Of a DNA stretch of 64,000 bases, positions 1 to 64,000 are shown in pieces; position 1 is the first letter of the stretch; the number at the start of each line of letters is the position of its first letter. The position numbers and the translations under genes were made by a program. The DNA is from Candidatus Meridianibacter frigidus (GTDB lineage: Bacteria; Vulcanimicrobiota; Vulcanimicrobiia; Vulcanimicrobiales; Vulcanimicrobiaceae). Location: positions 1-64,000 of the forward strand of contig QHBJ01000034.1 in the NCBI GenBank assembly GCA_003243975.1, read 5' to 3'. The notes under the pieces are model-generated. The model saw nothing but the letters and a program-made list of their open reading frames with translations, was not told the origin of the DNA and made no database searches.

Positions 1-935
1 GTTGGGGTTGGCGTTGGGGTTGGGGTTGGGGTTGGGGTTGGCGTTGGCGTTGGTGTCGGCGTTGGTGTCGGCGCAACGGCGGGCGTCGAAGGCGAAGCAA
101 TCGGAGGATTGCTCAGCAAGATCACCCCGATTGCTCCCAGGACAGTTCCGATGGCGCCGCCACGATTATTCTGGCCCGGTTGTTCTTCCCAGAACACCAC
201 GGGGTCGGTTCTGCCGGAGCGAGCGTTCGTCGGATCGTCCTGCGGCTGTGACGCAAGTGTGCCTAGAATGTTTGCTCCGTCGCCAAACTGATTGATCTGT
301 GGGTTGTTAACCTTCGAATTGGGTGAAACGTCCGAACCCGTCACGACGCCGTCTTTGACAAAGACCGTAAGAGTTTGACCCGTCAGCAGCGCCGTTACAA
401 CACTCCCCGTCGTAATGCTGACATCACCCGGCTCGCATTGCGTGCATGTCACTTGATCGCCGGTCGGGCCGGTTACGGCAAAGCCGTCGGTACCCCGCAC
501 CGCAATCTGCGATGTCGGCGTCGTAAAACGGTAGTTTGCCTTCGCGCCGGCCGGATGATGGATGGCGAACTTCAGTGCGCCGTTATTGAGCCGGATTTCA
601 TTGAGCTTACCGCTTTCAGCCGGCGCAAAGGCACCGATCTGGACCGACGCGTGTTCGCCGATGTCGATGGTGGACGAATCGGGAAGTTGCAACCGCGCCA
701 TAGCGCTGAAATCCGTTAGCGCAATCGCCTCGTCGGGGAGAAGTAGCGCGCCTCCCAAGGGCTGCGGGTTGGCGTCGCGAGTTACCTTATAGGCAACGCG
801 GCCCTTGAGGCGCGCGAGCGTCTTGTCGGTGGCCGCATTCGCGCCCAGCGGGAGAGACGCGACGATCAAGCCGGCAGAAATCAGGCCGGCGCTCAATCGC
901 CGGAGCGTCGCTACGCGCAAAAACCGTGACGACAT
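1..935 (-). CDS. FecR-domain exported protein with (Pro-Thr)n tail, 3' end off the window
   Basis: The frame is open from an ATG at 935 to the left edge, about 311 codons, so the stop is missing. A good ribosome site (GGGGAGG) lies 4 bases before the ATG. Residues 1 to about 34 form a signal peptide, including the stretch SAGLIVASLPLGANA. A FecR-type beta-rich domain follows, with the hallmark TPTSQIAVRGTDGF near residues 136-149. The end visible here is a run of Pro-Thr pairs encoded by a hexamer repeat. FecR domains act in sigma-factor signalling or as surface modules; no sigma factor is adjacent, so a surface role is more likely. Transcribed divergently from the M14-like gene. Family is clear, role unknown. 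Confidence 0.8.
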   Translation of the reverse strand, partial: MSSRFLRVATLRRLSAGLISAGLIVASLPLGANAATDKTLARLKGRVAYKVTRDANPQPLGGALLLPDEAIALTDFSAMARLQLPDSSTIDIGEHASVQIGAFAPAESGKLNEIRLNNGALKFAIHHPAGAKANYRFTTPTSQIAVRGTDGFAVTGPTGDQVTCTQCEPGDVSITTGSVVTALLTGQTLTVFVKDGVVTGSDVSPNSKVNNPQINQFGDGANILGTLASQPQDDPTNARSGRTDPVVFWEEQPGQNNRGGAIGTVLGAIGVILLSNPPIASPSTPAVAPTPTPTPTPTPTPTPTPTPTPTP

Positions 936-1024
936 CAATCCTCCCCGTTTCATCCCGGTCTATTATCATGTTATCGGCGCGGGCCCTGGAAGGATGAGGA
1001 AGTTTACCGCGCGCAGACCGCGCC

Positions 1025-1819
1025 GTGGGCTCTTACATGAGGGTGGTCGAGCGCTGGCGCCGGCTGCGTTCGGCGAACGTCGTGCGGCTGCGGGAGGTGG
1101 CCTGCGTCGGGGCCCCCCGCACGCTGCTGCTGGCTGAGTGCGGGGAGAGTGGACGGCCCGTGGTGGCCCTTACTGCGGGGGTGCATGGCGACGAGCCGGC
1201 TGCCGTTTGGGCCGTCCTTTCGATGGTTGAAGATGGGTTGCTGGATCCGCGGTTTGCCTATCGCATCTGGCCGTGCACGAACCCCACGGGGTTCGAGGCC
1301 GGTACGCGCGAGAATCTCGAGGGTACCGACATCAACCGCAGTTTCGGTCGCGGGGGCATGTCACCGGAGTCGGCGGCCATTCTGACCTCAAATCGCGACC
1401 GCCAGTTTGCGCTGACCATCGACTGCCACGAAGATCCGCAAGCCACGGGCTTCTATTGCTACGAGCTGGAACGGTGGGTCCCGGGTGTCGGACGACGGAT
1501 CGTCGATGTTTTGGACATGTGCGGGCTTCCGGTCGAATCACTGAACGGTGACTTGGATATTGGGTACCCATCCGACGATGCGGTGCGCCGCATCGAGCGC
1601 GGCCGGATCGTTCCCGATTACGAGCGAGCCCGCGCTCACTTTAGCGGGCTGACGTACAGCTTGTCAGTCGGCGCACGCGCGGCACGGCGTGCGCTTACTC
1701 TGGAAGCGCCCGGAGCGCGCGCGATGGACTTGCGCATTGCGACGTTACGCGTTGCAGTCGTTGCTGCAGTATCGGCTCTATTAGATGAGGAAGGGCGGTC
1801 GCATGGCGCAGCGCGATAG
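1025..1819 (+). CDS. M14-type zinc carboxypeptidase / succinylglutamate desuccinylase-like hydrolase
   Basis: A 264-residue cytoplasmic protein with the metal-site pattern of the M14/AstE-AspA group: GVHGDEP (His and Glu zinc ligands), TDINRSF, then IDCHED carrying the third ligand. Such enzymes remove C-terminal residues or N-acyl groups; the substrate cannot be read from sequence. The start may be GTG 1025 or ATG 1037; neither has a clear ribosome site. The last 17 bases overlap the ETF:quinone oxidoreductase start, suggesting co-transcription. The protein is short for a full M14 peptidase, which favours the deacylase subgroup. No signal peptide is visible. Confidence 0.75.
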   Translation: MGSYMRVVERWRRLRSANVVRLREVACVGAPRTLLLAECGESGRPVVALTAGVHGDEPAAVWAVLSMVEDGLLDPRFAYRIWPCTNPTGFEAGTRENLEGTDINRSFGRGGMSPESAAILTSNRDRQFALTIDCHEDPQATGFYCYELERWVPGVGRRIVDVLDMCGLPVESLNGDLDIGYPSDDAVRRIERGRIVPDYERARAHFSGLTYSLSVGARAARRALTLEAPGARAMDLRIATLRVAVVAAVSALLDEEGRSHGAAR

Positions 1820-3455
1820 TTTAGAGGTTGACGTTCTCTTCGTAGGCGCGGGTCCGGCCAGCTTGGCGGGGGCTATTCGCCTTTGTCAGCTTGCCAAAGA
1901 GAACAACCGCGAGCTCTCGGTCATGGTTATCGAGAAGGGCGCCGAGATTGGTAGTCACGGAATTTCGGGGGCGGTGATGGACCCGCGTGCGCTCGACGAA
2001 CTGCTGCCGGCCTGGCGGCAGAGCGCGCCGATCGAGTCGGAGGTAACGCGCGACGCGCTATGGTTCCTAACGGCCGGCGCAAAGATTGCCGCGCCGATCG
2101 TTCCGCCGATGATGAATAACGGCGGCAAGTACGTAGCCTCCCTTCAGAAGATCGCGAAATGGCTCGGGGAGCAAGCCGAGGACGCCGGTGCGGACCTTTT
2201 CCCGTCGTTTCCCGGCCAAGAATTGCTGTGGGATGGCGATTGTGTCATTGGGGTTCGAATCGGCGACAAAGGCCTCGACAAGAACGGCAATCCGAAAAGC
2301 AACTATGAACCGGGGGCAGATCTCTTTGCAAAGATCACCGTTCTGGGTGAGGGCCCCCGTGGGACGCTTGCCAAACAGGCGGTGGCGAAGCTCGCGCTCG
2401 ACGCCGGTGCCGAACCGCAAGTTTATGCGGCCGGAGTCAAAGAGATCTGGCAGTGCGCTCCCGGCTCGGTGCGGGCCGGCAGCGTTATTCATACGCTGGG
2501 CTTTCCGCTCGATCGGCAAACCTTCGGCGGCGGGTTCATCTATGGAATGGCGGCCGACATTTTGGATGTCGGGTTCGTCACGGGATTGGATTACCGCAAC
2601 CCGACAACCGATCCACACAACGAGTTCGGACGCTTCAAAGCGCACCCGGCCGTTGCCAAGATGCTCGAAGGCGCCAAATTGCTTCGTTACGGCGCGAAGG
2701 CGATTCCTGAGGGCGGCCTCTTTGCGATGCCGCGCTTATACGCAAGCGGTTTACTGCTCGCGGGTGATTCCGCAGGGTTTCTCAACGGGATGCGTCTCAA
2801 AGGAATTCATCTGGCCATGAAGTCCGGCATGCTTGCCGCCGAAACGGCGTTTGAAGCGCTCGCCGCAGATTCATTTGCGAGTGATGTGCTCGCTTCGTAC
2901 GAATCGAAATTCAAAAATTCATGGGCCCATACCGAGCTGCGCTCGGCGAGAAACTTTCACCAAGGGTTCGAGCGCGGGATGTTTGCCGGGCTCCTCAATA
3001 CGGGGATCGGGATGATTACCGGCGGGCGAGGCTTTGGCGTCAAAGACCGGCTGCACGGTCAGGCCGGCTTTCAGAGAATGCAGAAGGCGGGCTTTAACCC
3101 GGCGCGCACGCCGCGCGCGGCGGTCGACAATGTTATCGTCTTCGACAAGCTGACCGACGTTTACAATAGCGGGACCATGCACGAAGAAGACCAGCCATGT
3201 CATCTCAAGATCGCCGACCTGAACATCTGCCGCGACCGCTGCAGCGCCGAGTACGGGAATCCGTGCCGGCACTTTTGTCCGGCACAAGTGTACGAGCCGA
3301 TGTTTACGCAAAGCAATGGCGGCTTTGAAGGAAGGCTCCAAATCAATTTTACAAACTGCGTGCACTGCAAGACGTGCGATATCGCCGATCCGTACCAAAT
3401 CATCACCTGGGTTCCTCCGCAAGGCGGCGAGGGCCCCGTCTACACGGGGCTCTGA
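1803..3455 (+). CDS. Electron-transfer-flavoprotein:ubiquinone oxidoreductase
   Basis: About 550 residues, the usual length for ETF-QO. It passes electrons from ETF (fatty-acid and amino-acid oxidation) to membrane quinone. The N-terminal VDVLFVGAGPASLAGA is the FAD dinucleotide-binding fold; LLAGDSAGFLN is the later FAD motif. The C-terminus has the 4Fe-4S ferredoxin-like cysteines in NPCRHFCPA and NCVHCKTCDI. I chose ATG 1803 over the in-frame ATG 1785 because the GAGGAAGG ribosome site sits just before it. No etfAB genes are in the window, so its partner is encoded elsewhere. The thiS-thiG genes follow after 3 bases. Confidence 0.93.
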   Translation: MAQRDSLEVDVLFVGAGPASLAGAIRLCQLAKENNRELSVMVIEKGAEIGSHGISGAVMDPRALDELLPAWRQSAPIESEVTRDALWFLTAGAKIAAPIVPPMMNNGGKYVASLQKIAKWLGEQAEDAGADLFPSFPGQELLWDGDCVIGVRIGDKGLDKNGNPKSNYEPGADLFAKITVLGEGPRGTLAKQAVAKLALDAGAEPQVYAAGVKEIWQCAPGSVRAGSVIHTLGFPLDRQTFGGGFIYGMAADILDVGFVTGLDYRNPTTDPHNEFGRFKAHPAVAKMLEGAKLLRYGAKAIPEGGLFAMPRLYASGLLLAGDSAGFLNGMRLKGIHLAMKSGMLAAETAFEALAADSFASDVLASYESKFKNSWAHTELRSARNFHQGFERGMFAGLLNTGIGMITGGRGFGVKDRLHGQAGFQRMQKAGFNPARTPRAAVDNVIVFDKLTDVYNSGTMHEEDQPCHLKIADLNICRDRCSAEYGNPCRHFCPAQVYEPMFTQSNGGFEGRLQINFTNCVHCKTCDIADPYQIITWVPPQGGEGPVYTGL

Positions 3456-3458
3456 GAA

Positions 3459-3659
3459 ATGCGAGCGTTCATCAATGGGCAAGAGCGAGAATTTCGCGCT
3501 CTTGTCACTTTGGAGGAGTTGCTGGAATCAGTCAATGCGCCGCGCACCGGGATTGCGGTGGCGCGCAACCAGCGCGTTGTGAAGCGAGCGGACTTCGGCA
3601 CCGAGCTCGTGCAAGATGGTGATCGAATCGAGATCATCAATGCCGTTGCAGGCGGATAA
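3459..3659 (+). CDS. thiS: Sulfur carrier protein ThiS
   Basis: A 66-residue ubiquitin-fold protein ending in the diagnostic AVAGG. The C-terminal Gly-Gly is adenylated and thiocarboxylated to carry sulfur for the thiazole ring of thiamine. The beta-grasp pattern (FINGQE near the start, [11 protein letters not shown] at the end) is intact. It lies 3 bases after the ETF-QO stop and 1 base before the thiG start, so it is surely in the same transcript as thiG. The adenylating enzyme ThiF is not in the window. Confidence 0.92.
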
Positions 3660-3660
3660 C

Positions 3661-4452
3661 ATGCCGGATTGCTTATTGAAGATCGGCAAGCACGTATTCA
3701 ACTCTCGCTTGATTGTTGGAACCGGCAAGTTTTCTTCGCTCGAACTCATGCAGGCCGCCCACGCAGCCAGCGGCGCGCAAATGGTGACCGTCGCCATCCG
3801 GCGCATTCATCTCGACGATCCTTCGGGCAAGACGCTACTCGATTATATCGACCGCAGCAAGTATGTGATTTTGCCAAACACGGCCGGATGTTTCTCCGCG
3901 AAAGACGCTATCCTGACAGCCCAGTTGGCACGCGAAGCACTGGAAACCGATCTGATCAAGCTCGAGGTTATCGGCGATTCGCGCACGCTTTACCCGGACA
4001 CGCGCGAAACGATTGCCGCAGCCGAAGCCTTAGTGGACGATGGATTCACGGTGCTGCCGTACATTATCGACGATCCGGTGGCGTGCAAGACGCTGGAGGC
4101 CATCGGATGCGCTGCGGTGATGCCGTTGGCCGCGCCCATCGGAAGCGGCTTGGGACTCTGTAATCCTTATTCCATTCGCATTATCAAAGAGAGCGCGGAA
4201 GTCCCCGTTATTGTGGATGCCGGTGTCGGTACGGCGTCGGATGCGGCCGTTGCAATGGAGCTAGGCGTGGACGGGTTGCTAATGAACACGGGCATTGCTT
4301 CGGCGGACGATCCGGTCTTGATGGCAAGCGCGATGCGCAACGCCGTTATGGCCGGCCGGCAGGCCTTTCTGGCCGGACGCATGCCAAAGCGCTTACACGC
4401 CAGCGCGTCCAGCCCGATGCAAGACCTCATCGGAACCAAGCCCGGAAACTAG
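3661..4452 (+). CDS. thiG: Thiazole synthase ThiG
   Basis: A 263-residue TIM-barrel enzyme that condenses deoxyxylulose phosphate, dehydroglycine and ThiS-thiocarboxylate sulfur to the thiamine thiazole. Recognisable stretches are [10 protein letters not shown] near the N-terminus, [16 protein letters not shown] (catalytic Lys region) and [14 protein letters not shown] with NTGIA towards the C-terminus. The start ATG at 3661 directly follows the thiS stop; longer in-frame starts would run inside thiS. The stop shares its final G with the GTG of the rhodanese gene (TAGTG), so the three are translationally linked. Confidence 0.95.
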
Positions 4453-4766
4453 TGCGAGAGATCTCCGTGCAAGAGCTTGCTGAGCGCCGCACTTCCGGCG
4501 CGGATGTCATCGTGCTCGATATACGCGAACACTTCGAGCGCGAAGTGGCGGTTCTCTCCGGCTGCGTCCACATCCCAATGCGGGATGTGCCGCAACGGCT
4601 ACAAGAATTGCCGACCGATCGGGAGATTTTGGTTCTCTGCCACACCGGGCGCCGCAGCGCAGTCGTCGTACAAATGCTTACGGCGGCACACTTTAGCGCT
4701 GCCAATGTGCGAGGCGGGATTCACGCATGGTCGTTGCAGATCGATCCTTCCGTTCCAACTTATTAG
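4452..4766 (+). CDS. Single-domain rhodanese (sulfurtransferase)
   Basis: A 104-residue rhodanese-fold protein with the active-site loop CHTGRRS, whose cysteine forms the persulfide, and the upstream VIVLDIRE motif typical of the fold. The GTG start overlaps the thiG stop by one base. Position straight after thiS-thiG suggests, as inference, that it supplies persulfide sulfur for ThiS thiocarboxylate formation, the role played by the ThiI rhodanese domain or MoeB/ThiF-fused rhodaneses elsewhere. It converges with the minus-strand methyltransferase gene, overlapping by 4 bases. Confidence 0.85.
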   Translation: MREISVQELAERRTSGADVIVLDIREHFEREVAVLSGCVHIPMRDVPQRLQELPTDREILVLCHTGRRSAVVVQMLTAAHFSAANVRGGIHAWSLQIDPSVPTY

Positions 4767-5341
4767 CGACGCCGAGCTTTGACGAACCAGTGGACGGCCC
4801 CGCGCAGCGCGGTCTGCCGGTGTGCCCACGCTCCGGCAATATCGTCCACCTGGATTTCTAGCGCATTGGAGATCACGAAACCTTTGAGCAATCTTTGCAG
4901 GCCGATTCGATCGAAGAAGGCGTGAGGGACGCCCGCTTCATCACCGGCCTTGGGCGCGAAAACGTTCGTCTCTACTTTTATGCCCTCACCGAATCTGGAA
5001 TCCCGAACCGAGCCAAACGTCGCGTACAAGAACGCGTTCTTTCTTGCAACGCGTCGCAGCTCGTCGAGGCGAGCGGCAATTTCACTGCAACGGCCGTGTA
5101 ACAGGCCATGCGTGCTCAAGACGGCGTCGACCGAGGCGCCCGGAAGTTCTAGAGGATTGCCACCCTCATCCACTACCTCGACGTTCGCGGCAGATGAACG
5201 TAACACCGGAAGATTACGGTCGCTGCCGGTTCCGAGCACCAGAACGAAGCTTTGCTTTGCACGCAACAGCGCGGCCAGCTCCACCGCCAGTGGATGCGGC
5301 GCACGAAAGAACCCCTCGTTCCCTGCCGAAGCATCGGACAT
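4763..5341 (-). CDS. Small class I SAM-dependent methyltransferase-like protein
   Basis: A 192-residue protein with a Rossmann-like motif I (VLVLGTGSDRNLP), an acidic residue after beta-2 (VEVVDEG) and a motif II region (VDAVLSTHGLLHG). This fits the methyltransferase 11 superfamily, but the glycine loop is atypical, so it may be divergent or inactive. The long upstream extension of the open frame was discarded because it lies antisense to the channel gene. The chosen ATG lies inside the palindrome CATATG shared with the channel start on the other strand, leaving no intergenic space. Confidence 0.6.
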   Translation of the reverse strand: MSDASAGNEGFFRAPHPLAVELAALLRAKQSFVLVLGTGSDRNLPVLRSSAANVEVVDEGGNPLELPGASVDAVLSTHGLLHGRCSEIAARLDELRRVARKNAFLYATFGSVRDSRFGEGIKVETNVFAPKAGDEAGVPHAFFDRIGLQRLLKGFVISNALEIQVDDIAGAWAHRQTALRGAVHWFVKARRR

Positions 5342-7066
5342 ATGAGTCAGTTGCCCCTCATTATCGTCGTGGGCGGCGATGAGCTTGCCTTGCGGGTTTG
5401 CGAGGAGCTCTGTTCTACGCAGGGGCACGATGTCGTTCTCTTGTGGGTTGCCAACAGCGACCTTGCTGCGCGAGCCAAGGGCTTCGGCGCGGCCTTCGTG
5501 GGGCTGCCACCGAATGACTACGAATCGCTGCGCACGGTCGGGGTGATGCATGCGACCTCGATCATGCCGGTTTCGGACGACGACCGGCTCAATCTGCAGG
5601 TCGCGCTCAAGGCACGCGATCTCAATCCGAAGATTCGCGTGGTCGTTCGCCAGTTCAACCGGACGCTGGCGCGCAAGCTCGAGCAGAATTTGCCCGACTG
5701 TTCCGCAATCTCGCTTTCATCGCACGCGGCCGCCACCTTTGCGGGGACTGCCGTCGATCCGGGATGCTTCTTCGCATTGCAGTTCCCGGACTTTGACGGC
5801 GAGTTGGTGGGCTTTTCGGAACGACTCGCGGCCGATTTTCGCTGCACCGGCATTACGGTTGCGGAAGCGGAGCGACGAATTGGTGCGCGCATCATTTCCG
5901 TCAACGGCAAGACGGAGTTTTCCATGCAGCAGGTGCTTGACGGCGGCGATCGCCTTGTCGCCTTCGGGCCAATGACTGCCCTGCGCGATGCCTGGCCGCG
6001 CAAGAAATCCGAAAGCGGGCAACAGCGGTTTTCGGGCATGATGCGCACCGACCGGCGCGACCTGTGGCGCGCGCTGAAACACATCGAACCGATTCTCGTG
6101 AAGATCGCGTTCGCGGCCGCGCTGGTTTTTGTAGCCTCGGTCCTTTACTTTGCGTGGTCGCTAAAGCTTAATCTCTTGGATGCCTTCTACTTTGTGGCGA
6201 CCACCATGTCCACTACCGGATACGGAGACATCTCGCCCAAAGTCTCCGGCGGCCCGGCACATACGTATTTGGCCGCGCCGCTGCTGATGATCGTCGGTTT
6301 GGCGCTTTCGGGCGTTTTTATTGCGGCTATAACAGCGGCCCTCAATCGAGCGCAGTTGCGTGCCCTGCGCGGCTTGCGTCGTTTGGATGTGCGCGAACAC
6401 ATCGTGGTGTGCGGGTCGGGCAACGTCGGCATTCGCGTGATCGAATTCTTGCTCAAAATGCGCCAGCACGTGGTCGTCGTGGAGCAGAATCCGGACAACC
6501 TGCTGATCGAGCGTGCGCGCGACCGTCAAATCGATTTGCTGACCGGCGATGCAACCAACGACACCACTTTGAATTTTTGCAACCTGAACTACGCCCGAAG
6601 CTTGGTCGCGCTTACGGAAAGCGACACGGCCAATCTCGAGGTCGGGCTGGGCGCGCGTGCCAAAGCCCCAGGCCTCGGTGTGGTGCTGCGCGTCATGGAC
6701 GAAGCGTTTGCGCACTCCATCGGCCGGCAATTTCAGATTACGCGCTCGTTTTCAACCGTGGAGCTTACCGCCCCGGCGATCGCCGGCCTGTCACGTTTTC
6801 CGGGCACGCGCGGCCGCATCGCCTTCGACAACGAAGATTACAACGTCGGGGAGCGCCTCCAAGGGGCCATCCCGGCACCTCCCCCCGCGAACTTCTGCAT
6901 ACCGTTATACGTGTGGCGCGAAGGCACTCTGCTTGCGTTGCACGATTTTGCCGAAATGAAACCGTATGACCGGTTGCTCTTCATCGTGCCGCTTTCGCAG
7001 TTTCGCGAGCCCGGCGGTCCCAAAAACTTTCTGCATTCCGCCCCTTCCGAACTGGCTACAACATGA
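5342..7066 (+). CDS. RCK-pore-RCK potassium channel / TrkA-type protein
   Basis: A 574-residue protein in three parts. Residues 1 to about 215 form a first RCK (TrkA-N plus TrkA-C) module starting LIIVVGGDELAL. Residues about 250-345 hold two membrane helices around the selectivity filter TTGYGD (near 291-295), the K+ filter. Residues about 348-550 form a second RCK module with HIVVCGSGNVGIRV. The first glycine motif is degenerate and the second is a good NAD-binding one. It probably moves K+ across the inner membrane under ligand control. No canonical ribosome site precedes the ATG, which abuts the divergent methyltransferase start. It ends with TGA, 10 bases before the peroxiredoxin start. 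Confidence 0.88.
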   Translation: MSQLPLIIVVGGDELALRVCEELCSTQGHDVVLLWVANSDLAARAKGFGAAFVGLPPNDYESLRTVGVMHATSIMPVSDDDRLNLQVALKARDLNPKIRVVVRQFNRTLARKLEQNLPDCSAISLSSHAAATFAGTAVDPGCFFALQFPDFDGELVGFSERLAADFRCTGITVAEAERRIGARIISVNGKTEFSMQQVLDGGDRLVAFGPMTALRDAWPRKKSESGQQRFSGMMRTDRRDLWRALKHIEPILVKIAFAAALVFVASVLYFAWSLKLNLLDAFYFVATTMSTTGYGDISPKVSGGPAHTYLAAPLLMIVGLALSGVFIAAITAALNRAQLRALRGLRRLDVREHIVVCGSGNVGIRVIEFLLKMRQHVVVVEQNPDNLLIERARDRQIDLLTGDATNDTTLNFCNLNYARSLVALTESDTANLEVGLGARAKAPGLGVVLRVMDEAFAHSIGRQFQITRSFSTVELTAPAIAGLSRFPGTRGRIAFDNEDYNVGERLQGAIPAPPPANFCIPLYVWREGTLLALHDFAEMKPYDRLLFIVPLSQFREPGGPKNFLHSAPSELATT

Positions 7067-7076
7067 AAGGAATACC

Positions 7077-7493
7077 GTGCTAAGTACAGGCGACCTCATA
7101 CCCGACCTCGAGATCATGGGCGACGACGGCGAACCGGTTCGCACGCGAGAGTTGCCTGACAAACACTTGGTTCTCTGGTTCTATCCCAAAGATGACACCC
7201 CGGGTTGAACGAACGAGGCGTCGCAGTTTCGCGACGCGCTGCCCGAGTTCGAGAAGAAGAACGCGCGCATCGTGGGGGTTAGCCGCGACTCCGTGAAATC
7301 GCACCAAAAGTTCAAGGAGAAGTACGGCATTCCGTTCCTGCTGCTGGCGGACACGGATTCCCGGCTCTTCGATGCATTCGGAGCCGCCGGCCGCTCGACG
7401 TTTCTCATCGGCGGCGACGGAAAGATTGAAAAGGTCTGGCCAAAAGTCTCGGTGCAAGGCCACGCGCACGAGGTACTGCAATCGATATCTTAG
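7077..7493 (+). CDS. bcp: Bcp/PrxQ-type peroxiredoxin with in-frame TGA at the catalytic position (probable selenoprotein)
   Basis: GTG 7077 follows AAAGGA by 5 bases. The frame reads WFYPKDDTPG, then TGA at 7206-7208, then TNEASQFRD, and continues as a normal Bcp peroxiredoxin to 7493 (138 residues). In this family the residue after DDTPG is the peroxidatic cysteine (Cys45 in E. coli Bcp), so TGA falls exactly there as residue 44. A hairpin fitting a bacterial SECIS element follows at 7218-7237, so I read residue 44 as selenocysteine. The usual resolving cysteine five residues later is Ser, giving a 1-(Se)Cys type. Homology on both sides of the TGA is strong. The alternative is a point-mutated pseudogene. 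It would reduce peroxides in the cytoplasm. Confidence 0.82.
7209..7237 (+). promoter_or_regulatory. Candidate bacterial SECIS hairpin
   Basis: A perfect 7-bp stem, GCGTCGC (7218-7224) with GCGACGC (7231-7237), closes a 6-base loop AGTTTC (7225-7230). The loop begins 16 bases after the TGA and has a G in its first two positions. Known bSECIS elements need a short apical loop with such a G about 16-37 bases after UGA. It lies inside the peroxiredoxin coding sequence, as in other bacterial selenoprotein genes. Structure was judged by eye only. Confidence 0.65.
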
Positions 7494-7510
7494 CCAACCA
7501 CCGTCTTCGG

Positions 7511-8272
7511 TTGACGGTCCTGGGATCCAGTTCGTCCATTCCGCGCCCGAACCGCGCTTGCAGCTGCTATCTGCTGCAGAGCGGTCAGGCAACGGTCGTT
7601 TTCGATATCGGTTCCGGCGGTTTTGCAAATTTGAGACAGTTTGTGGATTATCACCGCCTGGATGCGGTTTTCCTAACGCACATGCATGCCGATCATTTCT
7701 TGGACATCATTCCGCTGCGGTATGCCCTAAAGTATGGGTCGCTGAGGCGCCACGGAAAACTGGACCTGTTTCTGCCACCGGGAGGAGAAGCGATGCTGCG
7801 CAAGCTCGTGGCGGCTTTCTTTACGGAAGGCGACCGCGACTATTTGGATGAGGTTTTTGACGTCAAGACCTACGATCCAGGCGCAGCGATCGAAATAAAA
7901 GACCTCACGCTCACCTTTGCGCCGACCATTCATTTCATTGAAGCCTATGCGATTCGTGCACAAGTTCAGAATACGTCGGTCGTGTATTCGGGAGACTCCG
8001 CGCCAAGTGAGGAGTTGGTGGCGTTGGCGCGAGGCGCGAACCTCTTCCTGTGTGAAGCAACCCTCGGTCCGTACGAAAGTGAGACGGGTGTGCGGGGGCA
8101 CTGCTCCGCACGCGAGGCAGCGTTGATGGCGCGCGAGGCGGGGGTGGATTCCTTAGTGCTGACGCACTACGGCAGTGGAATCCCCCCGGACGAACTCAGC
8201 GACGAGGCGCGCCGTCATTTTAACGGTGACTGCGGCGTGGCTGACGACTTTCTGCAGCTGGTAGTGGGTTAG
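7511..8272 (+). CDS. Metallo-beta-lactamase-fold hydrolase (ribonuclease Z-like)
   Basis: A 253-residue protein of the RNase Z/arylsulfatase-like MBL group: N-terminal LTVLGSSSS-type strand, metal motif THMHADH, later YSGDSAPS (metal-bridging Asp region), LCEAT and the final VLTHYGSG histidine. The start is taken as TTG 7511, 17 bases after the peroxiredoxin stop, with no strong ribosome site, so it is probably translationally coupled. Substrate unknown. It is shorter than tRNase Z and I see no exosite arm. Converges with the desaturase gene with a 4-base overlap. Confidence 0.8.
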   Translation: MTVLGSSSSIPRPNRACSCYLLQSGQATVVFDIGSGGFANLRQFVDYHRLDAVFLTHMHADHFLDIIPLRYALKYGSLRRHGKLDLFLPPGGEAMLRKLVAAFFTEGDRDYLDEVFDVKTYDPGAAIEIKDLTLTFAPTIHFIEAYAIRAQVQNTSVVYSGDSAPSEELVALARGANLFLCEATLGPYESETGVRGHCSAREAALMAREAGVDSLVLTHYGSGIPPDELSDEARRHFNGDCGVADDFLQLVVG

Positions 8273-9102
8273 TGTGCCTGCAGCCGGCGGCGCATTTGAA
8301 TGCTCGGCACCTTCACGTTCGAGACCAAACGCAGCCACTTGAGCAACTTGATGATGTGCCAAGTGTGATCGATTTCAAACCATCTGATGCCATGGCGGGC
8401 TGAAAATGGAAACGCGTGGTGGTTGTTGTGCCACCCTTCGCCCCAGCTGACCAGCCCGAGCCACCAGCAGTTAGTCGAGCGATCACCCGTACGGTAACTT
8501 TGATAGCCCAGCCCGTGCGCCGCGCTGTTGATGAGCCACGTCAAATGATAGCTGATCACCAGCCGCACGAAGATGCCCCATACCAGCCACGACCATCCGC
8601 CCGCGAGCAGCAGAGCCAGGCCCAGCACGATCTGGAACAAGATCGCGTACCGGTCCAGAAAGCGATAGTAGGGATCGGCGGCCAAGTCCGGCGCCAGCCG
8701 CAGCTGTTGGTCGCGCGTGAGGATCGCACCGTTTGCCAGGTAGAGCCAGTTCAGATGCGACCAGCGGAAGCCGCGGTTGGAGTCGTGGGGGTCGCCCACT
8801 TTATCAGAATGGGCATGGTGCGCTCGATGCGTGGAAACCCAAGCTATAGGGCCGCCCTGCAGCGCCAGGGCGCCGAGGGTGGCGGTGGCATACTCAAGCG
8901 GTTTCCACATGCGCAAGCCGCGGTGCGTGAGCGTACGGTGGTAGCAGAGCGTAACGCCGAGGGCGCCCGTTGCATATGCGATGATCCACATCAGTGCAAA
9001 AGCCGGCCAGCTGAAGAACGCCGGGATGAACGCAAGCAGCGCCCCCAGATGAATGAGGCTCAATCCGATGAGCACCGGCCAATTGTCAATTTTTTTTAAC
9101 AT
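8269..9102 (-). CDS. Acyl-CoA/acyl-lipid delta-9-type fatty acid desaturase
   Basis: A 277-residue integral membrane di-iron desaturase. The three histidine boxes are intact: HRTLTH, HRAHHAHSD and HNNHHAF, which together bind the two irons. Hydrophobic pairs lie before the first box and around residues 150-200. It introduces double bonds into saturated acyl chains with O2, consistent with an aerobe. No fused cytochrome b5 domain is present, so electrons come from a separate ferredoxin or reductase. A 70-base gap separates it from pyrE upstream on the same strand. Confidence 0.9.
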   Translation of the reverse strand: MLKKIDNWPVLIGLSLIHLGALLAFIPAFFSWPAFALMWIIAYATGALGVTLCYHRTLTHRGLRMWKPLEYATATLGALALQGGPIAWVSTHRAHHAHSDKVGDPHDSNRGFRWSHLNWLYLANGAILTRDQQLRLAPDLAADPYYRFLDRYAILFQIVLGLALLLAGGWSWLVWGIFVRLVISYHLTWLINSAAHGLGYQSYRTGDRSTNCWWLGLVSWGEGWHNNHHAFPFSARHGIRWFEIDHTWHIIKLLKWLRLVSNVKVPSIQMRRRLQAH

Positions 9103-9144
9103 GCGAGTCCGTAACGTTCGGAATGAAGGGAAAGAGTCCGTTAA

Positions 9145-9160
9145 AAGCGCCTAAGCGCTT
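9145..9160 (-). terminator. Weak intrinsic-terminator-like hairpin after pyrE
   Basis: AAGCGC (9145-9150) pairs with GCGCTT (9155-9160) around a 4-base loop. Read on the minus strand, the 3' arm runs into GCTTTTAAC, a short U-rich tail. It lies 13 bases after the pyrE stop and before the desaturase gene. The stem is short, so termination may be partial. Confidence 0.4.
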
Positions 9161-9172
9161 GCTTGATTCTCG

Positions 9173-9724
9173 TTAGTTGTCGGTTTTGGTTCGCCCACGC
9201 GGCAGGGAGAACTGAATGAGCGAGCGTACCGGCGCCAGGCCGCGCGACACGACCGCGCAGGGGGTCACCCGCAGGTTCAATTCTTCCAGGCGGGCTTTGG
9301 CGGCCAAAACCTCGCGGCCGCTGGAGACGATATCCTCGAGCAGGAGCACGCTCTGGTACGGCTCGTACGGCCCCTCGACGAACTCGTCCGGGAAAGCGCC
9401 GTAGGATTTAGATTCCTTGCGGACCACGATCATCGGAATATTGGTCATCTGCGAGAGCGCCGTGGCGATGATCACTCCTCCCAGTTCTGTGCCGCAGATC
9501 AGATCAGGCGCGACCTCGGTGACGATCGGGGTGAACATGCGCGTGATACGCCTCAGGATGTGCGGGTCGGCGAAGAGCCGGAACTTGTCGATGTAGTAGT
9601 CACTGCGCACCCCGCCAGAGAGTACGTAGTCGCCTCGGGTGAGGGCGCGTTGGATAATGGTCTTGCGTAACCAATTGAGCTCCGGGATGCGCCCGATCGA
9701 ATCTCCGGACCCTAAATGCTCCAC
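9173..9724 (-). CDS. pyrE: Orotate phosphoribosyltransferase
   Basis: Joins orotate to PRPP in pyrimidine synthesis. The core shows RGDYVLSGGVRSDYYIDKF (substrate region), the catalytic-loop area VVRKESKSYG and the PRPP motif VLLLEDIVSSG. The start is uncertain: the open frame extends into the upstream binding-protein gene, so I take GTG 9724 (183 residues), which overlaps that gene's end by 13 bases; GTG 9739 is an alternative. The usual family length is about 180-215. The overlap with a peptide-binding lipoprotein gene is an odd pairing and gives no clue to function. Confidence 0.88.
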   Translation of the reverse strand: MEHLGSGDSIGRIPELNWLRKTIIQRALTRGDYVLSGGVRSDYYIDKFRLFADPHILRRITRMFTPIVTEVAPDLICGTELGGVIIATALSQMTNIPMIVVRKESKSYGAFPDEFVEGPYEPYQSVLLLEDIVSSGREVLAAKARLEELNLRVTPCAVVSRGLAPVRSLIQFSLPRGRTKTDN

Positions 9725-11343
9725 GTATATGCGTTCCACGACTCCGTGACCGGGTTCGGATCGAATCCCTTGAAGTCGGCATTGATCGGCTGCTGCTGGT
9801 GCACCCACCAGAAAAAGATTTGGGGAAGGTCATCCGCCAGACGCTCTTCGATCTTGTGATAGGCGACGGTGCGTGCCGGAATATCGTAGCGCGTCAAGGC
9901 ATCTTGCTGCGCGGCATCCATGACCGGGTTCTTGTAGCGGGTGTAGTTGTATCCGCCGGGCGGCACCATCGCGGAAAGAAATTGCGAGGAGTCATCCGGA
10001 TCCACGCCTGCGTACCAGCCCGAGAAGCTCAGGTCGAAGTTTCCAAGTTGCAAGATGCCGCCCAGCCCGGCCGGTGCGAAGAGCTGCGCGCCGGTATAGG
10101 TTTTGAGTCCGAGGTCGATCCCGACTTGCCGTAGCTGCGCTTGTACGATCTGCGAGAGTTGCCGACGCGTGGTATTCGAGTTGTTCGTAACGCCTAAGAG
10201 CGAAAGCGGTCGCCCGTTTTTCTGCAGTATTCCGTTCGGCCCCGGCGTGAAGCCGGCTTGCGCCAGCAGTTCCTTAGCTTTGGTGGGGTTGTATTCATAC
10301 TGCTTTACGCTCGGATTGTGCGCCCACATAAAATCGGGATGGTCTTCGGTTGCGATTTTCTGCGTACCGCAGGTGAGCTTGTCAACCAGCTCCTTCTTGT
10401 CGATGGCGTATGCGATGGCTTGGCGCACTCTTAAATCGTCCAGCGGCGGGTGTGCGAGGTTCAGTAGAACGCCCTCGTAACCGTCCACCGTGCTGAAGTT
10501 CATGCTGATGCCTTGGTTCTGCAAGTTTACCAACGCCTTGCACGTGTCGGGCGAAGCTTGGAACATCCAATCGATGTCGTGGGTCTTGAGCGCGTTGATC
10601 GTAGTGTTTTCATCGGGGATGATTCGAACCACGACCTCCTTGAGCTTCGGCTTGCCCATGAAGTAATCGGGGTTGGCAACGAGGCGAATGTGGTCGCCTT
10701 TCGACCATTCCGCGAACTTGAACGGTCCGGTACCGACCGGCGAGTTGTTGAACGGCACGTTGTTGATGTTCGGGTACTTGCTCAAAACGTGCTCGGGAAC
10801 GATCCAAATCGGATTGTCGCTCTCGGCAAAGAGCGTGTTCACGATTGGGGCGAACTTCTGCTTGAGGTGAAAGACCACGGTGTTGGCGTCGGGCGTGTCC
10901 ACGCTACTCACCTTGTCGTAGCCGTTGACCGAGGTCGTGTTGTTGGCTTTGTTTACCACGGCTTGCCACGAAAACTTGACGTCTTTGCTGGTGAAGGGCA
11001 CGCCGTCGTGCCATTTTACGCCCTTGACCAAATGGTAGGTGATGGTCAAGCCGTCTTTGCTGATGCCGCCGTTTTCAAGCGTCGGTACGGGATTGGCGAG
11101 GTCCGGAAGCGGGTTGCCTTTTGGATCGGCCGTTACCAAGAAGTCGAAGATCATGGCATCCACCATGCCGTCGGTGGTGTTCGAAGCCAGAATTGGATTT
11201 AAGTTCTTGAGATCGGATTGCACGGCGATGCGTAGTTCGCCCGGACGCGTGCCCGCGTTTCTTCCCCCCGTGGCTTGCGTGCCGACCTTCGTACAACCGG
11301 CAACGAGTGCGCCGAGTACAAGCGCGGCGATAAGCTTCTTCAA
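9712..11343 (-). CDS. Family 5 extracellular solute-binding lipoprotein (oligopeptide type)
   Basis: A 543-residue binding protein of the OppA/DppA class. The signal peptide ends in the lipobox LVAGC, followed by TKVGTQ. Family signatures include LTITYHLVKGVKWHDG and RQAIAYAIDKKEL. It would sit at the inner membrane outer face and deliver peptides or similar solutes to an ABC permease, but no permease or ATPase genes are adjacent. Two paralogs at 49.7-52.9 kb share the CTKVGTQ start. A good ribosome site (GGAGG) lies before the ATG. Downstream it overlaps pyrE. Confidence 0.9.
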   Translation of the reverse strand: MKKLIAALVLGALVAGCTKVGTQATGGRNAGTRPGELRIAVQSDLKNLNPILASNTTDGMVDAMIFDFLVTADPKGNPLPDLANPVPTLENGGISKDGLTITYHLVKGVKWHDGVPFTSKDVKFSWQAVVNKANNTTSVNGYDKVSSVDTPDANTVVFHLKQKFAPIVNTLFAESDNPIWIVPEHVLSKYPNINNVPFNNSPVGTGPFKFAEWSKGDHIRLVANPDYFMGKPKLKEVVVRIIPDENTTINALKTHDIDWMFQASPDTCKALVNLQNQGISMNFSTVDGYEGVLLNLAHPPLDDLRVRQAIAYAIDKKELVDKLTCGTQKIATEDHPDFMWAHNPSVKQYEYNPTKAKELLAQAGFTPGPNGILQKNGRPLSLLGVTNNSNTTRRQLSQIVQAQLRQVGIDLGLKTYTGAQLFAPAGLGGILQLGNFDLSFSGWYAGVDPDDSSQFLSAMVPPGGYNYTRYKNPVMDAAQQDALTRYDIPARTVAYHKIEERLADDLPQIFFWWVHQQQPINADFKGFDPNPVTESWNAYTWSI

Positions 11344-11379
11344 AACGAAACCTCCAGAGGGTGCGGCAAGGGCTTGCTT

Positions 11380-13419
11380 CTAAACCGCGGCCTTCGGTCC
11401 TACCCACTTGCCGGGCACCGGGTCGAAACGTTCGTGGTGCCAGCGAAAACTGCCGAGGCCTTGCGTGGCGGTGCGAAGTTCGGTGATGTAACGCGCAAGT
11501 TCAACTTGCGGAACGTCGGCCTCGATCGTATCGAAACCGGGTTGGTCGGCCGGGTTCATTCCCAAAATTTGTCCGCGCTTGGCTGTGAGCTGTTGAATGA
11601 CCGCCGAGGTGTAAGCGGTGGGAACGGTAACTTGCACGCGCACAATTGGTTCCAAAACGACCGGGTTGCACTTCGGCAATCCATCGCGCATGCTCATGGC
11701 AGCCGCAGTCTTAAAGGCCTGTTCGCTGGAATCGACGCTGTGATACGAACCGTCATAGAGTACGACGTGCAGATCGGTCACCGGGTATCCGCTAACCGGA
11801 CCCCGCAAGAGCGCTTCGCGAATGCCCTTTTCGACCGCGGGGAAGAACTGGCGCGGCACGACGCCGCCGACGATCTTCTCTTCGAACGTAAAGCCGTGCC
11901 CGCGCTCGCGCGATTCGATGCGCAGCCAGACATCGCCGAACTGCCCGTGGCCGCCGGTTTGGTGCTTGTAACGCGAGTGGACCGCGGTGCCCGCGGTGAT
12001 CGTTTCTTGGTACGGTACCTGTGGCGCGTGCGATTCGACCGCCAAATTGTACTTGCGTCCCAAGCGTTCGATCGCAGTGGTTACGTGCTGTTCGCCGATG
12101 CCCAGCAGCTGCAGCTCATTGGTGAACTCTGCCCGTTGTAACCGCAGGGCCGGGTCTTCATCGAGAATACGCGAGAGCATCTGCGAGATTTTCGCCTCAT
12201 CCAAGCGCTCTTTGGGTCGAATCGCAACCGCAAACGATGGCTCGCTCAGTTGAACCCGCGGCAAAAGAACTTTGAAGCCATCGCTGGTCAGCGTGTCGCC
12301 GGTCGAAACGGTCTCCAAACGCGCAATTGCCGCCACACTGCCGGGGCCTGCGGCCGGGATCGCTTCCTGTTTCTTGCCGAGCAACCGAAAGAGCCCGGCA
12401 CAGCGCACCTTCTCCGCGCCCTTCGAAATGTTGGTCAAGGTAGCATCGCCTTTCAGCGTGCCGGTCAGCACCCGCACCACGGAGAGTTTCCCCGACTGCG
12501 GGTGGATGAACGTTTTAATGACGTGGGCGATGAGGGGTCCATCGCTTTTGGGCTCGATCGGCCGGCCTTCCGCATCGACCTGAGCGGCGTTCTGTGGCGA
12601 GGGAAACCATTTCTCCATCGCGCGCACCAGCGCGGCTGTGCCGAAACCAGGGCCGCCAGCCGCAGCCAGGACCGGAATGATTTGATCGTGCGCGCACTCT
12701 TCGCACAGGTCTTTCTCGATCTCGTCAACCGGCGGCTCAACGCCCTCCAGCAGTTCTTCCATCAAATGGTCGTCGAAGTCGCTGAGGGCTTCGAGGAGTT
12801 CTGCGCGGGCGCGCTGCGCGTCGTCCTTTATGTTGTCCGGTACCTGCGTGGGCTTTTCGCTCGACCCATCAAACTCAAGGGCTTTCATCTCCGCCAAATC
12901 GACGTAGCCGTGAAAGCGTTCGGCACTGCCGATGGGCCACTGCTCGGCCACGACGTGGCGGCCGTAAGCTTCTTGCAGGGCGCGCAGCGTAGCGACAAAG
13001 TCGCTCCCGGGACGGTCGAGCTTGTTGATAACGAAAAGATGGGGAAGCTTGCGCGATTCGATGAAGTCCACCAGGGAGCGGGTTTGCGCTATGCGCGAAG
13101 CGTCTGCGTCGATGACGATAACAACGGCATCCATACCGGAGATTGCCAGTCTGGTTTCTTCCATGAAATCGATAAAACCGGGGCAGTCCGCCAACGTGAT
13201 GTCGATATCATCGCAGGTAGCGTGCGCAAAGCCCACGCACGTTGATTGCGCGTGGGCGATGCATTCGGGTTCGTAATCGGTGGTGCTGGTGCCCTCAATT
13301 ACCGAGCCGCGCCGGTTGATCGCACCGCAGTGTGCCAGGACCGACTCCACCAGAGTGGTCTTGCCGGCATGATGCGAGCCGACAATTGCAATATTCCTGA
13401 TGCGCGAAATGTCTGGCAT
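11380..13419 (-). CDS. Elongation factor G-like GTPase (FusA2 type)
   Basis: A 679-residue translation-factor GTPase. G1 is GSHHAGKT, G3 is DCPGF and G4 is NKLDRPG; domains II to V follow in EF-G order, with HGQFGDVWLRIE in domain IV. G1 and G3 differ from canonical EF-G (AHIDAGKT, DTPGH), and the histidine after DxPG is replaced by Phe, as in the EF-G-like paralog group found beside a normal EF-G. The housekeeping fusA would therefore be elsewhere. No rpsL, rpsG or tuf neighbours. The exact role of this paralog class is not settled. An ATG with GGAG upstream supports the start. Confidence 0.85.
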   Translation of the reverse strand: MPDISRIRNIAIVGSHHAGKTTLVESVLAHCGAINRRGSVIEGTSTTDYEPECIAHAQSTCVGFAHATCDDIDITLADCPGFIDFMEETRLAISGMDAVVIVIDADASRIAQTRSLVDFIESRKLPHLFVINKLDRPGSDFVATLRALQEAYGRHVVAEQWPIGSAERFHGYVDLAEMKALEFDGSSEKPTQVPDNIKDDAQRARAELLEALSDFDDHLMEELLEGVEPPVDEIEKDLCEECAHDQIIPVLAAAGGPGFGTAALVRAMEKWFPSPQNAAQVDAEGRPIEPKSDGPLIAHVIKTFIHPQSGKLSVVRVLTGTLKGDATLTNISKGAEKVRCAGLFRLLGKKQEAIPAAGPGSVAAIARLETVSTGDTLTSDGFKVLLPRVQLSEPSFAVAIRPKERLDEAKISQMLSRILDEDPALRLQRAEFTNELQLLGIGEQHVTTAIERLGRKYNLAVESHAPQVPYQETITAGTAVHSRYKHQTGGHGQFGDVWLRIESRERGHGFTFEEKIVGGVVPRQFFPAVEKGIREALLRGPVSGYPVTDLHVVLYDGSYHSVDSSEQAFKTAAAMSMRDGLPKCNPVVLEPIVRVQVTVPTAYTSAVIQQLTAKRGQILGMNPADQPGFDTIEADVPQVELARYITELRTATQGLGSFRWHHERFDPVPGKWVGPKAAV

Positions 13420-13437
13420 TTCACTCTCCTTTGGTGC

Positions 13438-15003
13438 TTAGCGGCGGCGCTTGGCGGCCGTCTTTTTCTTGGCAGTTTTCTTGGCGACCGTTCTCTTTTT
13501 TGGCGCGGGCCGGCTAAGTTTTTTCTTCGGAGCCGGCTTGCGGGCTTTCTTGGGGGCCGGCGTGCGTTTGTGCGCCGTTTTCTTCTTTGCGATCGGTTTT
13601 TTGGAGGCCGGTCTCTTGCGAGCACTTCGGGCGAGCGGCTTTTTCGCAGTTTTGGCAGGTTTCTTCGTGGCGGCTTTTCGTGCGGTCGCCGGCGATCGTT
13701 TCTTGAGGGTCTTTCGCGCCGCCGCTTTCTTGCCGGCGGCAACTTTCTTCATAGCCGGGGATTTCGCGGCCGCTTTGGAATCGGTTTTCGCGCGCGTTTT
13801 GGTGGTTGGTTTGATGGGCGAGTTTGATTTTGGCGAGCTCTTGGGCGGACGTGCTGGGGGCTTAGTCGCGCGCTTGGGAGCGGCCGTGCGCTCCTTCGGT
13901 CCCGCGCGCCGCCCTTTGCGCACGGGTTCCACCTCTGGAATCTCGGTATCTTGTCCGCGGTCCACGAGTTCCGCGCGGCTGAATCCGCTAATGCTGCTGC
14001 CGGCTAGCGGCGTTTCGACGACGGCCGCTTTTCTTTCGAGATGCTCTTTGGTGGCCCGCAGTGCGACGCGCGCCAGCCGTCCGCCGACCGGAAAGATGAG
14101 CTCGTTGATTCCGGCCTCGTCCAAGAGCTTGAGGATCTGATCGAAGCCGTTACCTTGATCCTTCGGGCTGTGGGCATCGGAGGCGATCGCAATGCCGACC
14201 CCCTTTGCCTTGGCTTTCTTGAGGAGCCGCCGGTGCGCGTCGAGATACTTTTTCTTTTTATCGTCAGGATGATCGCGGTAGAGGAAGCGCGAGTTGATCT
14301 CCACGGCTGTCCCGCGCGCCGCACACGCGGACAGAAATTGGTCCTCATACTTCTCGAGCGTCTTGTGGTCGGGCCAGTGGCCGAAGGTTGCCGGAACGTA
14401 GAAGTGCGCGACGATTTGCCCCGGCAGCTTTTCGATGGCCTCGAGCAGGGCCGCCATATACAATTCCCACACGCGGGGGGTGCCGACGTGATCGAACATC
14501 GCGGTGAACTCTGGGTTGTCGAGCGGCCACTGCCAATCGGCCCCTTTCTCAGGGTGCTCGATCGATAAGAAGTGAACTGCGCGAATCATTCCGTCGGGAC
14601 GCATGGCGTCGACAATGTTTTGCGCGTCGGGCCGCGCGCGGGGATCGTTATCCACCTCCGCGCCGATGGAAAAGCGCATGCCCTTGCGCAATCCTTCGGA
14701 TACGACCGCGGCGTGAGCGACATCTACCCCTGCCGTCTCGGCCGCGCCATACAAGTCGCCGGCCTCGGCCAACTTCAAGGCGCGGCGCACCAAGTTGACG
14801 GCCGCAGGATCCTCAAACGTCAGGTAGTTCACGTGATCGCTTACCATCATGAAACGCGGCGAGCCACGCAGGCATGCGTGGTAGAACCATAGGAACAACA
14901 TACGCGCGGAGTAGGCTATCGGCCGTTCCTCCGCATAAAGCTTATGCTCGCCTTTGGCATGGCCGTGAACGTCGGGAATGGCGGAGAGGCGGGGGTCTTT
15001 CAG
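13438..15003 (-). CDS. PHP-domain phosphoesterase with histone-H1-like Lys/Ala/Pro tail, probable CTG start
   Basis: Residues 1 to about 320 form a PHP metal-dependent phosphoesterase domain with all expected metal motifs in order: PDVHGH, VSDHVN, GAEVD, RAVHFL, IVAHFY and ASDAHS. The first conventional ATG (14901) would delete the essential HxH, so translation must begin upstream. The frame is open back to a TAG at 15018; within it a CTG at 15003 is preceded by AAGGAAG at good spacing (ATT 14979 is an alternative). The last roughly 150 residues are Lys/Ala/Pro/Arg-rich repeats resembling histone H1 or AlgP and should bind nucleic acid. The combination suggests a nucleoid-associated hydrolase or nuclease (inference). 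A TATAAT box lies near 15050-15056 on this strand. Confidence 0.78.
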   Translation of the reverse strand: MKDPRLSAIPDVHGHAKGEHKLYAEERPIAYSARMLFLWFYHACLRGSPRFMMVSDHVNYLTFEDPAAVNLVRRALKLAEAGDLYGAAETAGVDVAHAAVVSEGLRKGMRFSIGAEVDNDPRARPDAQNIVDAMRPDGMIRAVHFLSIEHPEKGADWQWPLDNPEFTAMFDHVGTPRVWELYMAALLEAIEKLPGQIVAHFYVPATFGHWPDHKTLEKYEDQFLSACAARGTAVEINSRFLYRDHPDDKKKKYLDAHRRLLKKAKAKGVGIAIASDAHSPKDQGNGFDQILKLLDEAGINELIFPVGGRLARVALRATKEHLERKAAVVETPLAGSSISGFSRAELVDRGQDTEIPEVEPVRKGRRAGPKERTAAPKRATKPPARPPKSSPKSNSPIKPTTKTRAKTDSKAAAKSPAMKKVAAGKKAAARKTLKKRSPATARKAATKKPAKTAKKPLARSARKRPASKKPIAKKKTAHKRTPAPKKARKPAPKKKLSRPAPKKRTVAKKTAKKKTAAKRRR

Positions 15004-15267
15004 TGCTGCTTCCTTCTATATTAGGGCGTACTTGTTCGCGTTCGCCCTCAATTATAGCCCCCCGGCAATATCCCTCGCCTACGCCGTGGCGGTCTTTTCG
15101 ATTTGTTTGCGCGCAGCGGGAATGTCCCCTCGAGGACCCTTCGGAAAACCCGTCCATGGCTTTTCCGACGCGCGCCGGATTCGCGCAAATTAAAGGTACG
15201 TTTCGACATCGTGTCTTTGGCGCGAATGTCGGAGCGTCCCGGGTAAACAATCCCGCTGCGCGCAAAC

Positions 15268-15296
15268 AAAAAAAAAGCCGCCCTGCGGCGGGCGGC
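15268..15296 (-). terminator. Strong Rho-independent terminator
   Basis: On the minus strand GCCGCCC pairs perfectly with GGGCGGC around a 6-base loop and is followed by nine T residues (plus-strand A-run 15268-15276). It ends transcription coming from the sigma/ZAS-Ogt operon or from a small RNA at about 15300-15410. It lies upstream of the PHP gene, which must therefore have its own promoter. Confidence 0.85.
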
Positions 15297-15412
15297 GGAC
15301 TTAAGGTAACTGTATGTTGCTTGGAACGCGAGCCCTAAGAGCCCGCACCTCCAATCATCGTAGTGTTGGTCGAACTTGAACTGTCACTTTTTACGATGAT
15401 CACCTCCCTTAG
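15297..15412 (-). ncRNA. Candidate small structured RNA or micro-ORF before a terminator
   Basis: The 500-base stretch between the PHP and ZAS-Ogt genes holds no long frame. On the minus strand TAAGGGAGGTGATC, a near-complete anti-16S match, is followed by ATCATCGTA (15400-15392), which pairs perfectly with TACGATGAT (15362-15354), enclosing 29 bases. A second SD-like GGAGGT follows. A frame of 22 codons (GTG 15403 to TAG 15335, ending MIGGAGS) is possible but its start overlaps the SD sequence. The strong terminator at 15268-15296 closes the unit. This may be a small RNA, a leader, or a tiny peptide gene; no family recognised. Confidence 0.3.
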
Positions 15413-15505
15413 GTCCGTCTGTTAACCTCCGTTCGTCTATCTCTGGAGGAGCCGCGGACGTCATGCGCGGGTCTTCTTCGCCGCGGCACTCACAGGCCCT
15501 GTCGC

Positions 15506-16252
15506 CTAAACCTTGGCGACGCCCGTCCACCCCTCCATCTTGAGAATCCGCGCCTTCATCTCCACACCGTAGCCGTAGTTGTGCAGTTCACCCGAGGAAT
15601 CGACGACGCGATGGCATGGGAAAAGAAGTGGAAGCGGATTGCGCGCCATGACTTGGCCGACCGCGCGGGCCGCTTTTGGGCGGCCGATTTCCTGGGCTAC
15701 CCACGCGTAGGACCGCACCTGGCCCGGCGGGATCTGGGCCGCCTTTTGCAGGGCCGCCTGCTCGAAGTCGGTCAGGTCGCTCAAGTCGACGCTCTCGCTC
15801 TCGACGTGCCACGTGCGGAAGAAACGTTCCATAGTGGCTCGCAGCCAAGCCGGCGACTCCGACCTCTGCACGGGACGCTTCAGGCGCCGTTCGACATGCT
15901 CGCGCATGACCTCGAATGAGTCTCCTCTACCGATACCGATGAAGACAATGCGGTTCTCTTTGAATCCCACGTACAACTTGCCGATAGGTGAGGTGACGGG
16001 AGCCAGAAAGATAGGCGCACAGCGCGTCTTTGCACGAATTTCAGCGATGTGCTCCACGACTTTCTTGGTTAAATCGCACGAGGGTTCCGGTGCGCTCAAA
16101 CAGGAGAGACAGAATGCCACACCTTCGTACTCTTCGTACAACTCTTGACACGGTGGGCAGTTACGCAAGTGCAGCCGCACTGCTTCGCGCAGCGTCGGCA
16201 TGCCTTCGCTGCGCAACTCGTCCCAGAGCGCTTCGACTTCACGACAACGCAT
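15506..16252 (-). CDS. Anti-sigma zinc-finger (ZAS) domain fused to O6-alkylguanine-DNA alkyltransferase
   Basis: 248 residues in two parts. Residues 1 to about 70 are a ZAS/zf-HC2-type anti-sigma domain: Cys3, then His28-x3-Cys32-x2-Cys35 (HLRNCPPC). Residues about 80-245 are a full Ogt/MGMT: an N-terminal APVTSPIGKLYVGF region, the helix-turn-helix QVRSYAWVAQEIGRP, the Arg finger in ARAVG and the active site PCHRVV with acceptor Cys213, ending in a KMEGW helix. Ogt repairs O6-alkylguanine by irreversible transfer to the cysteine. The start ATG has AAGGAG about 9 bases upstream and overlaps the ECF sigma gene by 14 bases. Inference: alkylation of Cys213 could alter the ZAS domain and free the sigma factor. 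Confidence 0.9.
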   Translation of the reverse strand: MRCREVEALWDELRSEGMPTLREAVRLHLRNCPPCQELYEEYEGVAFCLSCLSAPEPSCDLTKKVVEHIAEIRAKTRCAPIFLAPVTSPIGKLYVGFKENRIVFIGIGRGDSFEVMREHVERRLKRPVQRSESPAWLRATMERFFRTWHVESESVDLSDLTDFEQAALQKAAQIPPGQVRSYAWVAQEIGRPKAARAVGQVMARNPLPLLFPCHRVVDSSGELHNYGYGVEMKARILKMEGWTGVAKV

Positions 16253-16862
16253 GAATGGATGCTCCTTGCGGAAAGATGCGCCCGATTTGTGGACCCAGAA
16301 TGCGGCGCAGAATTCGGACGGCGCGGTGAACGTGAGATTTTACCGTACCGATCGGCTGATGAAGGATCTCGGCGATTTCGGGATGGCTGCGGCCTTCGAT
16401 GAAACGGAGTGTGGCAGCCGCCCGCAGGTGCATCGGCAGAGAAAGCAGGGCGCGCTCGACGAGCACCATGTCGGCATTTCGTTCCACAATGGCTTCGGGC
16501 TGCGCCGGGCCTTCGTGAGAACCGCGCAGCAAGGCCTCGGGATCCGCCAGAGCGTCCAAGGCCACGTTCGTGGGTTTCTTTGAGCGCAGGCGGTTTCGGG
16601 TCACGTTGAGTGTGATGGTGTAAAGCCAGGGCTGCAAACGCAGCTCGGCACGCTGTTGCGGCGACATCTTGCCTAGCGCGCGAAACGCTCGCACGAAGGC
16701 ATCCTGCACGATCTCTTCGGCGTCTTCGCGGTTTCCGGTCATCCGCAAAGCAAAGCCGTACAAGCGTCGCTGATAATCCTCGACGATCGATTCAAAGCGC
16801 TCGGTGCTCGGCGCGGGTTTGGCTACCTTGAGCCGGCCTGCCGGATGCACGGCACGTGGCAC
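16239..16862 (-). CDS. ECF-type RNA polymerase sigma factor
   Basis: A 207-residue sigma-70 family factor with region 2 (YGFALRMTGNREDAEEIVQD; helix binding -10 DNA and core polymerase) and region 4 (ALLSLPMHLRAAATLRF to GTVKSHVHRA; -35 binding helix-turn-helix). No region 3, so group IV/ECF. I prefer GTG 16862 to ATG 16898 because GGGAG sits 6 bases before the GTG. Its end overlaps the ZAS-Ogt gene, the usual arrangement of a sigma and its anti-sigma. It probably directs its own operon and other alkylation-related genes, but I could not identify the promoter by eye. Confidence 0.9.
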   Translation of the reverse strand: MPRAVHPAGRLKVAKPAPSTERFESIVEDYQRRLYGFALRMTGNREDAEEIVQDAFVRAFRALGKMSPQQRAELRLQPWLYTITLNVTRNRLRSKKPTNVALDALADPEALLRGSHEGPAQPEAIVERNADMVLVERALLSLPMHLRAAATLRFIEGRSHPEIAEILHQPIGTVKSHVHRAVRILRRILGPQIGRIFPQGASIHALS

Positions 16863-17015
16863 GTTATACTCCCTGCTCAGGGGTGCGAGCGCGCTCATAC
16901 GCGTCCCAACACCGCTGAGCGCGGTAAAGTTTCACGCGCCCTTCGCAGGTCCCGCAAAGCGGGCGGGGCGAACTTCGACTCATGAAGCCCAGCCGGCTTG
17001 CAGTAAGATTTTTAG

Positions 17016-17049
17016 AACCGCTCGGTGCCGTGCGCGCCGGGCGGTTTTT
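17016..17049 (+). terminator. Plus-strand intrinsic terminator without an upstream gene
   Basis: AACCGCTCGG (17016-17025) pairs with CCGGGCGGTT (17037-17046) over ten pairs with one G-T, then a T5 run to 17049. No plus-strand gene precedes it: the 154 bases from 16862 lie upstream of the divergent sigma gene. It sits 30 bases before the gene at 17080, so it may be a leader attenuator or end a short transcript. Confidence 0.65.
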
Positions 17050-17079
17050 GCTTTAGCGTAGAGCGCGAAGGAGAGCCCG

Positions 17080-17463
17080 ATGGTCGATACGGCGGAGATC
17101 ACGTTTGACGCGTATACGATGTGCAGCTTTGTTCCCACTCTAGGATCGTCCCGAGCCATTCCCTTACTGCTCATCGGCTACCGTCAAGGGCACGATCCTA
17201 CGCTGGTGTGGCTGGTTCCAAAGAATGGCATCAGCCCGAGCGGACTTACCGAGGATCCGTACTATGCGAAGGTCCTGCGCGATCCGCACTCTTATTTTAC
17301 GAAAAAACTCAACAAGTACATCGAGGAAACCGGCAGCACCAAACGGGGCATCGAGATGCTGATCGACTGCCATCAAAACCACCTTGCGTTTACGGAATTC
17401 GCCCACATGAACGAAGTGCCGTTCAAACATCCCATCGAGGTGGAGCTGATCGGCGCTTCGTAG
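17080..17463 (+). CDS. Hypothetical protein, 127 residues
   Basis: A soluble alpha/beta protein without signal peptide or membrane segment. I do not recognise a family. The ATG follows GGAGAG at good spacing. Notable composition: VPKNGISPSG and a C-terminal IEVELIGAS. An intrinsic terminator lies just upstream, so expression may be attenuated. It is alone on the plus strand between the divergent sigma operon and a convergent exported-protein gene, whose stop is 7 bases away. Confidence 0.7.
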   Translation: MVDTAEITFDAYTMCSFVPTLGSSRAIPLLLIGYRQGHDPTLVWLVPKNGISPSGLTEDPYYAKVLRDPHSYFTKKLNKYIEETGSTKRGIEMLIDCHQNHLAFTEFAHMNEVPFKHPIEVELIGAS

Positions 17464-17470
17464 CGCGTCG

Positions 17471-18223
17471 TTAACGGGTAAACCGGGCTTCCTTGAGCGT
17501 GCTGAGGGCCTGAGCGCGAATGGATCTCTTGTAGACAATGCTAACCGCGGTGGCCTTCTTCACGTCGTTGACGTTGCCGCTGATGGTCAGCGTCGCATCG
17601 AGCGCCAAAAGTAGCGCGTTGTCCAGTTCGTAGTACGCAACACCGGTCATATGCATCGTCCCGCGCAGTGACATCGTGGGCCGGTCCGGAAGGGGTCCAT
17701 GCATCGGACCGTCGGCGTTAAAGCGCACCGAGATCGCGCGCCGGCCGCCCACGGTCCCAATGGGGCCACCCGTTAGGAAGCCGTGGAGCGCGCCTCCGGT
17801 CATCGGAGCCGGGAATCCAAAGGGCAGCCGTCCGTGCAACCGGGAGAGATCGCCCAGGGTCGCCGCGTCCAACTGCACCGAGAACGGCTGGTTCAGAACG
17901 GTCAGGTAACTTGGATCGCGATTGTAGTCGTCGCGTTGCTCTCCATTTGGCAGGAGCGTGGCTTCGAAGGATGCGTGCATCGCCTGCGCGCCGCCCTGAT
18001 CGGTTTTGGTAATGCGAGCGAAGGCAACGTAGCGCGTGGAGTTGCGTGCCTTCTTTATGGTTAGGGTTTCAGTTCCCGAATACGAGATTTGTGTCTGCAA
18101 GTCGGAGGAAGAGCCGATGCGATAGCGATCCGTTCCGGAAACGGAGTATTGCTGGTCGGCCAGTGCGGGGCCGCCGAGCGCCCAAAGCATCGCGCAAACC
18201 AACACGGATGTAGCCGGCCGCAT
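17471..18223 (-). CDS. Exported hypothetical protein
   Basis: About 250 residues. The N-terminus (SVLVCAMLWALGGPALA) is a clear signal peptide with an ALA-type cleavage site. The mature part is beta-rich with many Thr/Ser/Gly and no cysteine, suggesting a periplasmic or surface beta-sandwich. No family recognised. ATG 18223 is chosen over GTG 18232 because AGGTGAG precedes it at ideal spacing. Divergent from the GH125 gene with about 115 bases between starts. Confidence 0.7.
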   Translation of the reverse strand: MRPATSVLVCAMLWALGGPALADQQYSVSGTDRYRIGSSSDLQTQISYSGTETLTIKKARNSTRYVAFARITKTDQGGAQAMHASFEATLLPNGEQRDDYNRDPSYLTVLNQPFSVQLDAATLGDLSRLHGRLPFGFPAPMTGGALHGFLTGGPIGTVGGRRAISVRFNADGPMHGPLPDRPTMSLRGTMHMTGVAYYELDNALLLALDATLTISGNVNDVKKATAVSIVYKRSIRAQALSTLKEARFTR

Positions 18224-18337
18224 ACTTCTCACCTCTTCGCAGTATATCCAAAAACGTGTTGGCCTTAACGCGCGTTCCTTGAGAGCAACGTGCGATGAGG
18301 AGGTCCGAACGCCGAATCCGGGTATAGCTAGGTTACG

Positions 18338-19630
18338 ATGAGTTTCGCGAAGACCGGCGCGATTGTGCTGGTTTGTCTGTTGACCGTTACGGTGAAGCCG
18401 TCAGCGGCTGCCACGCCGCCGGTCACTGACCATGCGGCCTCGGTTGCCTACACCCTGCAGAAGCTTTATCAAACCGCCTACGACGAGGCCTACAGCCGGC
18501 ATGCTGTCAGCGAGCAAGACGGCACCACCTTCGTCTCCACCGGCGACATCGACGCTGAGTGGCTCCGCGATTCCAGTGCGGTTGTAAAGCCGTACATCGG
18601 ATTGTCGCTGACCGATCCCCAAGTTGCGCGAACGCTGCGCGGCGTGGTCGCCAGGCAAGCGAAGTACATTCTGCTGGACCCCTATGCCAACGCCTTCACG
18701 CTCGACTATCACGTAGCCGAGCGTAAGTTCGAGATGGACTCCCTGCTCTATCCGATTTGGTTTTCGTATCTCTATTGGAAGGCGGCCGGAGATCGTTCCA
18801 TCTTTACGCCGGAAGTACAGCGCGCGTTCGCGCGCGTGATGAGCGTTTTGCGCACCGAACAGCACCACGCTTCCCGGTCTCAGTACCGTCATCCGCAGCT
18901 AGCCGCAGGCGGCGAAGGAAGCCGGGTCGGTTTTACCGGCTTGGTTTGGACTGGATTCCGGCCTTCCGACGATCCAGCGCGCTATCAGTTCAACATCCCG
19001 GACAACATGTTCGCGGCGGTCGTGATGCGAGATCTCACGCAGATCGAACGCGAGGTGTACCGCGACGATCGGGCGGCTCAAAACGCCTGGGGTCTGGCAG
19101 AGCAGATTCAGCGCGCCATCGAGCAATACGCGCAGGTAAACGTTCCGCCGTTCGGGCGAATTTATGCCTACGAAATCGACGGGCTTGGCCACGCGAACCT
19201 GATGGACGACGCGAACATTCCTTCGCTCCTTTCGATACCGTATTACGGGTACGTCGGGAACCGGGATTCCGTTTACCGTGCGACGCGCGCGTTTGCACTC
19301 TCCGACCGTAACCCGTTTTTCTACCATGGAAAGTACGCCGATGGTATCGGCAGCCCGCACACGGCGCATAACTACATCTGGCCACTCTCGCTGGTGATGC
19401 AGGCGCTCACCGCCGCGGACCAGTCGGAAATCTCGCGGGTTCTTGGCTACATCGCAGTTTCCGACATCGGGGACCATCGTCTGCACGAATCCTTCAATGC
19501 CGATTGGCCCGAGTCGTACACACGCGATGACTTCGCTTGGCCCAATGCGCTCTTTGCCGAACTGATGAACGGCAACAAGAATCTCATCCCGGCGTATATG
19601 GAATCGGCGCGCGTGCCGGCCGTGAAGTAG
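18338..19630 (+). CDS. Glycoside hydrolase family 125 (exo-alpha-1,6-mannosidase type)
   Basis: 430 residues with a signal peptide (residues 1 to about 24, ending SAAA). The GH125 pattern is strong: STGDIDAEWLRDSS near the start, EMDSLLYPIW, GLVWTGFRPSDDPA, FNIPDNMFAAV, LMDDANIPSLLSIPYYGY, SPHTAHNYIWPLSL and DFAWPNALFAEL near the end. Known members are metal-independent inverting exo-mannosidases that trim alpha-1,6-mannose. Export suggests action on external mannan or glycoprotein. No mannose transporter or other glycosidase is adjacent, so the pathway is unclear. Its stop meets the stop of the convergent membrane protein without a gap. Confidence 0.9.
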   Translation: MSFAKTGAIVLVCLLTVTVKPSAAATPPVTDHAASVAYTLQKLYQTAYDEAYSRHAVSEQDGTTFVSTGDIDAEWLRDSSAVVKPYIGLSLTDPQVARTLRGVVARQAKYILLDPYANAFTLDYHVAERKFEMDSLLYPIWFSYLYWKAAGDRSIFTPEVQRAFARVMSVLRTEQHHASRSQYRHPQLAAGGEGSRVGFTGLVWTGFRPSDDPARYQFNIPDNMFAAVVMRDLTQIEREVYRDDRAAQNAWGLAEQIQRAIEQYAQVNVPPFGRIYAYEIDGLGHANLMDDANIPSLLSIPYYGYVGNRDSVYRATRAFALSDRNPFFYHGKYADGIGSPHTAHNYIWPLSLVMQALTAADQSEISRVLGYIAVSDIGDHRLHESFNADWPESYTRDDFAWPNALFAELMNGNKNLIPAYMESARVPAVK

Positions 19631-20323
19631 TTAGAGCGCCTGCTTTAAACGCTCTCGTTCACGCGCCAGACAATCCAGGTAGATGACCGTAGTAAGAACC
19701 GCAAACGGCGCGGTAAGCAGCGTTGCAAGCGGCGTGACCGCGTAAAAGTTCGCTTGAGCGGCACTATAGTGGCGGTGAAGAAGCAGAAGAGTCAGGTACT
19801 CCACGAGCGCGATGAGCGCGATTTGGGCAGCCATGATCCAAACCAGCCGCCGCATGTTGCCATTTTGCCAGCTCAATGTAATGCTGCGAAAGAATGAAAG
19901 CGGGATGAGCGCCAGTGTCGACACCTCGTGCTCTGTGCTGGCAAAAACGTCGGCCATGAGAAGCGTCGTCAGCAGCAGCAGCGCCAGAAATCCCAGAAAC
20001 CTGCCGGCCAGATCCTGGCCCTGTGCGAAGAACGCGCCGGCGTACAGGTAGCCCAGAGCGAAGTCAATCAGGATTACCGCCCAGAGTCGCTCGAGGCCGC
20101 GGCCGACGATCGTGCCCGGCGCCTGGGTTTCCCCGCGCATGTCGGCAGCCGTCAGTATGTTCGCATAGACGATGATGAGGGGGTCGAGCACCGCATCGCC
20201 CACCTGCATCCACACGGTGCTCGCGTGCGTCTGCACAAAGAGTTGCCACTGAATGGCTAAGACCGCGAGACTTAGCGGCATATAGAAGGCGGCCCGCCGT
20301 GCAAATAGCGCGGCGCTCCGCAA
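19631..20323 (-). CDS. Polytopic inner-membrane protein of unknown function
   Basis: 230 residues with about six hydrophobic segments, for example AAFYMPLSLAVLAIQWQLFV, FLALLLLTTLLMADVFA and VWIMAAQIALIALVEYL, and a charged C-terminus (ARERERLKQAL). It resembles general integral membrane proteins with many small residues; no family recognised and no catalytic motif visible. Convergent and abutting with GH125; 38 bases from the next minus-strand gene, which is probably co-transcribed. Confidence 0.7.
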   Translation of the reverse strand: MRSAALFARRAAFYMPLSLAVLAIQWQLFVQTHASTVWMQVGDAVLDPLIIVYANILTAADMRGETQAPGTIVGRGLERLWAVILIDFALGYLYAGAFFAQGQDLAGRFLGFLALLLLTTLLMADVFASTEHEVSTLALIPLSFFRSITLSWQNGNMRRLVWIMAAQIALIALVEYLTLLLLHRHYSAAQANFYAVTPLATLLTAPFAVLTTVIYLDCLARERERLKQAL

Positions 20324-20360
20324 GATCAGCTTCCCAAACGCTGCGGGGAGCGCGCTGCCT

Positions 20361-20753
20361 TCAGTGTCGCGTTCGGAGGATTTCAGAGCTTACGCCGCGG
20401 GTTGGGACTCTTAAGAAGAAGCGGACGTCCATTTCGCCAGCGCAGGCGATGGTCTGCGCGGGGTCTGCAAAGATGCGTCCGTTCAGGTCCACGGTAAACT
20501 CCCCCGCACGAAATGCACTCAGCGTTGCATTGATGCTGCGTGTGATTTTGTCGGCGGGCGCGCGCGCTCCGAGGACCTGGCGAACTGCCAGTTTGATCAC
20601 CGAATCGACGCGCAAGGGCGTCACCAGCGAAAAGGCGCCACAGCCGGTCGCCGCAACGGCATGCAGATCGAGTGGAACTCGAACGCGAATCACCTTGGCG
20701 GTTTTGGCACGAATCGAGGAGCCGCCTGCCGCCAGGGAGTATGCCTCGAGCAC
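20361..20753 (-). CDS. Hypothetical soluble protein, 130 residues
   Basis: A GTG-started frame of alternating strands and helices (RVRVPLDLHAVAATG, FTVDLNGRIFADPA, AGEMDVRFFLRVP) without signal peptide or membrane segments. I do not recognise it. The start at 20753 lies 2 bases from the divergent ATG at 20756, so both genes have almost no untranslated leader. Probably in the same transcript as the membrane protein downstream. Confidence 0.6.
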   Translation of the reverse strand: MLEAYSLAAGGSSIRAKTAKVIRVRVPLDLHAVAATGCGAFSLVTPLRVDSVIKLAVRQVLGARAPADKITRSINATLSAFRAGEFTVDLNGRIFADPAQTIACAGEMDVRFFLRVPTRGVSSEILRTRH

Positions 20754-20755
20754 CG

Positions 20756-21151
20756 ATGTCTTTCTTCGGCTCTCACAGCCACAGCGAGGTCGCCCACGCA
20801 GCCGATCGATTCATCTCAAAGATGGACGAAGGGCAACTTACAGCGACGATTCAAGACGAACAAGCGAAGATGGTGCACGACGCTCGCGTCGCGCTCGTGC
20901 AGAGCGTGTTGGATGCCTTTCGGCACCGTGGGGAGTCTTCCGATGACGTGGCCGAAGCGGCCGGCGTCCCGGTGGAACGACTGCTGCTCGCCGAACCTGA
21001 TGGCGTAGCGACGCTCTTGGCGTACGTGGCGCGGAATGCCGGCCTTTTGAAAGAGGCATTGACGACGATGATCGAAAGCCGCCCCGCCTCTGTTGCCCAG
21101 CTTCCGCAATCCATCATCGATGGCGTTACATCGCAACTGGCGAGGGCATGA
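20756..21151 (+). CDS. Hypothetical helical protein, 131 residues
   Basis: Mostly helical soluble protein with a possible small helix-turn-helix-like stretch (DDVAEAAGVPVERLLLAEPD) in the middle, which might bind DNA, though this is weak. Longer upstream starts in the frame were rejected because they lie antisense to the GTG-started neighbour. Its stop overlaps the next gene's ATG (ATGA), so the two are translationally coupled. Confidence 0.6.
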   Translation: MSFFGSHSHSEVAHAADRFISKMDEGQLTATIQDEQAKMVHDARVALVQSVLDAFRHRGESSDDVAEAAGVPVERLLLAEPDGVATLLAYVARNAGLLKEALTTMIESRPASVAQLPQSIIDGVTSQLARA

Positions 21152-21954
21152 CCGAACCGCCGCGGCGAACGCGACGCTCCGGCTATGACGGGCCGGCCGG
21201 CAAGCATCTTCCAATCTTGCCTCTCGCGATCATCGTGATTTTGGCCGGCCTCGCTTTGGGCGCACTGGCTGCACGTTTCCTCGGTCGTTCCGCCGAGCAG
21301 CCCGCAGCGACCACCGCGCAGCCTCAAAACGCAAGCGCAGCACCGGTGCCCACGGCTGCTCCGGAGACGGCGGTCCCGCCACCCAAACCTTCCAGAAGCG
21401 CGGTCGTCGTCATGCTTCGCACTCCAGGTTCATTGCCGGCCAATCGTGCATCGGCTCGTGCAACGTTCCATCGTATCGCGCTGGCGACGCCAAAGCCCTC
21501 ACTCTCGGCGGTGCCGGCGCAAAGCCTAAACATACCGCCAACGCGGCGGCCCTCGGTTGCCTCAGCCTCCGTTGCTGTTGCGCCCGCGACACCGCGAGTT
21601 CGCCCAATTTCAGCGCGGCCGCCAATAGCGGCGCCGTCGCCTATGTCGCCGAGCCCTTCGGAGAGCGCTTCGAATCTCGCGCGCACGTATTTGACTGCCC
21701 TCATGCGCGGCGATCGACGGTCGGCAGCCGCCGCCCTGGGCCAAAGTCCGGAAACCAGTTCGCTCGATGAATCGCAATTTCTGGACTCGAGTGCGCGCAT
21801 CACTTCGGTGCACACGCTGCCCAATGGCGATGGAAGCTACAAAGTTGAAAGCGAAGTCACCGCTTCAAAAGGCACCTATTTCGTGACCATGCAAGTTTCG
21901 CACGTCGGAGACGGTTACGTAATCACCGACCACCACGCGATACGAATTCAGTGA
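21148..21954 (+). CDS. Membrane-anchored Pro/Ala-rich protein with C-terminal globular domain
   Basis: 268 residues. A short positively charged N-terminus is followed by one membrane helix (LPLAIIVILAGLALGALAA, about residues 21-39). Residues 50-180 are a low-complexity Ala/Pro/Ser linker. The last 90 residues (LARTYLTALMRGDRRSA to YVITDHHAI) look like an NTF2/DUF4878-like cone domain. The topology places that domain outside the cytoplasm. Function unknown. Start ATG overlaps the previous stop by 4 bases. Confidence 0.7.
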   Translation: MTEPPRRTRRSGYDGPAGKHLPILPLAIIVILAGLALGALAARFLGRSAEQPAATTAQPQNASAAPVPTAAPETAVPPPKPSRSAVVVMLRTPGSLPANRASARATFHRIALATPKPSLSAVPAQSLNIPPTRRPSVASASVAVAPATPRVRPISARPPIAAPSPMSPSPSESASNLARTYLTALMRGDRRSAAAALGQSPETSSLDESQFLDSSARITSVHTLPNGDGSYKVESEVTASKGTYFVTMQVSHVGDGYVITDHHAIRIQ

Positions 21955-21959
21955 CGGGT

Positions 21960-22069
21960 GTGTCACGCTGAGCAGAGCCGCAGGCGCGAAGTCGAAGGGC
22001 GACAAGCTCATGCCTCGACAATGCTTCCCCTCGACGTTGCTTGGGAGGGGCTCAGGCTCAGCATGACAC
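21960..22069. repeat. Intergenic inverted-repeat element, copy 1
   Basis: About 110 bases bounded by TGTCACGCTGAGC and GCTCAGCATGACA, which are imperfect inverted repeats. The interior includes CGAAGTCGAAGGGC, a motif seen in dispersed intergenic palindromes of many bacteria. Copy 2 follows with a period of about 130 bases. Lies between two genes whose 3' ends converge, where such elements often act as mRNA ends. Confidence 0.75.
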
Positions 22070-22090
22070 GATGGCGGGGCATTTATCTCG

Positions 22091-22200
22091 TGTCACCCTG
22101 AGCAGCGCCGCAGGCGCGAAGTCGAAGGGCGGCACAAGCTCATGCTTCGACAATGCTTCCCCTCGACGATGCTCGGGACAGGCTCAGGCTCAGCATGACA
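22091..22200. repeat. Intergenic inverted-repeat element, copy 2
   Basis: A near-identical second copy, bounded by TGTCACCCTGAGC and GCTCAGCATGACA. It differs from copy 1 mainly by a few substitutions and by CGATGCTCGGGACAGGC replacing CGTTGCTTGGGAGGGGC. Together the copies fill almost all of the 289-base gap between the membrane-anchored protein and actP. Confidence 0.75.
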
Positions 22201-22242
22201 CATCGGCGCTACGGTCAGGATGACAAACTAAATCAGATTATC

Positions 22243-23928
22243 CTAAACCTCGGCGCCGAGTCCCGTGTTGGCGCGAACGGTGAGTTGCGCGAAGTTTCCT
22301 TCGGCCTCCGCATCTTTTGCCAAAAACGTGCCGAGGATTGCGGCGAGGAAACCGAGCGGTATGGAAACCAAGCCCGGGTTCTCGAGCGGAAAGAGCGGCG
22401 CTGCTTGGATAAGGTGGCGAACCGCTGCTTCGGGCGGATCGATGCCCATGACCGCCGGGCTGATCGCTATGAGGACCAGCGACGAAATCAACCCGGTGAG
22501 CATCCCCGCAATGCTGCCGGTGCGATTGAACCGTTTCCACATCAGTGTTAACAGGATGACCGGAACGTTTGCGCTGGCCGCTACCGCGAACGCCAGTCCG
22601 ACCAGGAACGCAACGTTCAGCGATTTGAGCCCGATTGCCAAGAGAATGGCCAGAACCCCGATGCCGGCCGCGGTAAGGCGCGCCACGCGCACCTGCTCGC
22701 GCTCGTGACCCGTCCCGCCGCGTACGATGTTGAGCCAAATATCGTGCGCAAATGCGGATGAAGCCGCGATCGTCAGCCCCGCGACCACCGCTAGAATGGT
22801 AGCGAACGCCACGGCGGCGATGAACGCAAGGAACAACTCTCCACCCAGCGACTGCGCCAGCAACAACGCCGAAGCGTTGTTGTTTTTCACCGGCACGATG
22901 AACCCGTCTCTCTTAAGCTTGGCGTTAAGCGCCGGCGCTTCTTTGGGGTGGGTGGTAATGTAGCGAATGGCCGCACCGCCGGTAATATGGGCGCCGATGT
23001 TGTCCTTTCCGACGATCGTCGCTGCGCCGAAGCCCAGGAACGTCGTCATGACATAAAACGCGCCGATCAAGATCATTGCCCACGCAACCGACGTGCGTGC
23101 TGCCTTAGCAGAGGGCACGGTGTAAAAACGCATGAGAATGTGCGGCAGTCCCGCAGTGCCGAGCACAAGCGCCAACCCAAGCGAAATCAAATCGAGCGGC
23201 CCCCAGTGGCCGTTGTAACGCAGCCCCGGCTGCAGAAGACTCTTGGTCGCGATGATGTGACCCGCGGCATCCTTGACCGTTCCATGAATCTTACTTACGG
23301 CGGTGAAGAAGTTTCCAAGCGAAAATCCAAAGTGGGCCAGCACCAAGAACGAGAGCACGATGGTTGCGCCCAAGAGTAGCACGGCTTTGATAATCTGCAC
23401 CCACGTCGTTGCGATCATTCCGCCGAAGATGACATAGAAAAGCATGAGCGCGCCGACGACGATAATGGCGGCGTCAAAACTCAGATTTGGCACGAGCTGG
23501 TTGATCAGCACGCCGGCGCCCACCATCTGTGCGATCATGTAGAAGAGCGTGATGACCAGCGTGGAGATTGCGGCGACCGCGCGCACACCCCGCCCGTGCA
23601 TGCGGAACGATAGGACGTCGGCCATCGTATATTTTCCGGTGTTGCGCAACGGCTCGGCCACCAAAAGAAGCACGGTCAAATAGGCCACGAGCCAGCCGAC
23701 CGAATACATGAAACCGTCGAACCCGAAGAACGCTATGAGCCCCGCGATTCCGAGAAACGAAGCGGCGGACATATAGTCGCCTGCGATCGCCCACCCGTTT
23801 TGAAACCCCGAGATCGAGCGGTTGGCACTATAGAAGGCGCGCGGCGACTTGATGCGTGCGGAGGCCCACGCCGTTATGACCAGCGTGAAGAGAACGAAGA
23901 TGACGAACATCACCAGGACGGGACTCAC
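22243..23928 (-). CDS. actP: Sodium:acetate symporter ActP (SSS family)
   Basis: 561 residues with about 13 membrane helices. The N-terminal [20 protein letters not shown] followed by [11 protein letters not shown] is the sodium-site signature of the acetate symporter group, and [16 protein letters not shown] is another conserved stretch. It imports acetate and other short carboxylates with Na+. The upstream gene encodes its usual DUF485 partner, overlapping by 4 bases. Carbon use as acetate agrees with the ETF-QO and beta-oxidation theme but no acs gene is in view. Confidence 0.9.
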
Positions 23929-24275
23929 TGGTAGTCGCTCCGCACTCGCGCGATAAGCACCTGCTCAAGTTGGTCGAAGCGCTTCGCACGCCGTAGGTAC
24001 AGCGCCATGATCAGCCAGGCCATAACAAATTCGGAGAGCGCAAACAGATAGGCGAGGTTCACTTCACCGAAGACTCGTCGCGACATCAGTGCTGGATGGT
24101 ATCCCACGAGCACCGGCAACGCAAAGTAGTAGAGCACAAAGAAGATGGTAGCGGGGATGATAAAGCGCCGCTTCGCCGCAACCAGTTCCTGGAACTCCGG
24201 CTGGCCTTGGATGCGCTGCCACTCCTCGGGCGTGAAATGATGGTGCACGGGCCCTGCCTTTCTAGGCCCGAGCAT
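23925..24275 (-). CDS. DUF485 membrane protein (ActP partner, YjcH-like)
   Basis: 116 residues with two membrane helices ([20 protein letters not shown] and [20 protein letters not shown]), the DUF485 layout. This small protein nearly always precedes actP. The longer frame upstream was dropped because it overlaps the gene before it; ATG 24275 lies 17 bases after that gene's stop. The ribosome site is weak (AGAGAA). The overlap with actP couples their translation. Confidence 0.8.
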
Positions 24276-24292
24276 TTTTCTCTGGCGCTCGC

Positions 24293-24631
24293 CTACCTCT
24301 TTAAGCGCACGGCGGCGCGCAGGTCCTCGCCGATCAGCAACTCGACGCCCAGTGCACAGATGATAACGACGGTGAAATAGACCGCGAAGTGGTCGAGTTC
24401 GGTTACCGGTAGAATCGTCGCGATCGCAAAACCGGCGAGCAGCAGGCATAAGCTGCCTCCGAGGAAGCGAGCGAGTCCAAGAAGGAACGAGCGCGCGGAG
24501 TGCAGTGAGCGGAACAAGTCGATGGCCATGCGGGCGGGCGAGCGCGTGCCGACGTTCCAGATCACGATGGCCAGCGAGGCGCAGAGAAGCGCGGCGATAA
24601 AGTGGCTAAACGCTAGCAGTGTGGGGGTCAT
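24293..24631 (-). CDS. Small membrane protein of unknown function
   Basis: 112 residues with about three hydrophobic helices (FIAALLCASLAIVIW, LGGSLCLLLAGFAIATILPV, FAVYFTVVIICALGVELLI) and a basic C-terminus. No family recognised. It starts 26 bases inside sufU and ends 17 bases before the DUF485 gene, so it links the suf operon to the acetate transport genes in one possible transcript. Confidence 0.65.
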   Translation of the reverse strand: MTPTLLAFSHFIAALLCASLAIVIWNVGTRSPARMAIDLFRSLHSARSFLLGLARFLGGSLCLLLAGFAIATILPVTELDHFAVYFTVVIICALGVELLIGEDLRAAVRLKR

Positions 24632-25013
24632 CGTCGGGCCATGATGCGATCTCGCCCAACGCCGCGCTCTTGAGGACCTTGAGTCCGAGCATCGCGCACT
24701 TCATGCGCGTGGGGCTGATGCCGATGCCCACGTTTTCGAGGACGACGTCTTTTGAAAGCCGGGCGATATCCTCGAGCCGCTCGCCTTTGATGGTTTGCGT
24801 GAGCATCGAGGCCGATGCTTGGCTAATGGCGCACCCTTTGCCGGAGAAGCGCACGTCTAGCACGCGGCCGTCGCGAACCTGCAGTTCCATGCGAATCTCG
24901 TCCCCACAGAGTGGGTTGAGATCTTCAGCGCTCGCATCGGGCGCATCCAGGTGTCCGAAGTTGCGCGGATTGCGGTAGTGGTCGAGAATATACTCTTTGT
25001 AAAAGTCTTCCAT
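24606..25013 (-). CDS. sufU: SufU-type iron-sulfur assembly / zinc-dependent sulfurtransferase
   Basis: 135 residues. The three ligand cysteines of the SufU fold are visible: NPLCGDEIRM, GKGCAISQAS and RMKCAMLG. SufU accepts persulfide sulfur from SufS and passes it on during [Fe-S] assembly. It follows sufS by 3 bases. The N-terminal MEDFYKEYILDHYRNPRN is typical. Confidence 0.92.
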   Translation of the reverse strand: MEDFYKEYILDHYRNPRNFGHLDAPDASAEDLNPLCGDEIRMELQVRDGRVLDVRFSGKGCAISQASASMLTQTIKGERLEDIARLSKDVVLENVGIGISPTRMKCAMLGLKVLKSAALGEIASWPDDDPHTASV

Positions 25014-25016
25014 CGG

Positions 25017-26270
25017 CTATCGCAGGTTGAAAACCGAAGCCGCTTTCTCCAGACCGTCCATCAAGGCGTCGACGTCTTCTTCGGAGTTGTACAGATAGAA
25101 TGACGCGCGTGCGGTTGCGGGCCAGCCCATCTTTTCCATAAGCGGCATGGTGCAATGGTGTCCGGCGCGGATTGCGACGCCCTCGGTGTCGAGAATAGAC
25201 GCAAGATCGTGCGGATGAACGTCGGAGAAATTGAACGAAATCACGTCGGCGACGCGATCCCTGTCATGTGGCCCGTAGACTTGCAAACCGCGCGTGGCCA
25301 GCTCGTCAAACCGCGCGAAGGCATAACACATAAGGGAGCGCTCGTGGGCCCGAACCCACTCCATGTCGAGTCCTTGCAGATAATCGACGGCCGCGCCCAG
25401 GCCGATAGCGCCCGCCACGTTGCCCGTGCCGGCTTCAAACTTCCACGGCAGCTCGTTGAAGGTCGTGCCTTCGTACGTCACCTTCTTGATCATGTCGCCG
25501 CCAGCGAGGAACGGCGGCATTTTCTCCAGCAACGCACGTTTGCCGTATAAGAATCCGATGCCGGTCGGTCCGCACATTTTGTGGCCGCTCGCCGCAAAAA
25601 AATCGGCATCTAACGCCTGCACGTCTACCGGCATATTGGGCGCAGACTGCGCGCCGTCCACCAGGACGATGGCCCCGACGGCGTGCGCGCGCGGAATGAT
25701 GATCTCCAGCGGTGCGATGGTCCCCAGCGAGTTGCTCACGTGCGAGAGCGCGACCAGTTTGACGCCACTTAAGAGCTCGTCAAGCTTATCCAAAACATGC
25801 TCACCCCGACCGTCCACCGGAATGTACCGCAGTTGTGCTCCCGTGCGCTCCGCGAGCACCTGCCAGGGCACCAGGTTGGAGTGGTGTTCGAGCTGTGTTG
25901 TGAGGATTGCGTCGCCGGGCTTGAGGTTTTGCAGTCCCCACGAGTGGCTTACCAAGTTGATGGATTCAGTTGCGCCGCGCGTGAAGATCAGTTCGGCGCT
26001 CTGCGGCGCATTGATGAAGGCCGCGACCTTGGCGCGCGCATCTTCAAAGGCCGTCGTCGCACGCTCGGCGATTTCGTAGACGCCGCGATGAATATTGGCG
26101 TTGTAGCTGCTGTAGTACTCGACCAGCGCGTCGATCACGACTTGCGGCTTTTGTGAGGTGGCCGCAGAATCAAGGTATATCAGACGTTTTCCGCGGCGCG
26201 TCCGCTTGGCCAGAATCGGAAAGTCAGCGATGATGCGTCTTAGCTTCAAGTCGGGCGGCGAGGCAATCAC
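25017..26270 (-). CDS. sufS: Cysteine desulfurase SufS
   Basis: 417 residues, type II group. PLP fold signatures: YLDSAATSQKP near the N-terminus, the PLP lysine in ASGHKMCGPTGIG and the catalytic cysteine in IRAGHHCTMPL. It takes sulfur from cysteine and hands it to SufU. The start overlaps sufD by 4 bases (ATGA type), confirming the operon. Confidence 0.95.
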   Translation of the reverse strand: MIASPPDLKLRRIIADFPILAKRTRRGKRLIYLDSAATSQKPQVVIDALVEYYSSYNANIHRGVYEIAERATTAFEDARAKVAAFINAPQSAELIFTRGATESINLVSHSWGLQNLKPGDAILTTQLEHHSNLVPWQVLAERTGAQLRYIPVDGRGEHVLDKLDELLSGVKLVALSHVSNSLGTIAPLEIIIPRAHAVGAIVLVDGAQSAPNMPVDVQALDADFFAASGHKMCGPTGIGFLYGKRALLEKMPPFLAGGDMIKKVTYEGTTFNELPWKFEAGTGNVAGAIGLGAAVDYLQGLDMEWVRAHERSLMCYAFARFDELATRGLQVYGPHDRDRVADVISFNFSDVHPHDLASILDTEGVAIRAGHHCTMPLMEKMGWPATARASFYLYNSEEDVDALMDGLEKAASVFNLR

Positions 26271-27439
26271 GCGGTCACCTTGGCTTCCAGAGCTGCGCGC
26301 ACGCGATCGCGCACGCCTTGCGACGAGAAGCGCTCAATCACCGGCTCGAAAAAACCCAATGCGATCATCTTTTCAGCGGCGCAGCGCTCCAGCCCACGGC
26401 TGATCATGTAGAAGAGCTGGTCTTCATCGATCGCGCCGACCGTGGCACCGTGAAAGGCCTTCACATCATTGGCATCGATCTCTAAGGCCGGCACCGAATC
26501 GATGTGCGCATCCTTGGAGAGCAGCAGCGCATCGTCTTTGAGGTTGGCCTCGGTGCCGTGGGCGCTCGGCTGGATGCGGATGTTTCCAAGATAGCGTGCC
26601 TGCCCCGCGCCGCTGGCCGCCGACTTCACCAGCGTCGTCGAGCGGCTTTCACCGACGCGGTGGTCGACCGTCGTAGTCAAATCGACGTGCTGATCGTCGT
26701 GCGGAAAGAACAGAGCGTCGATCTCTGCTTCGATTCCGGTTGCGTTGCAAAGAACGTCGATGCTGGAAACGCAGAGGTGCGCGCCGAGGTCCGCCGTCGC
26801 CCAAGTGATCGCGGCGTCTTTTTGCGGTGCGGCGATCCGGCTCGAAAAGGTTTGCGCGTCGGACGGCAATTCTTGCACCGAGGCATACCGGACCCGCGCG
26901 CCCTCCTTGGCGTGCACTTCGCACAAGGCGGCCACGAAACAGCCGTCCGATCCCCTTATGCTTTCAACGATGTCGACTTGCGAACGTTCTTCGGCGATCA
27001 CCAGCGTATATGGAAAGACCGCGCCGTTTTGAGCGCGGTATGAAATTTGAATGGGCTCTTCGGCGATTGTGCCGGCGGGAACGTACAGCAATGCACCCCC
27101 GTTGACGAACGCATGCGTGAGTGCCGCAAACTTTCCATGTGCGAGGCCGAACCATGGGAGTGTCGTGCCATACCGTTCGAAAGCCTCGGCAAGTTGGATG
27201 CACACCACACCCGGCGGCAAGCTCGCCGGCAACTTGACCTCCAGCGTCCCTAATTCGTGCCCCGAGATATCCAATTTGTCGAGGTCGATCTTCCAGTAAC
27301 GTCCCGGACGTTCGCGTCCGGAAGGCGTGCGCAAGTACATCGCGTAGGCATCCAAACGCTCTTTACGGTCGACATAATACGGAAGGATGCTCGCTACAAG
27401 AACGTCTTCGTTCAGCCGGGCTGCGAGCGTTTCAGGCAT
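26267..27439 (-). CDS. sufD: SufD (SufB/SufD-family scaffold subunit)
   Basis: 390 residues from ATG 27439, which lies 7 bases inside the sufC end; an in-frame extension upstream was rejected because it is antisense-like sequence within sufC. The C-terminal core LEIDANDVKAFHGATVGAID then EDQLFYMISRGL is the SufB/D signature, and the DVK-HGAT form is closer to SufD. It forms a scaffold complex with SufC. A separate sufB is not present here, which is unusual: the family scaffold normally needs SufB, so it must be elsewhere or this protein serves both roles. Confidence 0.88.
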   Translation of the reverse strand: MPETLAARLNEDVLVASILPYYVDRKERLDAYAMYLRTPSGRERPGRYWKIDLDKLDISGHELGTLEVKLPASLPPGVVCIQLAEAFERYGTTLPWFGLAHGKFAALTHAFVNGGALLYVPAGTIAEEPIQISYRAQNGAVFPYTLVIAEERSQVDIVESIRGSDGCFVAALCEVHAKEGARVRYASVQELPSDAQTFSSRIAAPQKDAAITWATADLGAHLCVSSIDVLCNATGIEAEIDALFFPHDDQHVDLTTTVDHRVGESRSTTLVKSAASGAGQARYLGNIRIQPSAHGTEANLKDDALLLSKDAHIDSVPALEIDANDVKAFHGATVGAIDEDQLFYMISRGLERCAAEKMIALGFFEPVIERFSSQGVRDRVRAALEAKVTA

Positions 27440-28202
27440 GCAGCGCCGTCTCTTCGCGAATGGTGTCATAGCCGCTGCGTTCGATCTCGTTTGCAAGTTC
27501 CGGACCGCCTTCTTTGACGATCCGGCCATCGATCATGATATGCACACGGTCGGCTTTGATGTATTGCAGGATGCGCGGATAGTGCGTGATGATCAAGAAG
27601 CCGGTGTGGTTGCTGCTCGGGTCCGCGCGCATCGCGTTCACGGACTCTCCGACCGCCTTGAGCGCGTCCACGTCAAGTCCCGAATCGGTTTCGTCCATGA
27701 CGGCGTATTTGGGACCCAGCACCGCTAACTGCAGCATCTCCAGGCGCTTCTTTTCACCGCCCGAAAAGCCGTCGTTCAAGTAACGCCCCAAGAACGAGAT
27801 ATCCATGTCGAGCAAGTCCATCTTCTCCATGACCAGTTGACGAAATTTCGCCGGCGGCAAGTCGCCCGGTTTGACCGCGTTGCGCGTGGCCAGCAGAAAG
27901 TTGGAAACTTTGATGCCCGGAATTGCCGCCGGATATTGAAAGGAAAGGAAGAGACCGGCTTTCGCGCGCTTATCGGCAGACATCGCGAAGAGATCCTGGC
28001 CGTCCAAGGTGGCGCTTCCGGAGACGACCGCGTAGCGGGGATGGCCGGTCAATGCGAATGCCAGCGTGGATTTGCCGCTTCCATTGGGTCCCATGAGTGC
28101 GTGGACTCTGCCCGGCTCGACGGCCAGGTTAATTCCCTTGAGAATTTCGTTCTCGGCGACGTTCACGCGCAAGTCGGTAATACGAAGGCCCGAATGGGAC
28201 AC
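27432..28202 (-). CDS. sufC: SufC ATPase of the Fe-S assembly complex
   Basis: 256 residues, ABC-type cytoplasmic ATPase: Walker A GPNGSGKST, signature FSGGEKKR, Walker B YAVMDETDSGLD, with the Asp/Glu region intact. It powers the SufBCD scaffold. The start is GTG 28202. It is first in the operon, 105 bases from the divergent SufR-like gene, so the promoter lies in that gap. Confidence 0.95.
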   Translation of the reverse strand: MSHSGLRITDLRVNVAENEILKGINLAVEPGRVHALMGPNGSGKSTLAFALTGHPRYAVVSGSATLDGQDLFAMSADKRAKAGLFLSFQYPAAIPGIKVSNFLLATRNAVKPGDLPPAKFRQLVMEKMDLLDMDISFLGRYLNDGFSGGEKKRLEMLQLAVLGPKYAVMDETDSGLDVDALKAVGESVNAMRADPSSNHTGFLIITHYPRILQYIKADRVHIMIDGRIVKEGGPELANEIERSGYDTIREETALHA

Positions 28203-28307
28203 GCTGATGGCTCCTTAAAGCTGACTGGGATTTCATCGTACGGGTCCAAGCGAAGAAAGTCAAGGAAACTCTGGACTATCTTTCCGTTTCGTGATACGCT
28301 GGCCCAA

Positions 28308-28934
28308 ATGCAGGCAGACCGGTTTTTCTCAAGCACGCGCGGCCGAATCGTCGAGGAACTGCGTCGGCGGGGGGCGGCGTCTGCCGTTGATCTAGCGCGA
28401 ACCTTCGGGCTTTCTCCCAATGCAATTCGGCAGCAGCTGGTGGTGCTTGAGCGCGACGGCCTCGTCGAAGAGCGTTCGGTGCGGCGCGGGCCGACCAAGC
28501 CGACTTTGGAGTTTTCGTTGACGGCTGCAGCCGACCGGCTCTTTCCGCAGCATTACGATCGCATGCTCAACGCCGTATTGCATGAGGTGCGGGAGCAGGA
28601 CGGCAGCTATGGCATCAGCCGCATCTTTGCCGGTATCGCCAAGCGGGCTGCAGCCAAGACGCGCGAGCGCATTCAGACGCCCGGCGTCGAAGGCCGGGCG
28701 GCCGCCCTCACGGATATGCTGCGCTCCGGCGGCGTGAATGCCGAGTATAACCTAATCGAAGGCGGTTTCGAACTACGCGAGCACAATTGCCCGTACGCGG
28801 CGGTGGTCAAAGAACATCCCGAGGTCTGCTCGGTAATTCATCAAGTTTTGGATGACGCAGTGGGCGGGGAGCACGTCCAAACCGAATCCCTTGCAACCGG
28901 CGGCAAAGAGTGCCGGTTCGAAGTGAAGGCCTAA
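28308..28934 (+). CDS. SufR-like winged-helix Fe-S regulator
   Basis: 208 residues. N-terminal winged helix (VDLARTFGLSPNAIRQQLV, VLERDGLV, then a basic wing). C-terminal cysteines form an Fe-S-like set: NCPYAAV, then Cys after 12 residues (EVCSV), then KECRF 27 residues later. SufR uses Cys-x12-Cys-x13-Cys-x14-Cys; here the third cysteine position lies in a GGEHVQ stretch, so only three cysteines remain. Divergent from the suf operon, as SufR is. Inference: it represses suf when it carries a cluster. The long upstream frame was rejected because it runs antisense through sufC. Confidence 0.85.
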   Translation: MQADRFFSSTRGRIVEELRRRGAASAVDLARTFGLSPNAIRQQLVVLERDGLVEERSVRRGPTKPTLEFSLTAAADRLFPQHYDRMLNAVLHEVREQDGSYGISRIFAGIAKRAAAKTRERIQTPGVEGRAAALTDMLRSGGVNAEYNLIEGGFELREHNCPYAAVVKEHPEVCSVIHQVLDDAVGGEHVQTESLATGGKECRFEVKA

Positions 28935-28945
28935 CGGAGAGCAAC

Positions 28946-29437
28946 TTGGATTTTCAAAAGTTTCAGCGCCTCGTGGAGGAGCGCACCGGTTTCAAAACCA
29001 TGGAGTCGCCGACCGCCAGCGGTGAGTACTTCAGCGACTCTTGCGGCGATCTATACAATTTCTTTTTGAAGATTGGCCCGGGCGCGGTAATTGAAGATAT
29101 TTCGTATTTCACAACCGGCTGCGGATTCGGAACGGCCACCTGCAGCTTGGTGGTTGATCTCGCCAAGGGAAAAACAGTGGACGAAGCCGCGGCGGTCACC
29201 GAACAAGAGGTGATGGACGAGCTCGGCGGCTACCCGGAGAAGAAGAAAGATTATCCGCAGCGCGCACTGGAAGCGCTGCATGTCGCGATCGACGACTACC
29301 GCAAGAAGGTCGCCGCCGGAACAGTTCCTGATTTTAGCGCGATGCTTGCCGCCCCGAGGCTGGCCGTGGCAGCTGGCTCAGTAGCCGCAGCGGCGCCGCT
29401 CAGCGACGACGGCAAAGTCCTCATCAAACTGCACTAA
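28946..29437 (+). CDS. NifU N-terminal-domain-like scaffold protein
   Basis: About 163 residues from TTG 28946 (GGAGA 5 bases upstream). Contains SDSCGDLYNFFLKIG and FTTGCGFGTATCSLVVDLA, the cysteine pattern of the NifU/IscU scaffold family, plus an unusual C-terminal Ala-rich extension of about 35 residues. Follows the SufR-like gene by 11 bases, so the two form a small operon divergent from suf. A second NifU-fold protein next to sufU suggests specialised Fe-S assembly or repair (inference). Confidence 0.8.
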   Translation: MDFQKFQRLVEERTGFKTMESPTASGEYFSDSCGDLYNFFLKIGPGAVIEDISYFTTGCGFGTATCSLVVDLAKGKTVDEAAAVTEQEVMDELGGYPEKKKDYPQRALEALHVAIDDYRKKVAAGTVPDFSAMLAAPRLAVAAGSVAAAAPLSDDGKVLIKLH

Positions 29438-29991
29438 CGGCTCAAGTCTAGTGGAACGACTGAGAGCGGTTGGTGGCGCGTCGTGTCTTTTTCGGGAATT
29501 GACTCAAAGAGCGTGAGCGCGCGAACGTACAGGTCGATCGGTGGAAAATTGGCGATGACGGGCAACGGGCTCGGCTCCTTGATCCGGCAGATGGTCAGGT
29601 GCACCATGTGCTCTTCTTTGAATGAAAAGCCCAAATTTCGGCAGCGATCGCGCAGATTGGTTTGGAGTTCCTCATACGCGCGCGGCTGCTTTCGCGCGCC
29701 GACCCAAACCACGCGCGGCCTCCGCTCATTTGGGAACGCGCCGGCTTTATCCAACCGCAATGTAAACGCAGCATGGGTTGCGGCACAATCGCGCATGCAC
29801 GTCTGAATTTCATCAATCCGCTCCGAGGGCACCCAACCGAGAAATGCCAACGTTATGTGGAGTTTATCGGCGCGTTCCCACCGCCCGCGCACCCCGCGTG
29901 CTTCTAAAGCGCGGCCGATCTCGGTGATCCGTTCGCGGGCGTCGTCATCCAGCGCGATACCGGCGAAGAGTTTGTTCTTACCGGATGGCAA
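29434..29991 (-). CDS. thpR: RNA 2',3'-cyclic phosphodiesterase (ThpR/LigT)
   Basis: 185 residues of the 2H phosphoesterase fold with both catalytic motifs HITLAFLG and HLTICRIK. It opens 2',3'-cyclic phosphates on RNA. The start overlaps the MBL gene by 14 bases. Last gene of a minus-strand operon; its end overlaps the NifU-like gene by 4 bases. Confidence 0.9.
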   Translation of the reverse strand: MPSGKNKLFAGIALDDDARERITEIGRALEARGVRGRWERADKLHITLAFLGWVPSERIDEIQTCMRDCAATHAAFTLRLDKAGAFPNERRPRVVWVGARKQPRAYEELQTNLRDRCRNLGFSFKEEHMVHLTICRIKEPSPLPVIANFPPIDLYVRALTLFESIPEKDTTRHQPLSVVPLDLSR

Positions 29992-30619
29992 GATAAGGAT
30001 TCGAGCGGCGTTCGATGCCGATGGTCGTGAAGGGACCGTGTCCCGGAACCACCGTCGAATCGTCGGAAAAATCCATGAGCTTGCGATGAATGCTCGCCAC
30101 GATGTCTTCCATCGACGTGCCTCCGAGGTCCCAGCGCCCGATTGACCCTGCGAAAAGCGTGTCGCCGCTCAGGATGGTGGTGCGGCCTGCCTCTGAGAAT
30201 TCGAAGCAAACGCTGCCCGGCGTGTGACCAGGTGTGTGCAGCACGTGGAGTTCGATGTTGCCGATGTGCAGCCGGTCGCCGTCTTGAAGGTCCGCGTCGA
30301 TCTTTACGACGGGCGGTGCTTTTGCGTAGCCAACCCATTGTGCTTGTAACGGAAGCGTCTGATAGAGCGCAAAATCCGCACGGTGCAAGAGTGCGCTCGC
30401 GGCGGTTTCCTCGCGCAAACGTCCCAGATCTCCGATATGGTCTATGTGCGCGTGGGTGTGCGCCAAGTACTTTGTTCGCAATCCCAACGAGCGCATCGTT
30501 TCCACTACTTGATCGACGCCGTCGCCGCCGTCCACCACGATCGCCTCTTTCGTGGTTTCATCAGCCAAGATGGTGCAATTGCAGGCGAGTGGACCTAGCT
30601 GCAAATGCTGCACGATCAT
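29978..30619 (-). CDS. MBL-fold hydrolase, glyoxalase II-like
   Basis: 213 residues. Metal motif HTHAHIDHIG, then LHTPGHTPGS, SGDTLFAGSIG and a final VVPGHGPFT, the pattern of the YcbL/glyoxalase II subgroup. Known members hydrolyse glutathione thioesters or related compounds; the substrate here is uncertain. Co-transcribed: it overlaps the flavin reductase gene by 4 bases and ThpR by 14. Confidence 0.88.
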   Translation of the reverse strand: MIVQHLQLGPLACNCTILADETTKEAIVVDGGDGVDQVVETMRSLGLRTKYLAHTHAHIDHIGDLGRLREETAASALLHRADFALYQTLPLQAQWVGYAKAPPVVKIDADLQDGDRLHIGNIELHVLHTPGHTPGSVCFEFSEAGRTTILSGDTLFAGSIGRWDLGGTSMEDIVASIHRKLMDFSDDSTVVPGHGPFTTIGIERRSNPYLAIR

Positions 30620-31104
30620 TTGCCCGTTTCACCCGGGGCCGTATAGGCGCCATTGAAATAGGTTAGGGGCAAACCGTCGGAAGTCGCAATCGAAAGCACG
30701 CGCCCGATGAAGATGCTGTGCGATCCGACGTGGTGTTCTTGGACGACTTCGCAATCGAGGTGCGCGAGCGCGCCCTTGATCACCGCGGCGCCGGTGGCGT
30801 CGATGGCATAGTCAACGCCTTCGAATTGGTTCTCGCGCAACTTTCCGGAAAACCGCTCGGCCAACGCCTGCTGACCGTTGCTCAGAATGTTGACGCAAAA
30901 AATCTTCGATGTGGAGATGTAGAGGTAACTGCGCGCCTGCAAGTTGATGCAGATAAGAACGGTCGGCGGCTCGAGCGAGACGCTTGCGAAAGCGCTGACG
31001 GTGACGCCACGCGGTTCCTCGTCCTTTATGCTGGTGACCACGGTAACGCCGGTGATGAAGTGCCGCATCGCGTCCTTGAGAGCGTCACCCGACACCTCAT
31101 TCAT
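30616..31104 (-). CDS. Flavin reductase-like FMN-binding protein
   Basis: 162 residues, split-barrel flavin reductase family: DAMRHFITGVTVVTS, RGVTVSAFASVSLEPP, and the C-terminal GSHSIFIGRVLS. Such proteins reduce FMN with NAD(P)H for a partner monooxygenase or act alone. Overlaps the O-methyltransferase and MBL genes by 4 bases each, so it is fully inside the operon. No monooxygenase is adjacent. Confidence 0.88.
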   Translation of the reverse strand: MNEVSGDALKDAMRHFITGVTVVTSIKDEEPRGVTVSAFASVSLEPPTVLICINLQARSYLYISTSKIFCVNILSNGQQALAERFSGKLRENQFEGVDYAIDATGAAVIKGALAHLDCEVVQEHHVGSHSIFIGRVLSIATSDGLPLTYFNGAYTAPGETGK

Positions 31105-31688
31105 TGAATGCGCGCCCCGATTCCTAACCCGGCGCCCACCGGAACGATCGTGGCATCCAGTGCGGGGTGATGCAAGAACGCTTCATTGAACGAGCGGATT
31201 ACCGCGCTGTCTTGCAGCAGATTGTTCACCAGGACCAGCCCCGAGCGCTTTAAGAGCGCAACGCTTAATTCCAAGTATGCTTCGTATTCCGTTTCCGCCG
31301 CATTGATGAAGACCATATCCATATTGCGCTGCGGGAAGACGGGCAATACTTCAAGGGCGGGCTGGTTGATGAATTCAACACTCTCGCGTTTGCCTGCCCG
31401 CGCGAAATAGGTGGCAGCGGTTTGGGTGCGCTCCATATCGGGATCGATGGTCCAGATTCGACCGGCGGGCGGCTGCGCCAACGCCATCCACAAGGTCGCG
31501 TAGCCATACGCGGTGCCGATCTCCAAGACGCGGTTCGCCTGCATACAGTGAACTAAGGTGGCGAGCAGGCGTGCAGTTGCGCGCGGCAGGACCGAAAGGC
31601 CATTGCGCTGCTCGCGCTGCTCGAGTTCGAGCAGTATCGCCGGTACGGCACGGTGCAGTTGCTCCAATTGGCCGCTCTCGTCGCCCAT
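31101..31688 (-). CDS. SAM-dependent O-methyltransferase (family 3 type)
   Basis: 195 residues. Motif I VLEIGTAYGYATLWMA, the acidic WTIDPD at motif II and the MDMVFINAAETEYEAYL motif typical of catechol-type O-methyltransferases; here INAAE replaces the usual Asp (metal-binding D...K) so activity may differ. Lies 26 bases after the urate-hydroxylase-like gene and overlaps the flavin reductase gene by 4 bases. Confidence 0.85.
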   Translation of the reverse strand: MGDESGQLEQLHRAVPAILLELEQREQRNGLSVLPRATARLLATLVHCMQANRVLEIGTAYGYATLWMALAQPPAGRIWTIDPDMERTQTAATYFARAGKRESVEFINQPALEVLPVFPQRNMDMVFINAAETEYEAYLELSVALLKRSGLVLVNNLLQDSAVIRSFNEAFLHHPALDATIVPVGAGLGIGARIQ

Positions 31689-31714
31689 GGCGTTCTCTGG
31701 CGGCGTCTGGGCGG

Positions 31715-32227
31715 CTAGCGCACGAAGACTTGCGCGAAGTGGCTGCTGCCCATAAAGAACAGCATCGGGATGGAAAGCATCACGTTCGCGCGCGACGCCA
31801 AGAAGGCGGTGCGGCGCGCTTTGACCTTCTCCTCATCCGTGGCGGGCACGATGCCGAGGATCTTCTTTTGATTCATCCAGATGAAAGTCCACACGTTGAT
31901 CAACATGATGGTGCCCAGCAGCGCGCCCAGGCCGATGGGGGCCATAGCACCTTTCAGCGTGATCGCTGCCAAGAAACCGTTCGTGCCTTCATAATTCATG
32001 GTACTTAAGAGTCCGGCGCCCATGATCCACGTGGCGACCGCCGACCAGCGGAAGAACAGCAATGCACGCGGCATGATATATTTCGAAATTGGTGCGGCCT
32101 CGCCCGCCGCGGTCGCTTCCTTCACGGCTTGCGCGTTGACGAAGTTGAAGAAGTAGAGTAGGCCGATCCACATGATGCCGGCCAGGAAATGAAACCACCG
32201 TAGCAGTGCGGGTCCCCAAATGTCCAT
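31715..32227 (-). CDS. Urate-hydroxylase (PuuD) N-terminal-domain-like membrane protein
   Basis: 170 residues with about five membrane segments. The start PALLRWFHFLAGIMWIGLLY matches the membrane domain of PuuD-type proteins, which normally carry a C-terminal cytochrome c domain; that domain is absent here. His residues in the first helix may bind haem (inference). The start is adjacent to the stop of the 38-residue peptide gene, so the pair is coupled. Whether urate is the substrate is unknown. Confidence 0.7.
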   Translation of the reverse strand: MDIWGPALLRWFHFLAGIMWIGLLYFFNFVNAQAVKEATAAGEAAPISKYIMPRALLFFRWSAVATWIMGAGLLSTMNYEGTNGFLAAITLKGAMAPIGLGALLGTIMLINVWTFIWMNQKKILGIVPATDEEKVKARRTAFLASRANVMLSIPMLFFMGSSHFAQVFVR

Positions 32228-32344
32228 CTAACCGGTCACCTGTGCAGCATGCGAATAAATCGCAGACGCCACGAAGTAGAGTACGATCGTGATGAGCACG
32301 CCGCAGATGATCGTGCCCCACAGCGAGTCTAGCGGATTCTTCAA
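32228..32344 (-). CDS. Small single-span membrane protein, 38 residues
   Basis: Read by eye on the minus strand: TTG start at 32344 with GGGAGG 4-5 bases upstream, then MKNPLDSLWGT, one membrane helix (IICGVLITIVLYFVASAIY) and a short C-terminus SHAAQVTG before TAG. The stop directly abuts the ATG of the PuuD-like gene. Size and context suggest an accessory subunit of that membrane protein, comparable with small CcoQ-type subunits, but no family is recognised. Confidence 0.7.
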   Translation of the reverse strand: MKNPLDSLWGTIICGVLITIVLYFVASAIYSHAAQVTG

Positions 32345-32469
32345 GGTCTCCCTCCAGGCGACGTGCCGATTCGGCACACTCTCTGTGCCGCTATTATCGC
32401 GCTGCAATCTCCATCTCCTCGAACCCGGTGCGGTCCGTATGAATCGGATGATGGGGTACTGGCCACTGC

Positions 32470-32813
32470 ATGAGGATCAGCGCGAAAGAGCGGCGTTCCC
32501 AAGATGGGTTTACCGTCAGGGAGGCGGTCATCTGCGTCGGGCTGATGTTCATTGTGGGTGCCGGCAGGGTAGCGGCGCTGGCCGGGATTGGAAAAGCCTC
32601 CGCAGGCGACCCCGGCCGGGCCGCGGCTCGAGCTGCACTGGCGCGCGCTTGCGCCATCGCTCAAGCCCTCTCGAAGTACACGGGCGAGTGGCTTTGAGCG
32701 GCAATTCTTGGACGGTCGAGATGCTCAATCCGAGCGGCGGGCCGATCCCGGTCACCTTTTCCGCGCGGTCCTGGGCGAGCGCGATGGTGCAATCAACGAT
32801 TCGGGATCCGTAG
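32470..32813 (+). pseudogene. Prepilin-like (type IV pseudopilin) gene with a 1-base frame break
   Basis: The frame from ATG 32470 has a charged leader and DGFTVREAVICVGLMFIVGAG, a type III prepilin site: Gly(-1), Phe(+1) and Glu(+5) ahead of a hydrophobic helix. It then runs helical to KYTGEWL and stops at 32697. Frame 3 carries on with VALSGNSWTVEMLNPSGG and IPVTFSA to TAG 32813, as a pseudopilin C-terminal part would. A one-base shift near 32687 joins them. Either a real frameshift, an assembly error or programmed slippage. Longer overlapping minus-strand frames also exist here, so confidence is moderate. No other pilus gene is nearby. Confidence 0.5.
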
Positions 32814-32959
32814 CGGAGGGTGAAGACGGTGGCGCCGTTGCGAGTTCTGACCGCGACGACACGCGTCTTCACGTGATCTATCGGAATGCGGGTGACGGGT
32901 CCCGAAATTCGGGTGACGCGTGGTCAACGCTCGGCTGGGCGAACTCGAACGGCAATGCG

Positions 32960-33820
32960 TCAGCGTGGCGCCGCTAAACGCCCCGCAGCTTTGATTACGT
33001 TGCGCAGCAACGCAACGTTTGTGACCGGCCCTACGCCGCCCGGAACCGGCGTCAACGCACCGGCAACCGATGCAACGCTCGCAAAATCTACGTCGCCTTT
33101 GAGCACGCCTTCCACGATCGTCGTGCCCACGTCGATGATGGTGACGCCGGGTGTGATCATGTCACCGGTGATCAATCCCGGCACTCCGGTTGCCACTACT
33201 AGGACCTCGGCCATTCTCACGAAGGGCTGTAGATCCCGTGATTCCTTGTGCAGCACGGTGACGGTTGCGTCTTGTGCGAGCATCAACATCGCTACCGGCA
33301 ATCCAACGACCACGGACCGGCCCACCATGACAGCGCGCCGGCCCGCTAAAGGCCACGCGGGGCTGCGTTGCAGCAAGAGCATCACGGCGGCCGGAGTCGC
33401 CGGCACGAACTCGCTCCCGCTGCCGAAGGCCAAATGCCCTTGGTTCGTGGGATGGGTCCCATCGACGTCTTTGTCGACCGGAATCGCATCGGCGATGGAG
33501 CGTATCGAAAGGTGTTCGGGCAACGGCTGCTGCAGCATCACGCCGTGAATGGACGCATCGGCGGCCGCGCGTTCCAAGCGCGCGCGAACGGCCGAGGCCG
33601 TTGCGTCAAATGGCAATTCATCGATGAATACATCGATGCCGGCGTGCGCGCCCGTTCGCTGCAGATTTCGCACGTAGGCCACGCTGGACTCGTCCTTGCC
33701 GACCAGCGTTATCAGAAGGCGGGGATGAATCCCGCGCTCGCGGAGCGCACTACTTCGGGCGGCGAGCTCGGCGCGCAACTCGGTTGCGAGCGAGCGTCCG
33801 TCGATTCGTTGAGCCGGCAC
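32960..33820 (-). CDS. folD: Methylenetetrahydrofolate dehydrogenase/cyclohydrolase FolD
   Basis: About 286 residues from GTG 33820, where VPAQRIDGRSLATEL begins a normal FolD. The catalytic lysine region is SSVAYVRNLQRTG, followed by GVMLQQPLPEH, DVDGTHPTNQG and the NADP-loop VGRSVVVGLP; the end PVPGGVGPVTNVALL is typical. It interconverts methylene-, methenyl- and formyl-tetrahydrofolate. The further upstream frame is non-homologous. Divergent from the next plus-strand gene with 34 bases between starts. Confidence 0.95.
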   Translation of the reverse strand: MPAQRIDGRSLATELRAELAARSSALRERGIHPRLLITLVGKDESSVAYVRNLQRTGAHAGIDVFIDELPFDATASAVRARLERAAADASIHGVMLQQPLPEHLSIRSIADAIPVDKDVDGTHPTNQGHLAFGSGSEFVPATPAAVMLLLQRSPAWPLAGRRAVMVGRSVVVGLPVAMLMLAQDATVTVLHKESRDLQPFVRMAEVLVVATGVPGLITGDMITPGVTIIDVGTTIVEGVLKGDVDFASVASVAGALTPVPGGVGPVTNVALLRNVIKAAGRLAAPR

Positions 33821-33854
33821 GCCACCGCGCTTTCGTTTGGGCAAAGGAGCAACC

Positions 33855-34139
33855 CTGGAACACGTTCGCAGGGAGATTCGCATCGGTGAGACTTTCTCGG
33901 TTGCCGACTTCGAGCGCGCGTTCTTGTCGTTTGGTCAGATGTACCAAACGCGGCCGAGTCAAGTTCTGTGCAGCCCGGATGTTTTGGAGCGTTACTGCGC
34001 GCTTTTTGAGCGTGGCCCGGATGTTGCGCAGCGCCGTGAAGTGCGCTTCGAAGGGGTACGAATGGTTGCGGCTGTTCTGCCCTCCGGCATGATTGCATTC
34101 GAAGGTGAAGTCGACGAAGAACGCATGGGCGATTGGTGA
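33855..34139 (+). CDS. Hypothetical protein with apparent CTG start
   Basis: 94 residues, soluble alpha/beta, ending EDE-rich (GEVDEERMGDW). The motif GETFSVADFERAFLSFGQMY opens the protein. A CTG at 33855 stands 5 bases after a perfect AAAGGAG; the in-frame TTG 33837 has none, so CTG is preferred. No family recognised. It overlaps the thioredoxin gene by 7 bases, so both are co-translated. Confidence 0.65.
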   Translation: MEHVRREIRIGETFSVADFERAFLSFGQMYQTRPSQVLCSPDVLERYCALFERGPDVAQRREVRFEGVRMVAAVLPSGMIAFEGEVDEERMGDW

Positions 34140-34669
34140 ACCGCGCGCGCGTTCTTCCCATCGCATTGGCGGCGCTGCTCTTCGCAGCGGCACTGGTTGC
34201 GATTCTGGTGTCACTCGCGCACTCGCGCGTGCGCGGCGTGGGTCCGAGCGTCCTTGTCGGTTCACGTGCCGCCGATTATGCGCTGCTCGACCTGCGCGGC
34301 AGAACGGTATCGCTGGCCGCGTATAGCGGTAAGGTCGTGGTGCTGAACCTTTGGGCATCGTGGTGCCCCCCCTGCCGGCTGGAGATGCCCGATTTGGAGC
34401 GCTTGTACGAAAAAGAGCAGCGGCTAGGTCTGGTCGTGCTCGGCGTCAACGAAGGCGAATCAGCGCAGCGAGCGCGCGCATTTGGGGCCGCCCTGCACAT
34501 ACGTTTCCCGATCCTGCTGGACCAAGAGCAGCGGTTCGGGCGCGTTTACGCCGCGCTCGGCATCCCGACGACGATTGTGATCGACCGCGCGGGCTTCGTC
34601 GCCCGCGGCTTCGACGGCCCGCTCGATTACGACCAGATGGCGGCCGCGACATTACCGTTGCTGCGATAA
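34133..34669 (+). CDS. TlpA/ResA-type membrane-anchored thioredoxin
   Basis: 178 residues. N-terminal membrane anchor (VLPIALAALLFAAALVAIL), then a TlpA-like fold with active site ASWCPPCRLEM and the cis-Pro segment LGIPTTIVID. Such proteins reduce or isomerise disulfides, often in cytochrome c assembly, at the outer face of the inner membrane. Start is TTG 34133 or GTG 34136; overlap with the previous gene by 7 bases indicates coupling. Confidence 0.9.
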   Translation: MVNRARVLPIALAALLFAAALVAILVSLAHSRVRGVGPSVLVGSRAADYALLDLRGRTVSLAAYSGKVVVLNLWASWCPPCRLEMPDLERLYEKEQRLGLVVLGVNEGESAQRARAFGAALHIRFPILLDQEQRFGRVYAALGIPTTIVIDRAGFVARGFDGPLDYDQMAAATLPLLR

Positions 34670-34673
34670 GGCG

Positions 34674-35579
34674 ATGACGGCACCAATCGTTGGGACGGCG
34701 TGTGTGCTGCTGGTGCTTCTTCAAGATATCGTACCGGGCAAGAGCTGGTACCACAGCGGCGCATATGCTTGGGCGCTCATCCTATTGACCGCCGCGCTCG
34801 TGTGGCGCACCCGCGCCGCGCGACGCAATCGCGAATGTGCGGCCGGCATCGCAGTTGCCTCCGCGGGAGCCGCAGTCGTTGCCATTGCCGGTCTGGCGGC
34901 CACCCTCTTGGGTCCGGATACGCATACCATCATTCGCGCGCCCGCAGAGCGCATCCCCATCTCGGAGCCGCCGGGAGTCATCGCCTTTCCTTCGCTCGAC
35001 GCATTCGGCGCTGCCATCGAATTTACGCCGCAAGGCCGTTCGGCGTTCCGTGTAAGGGCTCGCCGTTATTTCGGGGCTTACATTTTCACATCTATGTCGC
35101 GGGACGTCGCGATTCTTAAGGCCGCGACCGCCGCCGACGCGCACCTGACGATAACGCAACCGGATAACTCCTCTTTCCTATCGCCCGTGTTACTCTTCAG
35201 CGGACAAAGCGAGATCGCGGGCCGCACGTTGCCGGTGGATTCCTTTGCCGTTCCTGCCTTACGCCGCTCCATTAAAGCCGTGCTCTTCTCCGCCCGCGCT
35301 ATCGCGCAGATGGATCCGGAAGTTTCGCGCGATCCGCGCCCGGGGGTGCTCTTTGCGGTGAACGATGAACGCGGCCGGCTCATTCCCGGGGCCATCCGGC
35401 TAGTGCGCAGCGGCGCACGCGCCACTATCGGCGGCCTCACTCTGGAGGTGGGTGTTGCAAGCTATCCAGCCGTCACCATAGCTGCGGCGCCGTACTGGCC
35501 GCTGTTGCTGCTGGGCTTGCTGCTCTATGCACTCGGCCTCGCGCTCGCGCTTCGCCGGTTAAAAATCCGTCACGCTTGA
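34674..35579 (+). CDS. Membrane protein following the thioredoxin gene (possibly cytochrome c biogenesis)
   Basis: 301 residues. Three N-terminal hydrophobic helices (residues 1 to about 85), a long extracytoplasmic stretch of about 180 residues and a C-terminal helix (YWPLLLLGLLLYALGLALAL). This layout vaguely recalls ResB, the partner of ResA-like thioredoxins, but no ResB motif is certain. ATG 4 bases after the thioredoxin stop. The end overlaps the TldE gene by 21 bases, converging. Confidence 0.65.
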   Translation: MTAPIVGTACVLLVLLQDIVPGKSWYHSGAYAWALILLTAALVWRTRAARRNRECAAGIAVASAGAAVVAIAGLAATLLGPDTHTIIRAPAERIPISEPPGVIAFPSLDAFGAAIEFTPQGRSAFRVRARRYFGAYIFTSMSRDVAILKAATAADAHLTITQPDNSSFLSPVLLFSGQSEIAGRTLPVDSFAVPALRRSIKAVLFSARAIAQMDPEVSRDPRPGVLFAVNDERGRLIPGAIRLVRSGARATIGGLTLEVGVASYPAVTIAAAPYWPLLLLGLLLYALGLALALRRLKIRHA

Positions 35580-36890
35580 AAAACAGAAGCGATCGATTTT
35601 CACAGCCGGCACCACCGTTGAATAGAAGTAGCTTCCGGTACGGCGCAGTTCATTAGAGAGTTCGCAGGATCTCATCGCCTCGAGAATGCTTTGGTTGAAG
35701 CGCATATTGCGCACGCCGCCCGCAATCTTTCCATCTTCGATCAGAAAGGTTCCATCCCGCGTCATTCCGGTTACGATTGTGCGCCGCTGATCCACCGGCC
35801 GAATATACCAAAAGCGGCTCACCAGCAACCCGCGCTGCGTCTCGGAGATCAACTCCTGCCTGGATTTGGAGCCCGGTAATACCACCGTGCTCCGCGGCAT
35901 AGGCCCGGCCGCATTCGGTGCTGGCAGCGCATGCCCCGTGTTGGGCCGTTGTAGCTTGGCCGCCCAATGGCTGTCCGTTACCACAGTGCGTCCGATGCCG
36001 TTTTCGATTAATGCAAGACGTTGGGTCGGCGCGCCTTCGAAATCGAACGGCATCCGGGGCGCAAGCGGATGGCTGAAGTCATCCCAGATGTTGACATTCT
36101 CGCTCATGTAGCGGCGGTCTATGCCGTCGCACAGAAATGATGAGCCCTCATCGTAAGCCTGCGCCGAGAAATGATCGATCAGGTACGAAAATAGCTCGCC
36201 GAAGGCCGGCGGCTCCAGGATTACCGTCCACAATCCCGGTTTGACCGGTTCGGGCGCCTTCGAATGCGTGGCTTTGCTGGCCGCGACTTTGGCTGCGGCG
36301 CTTGCATCGACTTGGTCGATGTCGTGATCGAAGGCCTCGGCGTAGCCCGTTGAATCGGCGGCATTCATCTTCACGTTAAGGCCTGCGTCCGACGTATCGA
36401 AGGACGCAAGTACGCCGGTTGAGTTGGCAACCGTGACGCCCTGTGCGGAGTTCGTCAAGAAGCCCGCGCACCAGAGTTCGCTCGCGTAAGCCATTTCGAA
36501 GACGTCACTGACCATATGTGCCCGGCGATGCGCGGTGGCCTGCGCGGTAGCAGAAATATAGGCATCGTGCACGGTGGCATAAGGCGCCTTTTCGGGCAGG
36601 GCCGTTTCTACATCGGATTTCGGCGCGAGCTTTGCTAGTTCGATTGCGCGGCGCGCGGCCGCGCGAAGCGATCCGTCATCCAAGGCATTGGTTCGCGCCA
36701 CGCCCGTCCGTGAATCGCAGACGGCGCGAATCGAAACGGTCGTATCGGCATAAGCGACGTTTTGATGAATGGCGTTGTGCGTGAAGCGCGTTAGCGCGGA
36801 GTTATCGTGAAGTACCAGGGCTTCGGCGGCATCGCAGTCACACATCGCCAGCACGTGCTGCGCTAGATGCTCGCGTGCGCTCTTATCCAC
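35559..36890 (-). CDS. TldE/PmbA-type subunit of a TldD/E metalloprotease
   Basis: 443 residues of the PmbA/TldD family. The conserved pattern is visible: RAVCDSRTGVARTN near residues 53-66, then the central SYLIDHFSAQAYDEGSSF and the C-terminal GMTRDGTFLIEDGKIAGGVRNMRFNQ split by family residues. In TldD/E, only TldD carries the zinc motif and E is the partner; no HExxxH is present here, consistent with TldE. Overlaps the tldD gene by 8 bases. Function: peptide processing, in known cases of microcin-type or RiPP precursors. Confidence 0.88.
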   Translation of the reverse strand: MDKSAREHLAQHVLAMCDCDAAEALVLHDNSALTRFTHNAIHQNVAYADTTVSIRAVCDSRTGVARTNALDDGSLRAAARRAIELAKLAPKSDVETALPEKAPYATVHDAYISATAQATAHRRAHMVSDVFEMAYASELWCAGFLTNSAQGVTVANSTGVLASFDTSDAGLNVKMNAADSTGYAEAFDHDIDQVDASAAAKVAASKATHSKAPEPVKPGLWTVILEPPAFGELFSYLIDHFSAQAYDEGSSFLCDGIDRRYMSENVNIWDDFSHPLAPRMPFDFEGAPTQRLALIENGIGRTVVTDSHWAAKLQRPNTGHALPAPNAAGPMPRSTVVLPGSKSRQELISETQRGLLVSRFWYIRPVDQRRTIVTGMTRDGTFLIEDGKIAGGVRNMRFNQSILEAMRSCELSNELRRTGSYFYSTVVPAVKIDRFCFSSVTDF

Positions 36891-38334
36891 CGTAGCCGAC
36901 GCCTACTTGAACCGCCCGAAATCGCGCTGGCGCGGCGCATTGCGCCGTGCGTCCGACTTGCATCGGCTCCCCTTTTCCGCAATGCGGCGTTCCCCACGCA
37001 TTCCACGAGTTTTCGTCGGCGACGGCGTCACACGAACCCCAAAAGACGGGCGTAACGCCGCCGTAGGTTGGATTCTTGAACATGCGGCCGCGCTTGCCGT
37101 TCTTGATCTCCCAGCCGATCTGGCAGCCAAACTGAAAGTTCAAGCGATGATCGTCAATCGACCACGAGCGATTGGATTCCATGTAGAGCCCATCTTTGAC
37201 GTCATCGAAGAGACGCTCGAACGGCGTCTCTCCAGGCAAGAGATTGAGATTGCACATGCGGATCATCGGCACGAACTCCCAGCTCTGCGCTCGCACGCAG
37301 GCGGTGCTTTGTGCGCCGATCGCGCGCGCCGTGTCGTTCGAGGACTCATATCCAACGAGTATGCCGTTGCGGATGATGTCTGAGACGATGCTGCGCGTGC
37401 CTTCGTCGTCATAGCCCACGGTTGCCAACCCCCCGGGCAGCGTGTTGTCGATGATGATGTTCACAAGTTCGGAACCGTAGCGTAGCCTGCCAAGCTGCGC
37501 GATCTCCAGGAAGCTGGTGCCCGAGAAGTTGGCTTCCCATCCCATGACGCGGTCCAGCTCGGCGGGGTGCCCGCACGATTCGTGAATCTGCAGCGACATC
37601 TGCGAACCGCCCAAGATAACGTCGCGCGAGCCCGACGGGCATTGTGTTGCGTCCAGCAGTTGCACCGCCTCCTCGGCGATGCGGACGGCATTCTCTTGCA
37701 GCCGTGCTTCTTGAACGATCTCCCAGCCGCCCGATTTGTAGAGTCCGATGTCGCCTGGAAACGAGCGCGACTGCATCTCGCCGTTGGCCACGGCAATCGC
37801 CTCCATCCCACTGCCGCTCTGCACAATCGATTGTTCGATGCGCGAACCGGTGGAACTGTAAAACGTCTTCTCCACGTGCCACAAGTCGATCCATGCGCGC
37901 CCGACCGAAATTCGCGGATCGACGTGCAAGAGTTTCTCCGCTTGCAAGAGCAGATTTACGCGCTCGCCAAGCGGAATGCTGAAGGGATCCAGTTCCGTCT
38001 GGGTCACGAAACGGTCGACGTGCGCCTGATGCGGCGGATCACCGAAGCGCTGCCGCGCGATAGCGGCGCCGGCTGCAGCAATCTCTACCGCTCGTCCGGC
38101 TGTTCGATCAATTCCGGAGCCGCTGAAATCAGAGGAGGCGGAGAATCCCCACGCTCCGTCCACGAGCGCGCGAATACCGTAACCGTGACTGGTCGCGTCC
38201 GAGAGCGTCGCTACCGCGCCATTGCGCACCTCGATGCGTTCGCTGCGCGAGTTTTCATAGCGGATGTCAGTGTACCGCGCGCCGCGCACGGCAGCGGTAT
38301 CTATCGCGCGCTTGGCAAAGGCATCGAAGCTCAT
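36883..38334 (-). CDS. TldD-type zinc metalloprotease subunit
   Basis: 483 residues. Zinc site IHESCGHPAELD (HExxxH), followed by LVNIIIDNTLPGGLATVGYDDEG split across the conserved core and the C-terminal RMCNLNLLPGE. TldD/E heterodimers are peptidases that trim unstructured peptides. Starts 4 bases inside the end of the phosphodiester glycosidase gene (ATGG-type overlap) and overlaps tldE by 8. The TldD and TldE pair belongs to the same transcript. Confidence 0.92.
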   Translation of the reverse strand: MSFDAFAKRAIDTAAVRGARYTDIRYENSRSERIEVRNGAVATLSDATSHGYGIRALVDGAWGFSASSDFSGSGIDRTAGRAVEIAAAGAAIARQRFGDPPHQAHVDRFVTQTELDPFSIPLGERVNLLLQAEKLLHVDPRISVGRAWIDLWHVEKTFYSSTGSRIEQSIVQSGSGMEAIAVANGEMQSRSFPGDIGLYKSGGWEIVQEARLQENAVRIAEEAVQLLDATQCPSGSRDVILGGSQMSLQIHESCGHPAELDRVMGWEANFSGTSFLEIAQLGRLRYGSELVNIIIDNTLPGGLATVGYDDEGTRSIVSDIIRNGILVGYESSNDTARAIGAQSTACVRAQSWEFVPMIRMCNLNLLPGETPFERLFDDVKDGLYMESNRSWSIDDHRLNFQFGCQIGWEIKNGKRGRMFKNPTYGGVTPVFWGSCDAVADENSWNAWGTPHCGKGEPMQVGRTAQCAAPARFRAVQVGVGYGG

Positions 38335-40448
38335 GGTGCGGGGCCTGCTTCAATCACGCGCATATTGCGCACAGAAATCTGTCCGGCAGCGCGTACCGGT
38401 GCGCCTCCCAGCGCACTAAGAACGTATATGCTGTGCAACCGCGCCGGTTGTGCCAGCGAGATCGGGAAACGAACGTCGCGTGTTTGCCAACCCTGCCAAC
38501 TCACTCTTCCGCTCGTCAAGAATACTCGTTCGTTGATTGCGTTGACCAACGAGAGGCGTAGCATCTCGCCATTGCCATCACCCTTCAGCTCGAACCGCAA
38601 CCCGATTGCGCCGGGCGGGAGCGGCCGATCGCCTACCATGGTCGCCGAACGTTCCCCGCTGGTGAAATCATATTGCAGAGTAATACATACCGCGCACTCG
38701 GCACCGAAGAGAACGCTGCCCGGGCCTCCCGCAGGTGCGCTGACGAACTTCCACTGCGTGGACATTTGCAGTGTTGTTTCGTGCTCGCCCACGCTTACCG
38801 ATTGCGCTGCGGCAGTCACACCGACCCGAACCTCCACGCGAGCGTTCTGAGCGGCGGCAATGAAGCGGCCATCGTCTGAAATCGCGCCGTGCGTGGTGGT
38901 CCACGCCAGCTTGCGCGGCAGCGCCACCTCGAAGCCGGACGTATCAAAGCCGCGGGCCGTAAACTGTATCGCTTCGCTCGCGTGGGCGGCATGCGCGCCG
39001 TGTGGTTCGATCTCGATTCGCGCCGGGCGCTCTAGAATCTCGACCGGAACTTGTGCGGCCAGGCGCCCTTCACGTAAGTTGAGCCTTCCGGTTGCAGGGT
39101 GCAGAGCGGTGAAAATGTTCGCACGCAAGGTTCCCGCATTTATCGGGCTCGTCGTACCGCCGGCCTCTCCCGAACCGTGCCCCAGAAAGTGACCCGCCGC
39201 ATCGGTGATGGATTCTTGCAGGGGGACCTGCGCGCCGGGAACTGCGCGAATGATTGGCGGGCGAACGACCAGGAAAGCGGCCGGCCCGACGGGCGCATCG
39301 CTGTAAACGAAGAGGCCATCGGCCACGGGCCGCTCCGAGCCGTCGGAAGGCGAGTTCCGGATGCCCGGCTGCGGATCGCCCAGGCGGCGCGTCACCAGCG
39401 TAGACGAACCGCCGCCATCGAACGAAAGCCCCTCCGCGGCGCCTAGTGCCAATAGCAAGGAAGTAAATTCGTTGCGTGAGAGGCCGATGGAGATTTGCGG
39501 CTGGCGCCCATCGACTTCAAGAAGAAGAAGCGTACCGTCGTTGCGAAGCGCGGCGCCGGAAATGGGGATGCGCGAACGCCCTTCCAATTCAGCCGGCGCG
39601 TCGTTTTCGAAAAACCGCGTGCCGTTCTGCAACAACAGCGGGCCGCCCCCAACGGCCATTACGATCTGGTCGAAGGATGGCTCCGGCGCGACGGTTACCA
39701 CGTCGCCGATCTCCGGGACGCCAACGGTTTCGGTGGCCGCTCCGCCAAGCACGAGCGCATACGATGGCCCGACGCGTTGCTGTTCGCCGGCAATGGTTCG
39801 CACGCGAAAGCGGCGCGACGGCGGGCTTTCCAGCGGATCGAGGAACACGACCATCGCGCCCGCGGGTGCGGCGAACGAGCCCAAGAGCGGCGTAACCAAG
39901 ACACCACCGCCTTTGGGCGGCAGATCGTTGACGCCGTCAAGTGCGATCGGAACCGTGCCAACGTTCACGGTTCCACCAAAGGCGATCGGCCGCATCAGCA
40001 CGGTCCGGTCGCGCAGCACGGCCAGCGCGCCGTGCGAATTCGGTGTCTTGAGAAGCTGGCCGCCGCGCATGAGGATGCCTAGTGGCTCGTTGGTATTGCC
40101 GATGTCGAAATAATCCGCGTTCAACCCGGCAACCGCTTTGGTGCGCACGGCCATGGAAGATGTCGTTTCGCCTGCAGAGATGAGAGAGTCGTGCGCCACG
40201 ACCGAATCGATGCGCACCGTTGGTTCGTGCAGGTCAACTTGAACGACGTGAACTTGAAGCGGACCATCTTTAGTGAGCAGTGAGTAGTTTGCGTAGCGAA
40301 TCCCCGGCGCCACGAACTCGGTGGTGAACGCGTTCGAAACGATTGCGGGAAACGGTTGGGGCGGATGGAGCGAGCCGGGAAGAGTAGCGCCGCCGGCGCT
40401 TGCCGCGCACAGCAGCCAAACGGCAAGCACGTAGGGAATGCGTCGCAT
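38331..40448 (-). CDS. Exported phosphodiester glycosidase (NAGPA-domain) protein
   Basis: 705 residues. Signal peptide at the N-terminus (YVLAVWLLCAASAGGA). Residues about 45-395 contain the NAGPA/DUF2233 domain: LNADYFD, GILMRGGQLL, AAPAGAMVVFLDP, and AEGLSFDGGGSSTLV towards its end; this fold cleaves N-acetylglucosamine-1-phosphodiester bonds on glycans. The rest (400-705) is a beta-sandwich region with Pro/Val repeats resembling surface adhesion or carbohydrate-binding modules. It lies in an operon with the beta-propeller upstream and TldD/E downstream, so a surface-modification role is plausible. Confidence 0.85.
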   Translation of the reverse strand: MRRIPYVLAVWLLCAASAGGATLPGSLHPPQPFPAIVSNAFTTEFVAPGIRYANYSLLTKDGPLQVHVVQVDLHEPTVRIDSVVAHDSLISAGETTSSMAVRTKAVAGLNADYFDIGNTNEPLGILMRGGQLLKTPNSHGALAVLRDRTVLMRPIAFGGTVNVGTVPIALDGVNDLPPKGGGVLVTPLLGSFAAPAGAMVVFLDPLESPPSRRFRVRTIAGEQQRVGPSYALVLGGAATETVGVPEIGDVVTVAPEPSFDQIVMAVGGGPLLLQNGTRFFENDAPAELEGRSRIPISGAALRNDGTLLLLEVDGRQPQISIGLSRNEFTSLLLALGAAEGLSFDGGGSSTLVTRRLGDPQPGIRNSPSDGSERPVADGLFVYSDAPVGPAAFLVVRPPIIRAVPGAQVPLQESITDAAGHFLGHGSGEAGGTTSPINAGTLRANIFTALHPATGRLNLREGRLAAQVPVEILERPARIEIEPHGAHAAHASEAIQFTARGFDTSGFEVALPRKLAWTTTHGAISDDGRFIAAAQNARVEVRVGVTAAAQSVSVGEHETTLQMSTQWKFVSAPAGGPGSVLFGAECAVCITLQYDFTSGERSATMVGDRPLPPGAIGLRFELKGDGNGEMLRLSLVNAINERVFLTSGRVSWQGWQTRDVRFPISLAQPARLHSIYVLSALGGAPVRAAGQISVRNMRVIEAGPAP

Positions 40449-40452
40449 GAGG

Positions 40453-41727
40453 TTAGGGCGGGGTTGCTACGCTTAGCGGATACGCTCCTGTGGCGAATGG
40501 TGTGCCGCGTATGGGCAGCAGCGAGTCAGCGTCAAAGACTGCCACCTTATTGGCCCTCGCACATGGGACGTACAGACGGCGCGTTCGCTGATCGAGATGC
40601 GGCAGCCACGGCACCGCGCATGCTCTCAACGGAGCATGCTCCCGGCGCAGGGTGGTCGCGCTCAGCACATAGACTTGTCCGCTGTCCTCGTCGGTGACAA
40701 AGAGCCGCTGCCTGCGAACGTCGTACGCTGCGCCAAGCGGAAAGGCAATCGGTGCGGAACGCGCGATGATGCGGCCGCGCGTCGGCGCGAGGTCGATGAG
40801 CACGACGAAGCCGCCGTCTTTGTGCATCTCGCGATCCTGATTCGAGACGGCAAATAGGCGGTTTCGCTGCGGGTCAACCGCAATTCCAAAGGTGCGTGCG
40901 ACCGTTGGAATGGTTCGCGTGACGCCCAGCGTGCGGGTATCTATTTCGGTGACGCTTGCGTCGTTGACGTTTCCCACGAAGATGCGGTGCCGGCGTTCGT
41001 CGAGCGCCAGTCCTTCGGCAGTGATGCCCGTCTCCACTCGCGTTACTTGCGTGCCGCGAATACGGGTTAACGCGCCGCGGCCACCGCCCACATCACGGTT
41101 CGATACGAAAACGGAGCCTTCGCGCGAGTCGAAGGCCACTTCGTTCCCCAGCGGAACGCCGGGAGCTTGCTGCATGCCCCACGGATCCCGAAGGATGCGA
41201 AAGAACGTCGATCCGTCGGTCGCACACGTGTATATATTGCCCCTCTCGTCCATCGCAACGCCGGCCGGCGCGCCGCTGAATGCCTGAAGGCCCAGCATCG
41301 AAAAGTCGCGCATGCCATGCAGTGCGATGCCGCTATAGTAGGTAGCCACGGCGATCAGGCCGGCGGTTGGGGCAGGCGCGGGAACGATCTGTAGTTCGCT
41401 CAGCGCGAAGGCCTGCTGCGATGCGGCAACCACCGACACGTCTTGCGGAGATCGCACTTCCGGTGCAACATAGATGCCGTTCTCCAAGTGTCCGGCTCCG
41501 ATGAGGGAGAGCGCGTATCCTGCGCTCGCACCTTGCACTACGATCGGGACGCGGCTTTGCGCGAAGTAGGGGCCGGCCGGAGTGGTGATGGCGAAGCTGC
41601 CTTGAGCTCGGTGGTCGCGATGCGCGGTTGCCGCAGTGGTTGTCAGCAGGGCCGCCGTCGCGGCCAGAATTCGAACCGTGCTAGAGATGCTTGAGTACGC
41701 CGATGACCATGAACACAACGCCGGCAA
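40453..41727 (-). CDS. Exported beta-propeller (YncE/NHL-like) protein
   Basis: 424 residues. Repeats such as GVAMDERGNIYT, GLALDERRHRIFVGN, GIAVDPQRNRLFAVSN and AAYDVRRQRLFVTD indicate a six- or seven-blade propeller of the YncE/SMP-30 type; ligand unknown. An N-terminal hydrophobic stretch (RILAATAALLTTTAATA) looks like a signal peptide. The start is uncertain: ATG 41727 overlaps the DUF4337 gene end by 47 bases, and no ribosome site is clear. Five bases from the NAGPA gene start. Confidence 0.75.
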   Translation of the reverse strand: MPALCSWSSAYSSISSTVRILAATAALLTTTAATAHRDHRAQGSFAITTPAGPYFAQSRVPIVVQGASAGYALSLIGAGHLENGIYVAPEVRSPQDVSVVAASQQAFALSELQIVPAPAPTAGLIAVATYYSGIALHGMRDFSMLGLQAFSGAPAGVAMDERGNIYTCATDGSTFFRILRDPWGMQQAPGVPLGNEVAFDSREGSVFVSNRDVGGGRGALTRIRGTQVTRVETGITAEGLALDERRHRIFVGNVNDASVTEIDTRTLGVTRTIPTVARTFGIAVDPQRNRLFAVSNQDREMHKDGGFVVLIDLAPTRGRIIARSAPIAFPLGAAYDVRRQRLFVTDEDSGQVYVLSATTLRREHAPLRACAVPWLPHLDQRTRRLYVPCARANKVAVFDADSLLPIRGTPFATGAYPLSVATPP

Positions 41728-42223
41728 CAGCTAAGCCGCCTGCAGTCCACAGAAGCATCTGATTCGATGCCAGGGCCGAAATCGACACAAAAACGATGGC
41801 AATCTCCAACAGTGTAACGGCAATTTCGACGGTTTCGAAGGCGCTTAACGCGCGCGCCGATGAAGCTTCGTAGCCCTCCGCGCGCTGTTCGAGCTGTCGC
41901 GCGTTAGAGAGCACCGGCTGCGCGGCTGCATTCTCGGATTTGGCAACGCCCGCAAACTTCGTTCGTGTGTTTGCGCCACCCACGCCGGCATCGCCCAGCG
42001 CCGAATACAGGTGGTATTTGATGCGCTTCGATTCATAGTAGTTGTAGGCGTCGGAAGCTCGCGATTGCGCCAGAATGGCTTCGTTCTTTTCAATGAGCGC
42101 CGTTGTGGAACGGCTGTGGGCGATCATCGTCGCCAGCGCTGCCAGCACTGCGAAGAGCGCGGCCAAAACCGCGACCGTGCGGTTCTCGCGGGTTTGGGCC
42201 GTCCGTTCCTTCGTCTCTTCCAT
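41681..42223 (-). CDS. DUF4337-type membrane protein
   Basis: 180 residues. N-terminal helix (NRTVAVLAALFAVLAALATM), a coiled stretch with RASDAYNYYESKRIKYHLYS in the middle and two C-terminal helices (VEIAVTLLEIAIVFVSISAL and WTAGGLAVAGVVFMVIG). The pattern fits DUF4337, a poorly understood envelope protein. ATG 42223 begins 14 bases after the nitrilase stop. Longer upstream starts lie inside the nitrilase gene. Confidence 0.8.
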   Translation of the reverse strand: MEETKERTAQTRENRTVAVLAALFAVLAALATMIAHSRSTTALIEKNEAILAQSRASDAYNYYESKRIKYHLYSALGDAGVGGANTRTKFAGVAKSENAAAQPVLSNARQLEQRAEGYEASSARALSAFETVEIAVTLLEIAIVFVSISALASNQMLLWTAGGLAVAGVVFMVIGVLKHL

Positions 42224-42236
42224 CGTGCGATGTGCG

Positions 42237-43484
42237 CTAAAATCTGCCAAGAGCTTCCTCGATGTCAGTGTCCGGAGCGACCGACGTCTGCGCCGTCCGA
42301 GCCGGTTCAAAATGGAACAGTGTCGTTCGAAATTCGCCGAACGTTCCGCAAACTATCGTGCCGTCCGGATCTACCGCAAAAGCGTAGCGATCCTCGGCCA
42401 CGACCGCCACGAATAACCGCAACTCCAGCGCTCGGGCGCGCGCGAAGGAGCGCACGAGCTGCATGTCGGGCAGTTCGGTTTTCCAGAGTAGCAACCGATA
42501 GCCCGCCGCCCGCCAAACAATCGCCCCGGCCGGATCCATCATCGTGGCATCGTCGACTATAGCGATTTGCGCATCGGGTGAAGGTTCGTTCCCGGGTCCC
42601 AGCGTGTAGTCTGCCCGCAACAGATCGCGGACTACACCGGCGGAATCGTCGAAGGGCGTCAGGGCGATTCGGCTTGATCTGCTGGAGCCGGCCCTGCGCA
42701 GATCGTGGCGCGCTCGAGCGCGTGCCGGAATCGTGCGGGAAAGAGCTACCGAGCCGGTCAGGATTTCCGGACGGTCCTGTGACGCGCGCGCAACCGTGTT
42801 CCCGCCCGAATCAAGAATCTGGCTCTTGCCACAGTATGCAACGCACCTTCGTTCGACGCCGACCTTATTGGCTGCGACGAATGGCCGGAGGTTTTCTTGC
42901 GCGCGAACGCGGGCCAGAAGATCGGCCTGTGCATTCTCGAGGTTCTGCGGATCGCGCCCCGAGGTCACCCACGCGGTCGGCATGACGAGAATCTCCGCAC
43001 CGTCGTCAACCAATCGGCGCGCGATCGTAGGGACACGCCCGTCCGCGCAGATCAAGACGCCGAGCTTGCCGAGCGACGTTTGAATGGGGCCGCGTAGCGA
43101 TCCTGGAGCAAACCATTGCCGGTCAAAATGCCACAAGAAGCACTTGTCCGCAGTGCCTGCCAACGTTCCGTCCGCATCGACGACGTACGCACTATTATAG
43201 GTAAGGTTGCGTTCGGTGCGCACGGAGCCATACACGATCACCGCACCGGTTGCACGCGCTGCTTCTTGCACGTCGTTTAGTGCCCGCTCGCTTACGCTGG
43301 GGTCGATGGGCTCCTTGCCAATAACGTAGGCGGGCACCGTTCCCTCCGGCAATACGATAAGCTGCGCGCCAGTGCGTCCGGCATCTACCACATGCTGCAG
43401 GATGCGGGGCCAAACGATATCAAACGCATCGCGCTCGTGCGCTTGCAGTTGAAGGGCCGCAATAAAAACCGTGCGCGAGTTCAT
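42237..43484 (-). CDS. Carbon-nitrogen hydrolase with a degenerate second nitrilase half
   Basis: 415 residues from ATG 43484. The N-terminal half is a nitrilase-superfamily amidase with triad Glu (LPEGTVP), Lys (ADKCFLW) and Cys (ICADGRVP). Residues from about 260 look like a decayed second copy: MDPAGAIVWRAAGYRLLLW corresponds to ADGRVPTIARRLVDD, and RARALELRLFVAVVAEDRYA to RAQENLRPFVAANKVGVE, without the catalytic Cys. Total length is well above the usual 260-330. Substrate unknown. First gene of the six-gene minus-strand run that ends in TldE. The start was chosen because homology begins at MNSRTVF. Confidence 0.88.
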   Translation of the reverse strand: MNSRTVFIAALQLQAHERDAFDIVWPRILQHVVDAGRTGAQLIVLPEGTVPAYVIGKEPIDPSVSERALNDVQEAARATGAVIVYGSVRTERNLTYNSAYVVDADGTLAGTADKCFLWHFDRQWFAPGSLRGPIQTSLGKLGVLICADGRVPTIARRLVDDGAEILVMPTAWVTSGRDPQNLENAQADLLARVRAQENLRPFVAANKVGVERRCVAYCGKSQILDSGGNTVARASQDRPEILTGSVALSRTIPARARARHDLRRAGSSRSSRIALTPFDDSAGVVRDLLRADYTLGPGNEPSPDAQIAIVDDATMMDPAGAIVWRAAGYRLLLWKTELPDMQLVRSFARARALELRLFVAVVAEDRYAFAVDPDGTIVCGTFGEFRTTLFHFEPARTAQTSVAPDTDIEEALGRF

Positions 43485-43603
43485 ACCTTTCGGCTCAATT
43501 GCTTTGGGTAGCATCATTGCTCTCCTGCCGGTCGGTTTCACGCAAAAAGGGCGAGAACGGTTTGGGTATGAAGAGCGTTGAAGCCAGAAGGGGAGCTATA
43601 GCA

Positions 43604-44473
43604 TTGAAGCGATTTTTCGTGGGCCTCGCGGTTGCGTCGGTGCTGTCCGGCATCGCCGGAGATGGTATTGCGGCGCCCCGCAGCACCGCTTCACCCTCGC
43701 ATGCCAAGCCCGTTCGCAAGGCGCCTGCCGACGAGTACTTCGGACGCATGAAATGGAGCTACATCGGTATCAACAACATGGCTCACGATGAGACGATACG
43801 TGCCGGAGCCTATACCATCGACTCGGCCGAAATCAACAAAGCGCAATTCGGCGACGATGCGTTGGCCGACTGGGAACGCAAGTATCCCGACGATCCGCAG
43901 CTCCCGCGCTCCATCTATCTGATGGCCAAGCTCTACTCCAAGATTTGGACACTCTCAGGCCAGAGTCAGGCCGTGTACTATCTTCAGCGGCTGCAAAACA
44001 GATATCCAAACACGTACTTCGGAAAAACGGTGAAGGCGCAACTCGCGAAGGGATTCACCGAACATATCCTGGCCGACGCGCTGGCATGCCCGACGCCCTC
44101 CCCGCCCTATTTCGGCCTGATCCCGCCCACGCCGACGCCGATGCCTACTCCCACCCCAATTCCGACCAATGCGCCGGCGCCCAATATTCACTTCTCGATC
44201 GTGCAAACGCCATGTGCGCAACCCGCGCCGGAGCCACCGTGGCCTACCCCCGCGCCATTGCCGACGCCGGCTCCCGCTACGAGTCCCGCGGTAACGCCGA
44301 GCCCGGGCCCGGCCGCCACGTCGAGTAGCATTCCACCGGCCACCAGCAGTCCGGGAGGACCGCTTCCCACTCCTCGACCGTCGGCGAGCCCCACGCTCGC
44401 TCCGGTGCAGCCGGCTAGTCCGACGCCCTCCGCAACTCCGCATCATCGGGAGCGCCGCGCGAGGCACGTGTAG
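43604..44473 (+). CDS. Exported TPR-like protein with Pro/Thr-rich tail
   Basis: 289 residues from TTG 43604, where a signal peptide (KRFFVGLAVASVLSGIAG) begins and AAGGGGAG precedes. Residues about 50-165 are helical repeats (WSYIGINNM, DWERKYPDDPQLPRSIYLM, YYLQRLQNRYPNTYFG), similar to TPR/YbgF units. Residues 170-289 are a Pro/Thr/Ala tail with cysteines, likely spanning the envelope. Divergent from the nitrilase; longer upstream starts lie antisense to its 5' end. Function unknown. Confidence 0.7.
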   Translation: MKRFFVGLAVASVLSGIAGDGIAAPRSTASPSHAKPVRKAPADEYFGRMKWSYIGINNMAHDETIRAGAYTIDSAEINKAQFGDDALADWERKYPDDPQLPRSIYLMAKLYSKIWTLSGQSQAVYYLQRLQNRYPNTYFGKTVKAQLAKGFTEHILADALACPTPSPPYFGLIPPTPTPMPTPTPIPTNAPAPNIHFSIVQTPCAQPAPEPPWPTPAPLPTPAPATSPAVTPSPGPAATSSSIPPATSSPGGPLPTPRPSASPTLAPVQPASPTPSATPHHRERRARHV

Positions 44474-44497
44474 CGGCGCAAGCCAGGGTATAGAATG

Positions 44498-44529
44498 AAG
44501 GGACCCCCGGTTTTCACCGGAGGTCCCTT
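44498..44529. terminator. Stable hairpin between convergent genes
   Basis: AAGGGACC plus CCGG (44498-44510) pairs with CCGG plus GGTCCCTT (44517-44529) around a 6-base loop, twelve pairs with one mismatch. No long T-run on either strand, so it may act as a bidirectional or Rho-assisted end between the genes ending at 44473 and 44573. Confidence 0.5.
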
Positions 44530-44572
44530 CTCATCTATTGGCGACGGTTTCGCCTGAGCGAACCGACGCGTT

Positions 44573-45967
44573 TTAGAAGTGCAGACCCAGGCCGACGTAG
44601 CCACCGTTGTGGGTGAAGCCAATCGGAGCGTTCTGCTTATTGTTTCCGCGGTCACCTAAGAACCCGAAGTCCAGGAACAGCGGGCTCGCTCCGAAATTGA
44701 ACGTGCCGCCAAGCTGGTACTTCAAGATGCTGTAGGCCAGGGTGAACGGACCGGTCGGACACACGTCGGTGCCGCAATTGCCGCGCACGTTGGGGTAATA
44801 CCACACGCTACCGTAGATGGAGAACGGCTGGTCGAGGTCGGGCAGTTTCTCTGCGCCGAAGCCGAAGCCGCTGAGCTTGGGATAGCCGTAGTTACCGGTG
44901 CGGTACATGTAGCCGACGCCGATGTAGAGGCGCGGATCCGCGACCTTCAGGCCGAGACGGCCGTCGAAGTCGTAGTCGCGAGCCACAAACGCCGGAACGA
45001 AGGTTTGCCCCATGCCACCGATGACGGTGACGCAACCCGTGTCGCCGGTCGAGGCATGCCCTGCGAGACCGTCGCAAGCGGCACGCACGTTGGCGGGGGT
45101 CGAGGCAACGCCTTGGTTATGCGGGTAGTTGTACTGGCGGAAGTCACCCTCCAGCATCCACGGCAGGTTGCCGAGATCGAACTCGATTCCCTCACGCAGG
45201 CTGAAGCTGAAGCCACCAGAGTTGTTGTTGCCGGTGTTGCCCGGGCTGAACTCGTTGTACACCTTCGGTGAAAAGATGTAATCACCGACGATGAACTTGT
45301 CTTTGTACGGAGCCGCAACCGGTGTTGGCGTTGCCACCGGCACGGGGACCGGCGTGACAGTCGGAGGCGGCGGAGGCGGCGCAGGCGTGACCGCTACATA
45401 GCGGACGACGACCAAGCGCTTGTCGGGAACCCACTGAACGTAGGCGCCCATGCCTTCGGAGATGACGCGCACCGGCACGACGACGTGGCCCTGATAGATT
45501 TCAGGGGGAACGTCGAGCGGACGGGTCTCGCCGTTGATGACAACTTCCGGCTTGCCGACGGTAACTTTTACGTCGGATCCGGGCTTGCTGACATCGACGG
45601 TCTTAGAGCCGGCGTCGTACGAAACCGTGGCACCCATTTGCTCGAACATCGAGCGCAGGGGGATCAGGATCGTGCCACCGCGCACTAGCGCGGCGAGAAC
45701 ACGGCCCTGCTTCAACTTATCGGGTTTCGCGTAAACGTGGTGATCGTTGAAGAGGATCGGAATCTGTCCCGACGGCGGTGAACCGAAGTTCGCCGGCGGA
45801 GCAGCTGGAGCCGAGGTGGCCGTGGCGGCGGGAGCAGGCGAGGCCTGCGCAATCGCGTTGGGTCCAATGTTGCCATGCGATGCATGTCCCGACGGAGCGG
45901 CGACCGCGTTAAGTCCCAAGGTGGCTGCGAACAGCACACCAAGTACTCCGGTGCTCAGTCGTTTCAA
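44573..45967 (-). CDS. Exported protein with copper-amine-oxidase-N domain and C-terminal beta-barrel
   Basis: 464 residues. TTG start with GGAGG 6 bases upstream; signal peptide at the N-terminus (VLGVLFAATLGLNAVAA). Residues about 95-190 match the copper-amine-oxidase-N fold: VLAALVRGGTILIPLRSMFE then VVPVRVISEGMGA. A Pro/Val linker (about 195-220) leads to a Gly/aromatic-rich part of about 240 residues that ends in GLGLHF, an outer-membrane-type terminal Phe. Probably an outer-membrane or surface protein; substrate unknown. The 5' leader carries repeats described separately. Confidence 0.75.
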   Translation of the reverse strand: MKRLSTGVLGVLFAATLGLNAVAAPSGHASHGNIGPNAIAQASPAPAATATSAPAAPPANFGSPPSGQIPILFNDHHVYAKPDKLKQGRVLAALVRGGTILIPLRSMFEQMGATVSYDAGSKTVDVSKPGSDVKVTVGKPEVVINGETRPLDVPPEIYQGHVVVPVRVISEGMGAYVQWVPDKRLVVVRYVAVTPAPPPPPPTVTPVPVPVATPTPVAAPYKDKFIVGDYIFSPKVYNEFSPGNTGNNNSGGFSFSLREGIEFDLGNLPWMLEGDFRQYNYPHNQGVASTPANVRAACDGLAGHASTGDTGCVTVIGGMGQTFVPAFVARDYDFDGRLGLKVADPRLYIGVGYMYRTGNYGYPKLSGFGFGAEKLPDLDQPFSIYGSVWYYPNVRGNCGTDVCPTGPFTLAYSILKYQLGGTFNFGASPLFLDFGFLGDRGNNKQNAPIGFTHNGGYVGLGLHF

Positions 45968-45999
45968 TGTATCCTCCTAGTTAGTAATGAGACCTGAGA

Positions 46000-46040
46000 T
46001 TGGTCATGTTTGGTCACGGGCCACCCCACTTTCGAGTGGG
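46000..46040 (-). promoter_or_regulatory. Leader with two TTGGTCA direct repeats and a hairpin
   Basis: Two TTGGTCA copies (plus-strand 46000-46006 and 46010-46016) are 10 bases apart, one DNA turn. Next, CCCACT (46025-46030) pairs with AGTGGG (46035-46040) around TTCG. Both lie in the 5' leader of the copper-amine-oxidase-N gene, 33-73 bases before its start. They look like an operator plus a short hairpin; no known riboswitch recognised. Confidence 0.35.
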
Positions 46041-46184
46041 CTACCCCTGATCAAACCTTCTCAATCTCCTTCGGGAACAACGGATTGCCCCCCTTGAAGT
46101 ATAACCCTAGCCGGCGCCGCCTGGGCGGCTATGTTTGTCGGCTTAGGGGCTGCACGTCGCCCGAACGGTCTATATAACGGGCTT

Positions 46185-46580
46185 TTAGCCCATTTTGTCT
46201 TGGAGTTTGGAAAGAAATTTCGCGCGCTCGATGATGTATCGCTCGTGCGTTCCCTCGGCGACGTTCTCTTGCTCGTCGAACACCTGAACCGCAAACGTGA
46301 TGCGTGGTCCATCGATTTGGACCACCTCGACTTCGGTGCGGACGATGAAACCCACGGGCACGGGTTTGCGGTGCTCGAGATCGATGTGGGTACCCACGGT
46401 AAGCTGCTCGCCGTTCAAAAGGGGACCCACGCAATGCATGGCGGCCTCTTCGATCAACTGCACCAGTTGCGGCGTGGAGAGGACGTCGGCCCCTTTGTTC
46501 CCCGCCTTCTCTGCGGTCATCCATTCCTCGACGCGGGTCTGGCTGCTATAGGTGCGGCCGATGTCGAGCTTGACACTCAT
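46185..46580 (-). CDS. FlK-type hotdog-fold thioesterase
   Basis: 131 residues of the FlK-like hotdog family: RTYSSQTRVEEWMTAEKAGN near the start, LVQLIEEAAMHCVGPLL in the helix and GTHIDLEHRKPVPVGF. The central Glu and Thr/His residues match the active region of FlK, which hydrolyses fluoroacetyl-CoA, but most family members act on other acyl-CoAs. Alone on the minus strand; 190 bases from the adaptor gene. Confidence 0.85.
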   Translation of the reverse strand: MSVKLDIGRTYSSQTRVEEWMTAEKAGNKGADVLSTPQLVQLIEEAAMHCVGPLLNGEQLTVGTHIDLEHRKPVPVGFIVRTEVEVVQIDGPRITFAVQVFDEQENVAEGTHERYIIERAKFLSKLQDKMG

Positions 46581-46770
46581 GGCCCCGGAGAATACTACAG
46601 AGCGCCGGGCTCTCCCGCCCCTGCGCGCGTTTGAATCCTTTTTGATGGTTTACACAGCAAAAGCTGGTACGGTCATGAAGTCGCAGGCGCACTCGGCATC
46701 TCGCTGAATCAAAGTTCGGTTTTGCGCGGTATGTACTGGCGCACCTCACAGGAGATTATTTAGGAGCAGC

Positions 46771-48120
46771 ATGCACTATAGAAGTCTGGCGTTCGTTCTT
46801 GCCGTTGCGGGTGCCGCCGCCCTGACGGGCTGCGGCCACAAGGGCGCGCAGGGGCCCAAAGGCCCGCCGCCGCTGAACGTGGACACCGCGACCGCCATGC
46901 GGCGCGACATCGCAACGTTCATTCAGCTCGACGGTCAAGTCGCGCCCCTTCAAGATGCGACCCTTTCGTTGCAACAATCGGGCCCGCTGGTCGGCATCTA
47001 TGTTAATGAAGGCGACCGTGTAAGCGCGGGCCAGTTGCTGGCAAAAGTAGACGACTCCACGATGCAAGCGCAGCTGGCGCAAGATGAAGCGCTCATCAAT
47101 CAAAGTGCCGCGCGCGCGCAAAGCTCCGCGCTCAACGTGCCGATTACCCAGCAGCAAACCTCAGCCGGCGTCCAAACCGCGCGCAATACCCTGGCATCCG
47201 ACCGCGCCGCGCTGCAAAACGCCCAGTTGGTCTACAATCAAAACCAGCAGCTTTTCCGGCAGGGATACGTGTCGCAAACTGCGCTCGCGCAATCGCAAGC
47301 GCAGTATGTCGCTGCGCAGCAGAAAGTCCAGATCGATCAGCAACAGCTGCAGACCGCTCAGAGCAACACGCTGCAAACCGGCGTAAGTTCTGCCAACGCG
47401 CAGGCCGATCGTGCCGCCATCGCATCGGCGCAAGCGCAGGCAAACACGCTGCGCACGCAGATAGCGCAGACCGCTCTCTACGCGCCTTTTAGCGGCGTCG
47501 TCACACAGCGTCTGATGGATCCCGGAGCCATGGCGGGTCCGTCGGCGCCTCTCTTGCGCCTTTCGCAGGTTGACGTGGTGTATGTGAACATCAACGTGCC
47601 GGATGAAGATCTGGGGTTCATTCATGCCGGCACTCCGGTGAAGTTCAGCACCGGTTCGCTGTCCGGCCGCCAATTCTCGGGAACCATCAGCGATGTAAAT
47701 GCGGTGCCCACGCAGGGGACACTCTCCTATCGCGCGCGCGTGCGTCAGCCGAACCCAGGAAATTTATTGCGTGGCGGCATGCTGGTGAACGTCACGATTC
47801 AGAAGCAGCGCCACCGCGCGGCCATCGTCGTTCCGCGCAGCGCGGTCGGCCAAACGGAGGCCGGCAACACGGTCTTCGTTGTGGAGACGGGCAATAAGGC
47901 CAAGGAAGTCCCCGTATCGGTGGGACTTCAGACGGATACCCTAAGCGAAGTGTCGAGCCCGCAGATTCGCCCGGGGACGCAAGTGATTACCACGCGTCCG
48001 GATGCATTGCAAAACGGGAGTTTGGTAGCCGTGAACGGCGCCGTGACTGCGCCGGGCGCACAACCGGCGGCCCGGCGACGGCCGCCCGGTAAAGGTGCAG
48101 CCGGGGGGCGACGTCCGTGA
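46771..48120 (+). CDS. Periplasmic adaptor lipoprotein of an efflux system (RND/HlyD family)
   Basis: 449 residues. Lipoprotein signal ending AALTGC, then DVTTATAM-type beta and lipoyl halves: VGIYVNEGDRVSAGQLLAKVDD and, after the coiled hairpin (residues about 95-225), LYAPFSGVVTQRLMDPGAM. The barrel and MPD stretch follow (FSGTISDVNAVPTQGTLSYR). It would bridge a pump in the inner membrane and TolC. It overlaps the TolC gene by 4 bases. No pump gene is adjacent. Confidence 0.92.
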   Translation: MHYRSLAFVLAVAGAAALTGCGHKGAQGPKGPPPLNVDTATAMRRDIATFIQLDGQVAPLQDATLSLQQSGPLVGIYVNEGDRVSAGQLLAKVDDSTMQAQLAQDEALINQSAARAQSSALNVPITQQQTSAGVQTARNTLASDRAALQNAQLVYNQNQQLFRQGYVSQTALAQSQAQYVAAQQKVQIDQQQLQTAQSNTLQTGVSSANAQADRAAIASAQAQANTLRTQIAQTALYAPFSGVVTQRLMDPGAMAGPSAPLLRLSQVDVVYVNINVPDEDLGFIHAGTPVKFSTGSLSGRQFSGTISDVNAVPTQGTLSYRARVRQPNPGNLLRGGMLVNVTIQKQRHRAAIVVPRSAVGQTEAGNTVFVVETGNKAKEVPVSVGLQTDTLSEVSSPQIRPGTQVITTRPDALQNGSLVAVNGAVTAPGAQPAARRRPPGKGAAGGRRP

Positions 48121-49628
48121 AAAGATACGTCCTTGTCGTCACGGCCTTGACAGTAGGCCTCGCCGCGTTCGGCGCATCCGGTAATGCGGCCACCAAGCCC
48201 GCAGCGGGCCCAACTCCGACGCCGATTCCTTCGCCACGGGTTACAGCGCTGCCATACCCAGCGTACGGAACGCCCGCACCCGACGTGGCCAGGACCGTTC
48301 GCGCGCCCGGGGTTCCGCAGCTCGTCAATCTGCAGCAAGCCATCGATATCGCCGCTGCCAAGTCGCCGCTGCTCGCGCAAGCGCGGGCCAATGAAACAAT
48401 CGCCAACGCCAACGTAAAGCTGGCGCGCGCTCCTGCCCTCCCAAGCGTCGGCGTGGTAGGAAGCAGCACCCACAGCAATACGTCCGGCGGAGCCTCGCTG
48501 GGCGGGTCCACCGGCGGGGGCGCCTTCGGCAACAATGGATCCACCGGCGGCCGAAGCGGCTCCGGCGGCAGCTTTACGAGCAACTCGCTGGATGCAAACC
48601 TCAAACAGCTGATTTTTGACGGCGGAAGGGTTTCCGCGCAGATCCGGGCCGCCTCGGAGAACGAACAAGGCACGGCCGACACCTATCGGCGCCAGCTGCA
48701 AACGGTGGCGTTTAACGTTGCCAACGCATACTACAATGCGCTTGCGGCCGGACGCACGGTCGCAATCGACGCAGAACTGGTACGCGAGAATCAAGTGAGC
48801 GCGGACTTGGTCGCCGCCCAGGTGCGCGCCGGAACTGAAGCGCGCGCGCAAATAGCGACGGCCGAACTTCCGGTTGCGCAAGCGCGTGTCAATCTGGTGC
48901 GTGCCCAAGGCGCCGAATATTCCGCCCTGGCAACCTTCGTCAATGCGCTGGGCTTAGATGCGAATGTTGACGTACGGCCTGTGGACGATACGCCGTCGAA
49001 TCCGTCCGCCACGCTGTTGCAACCCGAGTTGCTTAGTTATGACGCTGCGATGGCACGTGCAGCTTTGTTGCGCCCGGACCTTGCAGCCGCGCAGCGCACA
49101 ATCAACGCTGCGGAGGAGACTCTGCACGCCGCACGGTTGGGTAAAGTGCCTACCGTCAACGGGAGCGCCGGCCTCGGCGTCGCTTCCACGCTGCCTGATG
49201 GTTCGAACTTCAATCATTCCGGCAACATCGGCGCTACGATCACGATCCCGATTTTCGATCAGGGCTTAACGGCAGCGCAAACAGAGCAAGCGCAAGGACA
49301 ACTCGAGAACGCGCGCGCAAATTTTGAAAACACGCGCCTGGGTGTCGGTCTGAATGTGCGGCAGGCGCTAACGAACTTGGTTTCCGCGCAGGCGGCCCTG
49401 GTGCAGACGCAGGCCGAATTGCGCAATGCGCGACAAGTTCTGCAATCCACGCAGGCGCAGTACCGCGCCGGCGTAACGACGTTGCCGCTCTTGCTCAATG
49501 CCGAAGTCGGATTGACCCAAGCGGAGACCGACAACGTCAACGCGATCTATGCCTTGCGCCAAGCCGAGCAGAATTATCTCTTCGCGCTCGGCGAAAACGA
49601 TACGCAAATTCCGGCCGGATACAAGTAA
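48117..49628 (+). CDS. TolC-family outer-membrane efflux protein
   Basis: 503 residues, signal peptide at the N-terminus (YVLVVTALTVGLAAFGA). Helical repeats with two tandem halves typical of TolC: QLVNLQQAIDIAAAKSPLLA and, in the second half, ARAALLRPDLAAAQRTINAAE. The Gly-rich loop from about 115 to 145 is low complexity. It forms the outer-membrane channel for the adaptor encoded just upstream. Ends before two solute-binding lipoprotein genes. Confidence 0.92.
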   Translation: MKRYVLVVTALTVGLAAFGASGNAATKPAAGPTPTPIPSPRVTALPYPAYGTPAPDVARTVRAPGVPQLVNLQQAIDIAAAKSPLLAQARANETIANANVKLARAPALPSVGVVGSSTHSNTSGGASLGGSTGGGAFGNNGSTGGRSGSGGSFTSNSLDANLKQLIFDGGRVSAQIRAASENEQGTADTYRRQLQTVAFNVANAYYNALAAGRTVAIDAELVRENQVSADLVAAQVRAGTEARAQIATAELPVAQARVNLVRAQGAEYSALATFVNALGLDANVDVRPVDDTPSNPSATLLQPELLSYDAAMARAALLRPDLAAAQRTINAAEETLHAARLGKVPTVNGSAGLGVASTLPDGSNFNHSGNIGATITIPIFDQGLTAAQTEQAQGQLENARANFENTRLGVGLNVRQALTNLVSAQAALVQTQAELRNARQVLQSTQAQYRAGVTTLPLLLNAEVGLTQAETDNVNAIYALRQAEQNYLFALGENDTQIPAGYK

Positions 49629-49664
49629 AGGGGAGGCCGCCGCGAGGCCGCTAATATCCCGCGG

Positions 49665-51299
49665 ATGAAAGCCATCATGACGCTGCTTGCCGCAGCGGTT
49701 GCGCTGGCCGCCTGCACCAAGGTCGGCACGCAGACCTCGTCAACCGGCGAGCGGCAGAACAGTTTTACCATACCGCACGTGTTCCGGTATGCCACGGCCG
49801 AAGATATCAGCAGTTTGAACCCTCACCTGGTCCAGCAGAACACGGTGGGGCTGATGGCCTCGCTGACAATGGCCTGGCTTATCAAATGGGATCACAACAA
49901 TCTGCCCTATCCCGAACTGGCGACCGAAGTCCCCAGCAAGGCCAATGGCGAGATCAGTGCGGACGGCAAAACCATCACCTTTCATCTCCGCAAGGGCGTG
50001 AAATGGTCGGACGGCGCGCCCTTTAATGCTGACGACGTCGTATTTAGCACGAACGTCGTCTTAAATAAAGCCAACAATGAAGTAAGCCGCGCGGGTTGGG
50101 ACAAGATCACCAAAATCGACGAACCCGATAAATATACGGTCGTCTATCACCTTTCGAGCCCGTTTTCGCCCTTCGTCGTGATCTTTTTTTCCAGCGCAGG
50201 TGCCAACCCGTGCATTCTGCCGAAGCATCTGCTGGGAAATCTGCCCAATATCAACACCGCGGCGTATAACTCCCTACCCGTAGGAATCGGGCCATTCAAG
50301 TACGCTGCATGGAAGCGCTCGGATTCAGTTGAAATGGTTCGCAATCCGTACTACTTCCGCGGCCAGCCCAAACTCGAAAAGATCGTCTTCAAGATTATTC
50401 CCGACCGCAATACCGTGCAGTCGCAGATTCAGGCGCACGAACTCGACATGTTTTACCCGGTTTCCGGGTTGTACTTCAATCGCCTGAAGGATACGCCCGC
50501 GTATACGTACATTCGGCAGCCGGCGTACTACTATAACCACATCGACTTTAATCTCTCCAGCCCAAAACTGTCGGACGTGGCAGTTCGCGAAGCGCTACGC
50601 TACGCGACCGACCGTCAAACGTTGCGCGACAAGATCGGGCATGGCGTCGGGGTTCTGCAGGATGAGCCCGCGCCGGGAAAAGCGCCATACTTTGACCCGA
50701 ATATCAAGTTCACGGCGTACGATCCCGCCAAAGCTAATCAACTATTGGACGGCGCTGGATGGAAACGCGGAGCGGATGGGATTCGATCGAAAAACGGCGT
50801 GAAATTGGTCCTCGATTATGCGACCGGCGCCGGCTTGGCCGATGTCGATCAGCAGATCGAGTTACTGCGCGGTTGGTGGAAGGCCATCGGAATCGACATC
50901 AACGTGCGCCACTACCCGAGCAACTTGTTCTTTGCGCCCGTGCAGAATGGCGGAATCGTCTATAGCGGAAAGTGGGACGTCATCAACTTTGCATGGGGCG
51001 ACGACCCGATTGGCGATTACTCGCAGATCTACGGGTGCGACCAAGTTCCGCCCAAGGGTCAGAACGATTTGCATTGGTGCAACCGGACGGCAGACGCTGC
51101 GATGCATGCGTTGTACGGTCACTACGATCAAGCCCAGCGCAACAAAGACGTTTTGACGCTCATGGGACAGATCGAGAAGGACGCGCCCTTTATCGTTACC
51201 ACCAGCCGGGAGGACATCTTCGTCTTCAATCGCGACCTGAAAAACTTCCAACCCAACCAAGTGACGCAGTTTGACGACATGATGAACGTGGATATCTAG
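49665..51299 (+). CDS. Family 5 solute-binding lipoprotein, CTKVGTQ paralog A
   Basis: 544 residues. Lipoprotein signal ending ALAACTKVGTQ, then the OppA-like body: ATAEDISSLNPHLV, ITFHLRKGVKWSDGAPF, VAVREALRYATDRQTLR. It follows the TolC gene by 36 bases and abuts its paralog directly, so the order adaptor-TolC-SBP-SBP may be one transcript. No ABC permease in view. Sequence is closer to paralog B than to the 9.7 kb paralog (both carry the GANPCILPKH motif and a GGIVYSGKWDV-type segment). Confidence 0.9.
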   Translation: MKAIMTLLAAAVALAACTKVGTQTSSTGERQNSFTIPHVFRYATAEDISSLNPHLVQQNTVGLMASLTMAWLIKWDHNNLPYPELATEVPSKANGEISADGKTITFHLRKGVKWSDGAPFNADDVVFSTNVVLNKANNEVSRAGWDKITKIDEPDKYTVVYHLSSPFSPFVVIFFSSAGANPCILPKHLLGNLPNINTAAYNSLPVGIGPFKYAAWKRSDSVEMVRNPYYFRGQPKLEKIVFKIIPDRNTVQSQIQAHELDMFYPVSGLYFNRLKDTPAYTYIRQPAYYYNHIDFNLSSPKLSDVAVREALRYATDRQTLRDKIGHGVGVLQDEPAPGKAPYFDPNIKFTAYDPAKANQLLDGAGWKRGADGIRSKNGVKLVLDYATGAGLADVDQQIELLRGWWKAIGIDINVRHYPSNLFFAPVQNGGIVYSGKWDVINFAWGDDPIGDYSQIYGCDQVPPKGQNDLHWCNRTADAAMHALYGHYDQAQRNKDVLTLMGQIEKDAPFIVTTSREDIFVFNRDLKNFQPNQVTQFDDMMNVDI

Positions 51300-52943
51300 A
51301 TGACCAAACGACTCTTCGGCCTACTCGGAATCCTCTTGGTTTGCGCGTGCACGAAAGTCGGCACGCAAGGTCCAAGCGGTGCGGGTGCTGGCCACACCGC
51401 CTCCAATCGCGCGCACCATCTCATCTTTGCCGATGGTTCGGGCGACCTGAACTCGTTGAATCCGCACCTCTATACCGAAACGAAGCTCGGCTATATCGCC
51501 GAGATGACCATGGCCTACCTGGCGCGGTACGACATTCACAATCGCCCCGTTCCCGAGCTGGCGACCGTTATTCCGACCCAGCAAAACGGCTTGATCAGTC
51601 GCGATGGCAAGACGATAACCTGGCATCTCCGCCGGGGCGTCAAATGGTCCGACGGAGTTCCGTTCGACGCCGATGACGTCGTGTGGTCCACGGGTGCCGT
51701 CAATAATAAGGCAAATAACGAGGTCGGCCGCGACGGGTGGGACTTGATTACCAAGGTGGACGAACCGGACAAATATACGGTCGTCTATCATCTGAGCAAG
51801 CCGTACGCGGCATTTCTGCCGACATTCTTTGGAACGGCGGGCGCGAATCCGTGCATCCTGCCCAAGCACATTCTTTCATCCCTTCCGAACATCAACACCG
51901 CCCCCTACAATGCCAGGCCGGTGGGCATCGGACCGTTTCGCGTGGTTGCATGGAGGCGCGGCGACGCGGTGGAGCTTGAGGCAAATCCCTACTACTGGCG
52001 CGGGATGCCGAAGCTCAAGCGGATCACCTTCAAACTGATTCCGGACCGCGACACGCTTACCACGGAGATGCAGACCGGCGACGTGGATCTCTGGCCGTTG
52101 GTCACACCGGCATATATCGTACGCATGAAAGAGATACCGAGCCTTAAAGTTCCCGTTTTCACGCAGTACTACTACGCGCACGTGGATTTCAATCTAAAGA
52201 GCCCTATTCTGCGCGACATTCGCGTGCGCCAAGCGCTGCGTCTGGCGCTGGACCGCAAAACGATCCGTCAGAAAATCGGCCGCGGATACGGGGTCCTTCA
52301 AGATGGAGTTATCTCACCCGCGAACCCGGTCGCCAACACTAGCATCCCCTTCGTGGATTTCAATCCTGCGAAGGCCAAAGAACTGCTGGATCAAGCCGGT
52401 TGGAAGGCCGGTCGCGATGGAATCCGAGTCAAGAACGGCCGGCGCCTGACGTTGCACTTTGCGTACTACACTGGCGCGCCTGACACCGACCAAGAGGTCG
52501 AGTTGATGCGCGCAAACTGGAAAGACGCCGGCGTCGACCTTCAGACGCAGAAGTATGCGGTTAACCTGTTCTTTGCGCCATTTCAACAAGGCGGCATCAT
52601 GTACAGCGGCAAGTGGGACGTGACCACTTTCTCGTGGGGCGGCGATCCGGTTGGTGATCTGTCAACGATCTACAGTTGCAGCCAGCAGCCGCCGAACGGG
52701 CAGAATGCCATGCACTATTGTAATCCTGCGGCCGATGCGGCCATGGATAAATTCAAGGCAACCTACAGCGAATCCGAGCACAAGAAGTACGATGCGATCG
52801 TTGAGGAAGCCCTAGCGCGCGACGCGCCGACGGTAGTTCTGTGGGTGGCACAATGGGGCTTCGCCTACAATAGCAATCTTCAGGACTTTCGCCCCAACGA
52901 AGTGTCGCCGTTTGACGACATGATAAACGTTGACATCCAGTAG
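51300..52943 (+). CDS. Family 5 solute-binding lipoprotein, CTKVGTQ paralog B
   Basis: 547 residues. Lipobox VCACTKVGTQ, then the same layout as paralog A: GSGDLNSLNPHLY, ITWHLRRGVKWSDGVPF and VRQALRLALDRKTIRQKIG. It starts at the base after the stop of paralog A, so the pair arose by tandem duplication. Its last 64 bases overlap the coding end of the convergent GT87-like gene, an unusually long 3' overlap. Confidence 0.9.
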   Translation: MTKRLFGLLGILLVCACTKVGTQGPSGAGAGHTASNRAHHLIFADGSGDLNSLNPHLYTETKLGYIAEMTMAYLARYDIHNRPVPELATVIPTQQNGLISRDGKTITWHLRRGVKWSDGVPFDADDVVWSTGAVNNKANNEVGRDGWDLITKVDEPDKYTVVYHLSKPYAAFLPTFFGTAGANPCILPKHILSSLPNINTAPYNARPVGIGPFRVVAWRRGDAVELEANPYYWRGMPKLKRITFKLIPDRDTLTTEMQTGDVDLWPLVTPAYIVRMKEIPSLKVPVFTQYYYAHVDFNLKSPILRDIRVRQALRLALDRKTIRQKIGRGYGVLQDGVISPANPVANTSIPFVDFNPAKAKELLDQAGWKAGRDGIRVKNGRRLTLHFAYYTGAPDTDQEVELMRANWKDAGVDLQTQKYAVNLFFAPFQQGGIMYSGKWDVTTFSWGGDPVGDLSTIYSCSQQPPNGQNAMHYCNPAADAAMDKFKATYSESEHKKYDAIVEEALARDAPTVVLWVAQWGFAYNSNLQDFRPNEVSPFDDMINVDIQ

Positions 52944-54319
52944 GTTCTAGCCGCTCGCCAGAGACAGGCACAGAGCAGCCCGCTGCCGAGCAGCGAGCAT
53001 GCGCGCAGCGCAGCCCACAGTGGCTGAGGCTCGAACTGTCCGGTTCGCAGAAGTTCGTCGTGCCACACGGCGGATATCGAACCCGACAGTGGCTGCCCAC
53101 CATGCATAGCGTCGGGCCAGACCGGCGCGGGTTGCATTTGGGCCAAGTGCGCGACCAGAAGCATGACGGGAACAATGGTGCAAGCACCGATCGCTGCGTA
53201 GCGCCGGCCACTCGCGCAATACAACGCCAGCGCGAAGGTTGCCAGCAACAGCGCGCTTTGCGGCAACGCCTCGGGCCGCTGCGCAAGGCCCAGCCAATCG
53301 ACGGCGCAGACTCCGGCGCTTATGCCGAACCAGAAGCCCGGGCGAAATGGGGCGAAGATTCCCACCAGAATCGAAGGAAGCAGAAGAACGAAGTTATGTT
53401 CGTGAAAGAACGGAATCGCCAAGGGCAGTAGCGCGCATACGATTCCCAGCTTCACGAGCGGGCCAAAGGTAGTGCGAACGGCGAGCACCGATGCGACAAG
53501 TGCACCCAAGGCGAACATCACCGAGATGGCCACGGCGCCGGGCGCCGCAACTCCGAATCCGGCCGCAACGGCTCCCGGCGTTATTTGGATTAGTGCAAAG
53601 CGTTCGGCCCGCCCGTGCTCGATCAGTACGTGGAAGTAATCTCGAAAGAGGTGGCCTTCAAAGATCAGCCCGGTGAGCAGAAAGATCGACATTGCTGCTG
53701 CAACGGCCGCGAATGCGCGGCGGTGGGGAAGCTGGCTGAGAAACGTAACCGCCGCATTGGGCTGCAACGCCGCAGCCAAGAGCGCGACCGATGCCCACGC
53801 GGTGGAGCTTTCGTACCAGAGGACCGCAAGCCAAAGCCCGCTCAGTGACAAAAGTGCGTCTTGCCCTAGCGCCAAACCGCTGGTGAGCGGCCCGAAGCCC
53901 ACGCACAGAAGAACGCACGCTGCCACATTCATCCACGAGAGCGCGCCCTGCTTTCGCAGAAAGATGATCAGGGTCCCGAAGAACGCGATGACTAGGACGC
54001 CGGTCCACAGTATCGCGGCGGGGCGATAAGCAAACGAAGCCAACGCGCGCCACATGGGAAGATAAGTCGGCGGCCCCACGAACGGGAGTGCCTCGTTGCG
54101 AGCGGCGCGCACGCCGGGAATCATCTTTTCGACATCCCAAATGCGCAGTGTATAAGGACTCATGCCGCGCGTGGCAAGCACGCCCGCTGCGTAGTACGCC
54201 TCAAAATCCCGCAGCAGCGGCCCCGGGGTTCCGGGCGGACGTGCAATCGTAATGGCTGAAATTGCGCCGCCTAGCGCGAGCAGGAGTGCGAGGTTACGCG
54301 CGAGTGGCGACGTGCGCAA
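52880..54319 (-). CDS. GT87-like multi-span membrane glycosyltransferase
   Basis: 479 residues with 10 or more membrane helices. The N-terminal loop LRDFEAYYAAGVLATRGMSPY carries the RDFxxYY-type acidic region of DUF2029/GT87 polyprenyl-phosphate-mannosyltransferases. FHEHNFVLLLPSILV is a later conserved loop. Acts in the inner membrane on polyprenyl-linked sugars, exact substrate unknown. The 3' end overlaps the solute-binding gene by 64 bases; the 5' end overlaps the site-2 protease gene by 26. Confidence 0.75.
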   Translation of the reverse strand: MRTSPLARNLALLLALGGAISAITIARPPGTPGPLLRDFEAYYAAGVLATRGMSPYTLRIWDVEKMIPGVRAARNEALPFVGPPTYLPMWRALASFAYRPAAILWTGVLVIAFFGTLIIFLRKQGALSWMNVAACVLLCVGFGPLTSGLALGQDALLSLSGLWLAVLWYESSTAWASVALLAAALQPNAAVTFLSQLPHRRAFAAVAAAMSIFLLTGLIFEGHLFRDYFHVLIEHGRAERFALIQITPGAVAAGFGVAAPGAVAISVMFALGALVASVLAVRTTFGPLVKLGIVCALLPLAIPFFHEHNFVLLLPSILVGIFAPFRPGFWFGISAGVCAVDWLGLAQRPEALPQSALLLATFALALYCASGRRYAAIGACTIVPVMLLVAHLAQMQPAPVWPDAMHGGQPLSGSISAVWHDELLRTGQFEPQPLWAALRACSLLGSGLLCACLWRAARTYWMSTFIMSSNGDTSLGRKS

Positions 54320-55223
54320 TGTTCATTAGATATACCAGCGATGCGGCCGTTACCAAGTATGCGGCCGTAATCGTTAGACGCGAAAGCGGCTTGATAGCAT
54401 AGTACGCAGGATCGTACTGTCCTTTGAAAGCCGCCAGCGCCCGTGGGACGCCAAAGATTGCGATCAAAATCAGGAACACGACCGAGATGTGCAGCAGCAA
54501 CATCAGTGCTACGAAGAGGACGATGCCGATGAGCCAAACGCGGGGCGAGAATGCCGCAGCGATGCCGCGACCGTCAAACGGCGGTGCGGGGATCATGTTG
54601 AGCAGATTCAGGAATGCGCCTACCGATGCTGCCGCTATCCAAAGGTTATCGCCCGTAGCCGCGCCATACGCGTAGGCGATAATGCTCACGATCAAGCCGG
54701 TAAAAGGTCCAGCGAGCGCGATGTAGGCTTCCTGCTGCGCATCGAGGGGTGCGTTGCCGGCGGTGAACGCGCCCAGCAGCGGGATGAACGTCGGAAGCTT
54801 GGGATGCAGCCCGTACAGGCGAAACGCGATGTAGTGCCCGAATTCGTGGGCGGCGATCATCAAGACGAAGATGACGCCGAACTTCCATCCAAAGAGCAAT
54901 GCGTAGAGCCACAGCGACAGCAAGAACGTCCACCCGAACGTGAAAAACTTGCCGGCCAGAAGCAGCCACTTGAAGTTCAAGAAAATCAAGACGACGCTCT
55001 TGAACTTAGCGAACAGGATTGCCAGCGTGGCCAAGATGCCGCCCGCGGTTTTTAAGGGCGTACGCGCGCCCTGCTCTTGCTTGGGTTGATACTCGCCGTT
55101 GACCTCACTGGGACGCTCCGCGGTCCACCGGCTTGTATATGGGTTGGATGGAATGTTCGCGCGCGGGTCGTTTCCGAAGTTCACGCCGAGGTCTTTCGCC
55201 TCGTAGCGCGATACCTCATACAA
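54294..55223 (-). CDS. Site-2 protease family (M50) membrane metalloprotease
   Basis: About 309 residues from TTG 55223. The zinc motif HEFGHYIA and the later NMIPAPPFDGRGIAA (NxxPxPPxDG) lie in separate membrane helices, as in M50 proteases; at least six membrane segments are visible. Cuts transmembrane or membrane-anchored peptides, often to release regulators. The N-terminus before about residue 70 is cytoplasmic and Pro-rich and its start is uncertain (GTG 55184 is another candidate). Starts almost back-to-back with the divergent NADH dehydrogenase. Confidence 0.85.
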   Translation of the reverse strand: MYEVSRYEAKDLGVNFGNDPRANIPSNPYTSRWTAERPSEVNGEYQPKQEQGARTPLKTAGGILATLAILFAKFKSVVLIFLNFKWLLLAGKFFTFGWTFLLSLWLYALLFGWKFGVIFVLMIAAHEFGHYIAFRLYGLHPKLPTFIPLLGAFTAGNAPLDAQQEAYIALAGPFTGLIVSIIAYAYGAATGDNLWIAAASVGAFLNLLNMIPAPPFDGRGIAAAFSPRVWLIGIVLFVALMLLLHISVVFLILIAIFGVPRALAAFKGQYDPAYYAIKPLSRLTITAAYLVTAASLVYLMNIAHVATRA

Positions 55224-55226
55224 ACT

Positions 55227-56549
55227 GTGGAGCCGCGCATCGTCATTCTCGGCGGAGGGTTCGCGGCCATCGCGGCCGCCCATGCGCTGGAACGCGCGCT
55301 GCGGCCGAGCGAAGCCTCCATTACCCTTATCAGCCGTGAAAATTTTTCTCTGTTCACGCCGATGTTGCCCGAGGTTTCATCCGGTGCACTCGATGTCCGC
55401 CACATCGTGACGCCGGTTCGTTCGCAACTGCGGCGCACCCGCTTTATTCTCGGTGACATCAACGCTATCGACGTTGCGGAGCAGACCGTGCGCTTTATGC
55501 ACACATTGCGCGGCGATGACGATACGGTTTGCTACGATCAGTTGATGCTCGCTTTGGGATCTACGACTTCGACATTCGGATTGCCGGGCGTCGCGGAGCA
55601 TGTTTTCGCGCTCAAGACCTTGGAGGATGCGGGGATTCTGCGCAATCGTCTGATGTGGCTGCTGGAACTGGCGGATTCCACGGGCGAGGACGCCGAGCGG
55701 CGGGCGCTTCTGACCATCGTAGTTGTCGGTGGCGGTTTTACCGGAGTAGAAACCGCCGGCGAGTTGGTCGAGCTCTTTCGCAGCGTCCGCGGCTTCTATC
55801 CGAATATTCGTGGCGACGATATCACAATTATGCTTGTGGAAGGAGGCAGCGTGCTGCTGCCCGGATTGCCTCGAAAAATGGGCGCGTACTCGGCGCGCGA
55901 TTTGCAGCGTCGAGGGGTCGAGGCGGTCCTTGGACGCCAAGTTGAGAGCGCGGATGCACGCGGACTCACTCTAGCGGGTGGGCGCCGCATCGAAACGCGC
56001 ACGATCGTTTGGAGCGCCGGAGTGCAACCGAGCCCATTTCTCAAAGCGGCCGACCTTCCGCACGGCAAACACGGCGCGGTATTGGTGAACTCCGATCTCT
56101 CGGTTGTCGGGCGGCCGGGAATATGGGCGGTGGGCGATTGCGCATCGATACCCGACGGGTCGGGCGGAACGTTTCCGGCAACCGCGCAGCACGCGATTCG
56201 CGAAGGTCCGGTTGCCGCAGGAAATATTGTTGCAACCCTTCGAGGTCAGCCCACGAGACCGTTTCGCTACTTTGCGCTTGGAATGATGGCTTCGCTTGGC
56301 GCGCACAAGGCGGTAGCGCAGCTCCCTGGCAACCGGGTCCTCACCGGATTTCCGGCGTGGTTTCTCTGGCGCACGTATTATCTCTCACGCCTACCCGGCC
56401 TTGACCGCAAGCTGCGCGTGGCGTTTGACTGGACGTTGGAACTGCTCTTTCCGCGCGATATCGCCGAATTGCGTGTCTACTCGCGCCGTGCGCGCTCCAG
56501 TGCTGCCGAGGATGCCGGCCTGCAACCCCGCGACGGCCTGTCAGGGTGA
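55227..56549 (+). CDS. ndh: Type II NADH:quinone oxidoreductase
   Basis: 440 residues from GTG 55227. FAD motif RIVILGGGFAAIAAAHAL at the N-terminus, NAD motif VVVGGGFTGVETAGEL in the middle, and the second FAD region IWAVGDCASIP. The C-terminal amphipathic part (RTYYLSRLPGLDRKLRVAFD) should bind the membrane. It transfers NADH electrons to quinone without pumping protons. Pairs functionally with the ETF-QO in feeding the quinone pool. Confidence 0.92.
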   Translation: MEPRIVILGGGFAAIAAAHALERALRPSEASITLISRENFSLFTPMLPEVSSGALDVRHIVTPVRSQLRRTRFILGDINAIDVAEQTVRFMHTLRGDDDTVCYDQLMLALGSTTSTFGLPGVAEHVFALKTLEDAGILRNRLMWLLELADSTGEDAERRALLTIVVVGGGFTGVETAGELVELFRSVRGFYPNIRGDDITIMLVEGGSVLLPGLPRKMGAYSARDLQRRGVEAVLGRQVESADARGLTLAGGRRIETRTIVWSAGVQPSPFLKAADLPHGKHGAVLVNSDLSVVGRPGIWAVGDCASIPDGSGGTFPATAQHAIREGPVAAGNIVATLRGQPTRPFRYFALGMMASLGAHKAVAQLPGNRVLTGFPAWFLWRTYYLSRLPGLDRKLRVAFDWTLELLFPRDIAELRVYSRRARSSAAEDAGLQPRDGLSG

Positions 56550-56576
56550 CGCGCGGGGCACGCTGAATATCCCCTT

Positions 56577-57977
56577 ATGCAACTCAAGGAGCCCATCGAG
56601 CAGCTGATTCGAAACCCGCGGGAATTCACGGCAAACATGTCATTCCCCGATCCCGCGCAGTTGCGCATCTACGACGAAACCCTGCGCGATGGCGAGCAAA
56701 TGCCCGGTGTGTGCTTTACGCCCAAGCAGAAGTACGAAATTGCCGAACGCCTAGCTGATATCGGCGTCCACATCATCAGCGTCGGCTTCCCCGCGGCCTC
56801 GGAGGGTGACCGCAAAACCTTGCAGATGGTTATGGAAGGCAAGCGCCGCGGCGATATGCGGGACGTTGAGATAGTCGTGATGTGCCGCAGCAACCGCAAC
56901 GACATCGATGTAACCGTTGAAACGCTGGAAACGGCGGGCATCTCGCCCGCTGACGTGACCTTTTTCATCTTTACAAGTGGCAGCGATTTGCACTTAAAGT
57001 ACAAGATCGGCAAGACGTTGCTACGCTTTGAAGGCAAAGACGAAAACCAGTGGCTGGATATGCCACTCGAGTTTTACCGCCGCGCCAACATCAACTTACA
57101 GTGCGACGTTATTCGCTATGCCCGCGACCGTGGCGTTAAGCGCGTCGAGTTCGGCGCCGAGGACGGCAGTCGAGGCGATGTCGAGTACTTCATCGAGTAC
57201 TTCAAGGCAGGTTTGGCGGCCGGTGGTGGCCGGCCGGCGTGGCCGGACACGGTGGGATGCTTGACGCCGGAGGCGGCGCGCTGGTACTGCTCGCGCATCG
57301 TGAACGCGATGCCCGCGGGCCTTCCCATGGTCTGCCATTTCCATAACGATTACGGGTTGGGCACCATCAATGCAATTACCGCGATCGCCAGTGGCTTCAA
57401 GGTCTGTTCGGTCACTGCCAATGGCTACGGCGAGCGCGCCGGCAACGTTCCACTACATCAGCTGGTCACAGCCCTCAACGTGCTGTATGGTGTTGAAATA
57501 CCCGGTTTTAAGTACAACAAGCTGCGCGAGCTGGCACGATTCATGGAGCGCATGACCGGCGTTCCGGTGCAGCAGCACGAGCCGATCGTGGGCGATAAGG
57601 TCTTTGCGCACGAATCCGGCATCCACACGCACGCAATGCTGATCGATCGCCGCATGTACGAGGCAGTCCCGGCCGAGTTGGTGGGCGGCAAGATGGAGTT
57701 CGTGTACGGAAAACACTCTGGCGTGGCCATCGTTGAAGATGCGCTACGCAATCATGAAGCGCAACTGGCGGCGCACGGCGTCTCCATCGACAACGACTTG
57801 ATAAAACGCGTCACCGGCGAGATCAAGCGTCTCCGTGAGGAGCGGGCGGATAGTTCGCGCAGTGTTGAAACTATCGAGGCCTACCAGGCGGCCATGAAAG
57901 GTCTCTCCATCTCCGAATCGGAGGTTATCGACATTGCGGTGGCCATTGCCAAGCCGCAAGCCGCCGCGGCAAGTTAA
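56577..57977 (+). CDS. Homocitrate synthase / 2-isopropylmalate synthase family enzyme
   Basis: 466 residues, HMGL-like TIM barrel. The first motif is LRIYDETLRDGEQMPGV (Arg and Asp at the active site), followed by VCHFHNDYGLGTINA (metal-binding His motif) and GYGERAGNVPLHQL. The substrate oxoacid cannot be read; the lack of a full C-terminal LeuA allosteric domain and the length suggest the homocitrate-synthase-like or citramalate group. No leuB, leuC or nif genes flank it. The start ATG lies 27 bases after the ndh stop. Confidence 0.85.
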   Translation: MQLKEPIEQLIRNPREFTANMSFPDPAQLRIYDETLRDGEQMPGVCFTPKQKYEIAERLADIGVHIISVGFPAASEGDRKTLQMVMEGKRRGDMRDVEIVVMCRSNRNDIDVTVETLETAGISPADVTFFIFTSGSDLHLKYKIGKTLLRFEGKDENQWLDMPLEFYRRANINLQCDVIRYARDRGVKRVEFGAEDGSRGDVEYFIEYFKAGLAAGGGRPAWPDTVGCLTPEAARWYCSRIVNAMPAGLPMVCHFHNDYGLGTINAITAIASGFKVCSVTANGYGERAGNVPLHQLVTALNVLYGVEIPGFKYNKLRELARFMERMTGVPVQQHEPIVGDKVFAHESGIHTHAMLIDRRMYEAVPAELVGGKMEFVYGKHSGVAIVEDALRNHEAQLAAHGVSIDNDLIKRVTGEIKRLREERADSSRSVETIEAYQAAMKGLSISESEVIDIAVAIAKPQAAAAS

Positions 57978-58059
57978 AAGAAGCGTAAATCGGGGAATGT
58001 CCTTCTTAATCGGCCGAGCTTTGGGCCGCTGAACAGCTGACAAAGGAGAGACGAAGTTT

Positions 58060-58443
58060 ATGCCACCACGTAAGAAAACGACCACGAAATCCGGGGGCCG
58101 CAAAGCTACTTCACGCAAAAGCGTCGCACGCAAGTCCAGCGCATCCAAAAAAACGTCCGGCCGCAAAAAAGCGGGTAGCCGCAAAAAAGCAGCCGGTCTC
58201 AAGAAAGCCGGCGGGCGCAAGAAGGCCGGCGGGTTGAAGAAAACCGCCAAGAAGGTTGCCTCCGGCGCGGGCACCGCGACGAAGCGTGCCGTCAAGGGGA
58301 CGCGAAAGGCCAGTTCCGCCGTTCGGCGAGTCAGCCACACCGTCGGTGAGGTAAGCGCAATGGTGGAGTCGGGCGCCGCGGCGGTCGAGGATGCAACTGC
58401 GAAGATGGCGCGCGGCGGCGGCCGGCGCAAGAAATCGAGCTAG
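58060..58443 (+). CDS. Histone-H1-like basic protein
   Basis: 127 residues, strongly basic, Lys/Arg/Ala/Gly/Ser-rich in short repeats (SGRKKAG, GLKKAGG). No stable fold is expected before residue 85; a mild amphipathic stretch follows (SAVRRVSHTVGEV, AMVESGAAAVED). Such proteins bind DNA or RNA and may compact the nucleoid. GGAGAG lies about 10 bases upstream of the ATG. The Lys-rich tail of the PHP protein at 13.4 kb has similar composition. Confidence 0.8.
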   Translation: MPPRKKTTTKSGGRKATSRKSVARKSSASKKTSGRKKAGSRKKAAGLKKAGGRKKAGGLKKTAKKVASGAGTATKRAVKGTRKASSAVRRVSHTVGEVSAMVESGAAAVEDATAKMARGGGRRKKSS

Positions 58444-59273
58444 ACTTTTTCGTCCGCGACGTATCCCAAGCGGAATGCGGTCACGAATGCCTTGAAGATT
58501 ATCCGGTAGTCTGAGTGGGTGAAGCGGACCCGGCGCCCGCCGGTCCGCTCGAACCCTGGGATCATTTCCATGTAGTCGGCGTGTTCGGATCCGGTGGTTT
58601 CAATCTCCAGCATGGCGGGTGAATCGAAAACAAACGGCTTGGCGTGCGCGAGTTGCTGCAGGGCTTCGCGCGCACCCGCGGCGATTGCGGATTGGGCGGC
58701 AGCCGGCGACGTCGTTTCCACGGCGTAGTGCCCGAACGACTCCTTAACGATAACGCCGGTGATCCACGGCATCTGTTGCGTAGCGTGTTCGATCGTCGCG
58801 CGATCACCCGTGATGAGCACGACCGGGGTGCCGTAGTAGCCTAGAATTCCCGCATTGAGTGTTGCCTCGCTGCAGTGAATGCCGTTGACGAAAACATTAT
58901 AGATAGAATTAGGCGCGTACGTGTGAGCCAGGACACCGTTCTGCGCTCCGATCGGCGCGTGGTAGCCAGTAAAAAACGCCGCATCGAATTTCGCGTCCGC
59001 TCCCTGTGCCATCGAATAGGGCTTGCGACTTCCAGCGATCATACGGATGTCCGGCGGGAGTTCGTCCCATAAGAGATTGCGCATTGAGGAGTGCGAGTCG
59101 TTGACCAGAAACGACGTCGCCCCGCACAGACGCGCTGCTTCAACGGCTGCGCGCACTTCTTGGGTCATGAAACGCCGGTAGATGGGGTACTCGCTCGCGT
59201 TGTTTGGATCGCACTGCGTCCAGGTGGCAACGCCTGCGGTGCCTTCCATGTCGGCCGAGATATAGATTCTCAT
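58440..59273 (-). CDS. M55 D-aminopeptidase (DppA-type)
   Basis: 277 residues. N-terminal ISADMEGTAGV carries the first zinc ligands of the M55 family; VNDSHSSMRNL and HCSEATLNAG match further ligands and active residues. DppA removes D-amino acids from peptides. The gene converges with the histone-like gene with 4 bases of overlap and is overlapped by the TPR gene upstream at its start by 4 bases. Confidence 0.92.
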   Translation of the reverse strand: MRIYISADMEGTAGVATWTQCDPNNASEYPIYRRFMTQEVRAAVEAARLCGATSFLVNDSHSSMRNLLWDELPPDIRMIAGSRKPYSMAQGADAKFDAAFFTGYHAPIGAQNGVLAHTYAPNSIYNVFVNGIHCSEATLNAGILGYYGTPVVLITGDRATIEHATQQMPWITGVIVKESFGHYAVETTSPAAAQSAIAAGAREALQQLAHAKPFVFDSPAMLEIETTGSEHADYMEMIPGFERTGGRRVRFTHSDYRIIFKAFVTAFRLGYVADEKV

Positions 59274-59701
59274 GGCGCTTGCGCGGCGCCGGCCCTGGCT
59301 TCATCCAGCCCGGCCTGGGCGGCTTGATTCTGCCTGTTGGCGCGAAGGGCGCGCTGGTAGTAGGGAATCGCTTGCGCGTACTTCCCGGCTGTGAGATAGA
59401 GGTCGCCGAGTTGCGTAAGCGCCACATCGTCGTCGGGATGCGACGCAATCTGCGCGCGCAAACTGCCGAGCCGCGAGGCCACCGCCGGCGGCGGGCCGCC
59501 GCCTACGCCGGTGTTGCCTGCCTGCTGAATTCCCGTCGCGCCGGCCGATTGTTGGGATTGTGCAGAGGGCCCCAACACCGAACCCGTCGCCCCAAAACCG
59601 ATTCGCAGCAGATACCAAAGCGTGCCCAAGAACACGAGTGCAAAGATAAAAACGAACGGCACGTAGACGCGAGCAGGCAATCCGGCGGATTGGTCTTTCA
59701 C
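59270..59701 (-). CDS. Membrane-anchored TPR-containing protein
   Basis: 143 residues. N-terminal helix (VYVPFVFIFALVFLGTLWYLL) then a Gln/Gly-rich linker and one to two TPR units (DDDVALTQLGDLYLTAGKYA, QAIPYYQRALRANRQNQAA). It probably organises proteins at the outer face of the inner membrane. Couples to the M55 gene by a 4-base overlap; divergent from the SprT-like gene. Confidence 0.75.
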   Translation of the reverse strand: MKDQSAGLPARVYVPFVFIFALVFLGTLWYLLRIGFGATGSVLGPSAQSQQSAGATGIQQAGNTGVGGGPPPAVASRLGSLRAQIASHPDDDVALTQLGDLYLTAGKYAQAIPYYQRALRANRQNQAAQAGLDEARAGAAQAP

Positions 59702-59737
59702 GAAGATTCGGTTATACGGCGGCGAATAAACTCTTTC

Positions 59738-60280
59738 GTGCTCCCTGACGAGTCAACGCTCCAGCTGCTCTTCGCGCAGCTCAACAATCTCTATTTCGAC
59801 GGACAGATTCCGGCGTGCCGTATCGCGTACAACGCGCGGTTCTCAAACTCTGCCGGCCGCACGACGTATAGCGTGCGGCCGATGCTCATCGAGCTTTCGC
59901 CCAAACACTTTGCCCAGAGTCATGAAACCCTGCGCGAAATCTTACTGCACGAGATGATCCACGCATGGCTTTTTGCGCGCGGAATGGATCCGGGGCACAC
60001 GCCGGCGTTCAAGAAAAAAATGCGCGAGTGCGGCATCACTTCCATCTACCACGACCTCGGCAACGCCGCTCCGTTGCGGGAAAGCCAAAAGCGCTATATC
60101 TTGCGTTGCGAGCAGTGCGCGATGGAAATTCTACGCCGCCGCCGTCCGGCTCGACCGATGAGCTGCGGGCGCTGCAGCAAAGGTGGTTACGACGCACGCT
60201 TTCCGCTGGCGATCTACGAGATTACCGGCCTCGCCGAAGCCGGCAACACGCTGGGTCGGGCCGCCTTGCGCGGACGATGA
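59738..60280 (+). CDS. SprT-like zinc metalloprotease-fold protein
   Basis: About 180 residues from GTG 59738. The metal site LLHEMIHAWLFARGM then GHTPAFKKKM is the SprT HExxH-H pattern; the C-terminal CEQCAMEILR and MSCGRCSKGG form a four-cysteine zinc ribbon, as in SprT family members that bind DNA. Known eukaryotic relative Spartan degrades DNA-protein crosslinks. A bacterial role is not settled. The start has no clear ribosome site; longer upstream frames run antisense through the TPR gene. Confidence 0.82.
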   Translation: MLPDESTLQLLFAQLNNLYFDGQIPACRIAYNARFSNSAGRTTYSVRPMLIELSPKHFAQSHETLREILLHEMIHAWLFARGMDPGHTPAFKKKMRECGITSIYHDLGNAAPLRESQKRYILRCEQCAMEILRRRRPARPMSCGRCSKGGYDARFPLAIYEITGLAEAGNTLGRAALRGR

Positions 60281-60290
60281 CCAGACGCGG

Positions 60291-61067
60291 TTAAAGAACG
60301 TTTCGTAATCCCATCGCCGCGGCCGCTGCGAACATGGCGATCGCGAGCAACGCTCCCAATTGACGGGTCGAGATGAACTGAGCGAGATAGGCGCCGATCT
60401 GCCCGCCGGCTAGCGCGCCGCAACCTAGCGCAAGCGCCGGGACCCAAGCGATGTCGTGCGCGAACGCGTGCGCAACAATGCCCACCGGAGCGGTAAAGGC
60501 GATGATGGCCGTGGAGGTAGCCGTGACAACCTCCAGCGGCTTGACGGTAAAGTAAAGCAGCATGGGTACTGCGACGATCCCGCCGCCAATTCCGAACAAG
60601 CTGGAAACAAAACCCACGACTAGACCGCATAGAATCCATCCGAGGACGCTGCGCCGGCGGCTGCGACCGGGAATTTCCACCGCGCGGACAGTTCGCAATC
60701 GCAAGAGCACGTCAATCGCTATGCCGGCCATCAGAAATGCAAAAAGCTTGTCGAAAATCGCCGGCGGCAAGCGCGTCGATACGAACGCGCCGGCGATGCT
60801 CGCAGGAATGGCGGCAGTTGCCACCGGCAGAGCGAGGTCGAAAGCAACCCGGCCCTGCCGGGCAAATGAAACCGTGGCGCCAGCCGTATTTGCGAAAACA
60901 AGAACCAGCGAGGTTGCGGCCGCTAGGCCTGGGCTGAAGTGGAAGAAAACTCGCAGGGTCGGGACCGCGATGAATCCGCCGCCCAGTCCAACGATGGAAC
61001 CGAAAATACTGGCGCCCGTTCCGACCAGAGCGAGAGCGAGAATGAGGATCGCGCTAAGATCCGGCAT
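60291..61067 (-). CDS. TSUP-family membrane transporter (TauE/SafE-like)
   Basis: 258 residues with about eight membrane helices in two similar halves: SIVGLGGGFIAVPTLRVFF in the first half, SLFGIGGGIVAVPMLLYF in the second, the repeat typical of TSUP. Exports sulfite, sulfonates or other anions; the substrate is unknown. Follows the cyclase gene by 9 bases on the same strand, so it may be in the same operon. Confidence 0.88.
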   Translation of the reverse strand: MPDLSAILILALALVGTGASIFGSIVGLGGGFIAVPTLRVFFHFSPGLAAATSLVLVFANTAGATVSFARQGRVAFDLALPVATAAIPASIAGAFVSTRLPPAIFDKLFAFLMAGIAIDVLLRLRTVRAVEIPGRSRRRSVLGWILCGLVVGFVSSLFGIGGGIVAVPMLLYFTVKPLEVVTATSTAIIAFTAPVGIVAHAFAHDIAWVPALALGCGALAGGQIGAYLAQFISTRQLGALLAIAMFAAAAAMGLRNVL

Positions 61068-61076
61068 GACGCCGGC

Positions 61077-63050
61077 CTAGGCTCGCACGAGGCGGGGCTC
61101 CTCAGGCGGCGTGGGCTTTTCGTCTTTGCGGCCGACGACATCGTAGATACGGATCGGTTGAACCTTGCCTTTGACGGAAACCGGTTCCAGTTCGATGACG
61201 TCGATGGCGTCTTTGACCTCGTCGTAAGTCGCGTGGCTGATGATGATCTGACCGCCTTTGGCTACATTATATAAGCGCGCCGCGGCGTTCACGTTGTCGC
61301 CGATGACGGTGTAGTTCAATCGGGTGCTGGAACCCAGGTTCCCCATGACGACCTCCCCTGTGTTGATTCCCATGCCGACCGTGAAGATTTTCTTCCCGTC
61401 CGCCGCCCATTTTGCCCCCATCTCTTTGATTTTTTCCTGTTGCTCGATCGCCGCAAGCACTGCATGTTTTGCATCGTCGGGCTTGGGATTGGGTGCCGAG
61501 AAAACTGCCATGACGCAATCGCCGATGAACTTGTCCACGTACCCGCCATGCTTGAAAATGATCGCGCACATTTCTTCAAAGTACTCGTTTAACTGGGCGT
61601 AAATCTCTTCGGGGCTCATGTTTTCCGACATTGAAGTGAAGCCACGAATATCCGAGTAGAAGATCGTAGTTTTCGCGCGCTTGCCTTGTAATGAGAGGGC
61701 CTGCCGGGGGTCCTCGCTCTTGAGCATGTCGTCGACGATCGCGGGGCTGACGTGCGCACCGAACATATTCGTGATCATGCGCTTGTCGGCGCCTTCGGTG
61801 ATGCTTCGGTAGATGGCCACGAAGAGCGTTGCCAGGAGCATCGCCCCGCTAACGTGCAGTTCGTCGAGCCATATAAGACGCGTGCTGAAGAGATATTCGG
61901 ACGTGGCTGCAAAAAGAACGACGACCATCAGGCATAGCAGGATCCCGGTCGTCTCGCGAAACTGCGTCACGAAAAAGCCCAGCAGAAACGGAAGGAAGAT
62001 GAGCAGGGCGATGTCGAGTGCGGGGGGCACACGCTGGATGAACTTGTGCGAGAGGATCTGATCCATGAAACGAAGGTTCGCAAACACGCCTGGATAGCGT
62101 CCCGCCGGCGTCAGCACGAAATCTCCCAATGCCTGCGCCGTCGCCCCGACCACGACGATCTTTCCAGCGACCAGTGCGCGTAGGTCGGCAATGCTCTCGG
62201 TATACGCGGTGGAAAACGACTCGGACTGAACGAAGGGCACGAAGATCTTCTCGGCCCCCACGCGCGTTTCGATGTCTTGAAAGTTCGCGCTCCAGAAGGG
62301 GACGAGCAGCATCGAGCCGCTGCCGTCCAGGGGAATGGTTTGGTTTGCGTATCTTGCTTCCCACTGGTTGACATTCCGTACGGCCTGACCGCTGAAAATG
62401 TGGAGCGCCGCCGCGGTCAAAGAGAAATAGTTTCCTTGATTCGTACCGGCGCCGCTGACGTTCAGCTCTAGGGGCTGCCCGATTACGTATCCCCCCGGCG
62501 TATCAACTGTCGTGTACCCGGACGCCGCGGCAAACTTCGCCAGATTTGGATCGATGCTGTTCACTCCGAACTGGCCTTTGCTTGTAGTGGTTACGTTGAA
62601 CGTAAGGATGGTAGGCATCGCGCGCATTCCCGCCGCGAAGGACTGGTCGTCCTTCGGGTTGGCCGATGGCTCCAAGAAGTTTACGTCGAAACCGACCACC
62701 TTCGCCCCCGCTTGTTTCAACCGCTTGAGCAGCGTGCCGTAAACGGCCCGTGGCCATGGAAAGACATTTAGATTGGCCTTCTTATCGGCGAACGATTCCT
62801 CGTCGATGGTCAAGAGGACCAATTGGGGGTTTATGGCTTGCGTGTCGACCGTTTGGATGTGTAGCTTCTCAAACCAGCCCTGATCGGCGGCCTTTCGCAT
62901 GAGCTGGCTATGGAAGATAAGATCTTGCAAGCGGTTCGCAAAGGTAGCCCGCTCGATGGGCATCAGATAAAAAACCAATCCGATGAAACTAGCCAGTCCG
63001 GAGAGCACCAACCCGACTACGAACGTGCGGATGCGCCGCTTCTTGAACAT
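61077..63050 (-). CDS. CHASE2-domain adenylate cyclase
   Basis: 657 residues. N-terminal membrane helix, then an extracytoplasmic CHASE2 sensor (about residues 45-330: LLTIDEESFADKKANL, RALVAGKIVVVGATAQAL), then three membrane helices and a class III cyclase domain (about 450-640). Metal and ATP residues: FYSDIRGFTSM and GYVDKFIGDCVMAVF, and YTVIGDNVNAAARL; the Lys in VDKF and Asp in IGDN favour ATP over GTP. It makes cAMP in response to an unknown external signal. Only 2 bases from efp upstream on the same strand. Confidence 0.92.
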   Translation of the reverse strand: MFKKRRIRTFVVGLVLSGLASFIGLVFYLMPIERATFANRLQDLIFHSQLMRKAADQGWFEKLHIQTVDTQAINPQLVLLTIDEESFADKKANLNVFPWPRAVYGTLLKRLKQAGAKVVGFDVNFLEPSANPKDDQSFAAGMRAMPTILTFNVTTTSKGQFGVNSIDPNLAKFAAASGYTTVDTPGGYVIGQPLELNVSGAGTNQGNYFSLTAAALHIFSGQAVRNVNQWEARYANQTIPLDGSGSMLLVPFWSANFQDIETRVGAEKIFVPFVQSESFSTAYTESIADLRALVAGKIVVVGATAQALGDFVLTPAGRYPGVFANLRFMDQILSHKFIQRVPPALDIALLIFLPFLLGFFVTQFRETTGILLCLMVVVLFAATSEYLFSTRLIWLDELHVSGAMLLATLFVAIYRSITEGADKRMITNMFGAHVSPAIVDDMLKSEDPRQALSLQGKRAKTTIFYSDIRGFTSMSENMSPEEIYAQLNEYFEEMCAIIFKHGGYVDKFIGDCVMAVFSAPNPKPDDAKHAVLAAIEQQEKIKEMGAKWAADGKKIFTVGMGINTGEVVMGNLGSSTRLNYTVIGDNVNAAARLYNVAKGGQIIISHATYDEVKDAIDVIELEPVSVKGKVQPIRIYDVVGRKDEKPTPPEEPRLVRA

Positions 63051-63052
63051 CT

Positions 63053-63616
63053 TTACGACTGGCTGCGCCCGATATAGCGGCGGTCGCGAGTGTCGATGCG
63101 AACGACGTCGCCTTCGTTGACGAAGAGTGGGACCTGCACGATGGCTCCGGTTTCAAGCGTCGCTGGTTTGGTCGTCCCCGTGGCGGTATCGCCTTTGAAC
63201 CCCGGGTCCGTTCCGGTGATCCTCAACTCAATGTGGGCCGGAAGGTCGCAGCCGATGGGAACTCCGTCGTGCATCTGCACGTCGACCACCATGCCATCTT
63301 TGAGAAAATCGGCCGGGTCGCCGATCAGGTCGCGCTGCAGCGTAACGTTCTCGAAGGTTTCCTGATCCATGAAGTGATAGCCGTCCGCATCGTTGTAAAG
63401 CATTTGCATTTGCCGGTTGTCCACGGTGGCGCGCTCGAGCTTCTCCCCGGCGCGAAAGGTTCGCTCGACCGTGGCGCCGGTCTTGGCATTCTTGAGCCGC
63501 GTCCGTACGAAGGCCGCACCTTTACCGGGCTTTACGTGAAGAAACTCAATGACGGTCCAGAGCTGCCCATCGATGACGATGGTGATTCCGCCGCGCAGAT
63601 CATTCGAAGAGATCAT
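63053..63616 (-). CDS. efp: Elongation factor P
   Basis: 187 residues, three-domain EF-P. The domain I loop [10 protein letters not shown] carries the modifiable Lys near residue 34. LNNAK-type second domain ([15 protein letters not shown]) and C-terminal [18 protein letters not shown] complete it. It relieves ribosome stalling at polyproline, relevant here as many proteins in the window have Pro-rich stretches. The start at ATG 63616 lies 9 bases from the plsY end. Confidence 0.95.
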
Positions 63617-63625
63617 GACCCGCGG

Positions 63626-64000
63626 CTAATACGAAGCGCGGTCTGGGTTGCCCTCGTTTCGTTTGCGCCACGGCCGAAGCAGGGGCAGCGTATGTTCCCG
63701 ACCGTGCAGCAGACGACCGATATTCTCGCGGTGCGTGTAGACAATGAGTACGGCCGCAAAGACTCCGTACGCCACGTACGCGGGCCGTCGCGTGAAATAC
63801 CAAAGCGTAAAGGGAGCGAGCGCATTGGCCAGCAGCGAGCCAACCGAACTAAACGCGGTGGCTCCCGCACCGGCCACCCACCCGCCGGCTGAAACGATTC
63901 CGGCCGCCCACGACAGTGCGAAGATTGCACCGACCGAGGTAGCGACGCCCTTGCCGCCTCGGCCTGCAAGCCACGGCGAAAAGCAGTGCCCCAACACCGC
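63626..64000 (-). CDS. plsY: Glycerol-3-phosphate acyltransferase PlsY, 5' end off the window
   Basis: The visible 124 or so residues carry GHCFSPWLAGRGGKGVATS, the central glycerol-3-phosphate motif of PlsY, and two to three membrane helices, ending EGNPDRASY. The N-terminal third is beyond 64000. PlsY transfers the acyl group from acyl phosphate to glycerol-3-phosphate, the first step of phospholipid synthesis. Upstream of efp on the same strand. Confidence 0.9.
   Translation of the reverse strand, partial: AVLGHCFSPWLAGRGGKGVATSVGAIFALSWAAGIVSAGGWVAGAGATAFSSVGSLLANALAPFTLWYFTRRPAYVAYGVFAAVLIVYTHRENIGRLLHGREHTLPLLRPWRKRNEGNPDRASY

Follow-up and report, generated by a model that had tools for sequence, protein, structure and literature searches.

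In the adaptive response of E. coli, Ada accepts a methyl group irreversibly on a cysteine, and the methylated protein activates its own gene (PMC4437013). In class I anti-sigma domains, helix 1 binds sigma4 of the ECF sigma factor and helix 4 binds its sigma2 (PMC7406223). An association between ECF sigma factors and alkyltransferases has been listed for one group, ECF122 (type from Cellulomonas), for which the Casas-Pastor classification, as given in PMC8999054, enters 6-O-methylguanine methyltransferase neighbours, no anti-sigma factor and an unknown mechanism. At the locus analysed here, an ECF sigma gene is coupled to a gene in which a zinc anti-sigma (ZAS) domain is fused to a DNA alkyltransferase (Ogt). 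This pair appears to be undescribed: a text search of the literature, covering open-licence papers, returned no ZAS-Ogt fusion. An earlier reading of the locus, made from the sequence alone, had known of no described system, which holds for the fusion within those papers but has to be qualified by the listing of ECF122 with methyltransferase neighbours.

The window, meaning the whole 64,000-nucleotide stretch of DNA that was analysed, comes from a 1.95-Mb genome (43 contigs, 96% complete) of an uncultured soil bacterium of the Eremiobacterota. The two genes and their associated elements are as follows.

15506-16252, minus strand: ZAS-Ogt fusion gene (248 aa), a putative alkyltransferase anti-sigma factor, from the open reading frame, domain search and homolog conservation
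16028-16252, minus strand: N-terminal ZAS domain, residues 1-75, from the invariant HX3CX2C motif plus C3, zf-HC2 and a profile match to RsiW
16244-16246, 16169-16171, 16157-16159 and 16148-16150, minus strand: putative zinc ligands C3, H28, C32 and C35, respectively
15530-16003, minus strand: two-domain Ogt/AGT module, residues 84-241, from a Pfam profile search (DNA_binding_1, PF01035, E=6.9e-29), the AlphaFold2 model and the invariant active site
15614-15616, minus strand: predicted nucleophile Cys213, within PCHR, from the invariant active site
16239-16898, minus strand: ECF sigma factor gene, 219 aa from the ATG at 16898, from a Pfam profile search (Sigma70_r2, E=1.8e-16; Sigma70_r4_2, E=4.2e-13), with SigW as closest solved structure
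16862, minus strand: alternative GTG start of the sigma gene, preceded by GGGAG at 16869-16873
16908-16934, minus strand: predicted autoregulatory ECF promoter, with -35 TGAAACT (16928-16934), N17 and -10 GTT (16908-16910), 9 nt upstream of the ATG, from family conservation
15268-15296, minus strand: terminator-like hairpin followed by a T run, 3' of the two-gene operon, from a consensus match only

The coordinates of the two open reading frames agree with the 14-base overlap given in the sequence-only reading. That reading had also placed a zinc motif at His28, Cys32 and Cys35 and a complete Ogt active site at PCHR with Cys213. Both were positioned correctly, the first finding support in the ZAS family and gaining a likely fourth ligand, Cys3, that had been missed, and the second consisting of residues that proved invariant among homologs. 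The sigma ATG at 16898 is in frame in most homologs and out of frame in about six, in which a later start is needed. Between the ATG and GTG starts (16860-16898 in the window), many homologs carry ACTCC...GGAGT, two elements that could pair and so hide the ribosome-binding site.

A search of 149 genomes of the phylum Eremiobacterota recovered the fusion, at full length and about 47-72% identity, from nearly every genome of family f1, the few without it being incomplete assemblies, and from all four genomes of family f2. The other families among these genomes yielded no full-length match, and the best matches in plasmid records included no ZAS-Ogt fusion. The sigma and ZAS-Ogt pair is a core feature of these two families. 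At all 83 homologous loci the sigma gene lies directly upstream of the fusion, with an overlap of 14 nt at 66 loci and 11 nt at five; at the remaining 12 the genes are 0-8 nt apart, and in genus g37 they are non-overlapping. C3, H28, C32 and C35 are invariant at 83 of 83 loci, and PCHR is retained in each of the 81 full-length fusion copies. Invariant ligands and an invariant PCHR, together with the recurrence of the 14-nt overlap at 66 of 83 loci, argue that the pair is not a product of chance. Variation in the zinc motif or at Cys213, which the sequence-only reading had named as evidence that would refute its proposed switch, was sought, and both were invariant in all homologs examined.

Taken singly, the window sequence scores just under the Pfam cut-off for zf-HC2 (E=1.1e-3); within the fusion family, 16 of 22 members match, the best at E=2.6e-5. 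In the PDB, a profile of the N-terminal domain found RsiW at E=6e-4, with a weak match to 3hug (E=0.03), and the solved structure nearest to the sigma factor is SigW, the partner of RsiW. The domain combines HX3CX2C and a fourth ligand near the N-terminus with profile similarity to known anti-sigma domains and, at 83 of 83 loci, adjacency to an ECF sigma gene. Residues W10 and D11 of helix 1 are invariant among homologs, as are helix-4 positions, and the domain is predicted to bind the sigma factor. The AlphaFold2 model of the fusion, computed without zinc or sigma, has low confidence in the ZAS domain (pLDDT about 37-54).

The Ogt part of the model (pLDDT mostly 75-93) matches two-domain AGT structures, among them those of M. 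tuberculosis, human MGMT and E. coli Ada-C, with E-values down to 8e-11. Active-site residues Y182, N205, C213, H214 and E240 are invariant in the 81 full-length homologs and R196 is kept in 99%, with P212-V216 and Y226 as further invariant residues. Mean column conservation reaches 83% in the Ogt DNA-binding domain, the highest of any part of the protein, compared with 71% in the ZAS domain. The PCHR motif, the Tyr, Arg, Asn and Glu catalytic residues and the two-domain fold of Ogt/AGT proteins are all present, and a working DNA alkyltransferase is the activity that we propose for the fusion. The same genome encodes a canonical Ada-type protein with PCHR (contig C43, L018). A further Ogt-like protein of this genome, encoded on contig C5 (L019), has PCAR in place of PCHR.

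Upstream of the sigma gene, in regions that have otherwise diverged among loci, the pattern TGAAACY-N17-GTY (N16 and N18 included) was found about 10 nt before the ATG at 75 of 82 loci, against a mean of 0.04 expected after shuffling, with CGAAAC or CGCAAC as -35 variants in some genera. It is absent from a small subclade (L072, L078 and L081-L083). The element is laid out like an ECF promoter, and the fact that it precedes the sigma gene points to autoregulation. Scanning 99 family genomes with the strict promoter form recovered the sigma/fusion operon and recurrent second targets, the leading one being a gene for an HtrA-like S1C/PDZ protease without an evident signal peptide. Most of 30 examined orthologs, across many genera, have a site just before the ATG of this gene, and the source genome carries one on contig C42 (CGAAACT-N-GGTTTG...ATG); none was found in the orthologs looked at from family f3, which is without ZAS-Ogt. 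The gene uvrB carries a site in three genera (G061, G086 and G087), a count of sites located through the motif itself and not a frequency among uvrB genes; in the stretches of the source genome that were examined, uvrB was not found. Similarity of the motifs suggests that the same sigma factor may read the htrA and uvrB sites. Among the targets predicted for one genus only are an aldo-keto reductase, a TatAC operon and a zinc alcohol dehydrogenase; neither alkA nor alkB was found among the predicted targets.

When 1.58 Mb of the source genome was scanned with a weight matrix, sites were no more frequent than in reversed controls, and strict patterns in the same genome exceeded their controls slightly or not at all, so the predicted regulon is probably small; in composition it would differ from the classical Ada set. 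The suggestion of the sequence-only reading that repair genes are induced is weakly supported, by the promoter at uvrB in three genera, but the most conserved target outside the operon is the HtrA-like protease and the 1.58-Mb scan showed no excess of sites. Single matches in the source genome (an RND pump, DUF5069 and others) were rejected as targets, since candidates were accepted only with conservation. On contig C19 (149165-149202, L112), a promoter-like site at the DUF5069 gene matches the sigma promoter in geometry. Five genomes of genus g32 (L151-L155) have an ECF-type site, GTGAAACC...GCGGTTAAATC...ATG, at a lipoprotein gene, and one genus has its htrA-like gene about 3 kb from a canonical ada (L241; G057, contig C41, 5800-11600).

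A sister arrangement, here class B as opposed to class A with ZAS-Ogt, was also found. In a relative from the Chloroflexota (L015), an ECF sigma gene overlaps a gene that fuses Ogt to an Ada zinc domain (PF02805, 3.9e-11) and lacks a ZAS motif. This layout recurs in 29 of the best 30 Chloroflexota matches, all with PCHR and the Ada cysteines; at one locus (L211), no sigma gene was found in the short upstream stretch examined. Class B was also detected in Eremiobacterota paralogs and in Actinomycetota (Rubrobacter and Nonomuraea), with a split form on a Streptomyces plasmid. Its Ogt domains group with those of ZAS-Ogt in a single clade (100/99), separate from canonical Ada and from ordinary Ogt, that also contains an Ogt of family f3 with no sigma gene seen nearby. 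In the sigma tree, classes A and B are joined against other ECFs at only 83/94, on long branches, and this grouping was not taken as proof. Class B thus shares with ZAS-Ogt an Ogt clade, an adjacent sigma gene and a near-identical promoter right before the start codon (TGCAACC-N15/16-GTGTT), but differs in having a C-terminal Ada zinc domain and, in place of the ZAS domain, a short N-terminal extension. A resemblance of this extension to ZAS helix 4 is suggestive only, the match being weak (63% probability) over a stretch that includes the first Ogt strand. Downstream of Chloroflexota class B genes (L212-L235), the next gene often encodes an EamA-type transporter; its start codon is spanned by a conserved element, TACACT ... 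TTGGACCAnnnnnCTATGCCAA, that resembles an operator palindrome.

In composition, class B is an Ada-like repair protein with a separate sigma factor in place of the AraC domain; ZAS-Ogt is the variant in which the repair protein bears a recognisable anti-sigma domain. A direct link of an ECF-Ogt pair with alkylation repair is provided by plasmid 22 of Tsukamurella tyrosinosolvens (L424, 132-2904), where ogt, an ECF sigma gene, a second ogt, a PF09859 oxygenase gene and alkB form an operon, the Ogt falling outside the class A/B clade. Together, the phylogeny of the sister class and this ogt/alkB operon strengthen the idea of an alkylation sensor.

The explanation that we consider somewhat probable is an autoregulated ECF sigma factor held by a soluble anti-sigma factor whose working alkyltransferase serves as the sensor, alkylation freeing the sigma. 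In the undamaged cell, the ZAS domain would hold the sigma factor. Upon damage, the Ogt domain would take an alkyl group irreversibly onto Cys213, and the modified, destabilised fusion, or its degradation, would free the sigma to transcribe its own operon, yielding fresh anti-sigma/repair protein, and to drive a small set of stress genes, including that for the HtrA-like protease and, in some genera, uvrB. Autoregulation would restore repair capacity, after which accumulating unalkylated fusion would shut the response off; more speculatively, removal of the alkylated and unfolded fusion could fall to the HtrA-like protease. What we read from sequence are the domains, invariant residues, gene coupling, promoter conservation and an Ogt ancestry shared with the Ogt-Ada_Zn class; from these we infer binding of the sigma, alkylation as the signal and the direction of the switch.

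The main rival, to which we give a minor but real share of belief, is that the ZAS domain itself senses oxidation or disulphide stress or zinc loss, as in RsrA and RshA, with Ogt as a carried-along repair enzyme that is produced abundantly once the sigma is active. Redox stress is the usual signal for the ZAS domains of soluble anti-sigma factors (PMC8999054, PMC7406223), the extra Cys48, Cys51 and Cys59 that follow the zinc motif could take part, and an HtrA-like target suggests protein stress. However, these cysteines are kept in 85, 81 and 63% of homologs, respectively, and redox sensing by them was downgraded because they are not invariant. Class B, without the ZAS zinc motif, nonetheless keeps Ogt and the sigma and adds the Ada alkyl-accepting domain, so the common partner of the sigma factors is Ogt and not zinc; the variable cysteines and this persistence of Ogt both weaken a redox role. 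The single-genus targets (the reductase, TatAC and the dehydrogenase) would suit an Ogt domain that senses other cysteine-reactive electrophiles, or one whose non-specific DNA binding tethers the anti-sigma factor to DNA, repair being secondary. We hold this to be improbable: the whole alkyl-transfer machinery is kept, including the DNA-contact residue R196, which exceeds the needs of a mere thiol sensor, and uvrB is among the candidate targets.

The pair might also be a matter of genomic convenience, in which the repair enzyme is co-transcribed with the sigma but its anti-sigma domain, by now a vestige, does not regulate it. Loss of the overlap in genus g37 and the single-sequence zf-HC2 score would fit such a vestige, but the zinc ligands, W10-D11 and helix-4 positions are invariant over tens of genera, which argues against it and leaves it very unlikely in our judgement. 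Against alkylation sensing itself count the Ada-type protein in the same genome, the lack of a predicted alkA or alkB target and the fact that the HtrA-like protease is no known alkylation-repair gene. On the strength of the conserved pair, its promoter, the shared htrA and uvrB sites and the Ogt clade of the sister class, an Ada-like sigma/anti-sigma switch is nevertheless the best-supported reading, still unproven, towards which we lean slightly. More tentatively, and with confidence a little short of even, a suicide DNA-repair enzyme would here be the anti-sigma factor, each irreversible repair freeing one sigma, and with the Ogt-Ada_Zn class would make up an alternative to the Ada response that is based on sigma factors and spans phyla.

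If the proposed switch is true, DNA alkylation damage itself may turn genes on, stoichiometrically, one repair event freeing one sigma factor. Among known systems, RsrA/RshA and RsiW resemble the fusion in HX3CX2C with an upstream Cys and in a gene adjoining that of an ECF sigma, but they are without an alkyltransferase domain, RsrA/RshA sensing disulphide or oxidative stress and RsiW being membrane-bound. In RpoE-ChrR of Rhodobacter (ECF11), which responds to singlet oxygen, the C-terminus of ChrR is a cupin-like domain, whereas that of the fusion is Ogt and no cupin-like domain is found there. ECF122 shares with the pair in the window an ECF sigma factor and a conserved methylguanine methyltransferase neighbour, but the neighbour here carries a ZAS domain while ECF122 is, in the description compared, listed without an anti-sigma factor; by the same listed description class B may correspond to ECF122, and for such ECF groups with unexplained methyltransferase neighbours the switch would offer a mechanism. 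The fusion resembles Ada in that its alkyltransferase would double as repair enzyme and sensor, under predicted autoregulation. It differs from Ada in lacking the zinc/phosphotriester domain (a profile search gave no match to PF02805, which is present in class B) and the AraC-type DNA-binding domain (a domain search found no such helix-turn-helix), and its proposed output is a released sigma factor, which would make it a second solution, outside the usual model bacteria, to the problem that Ada solves.
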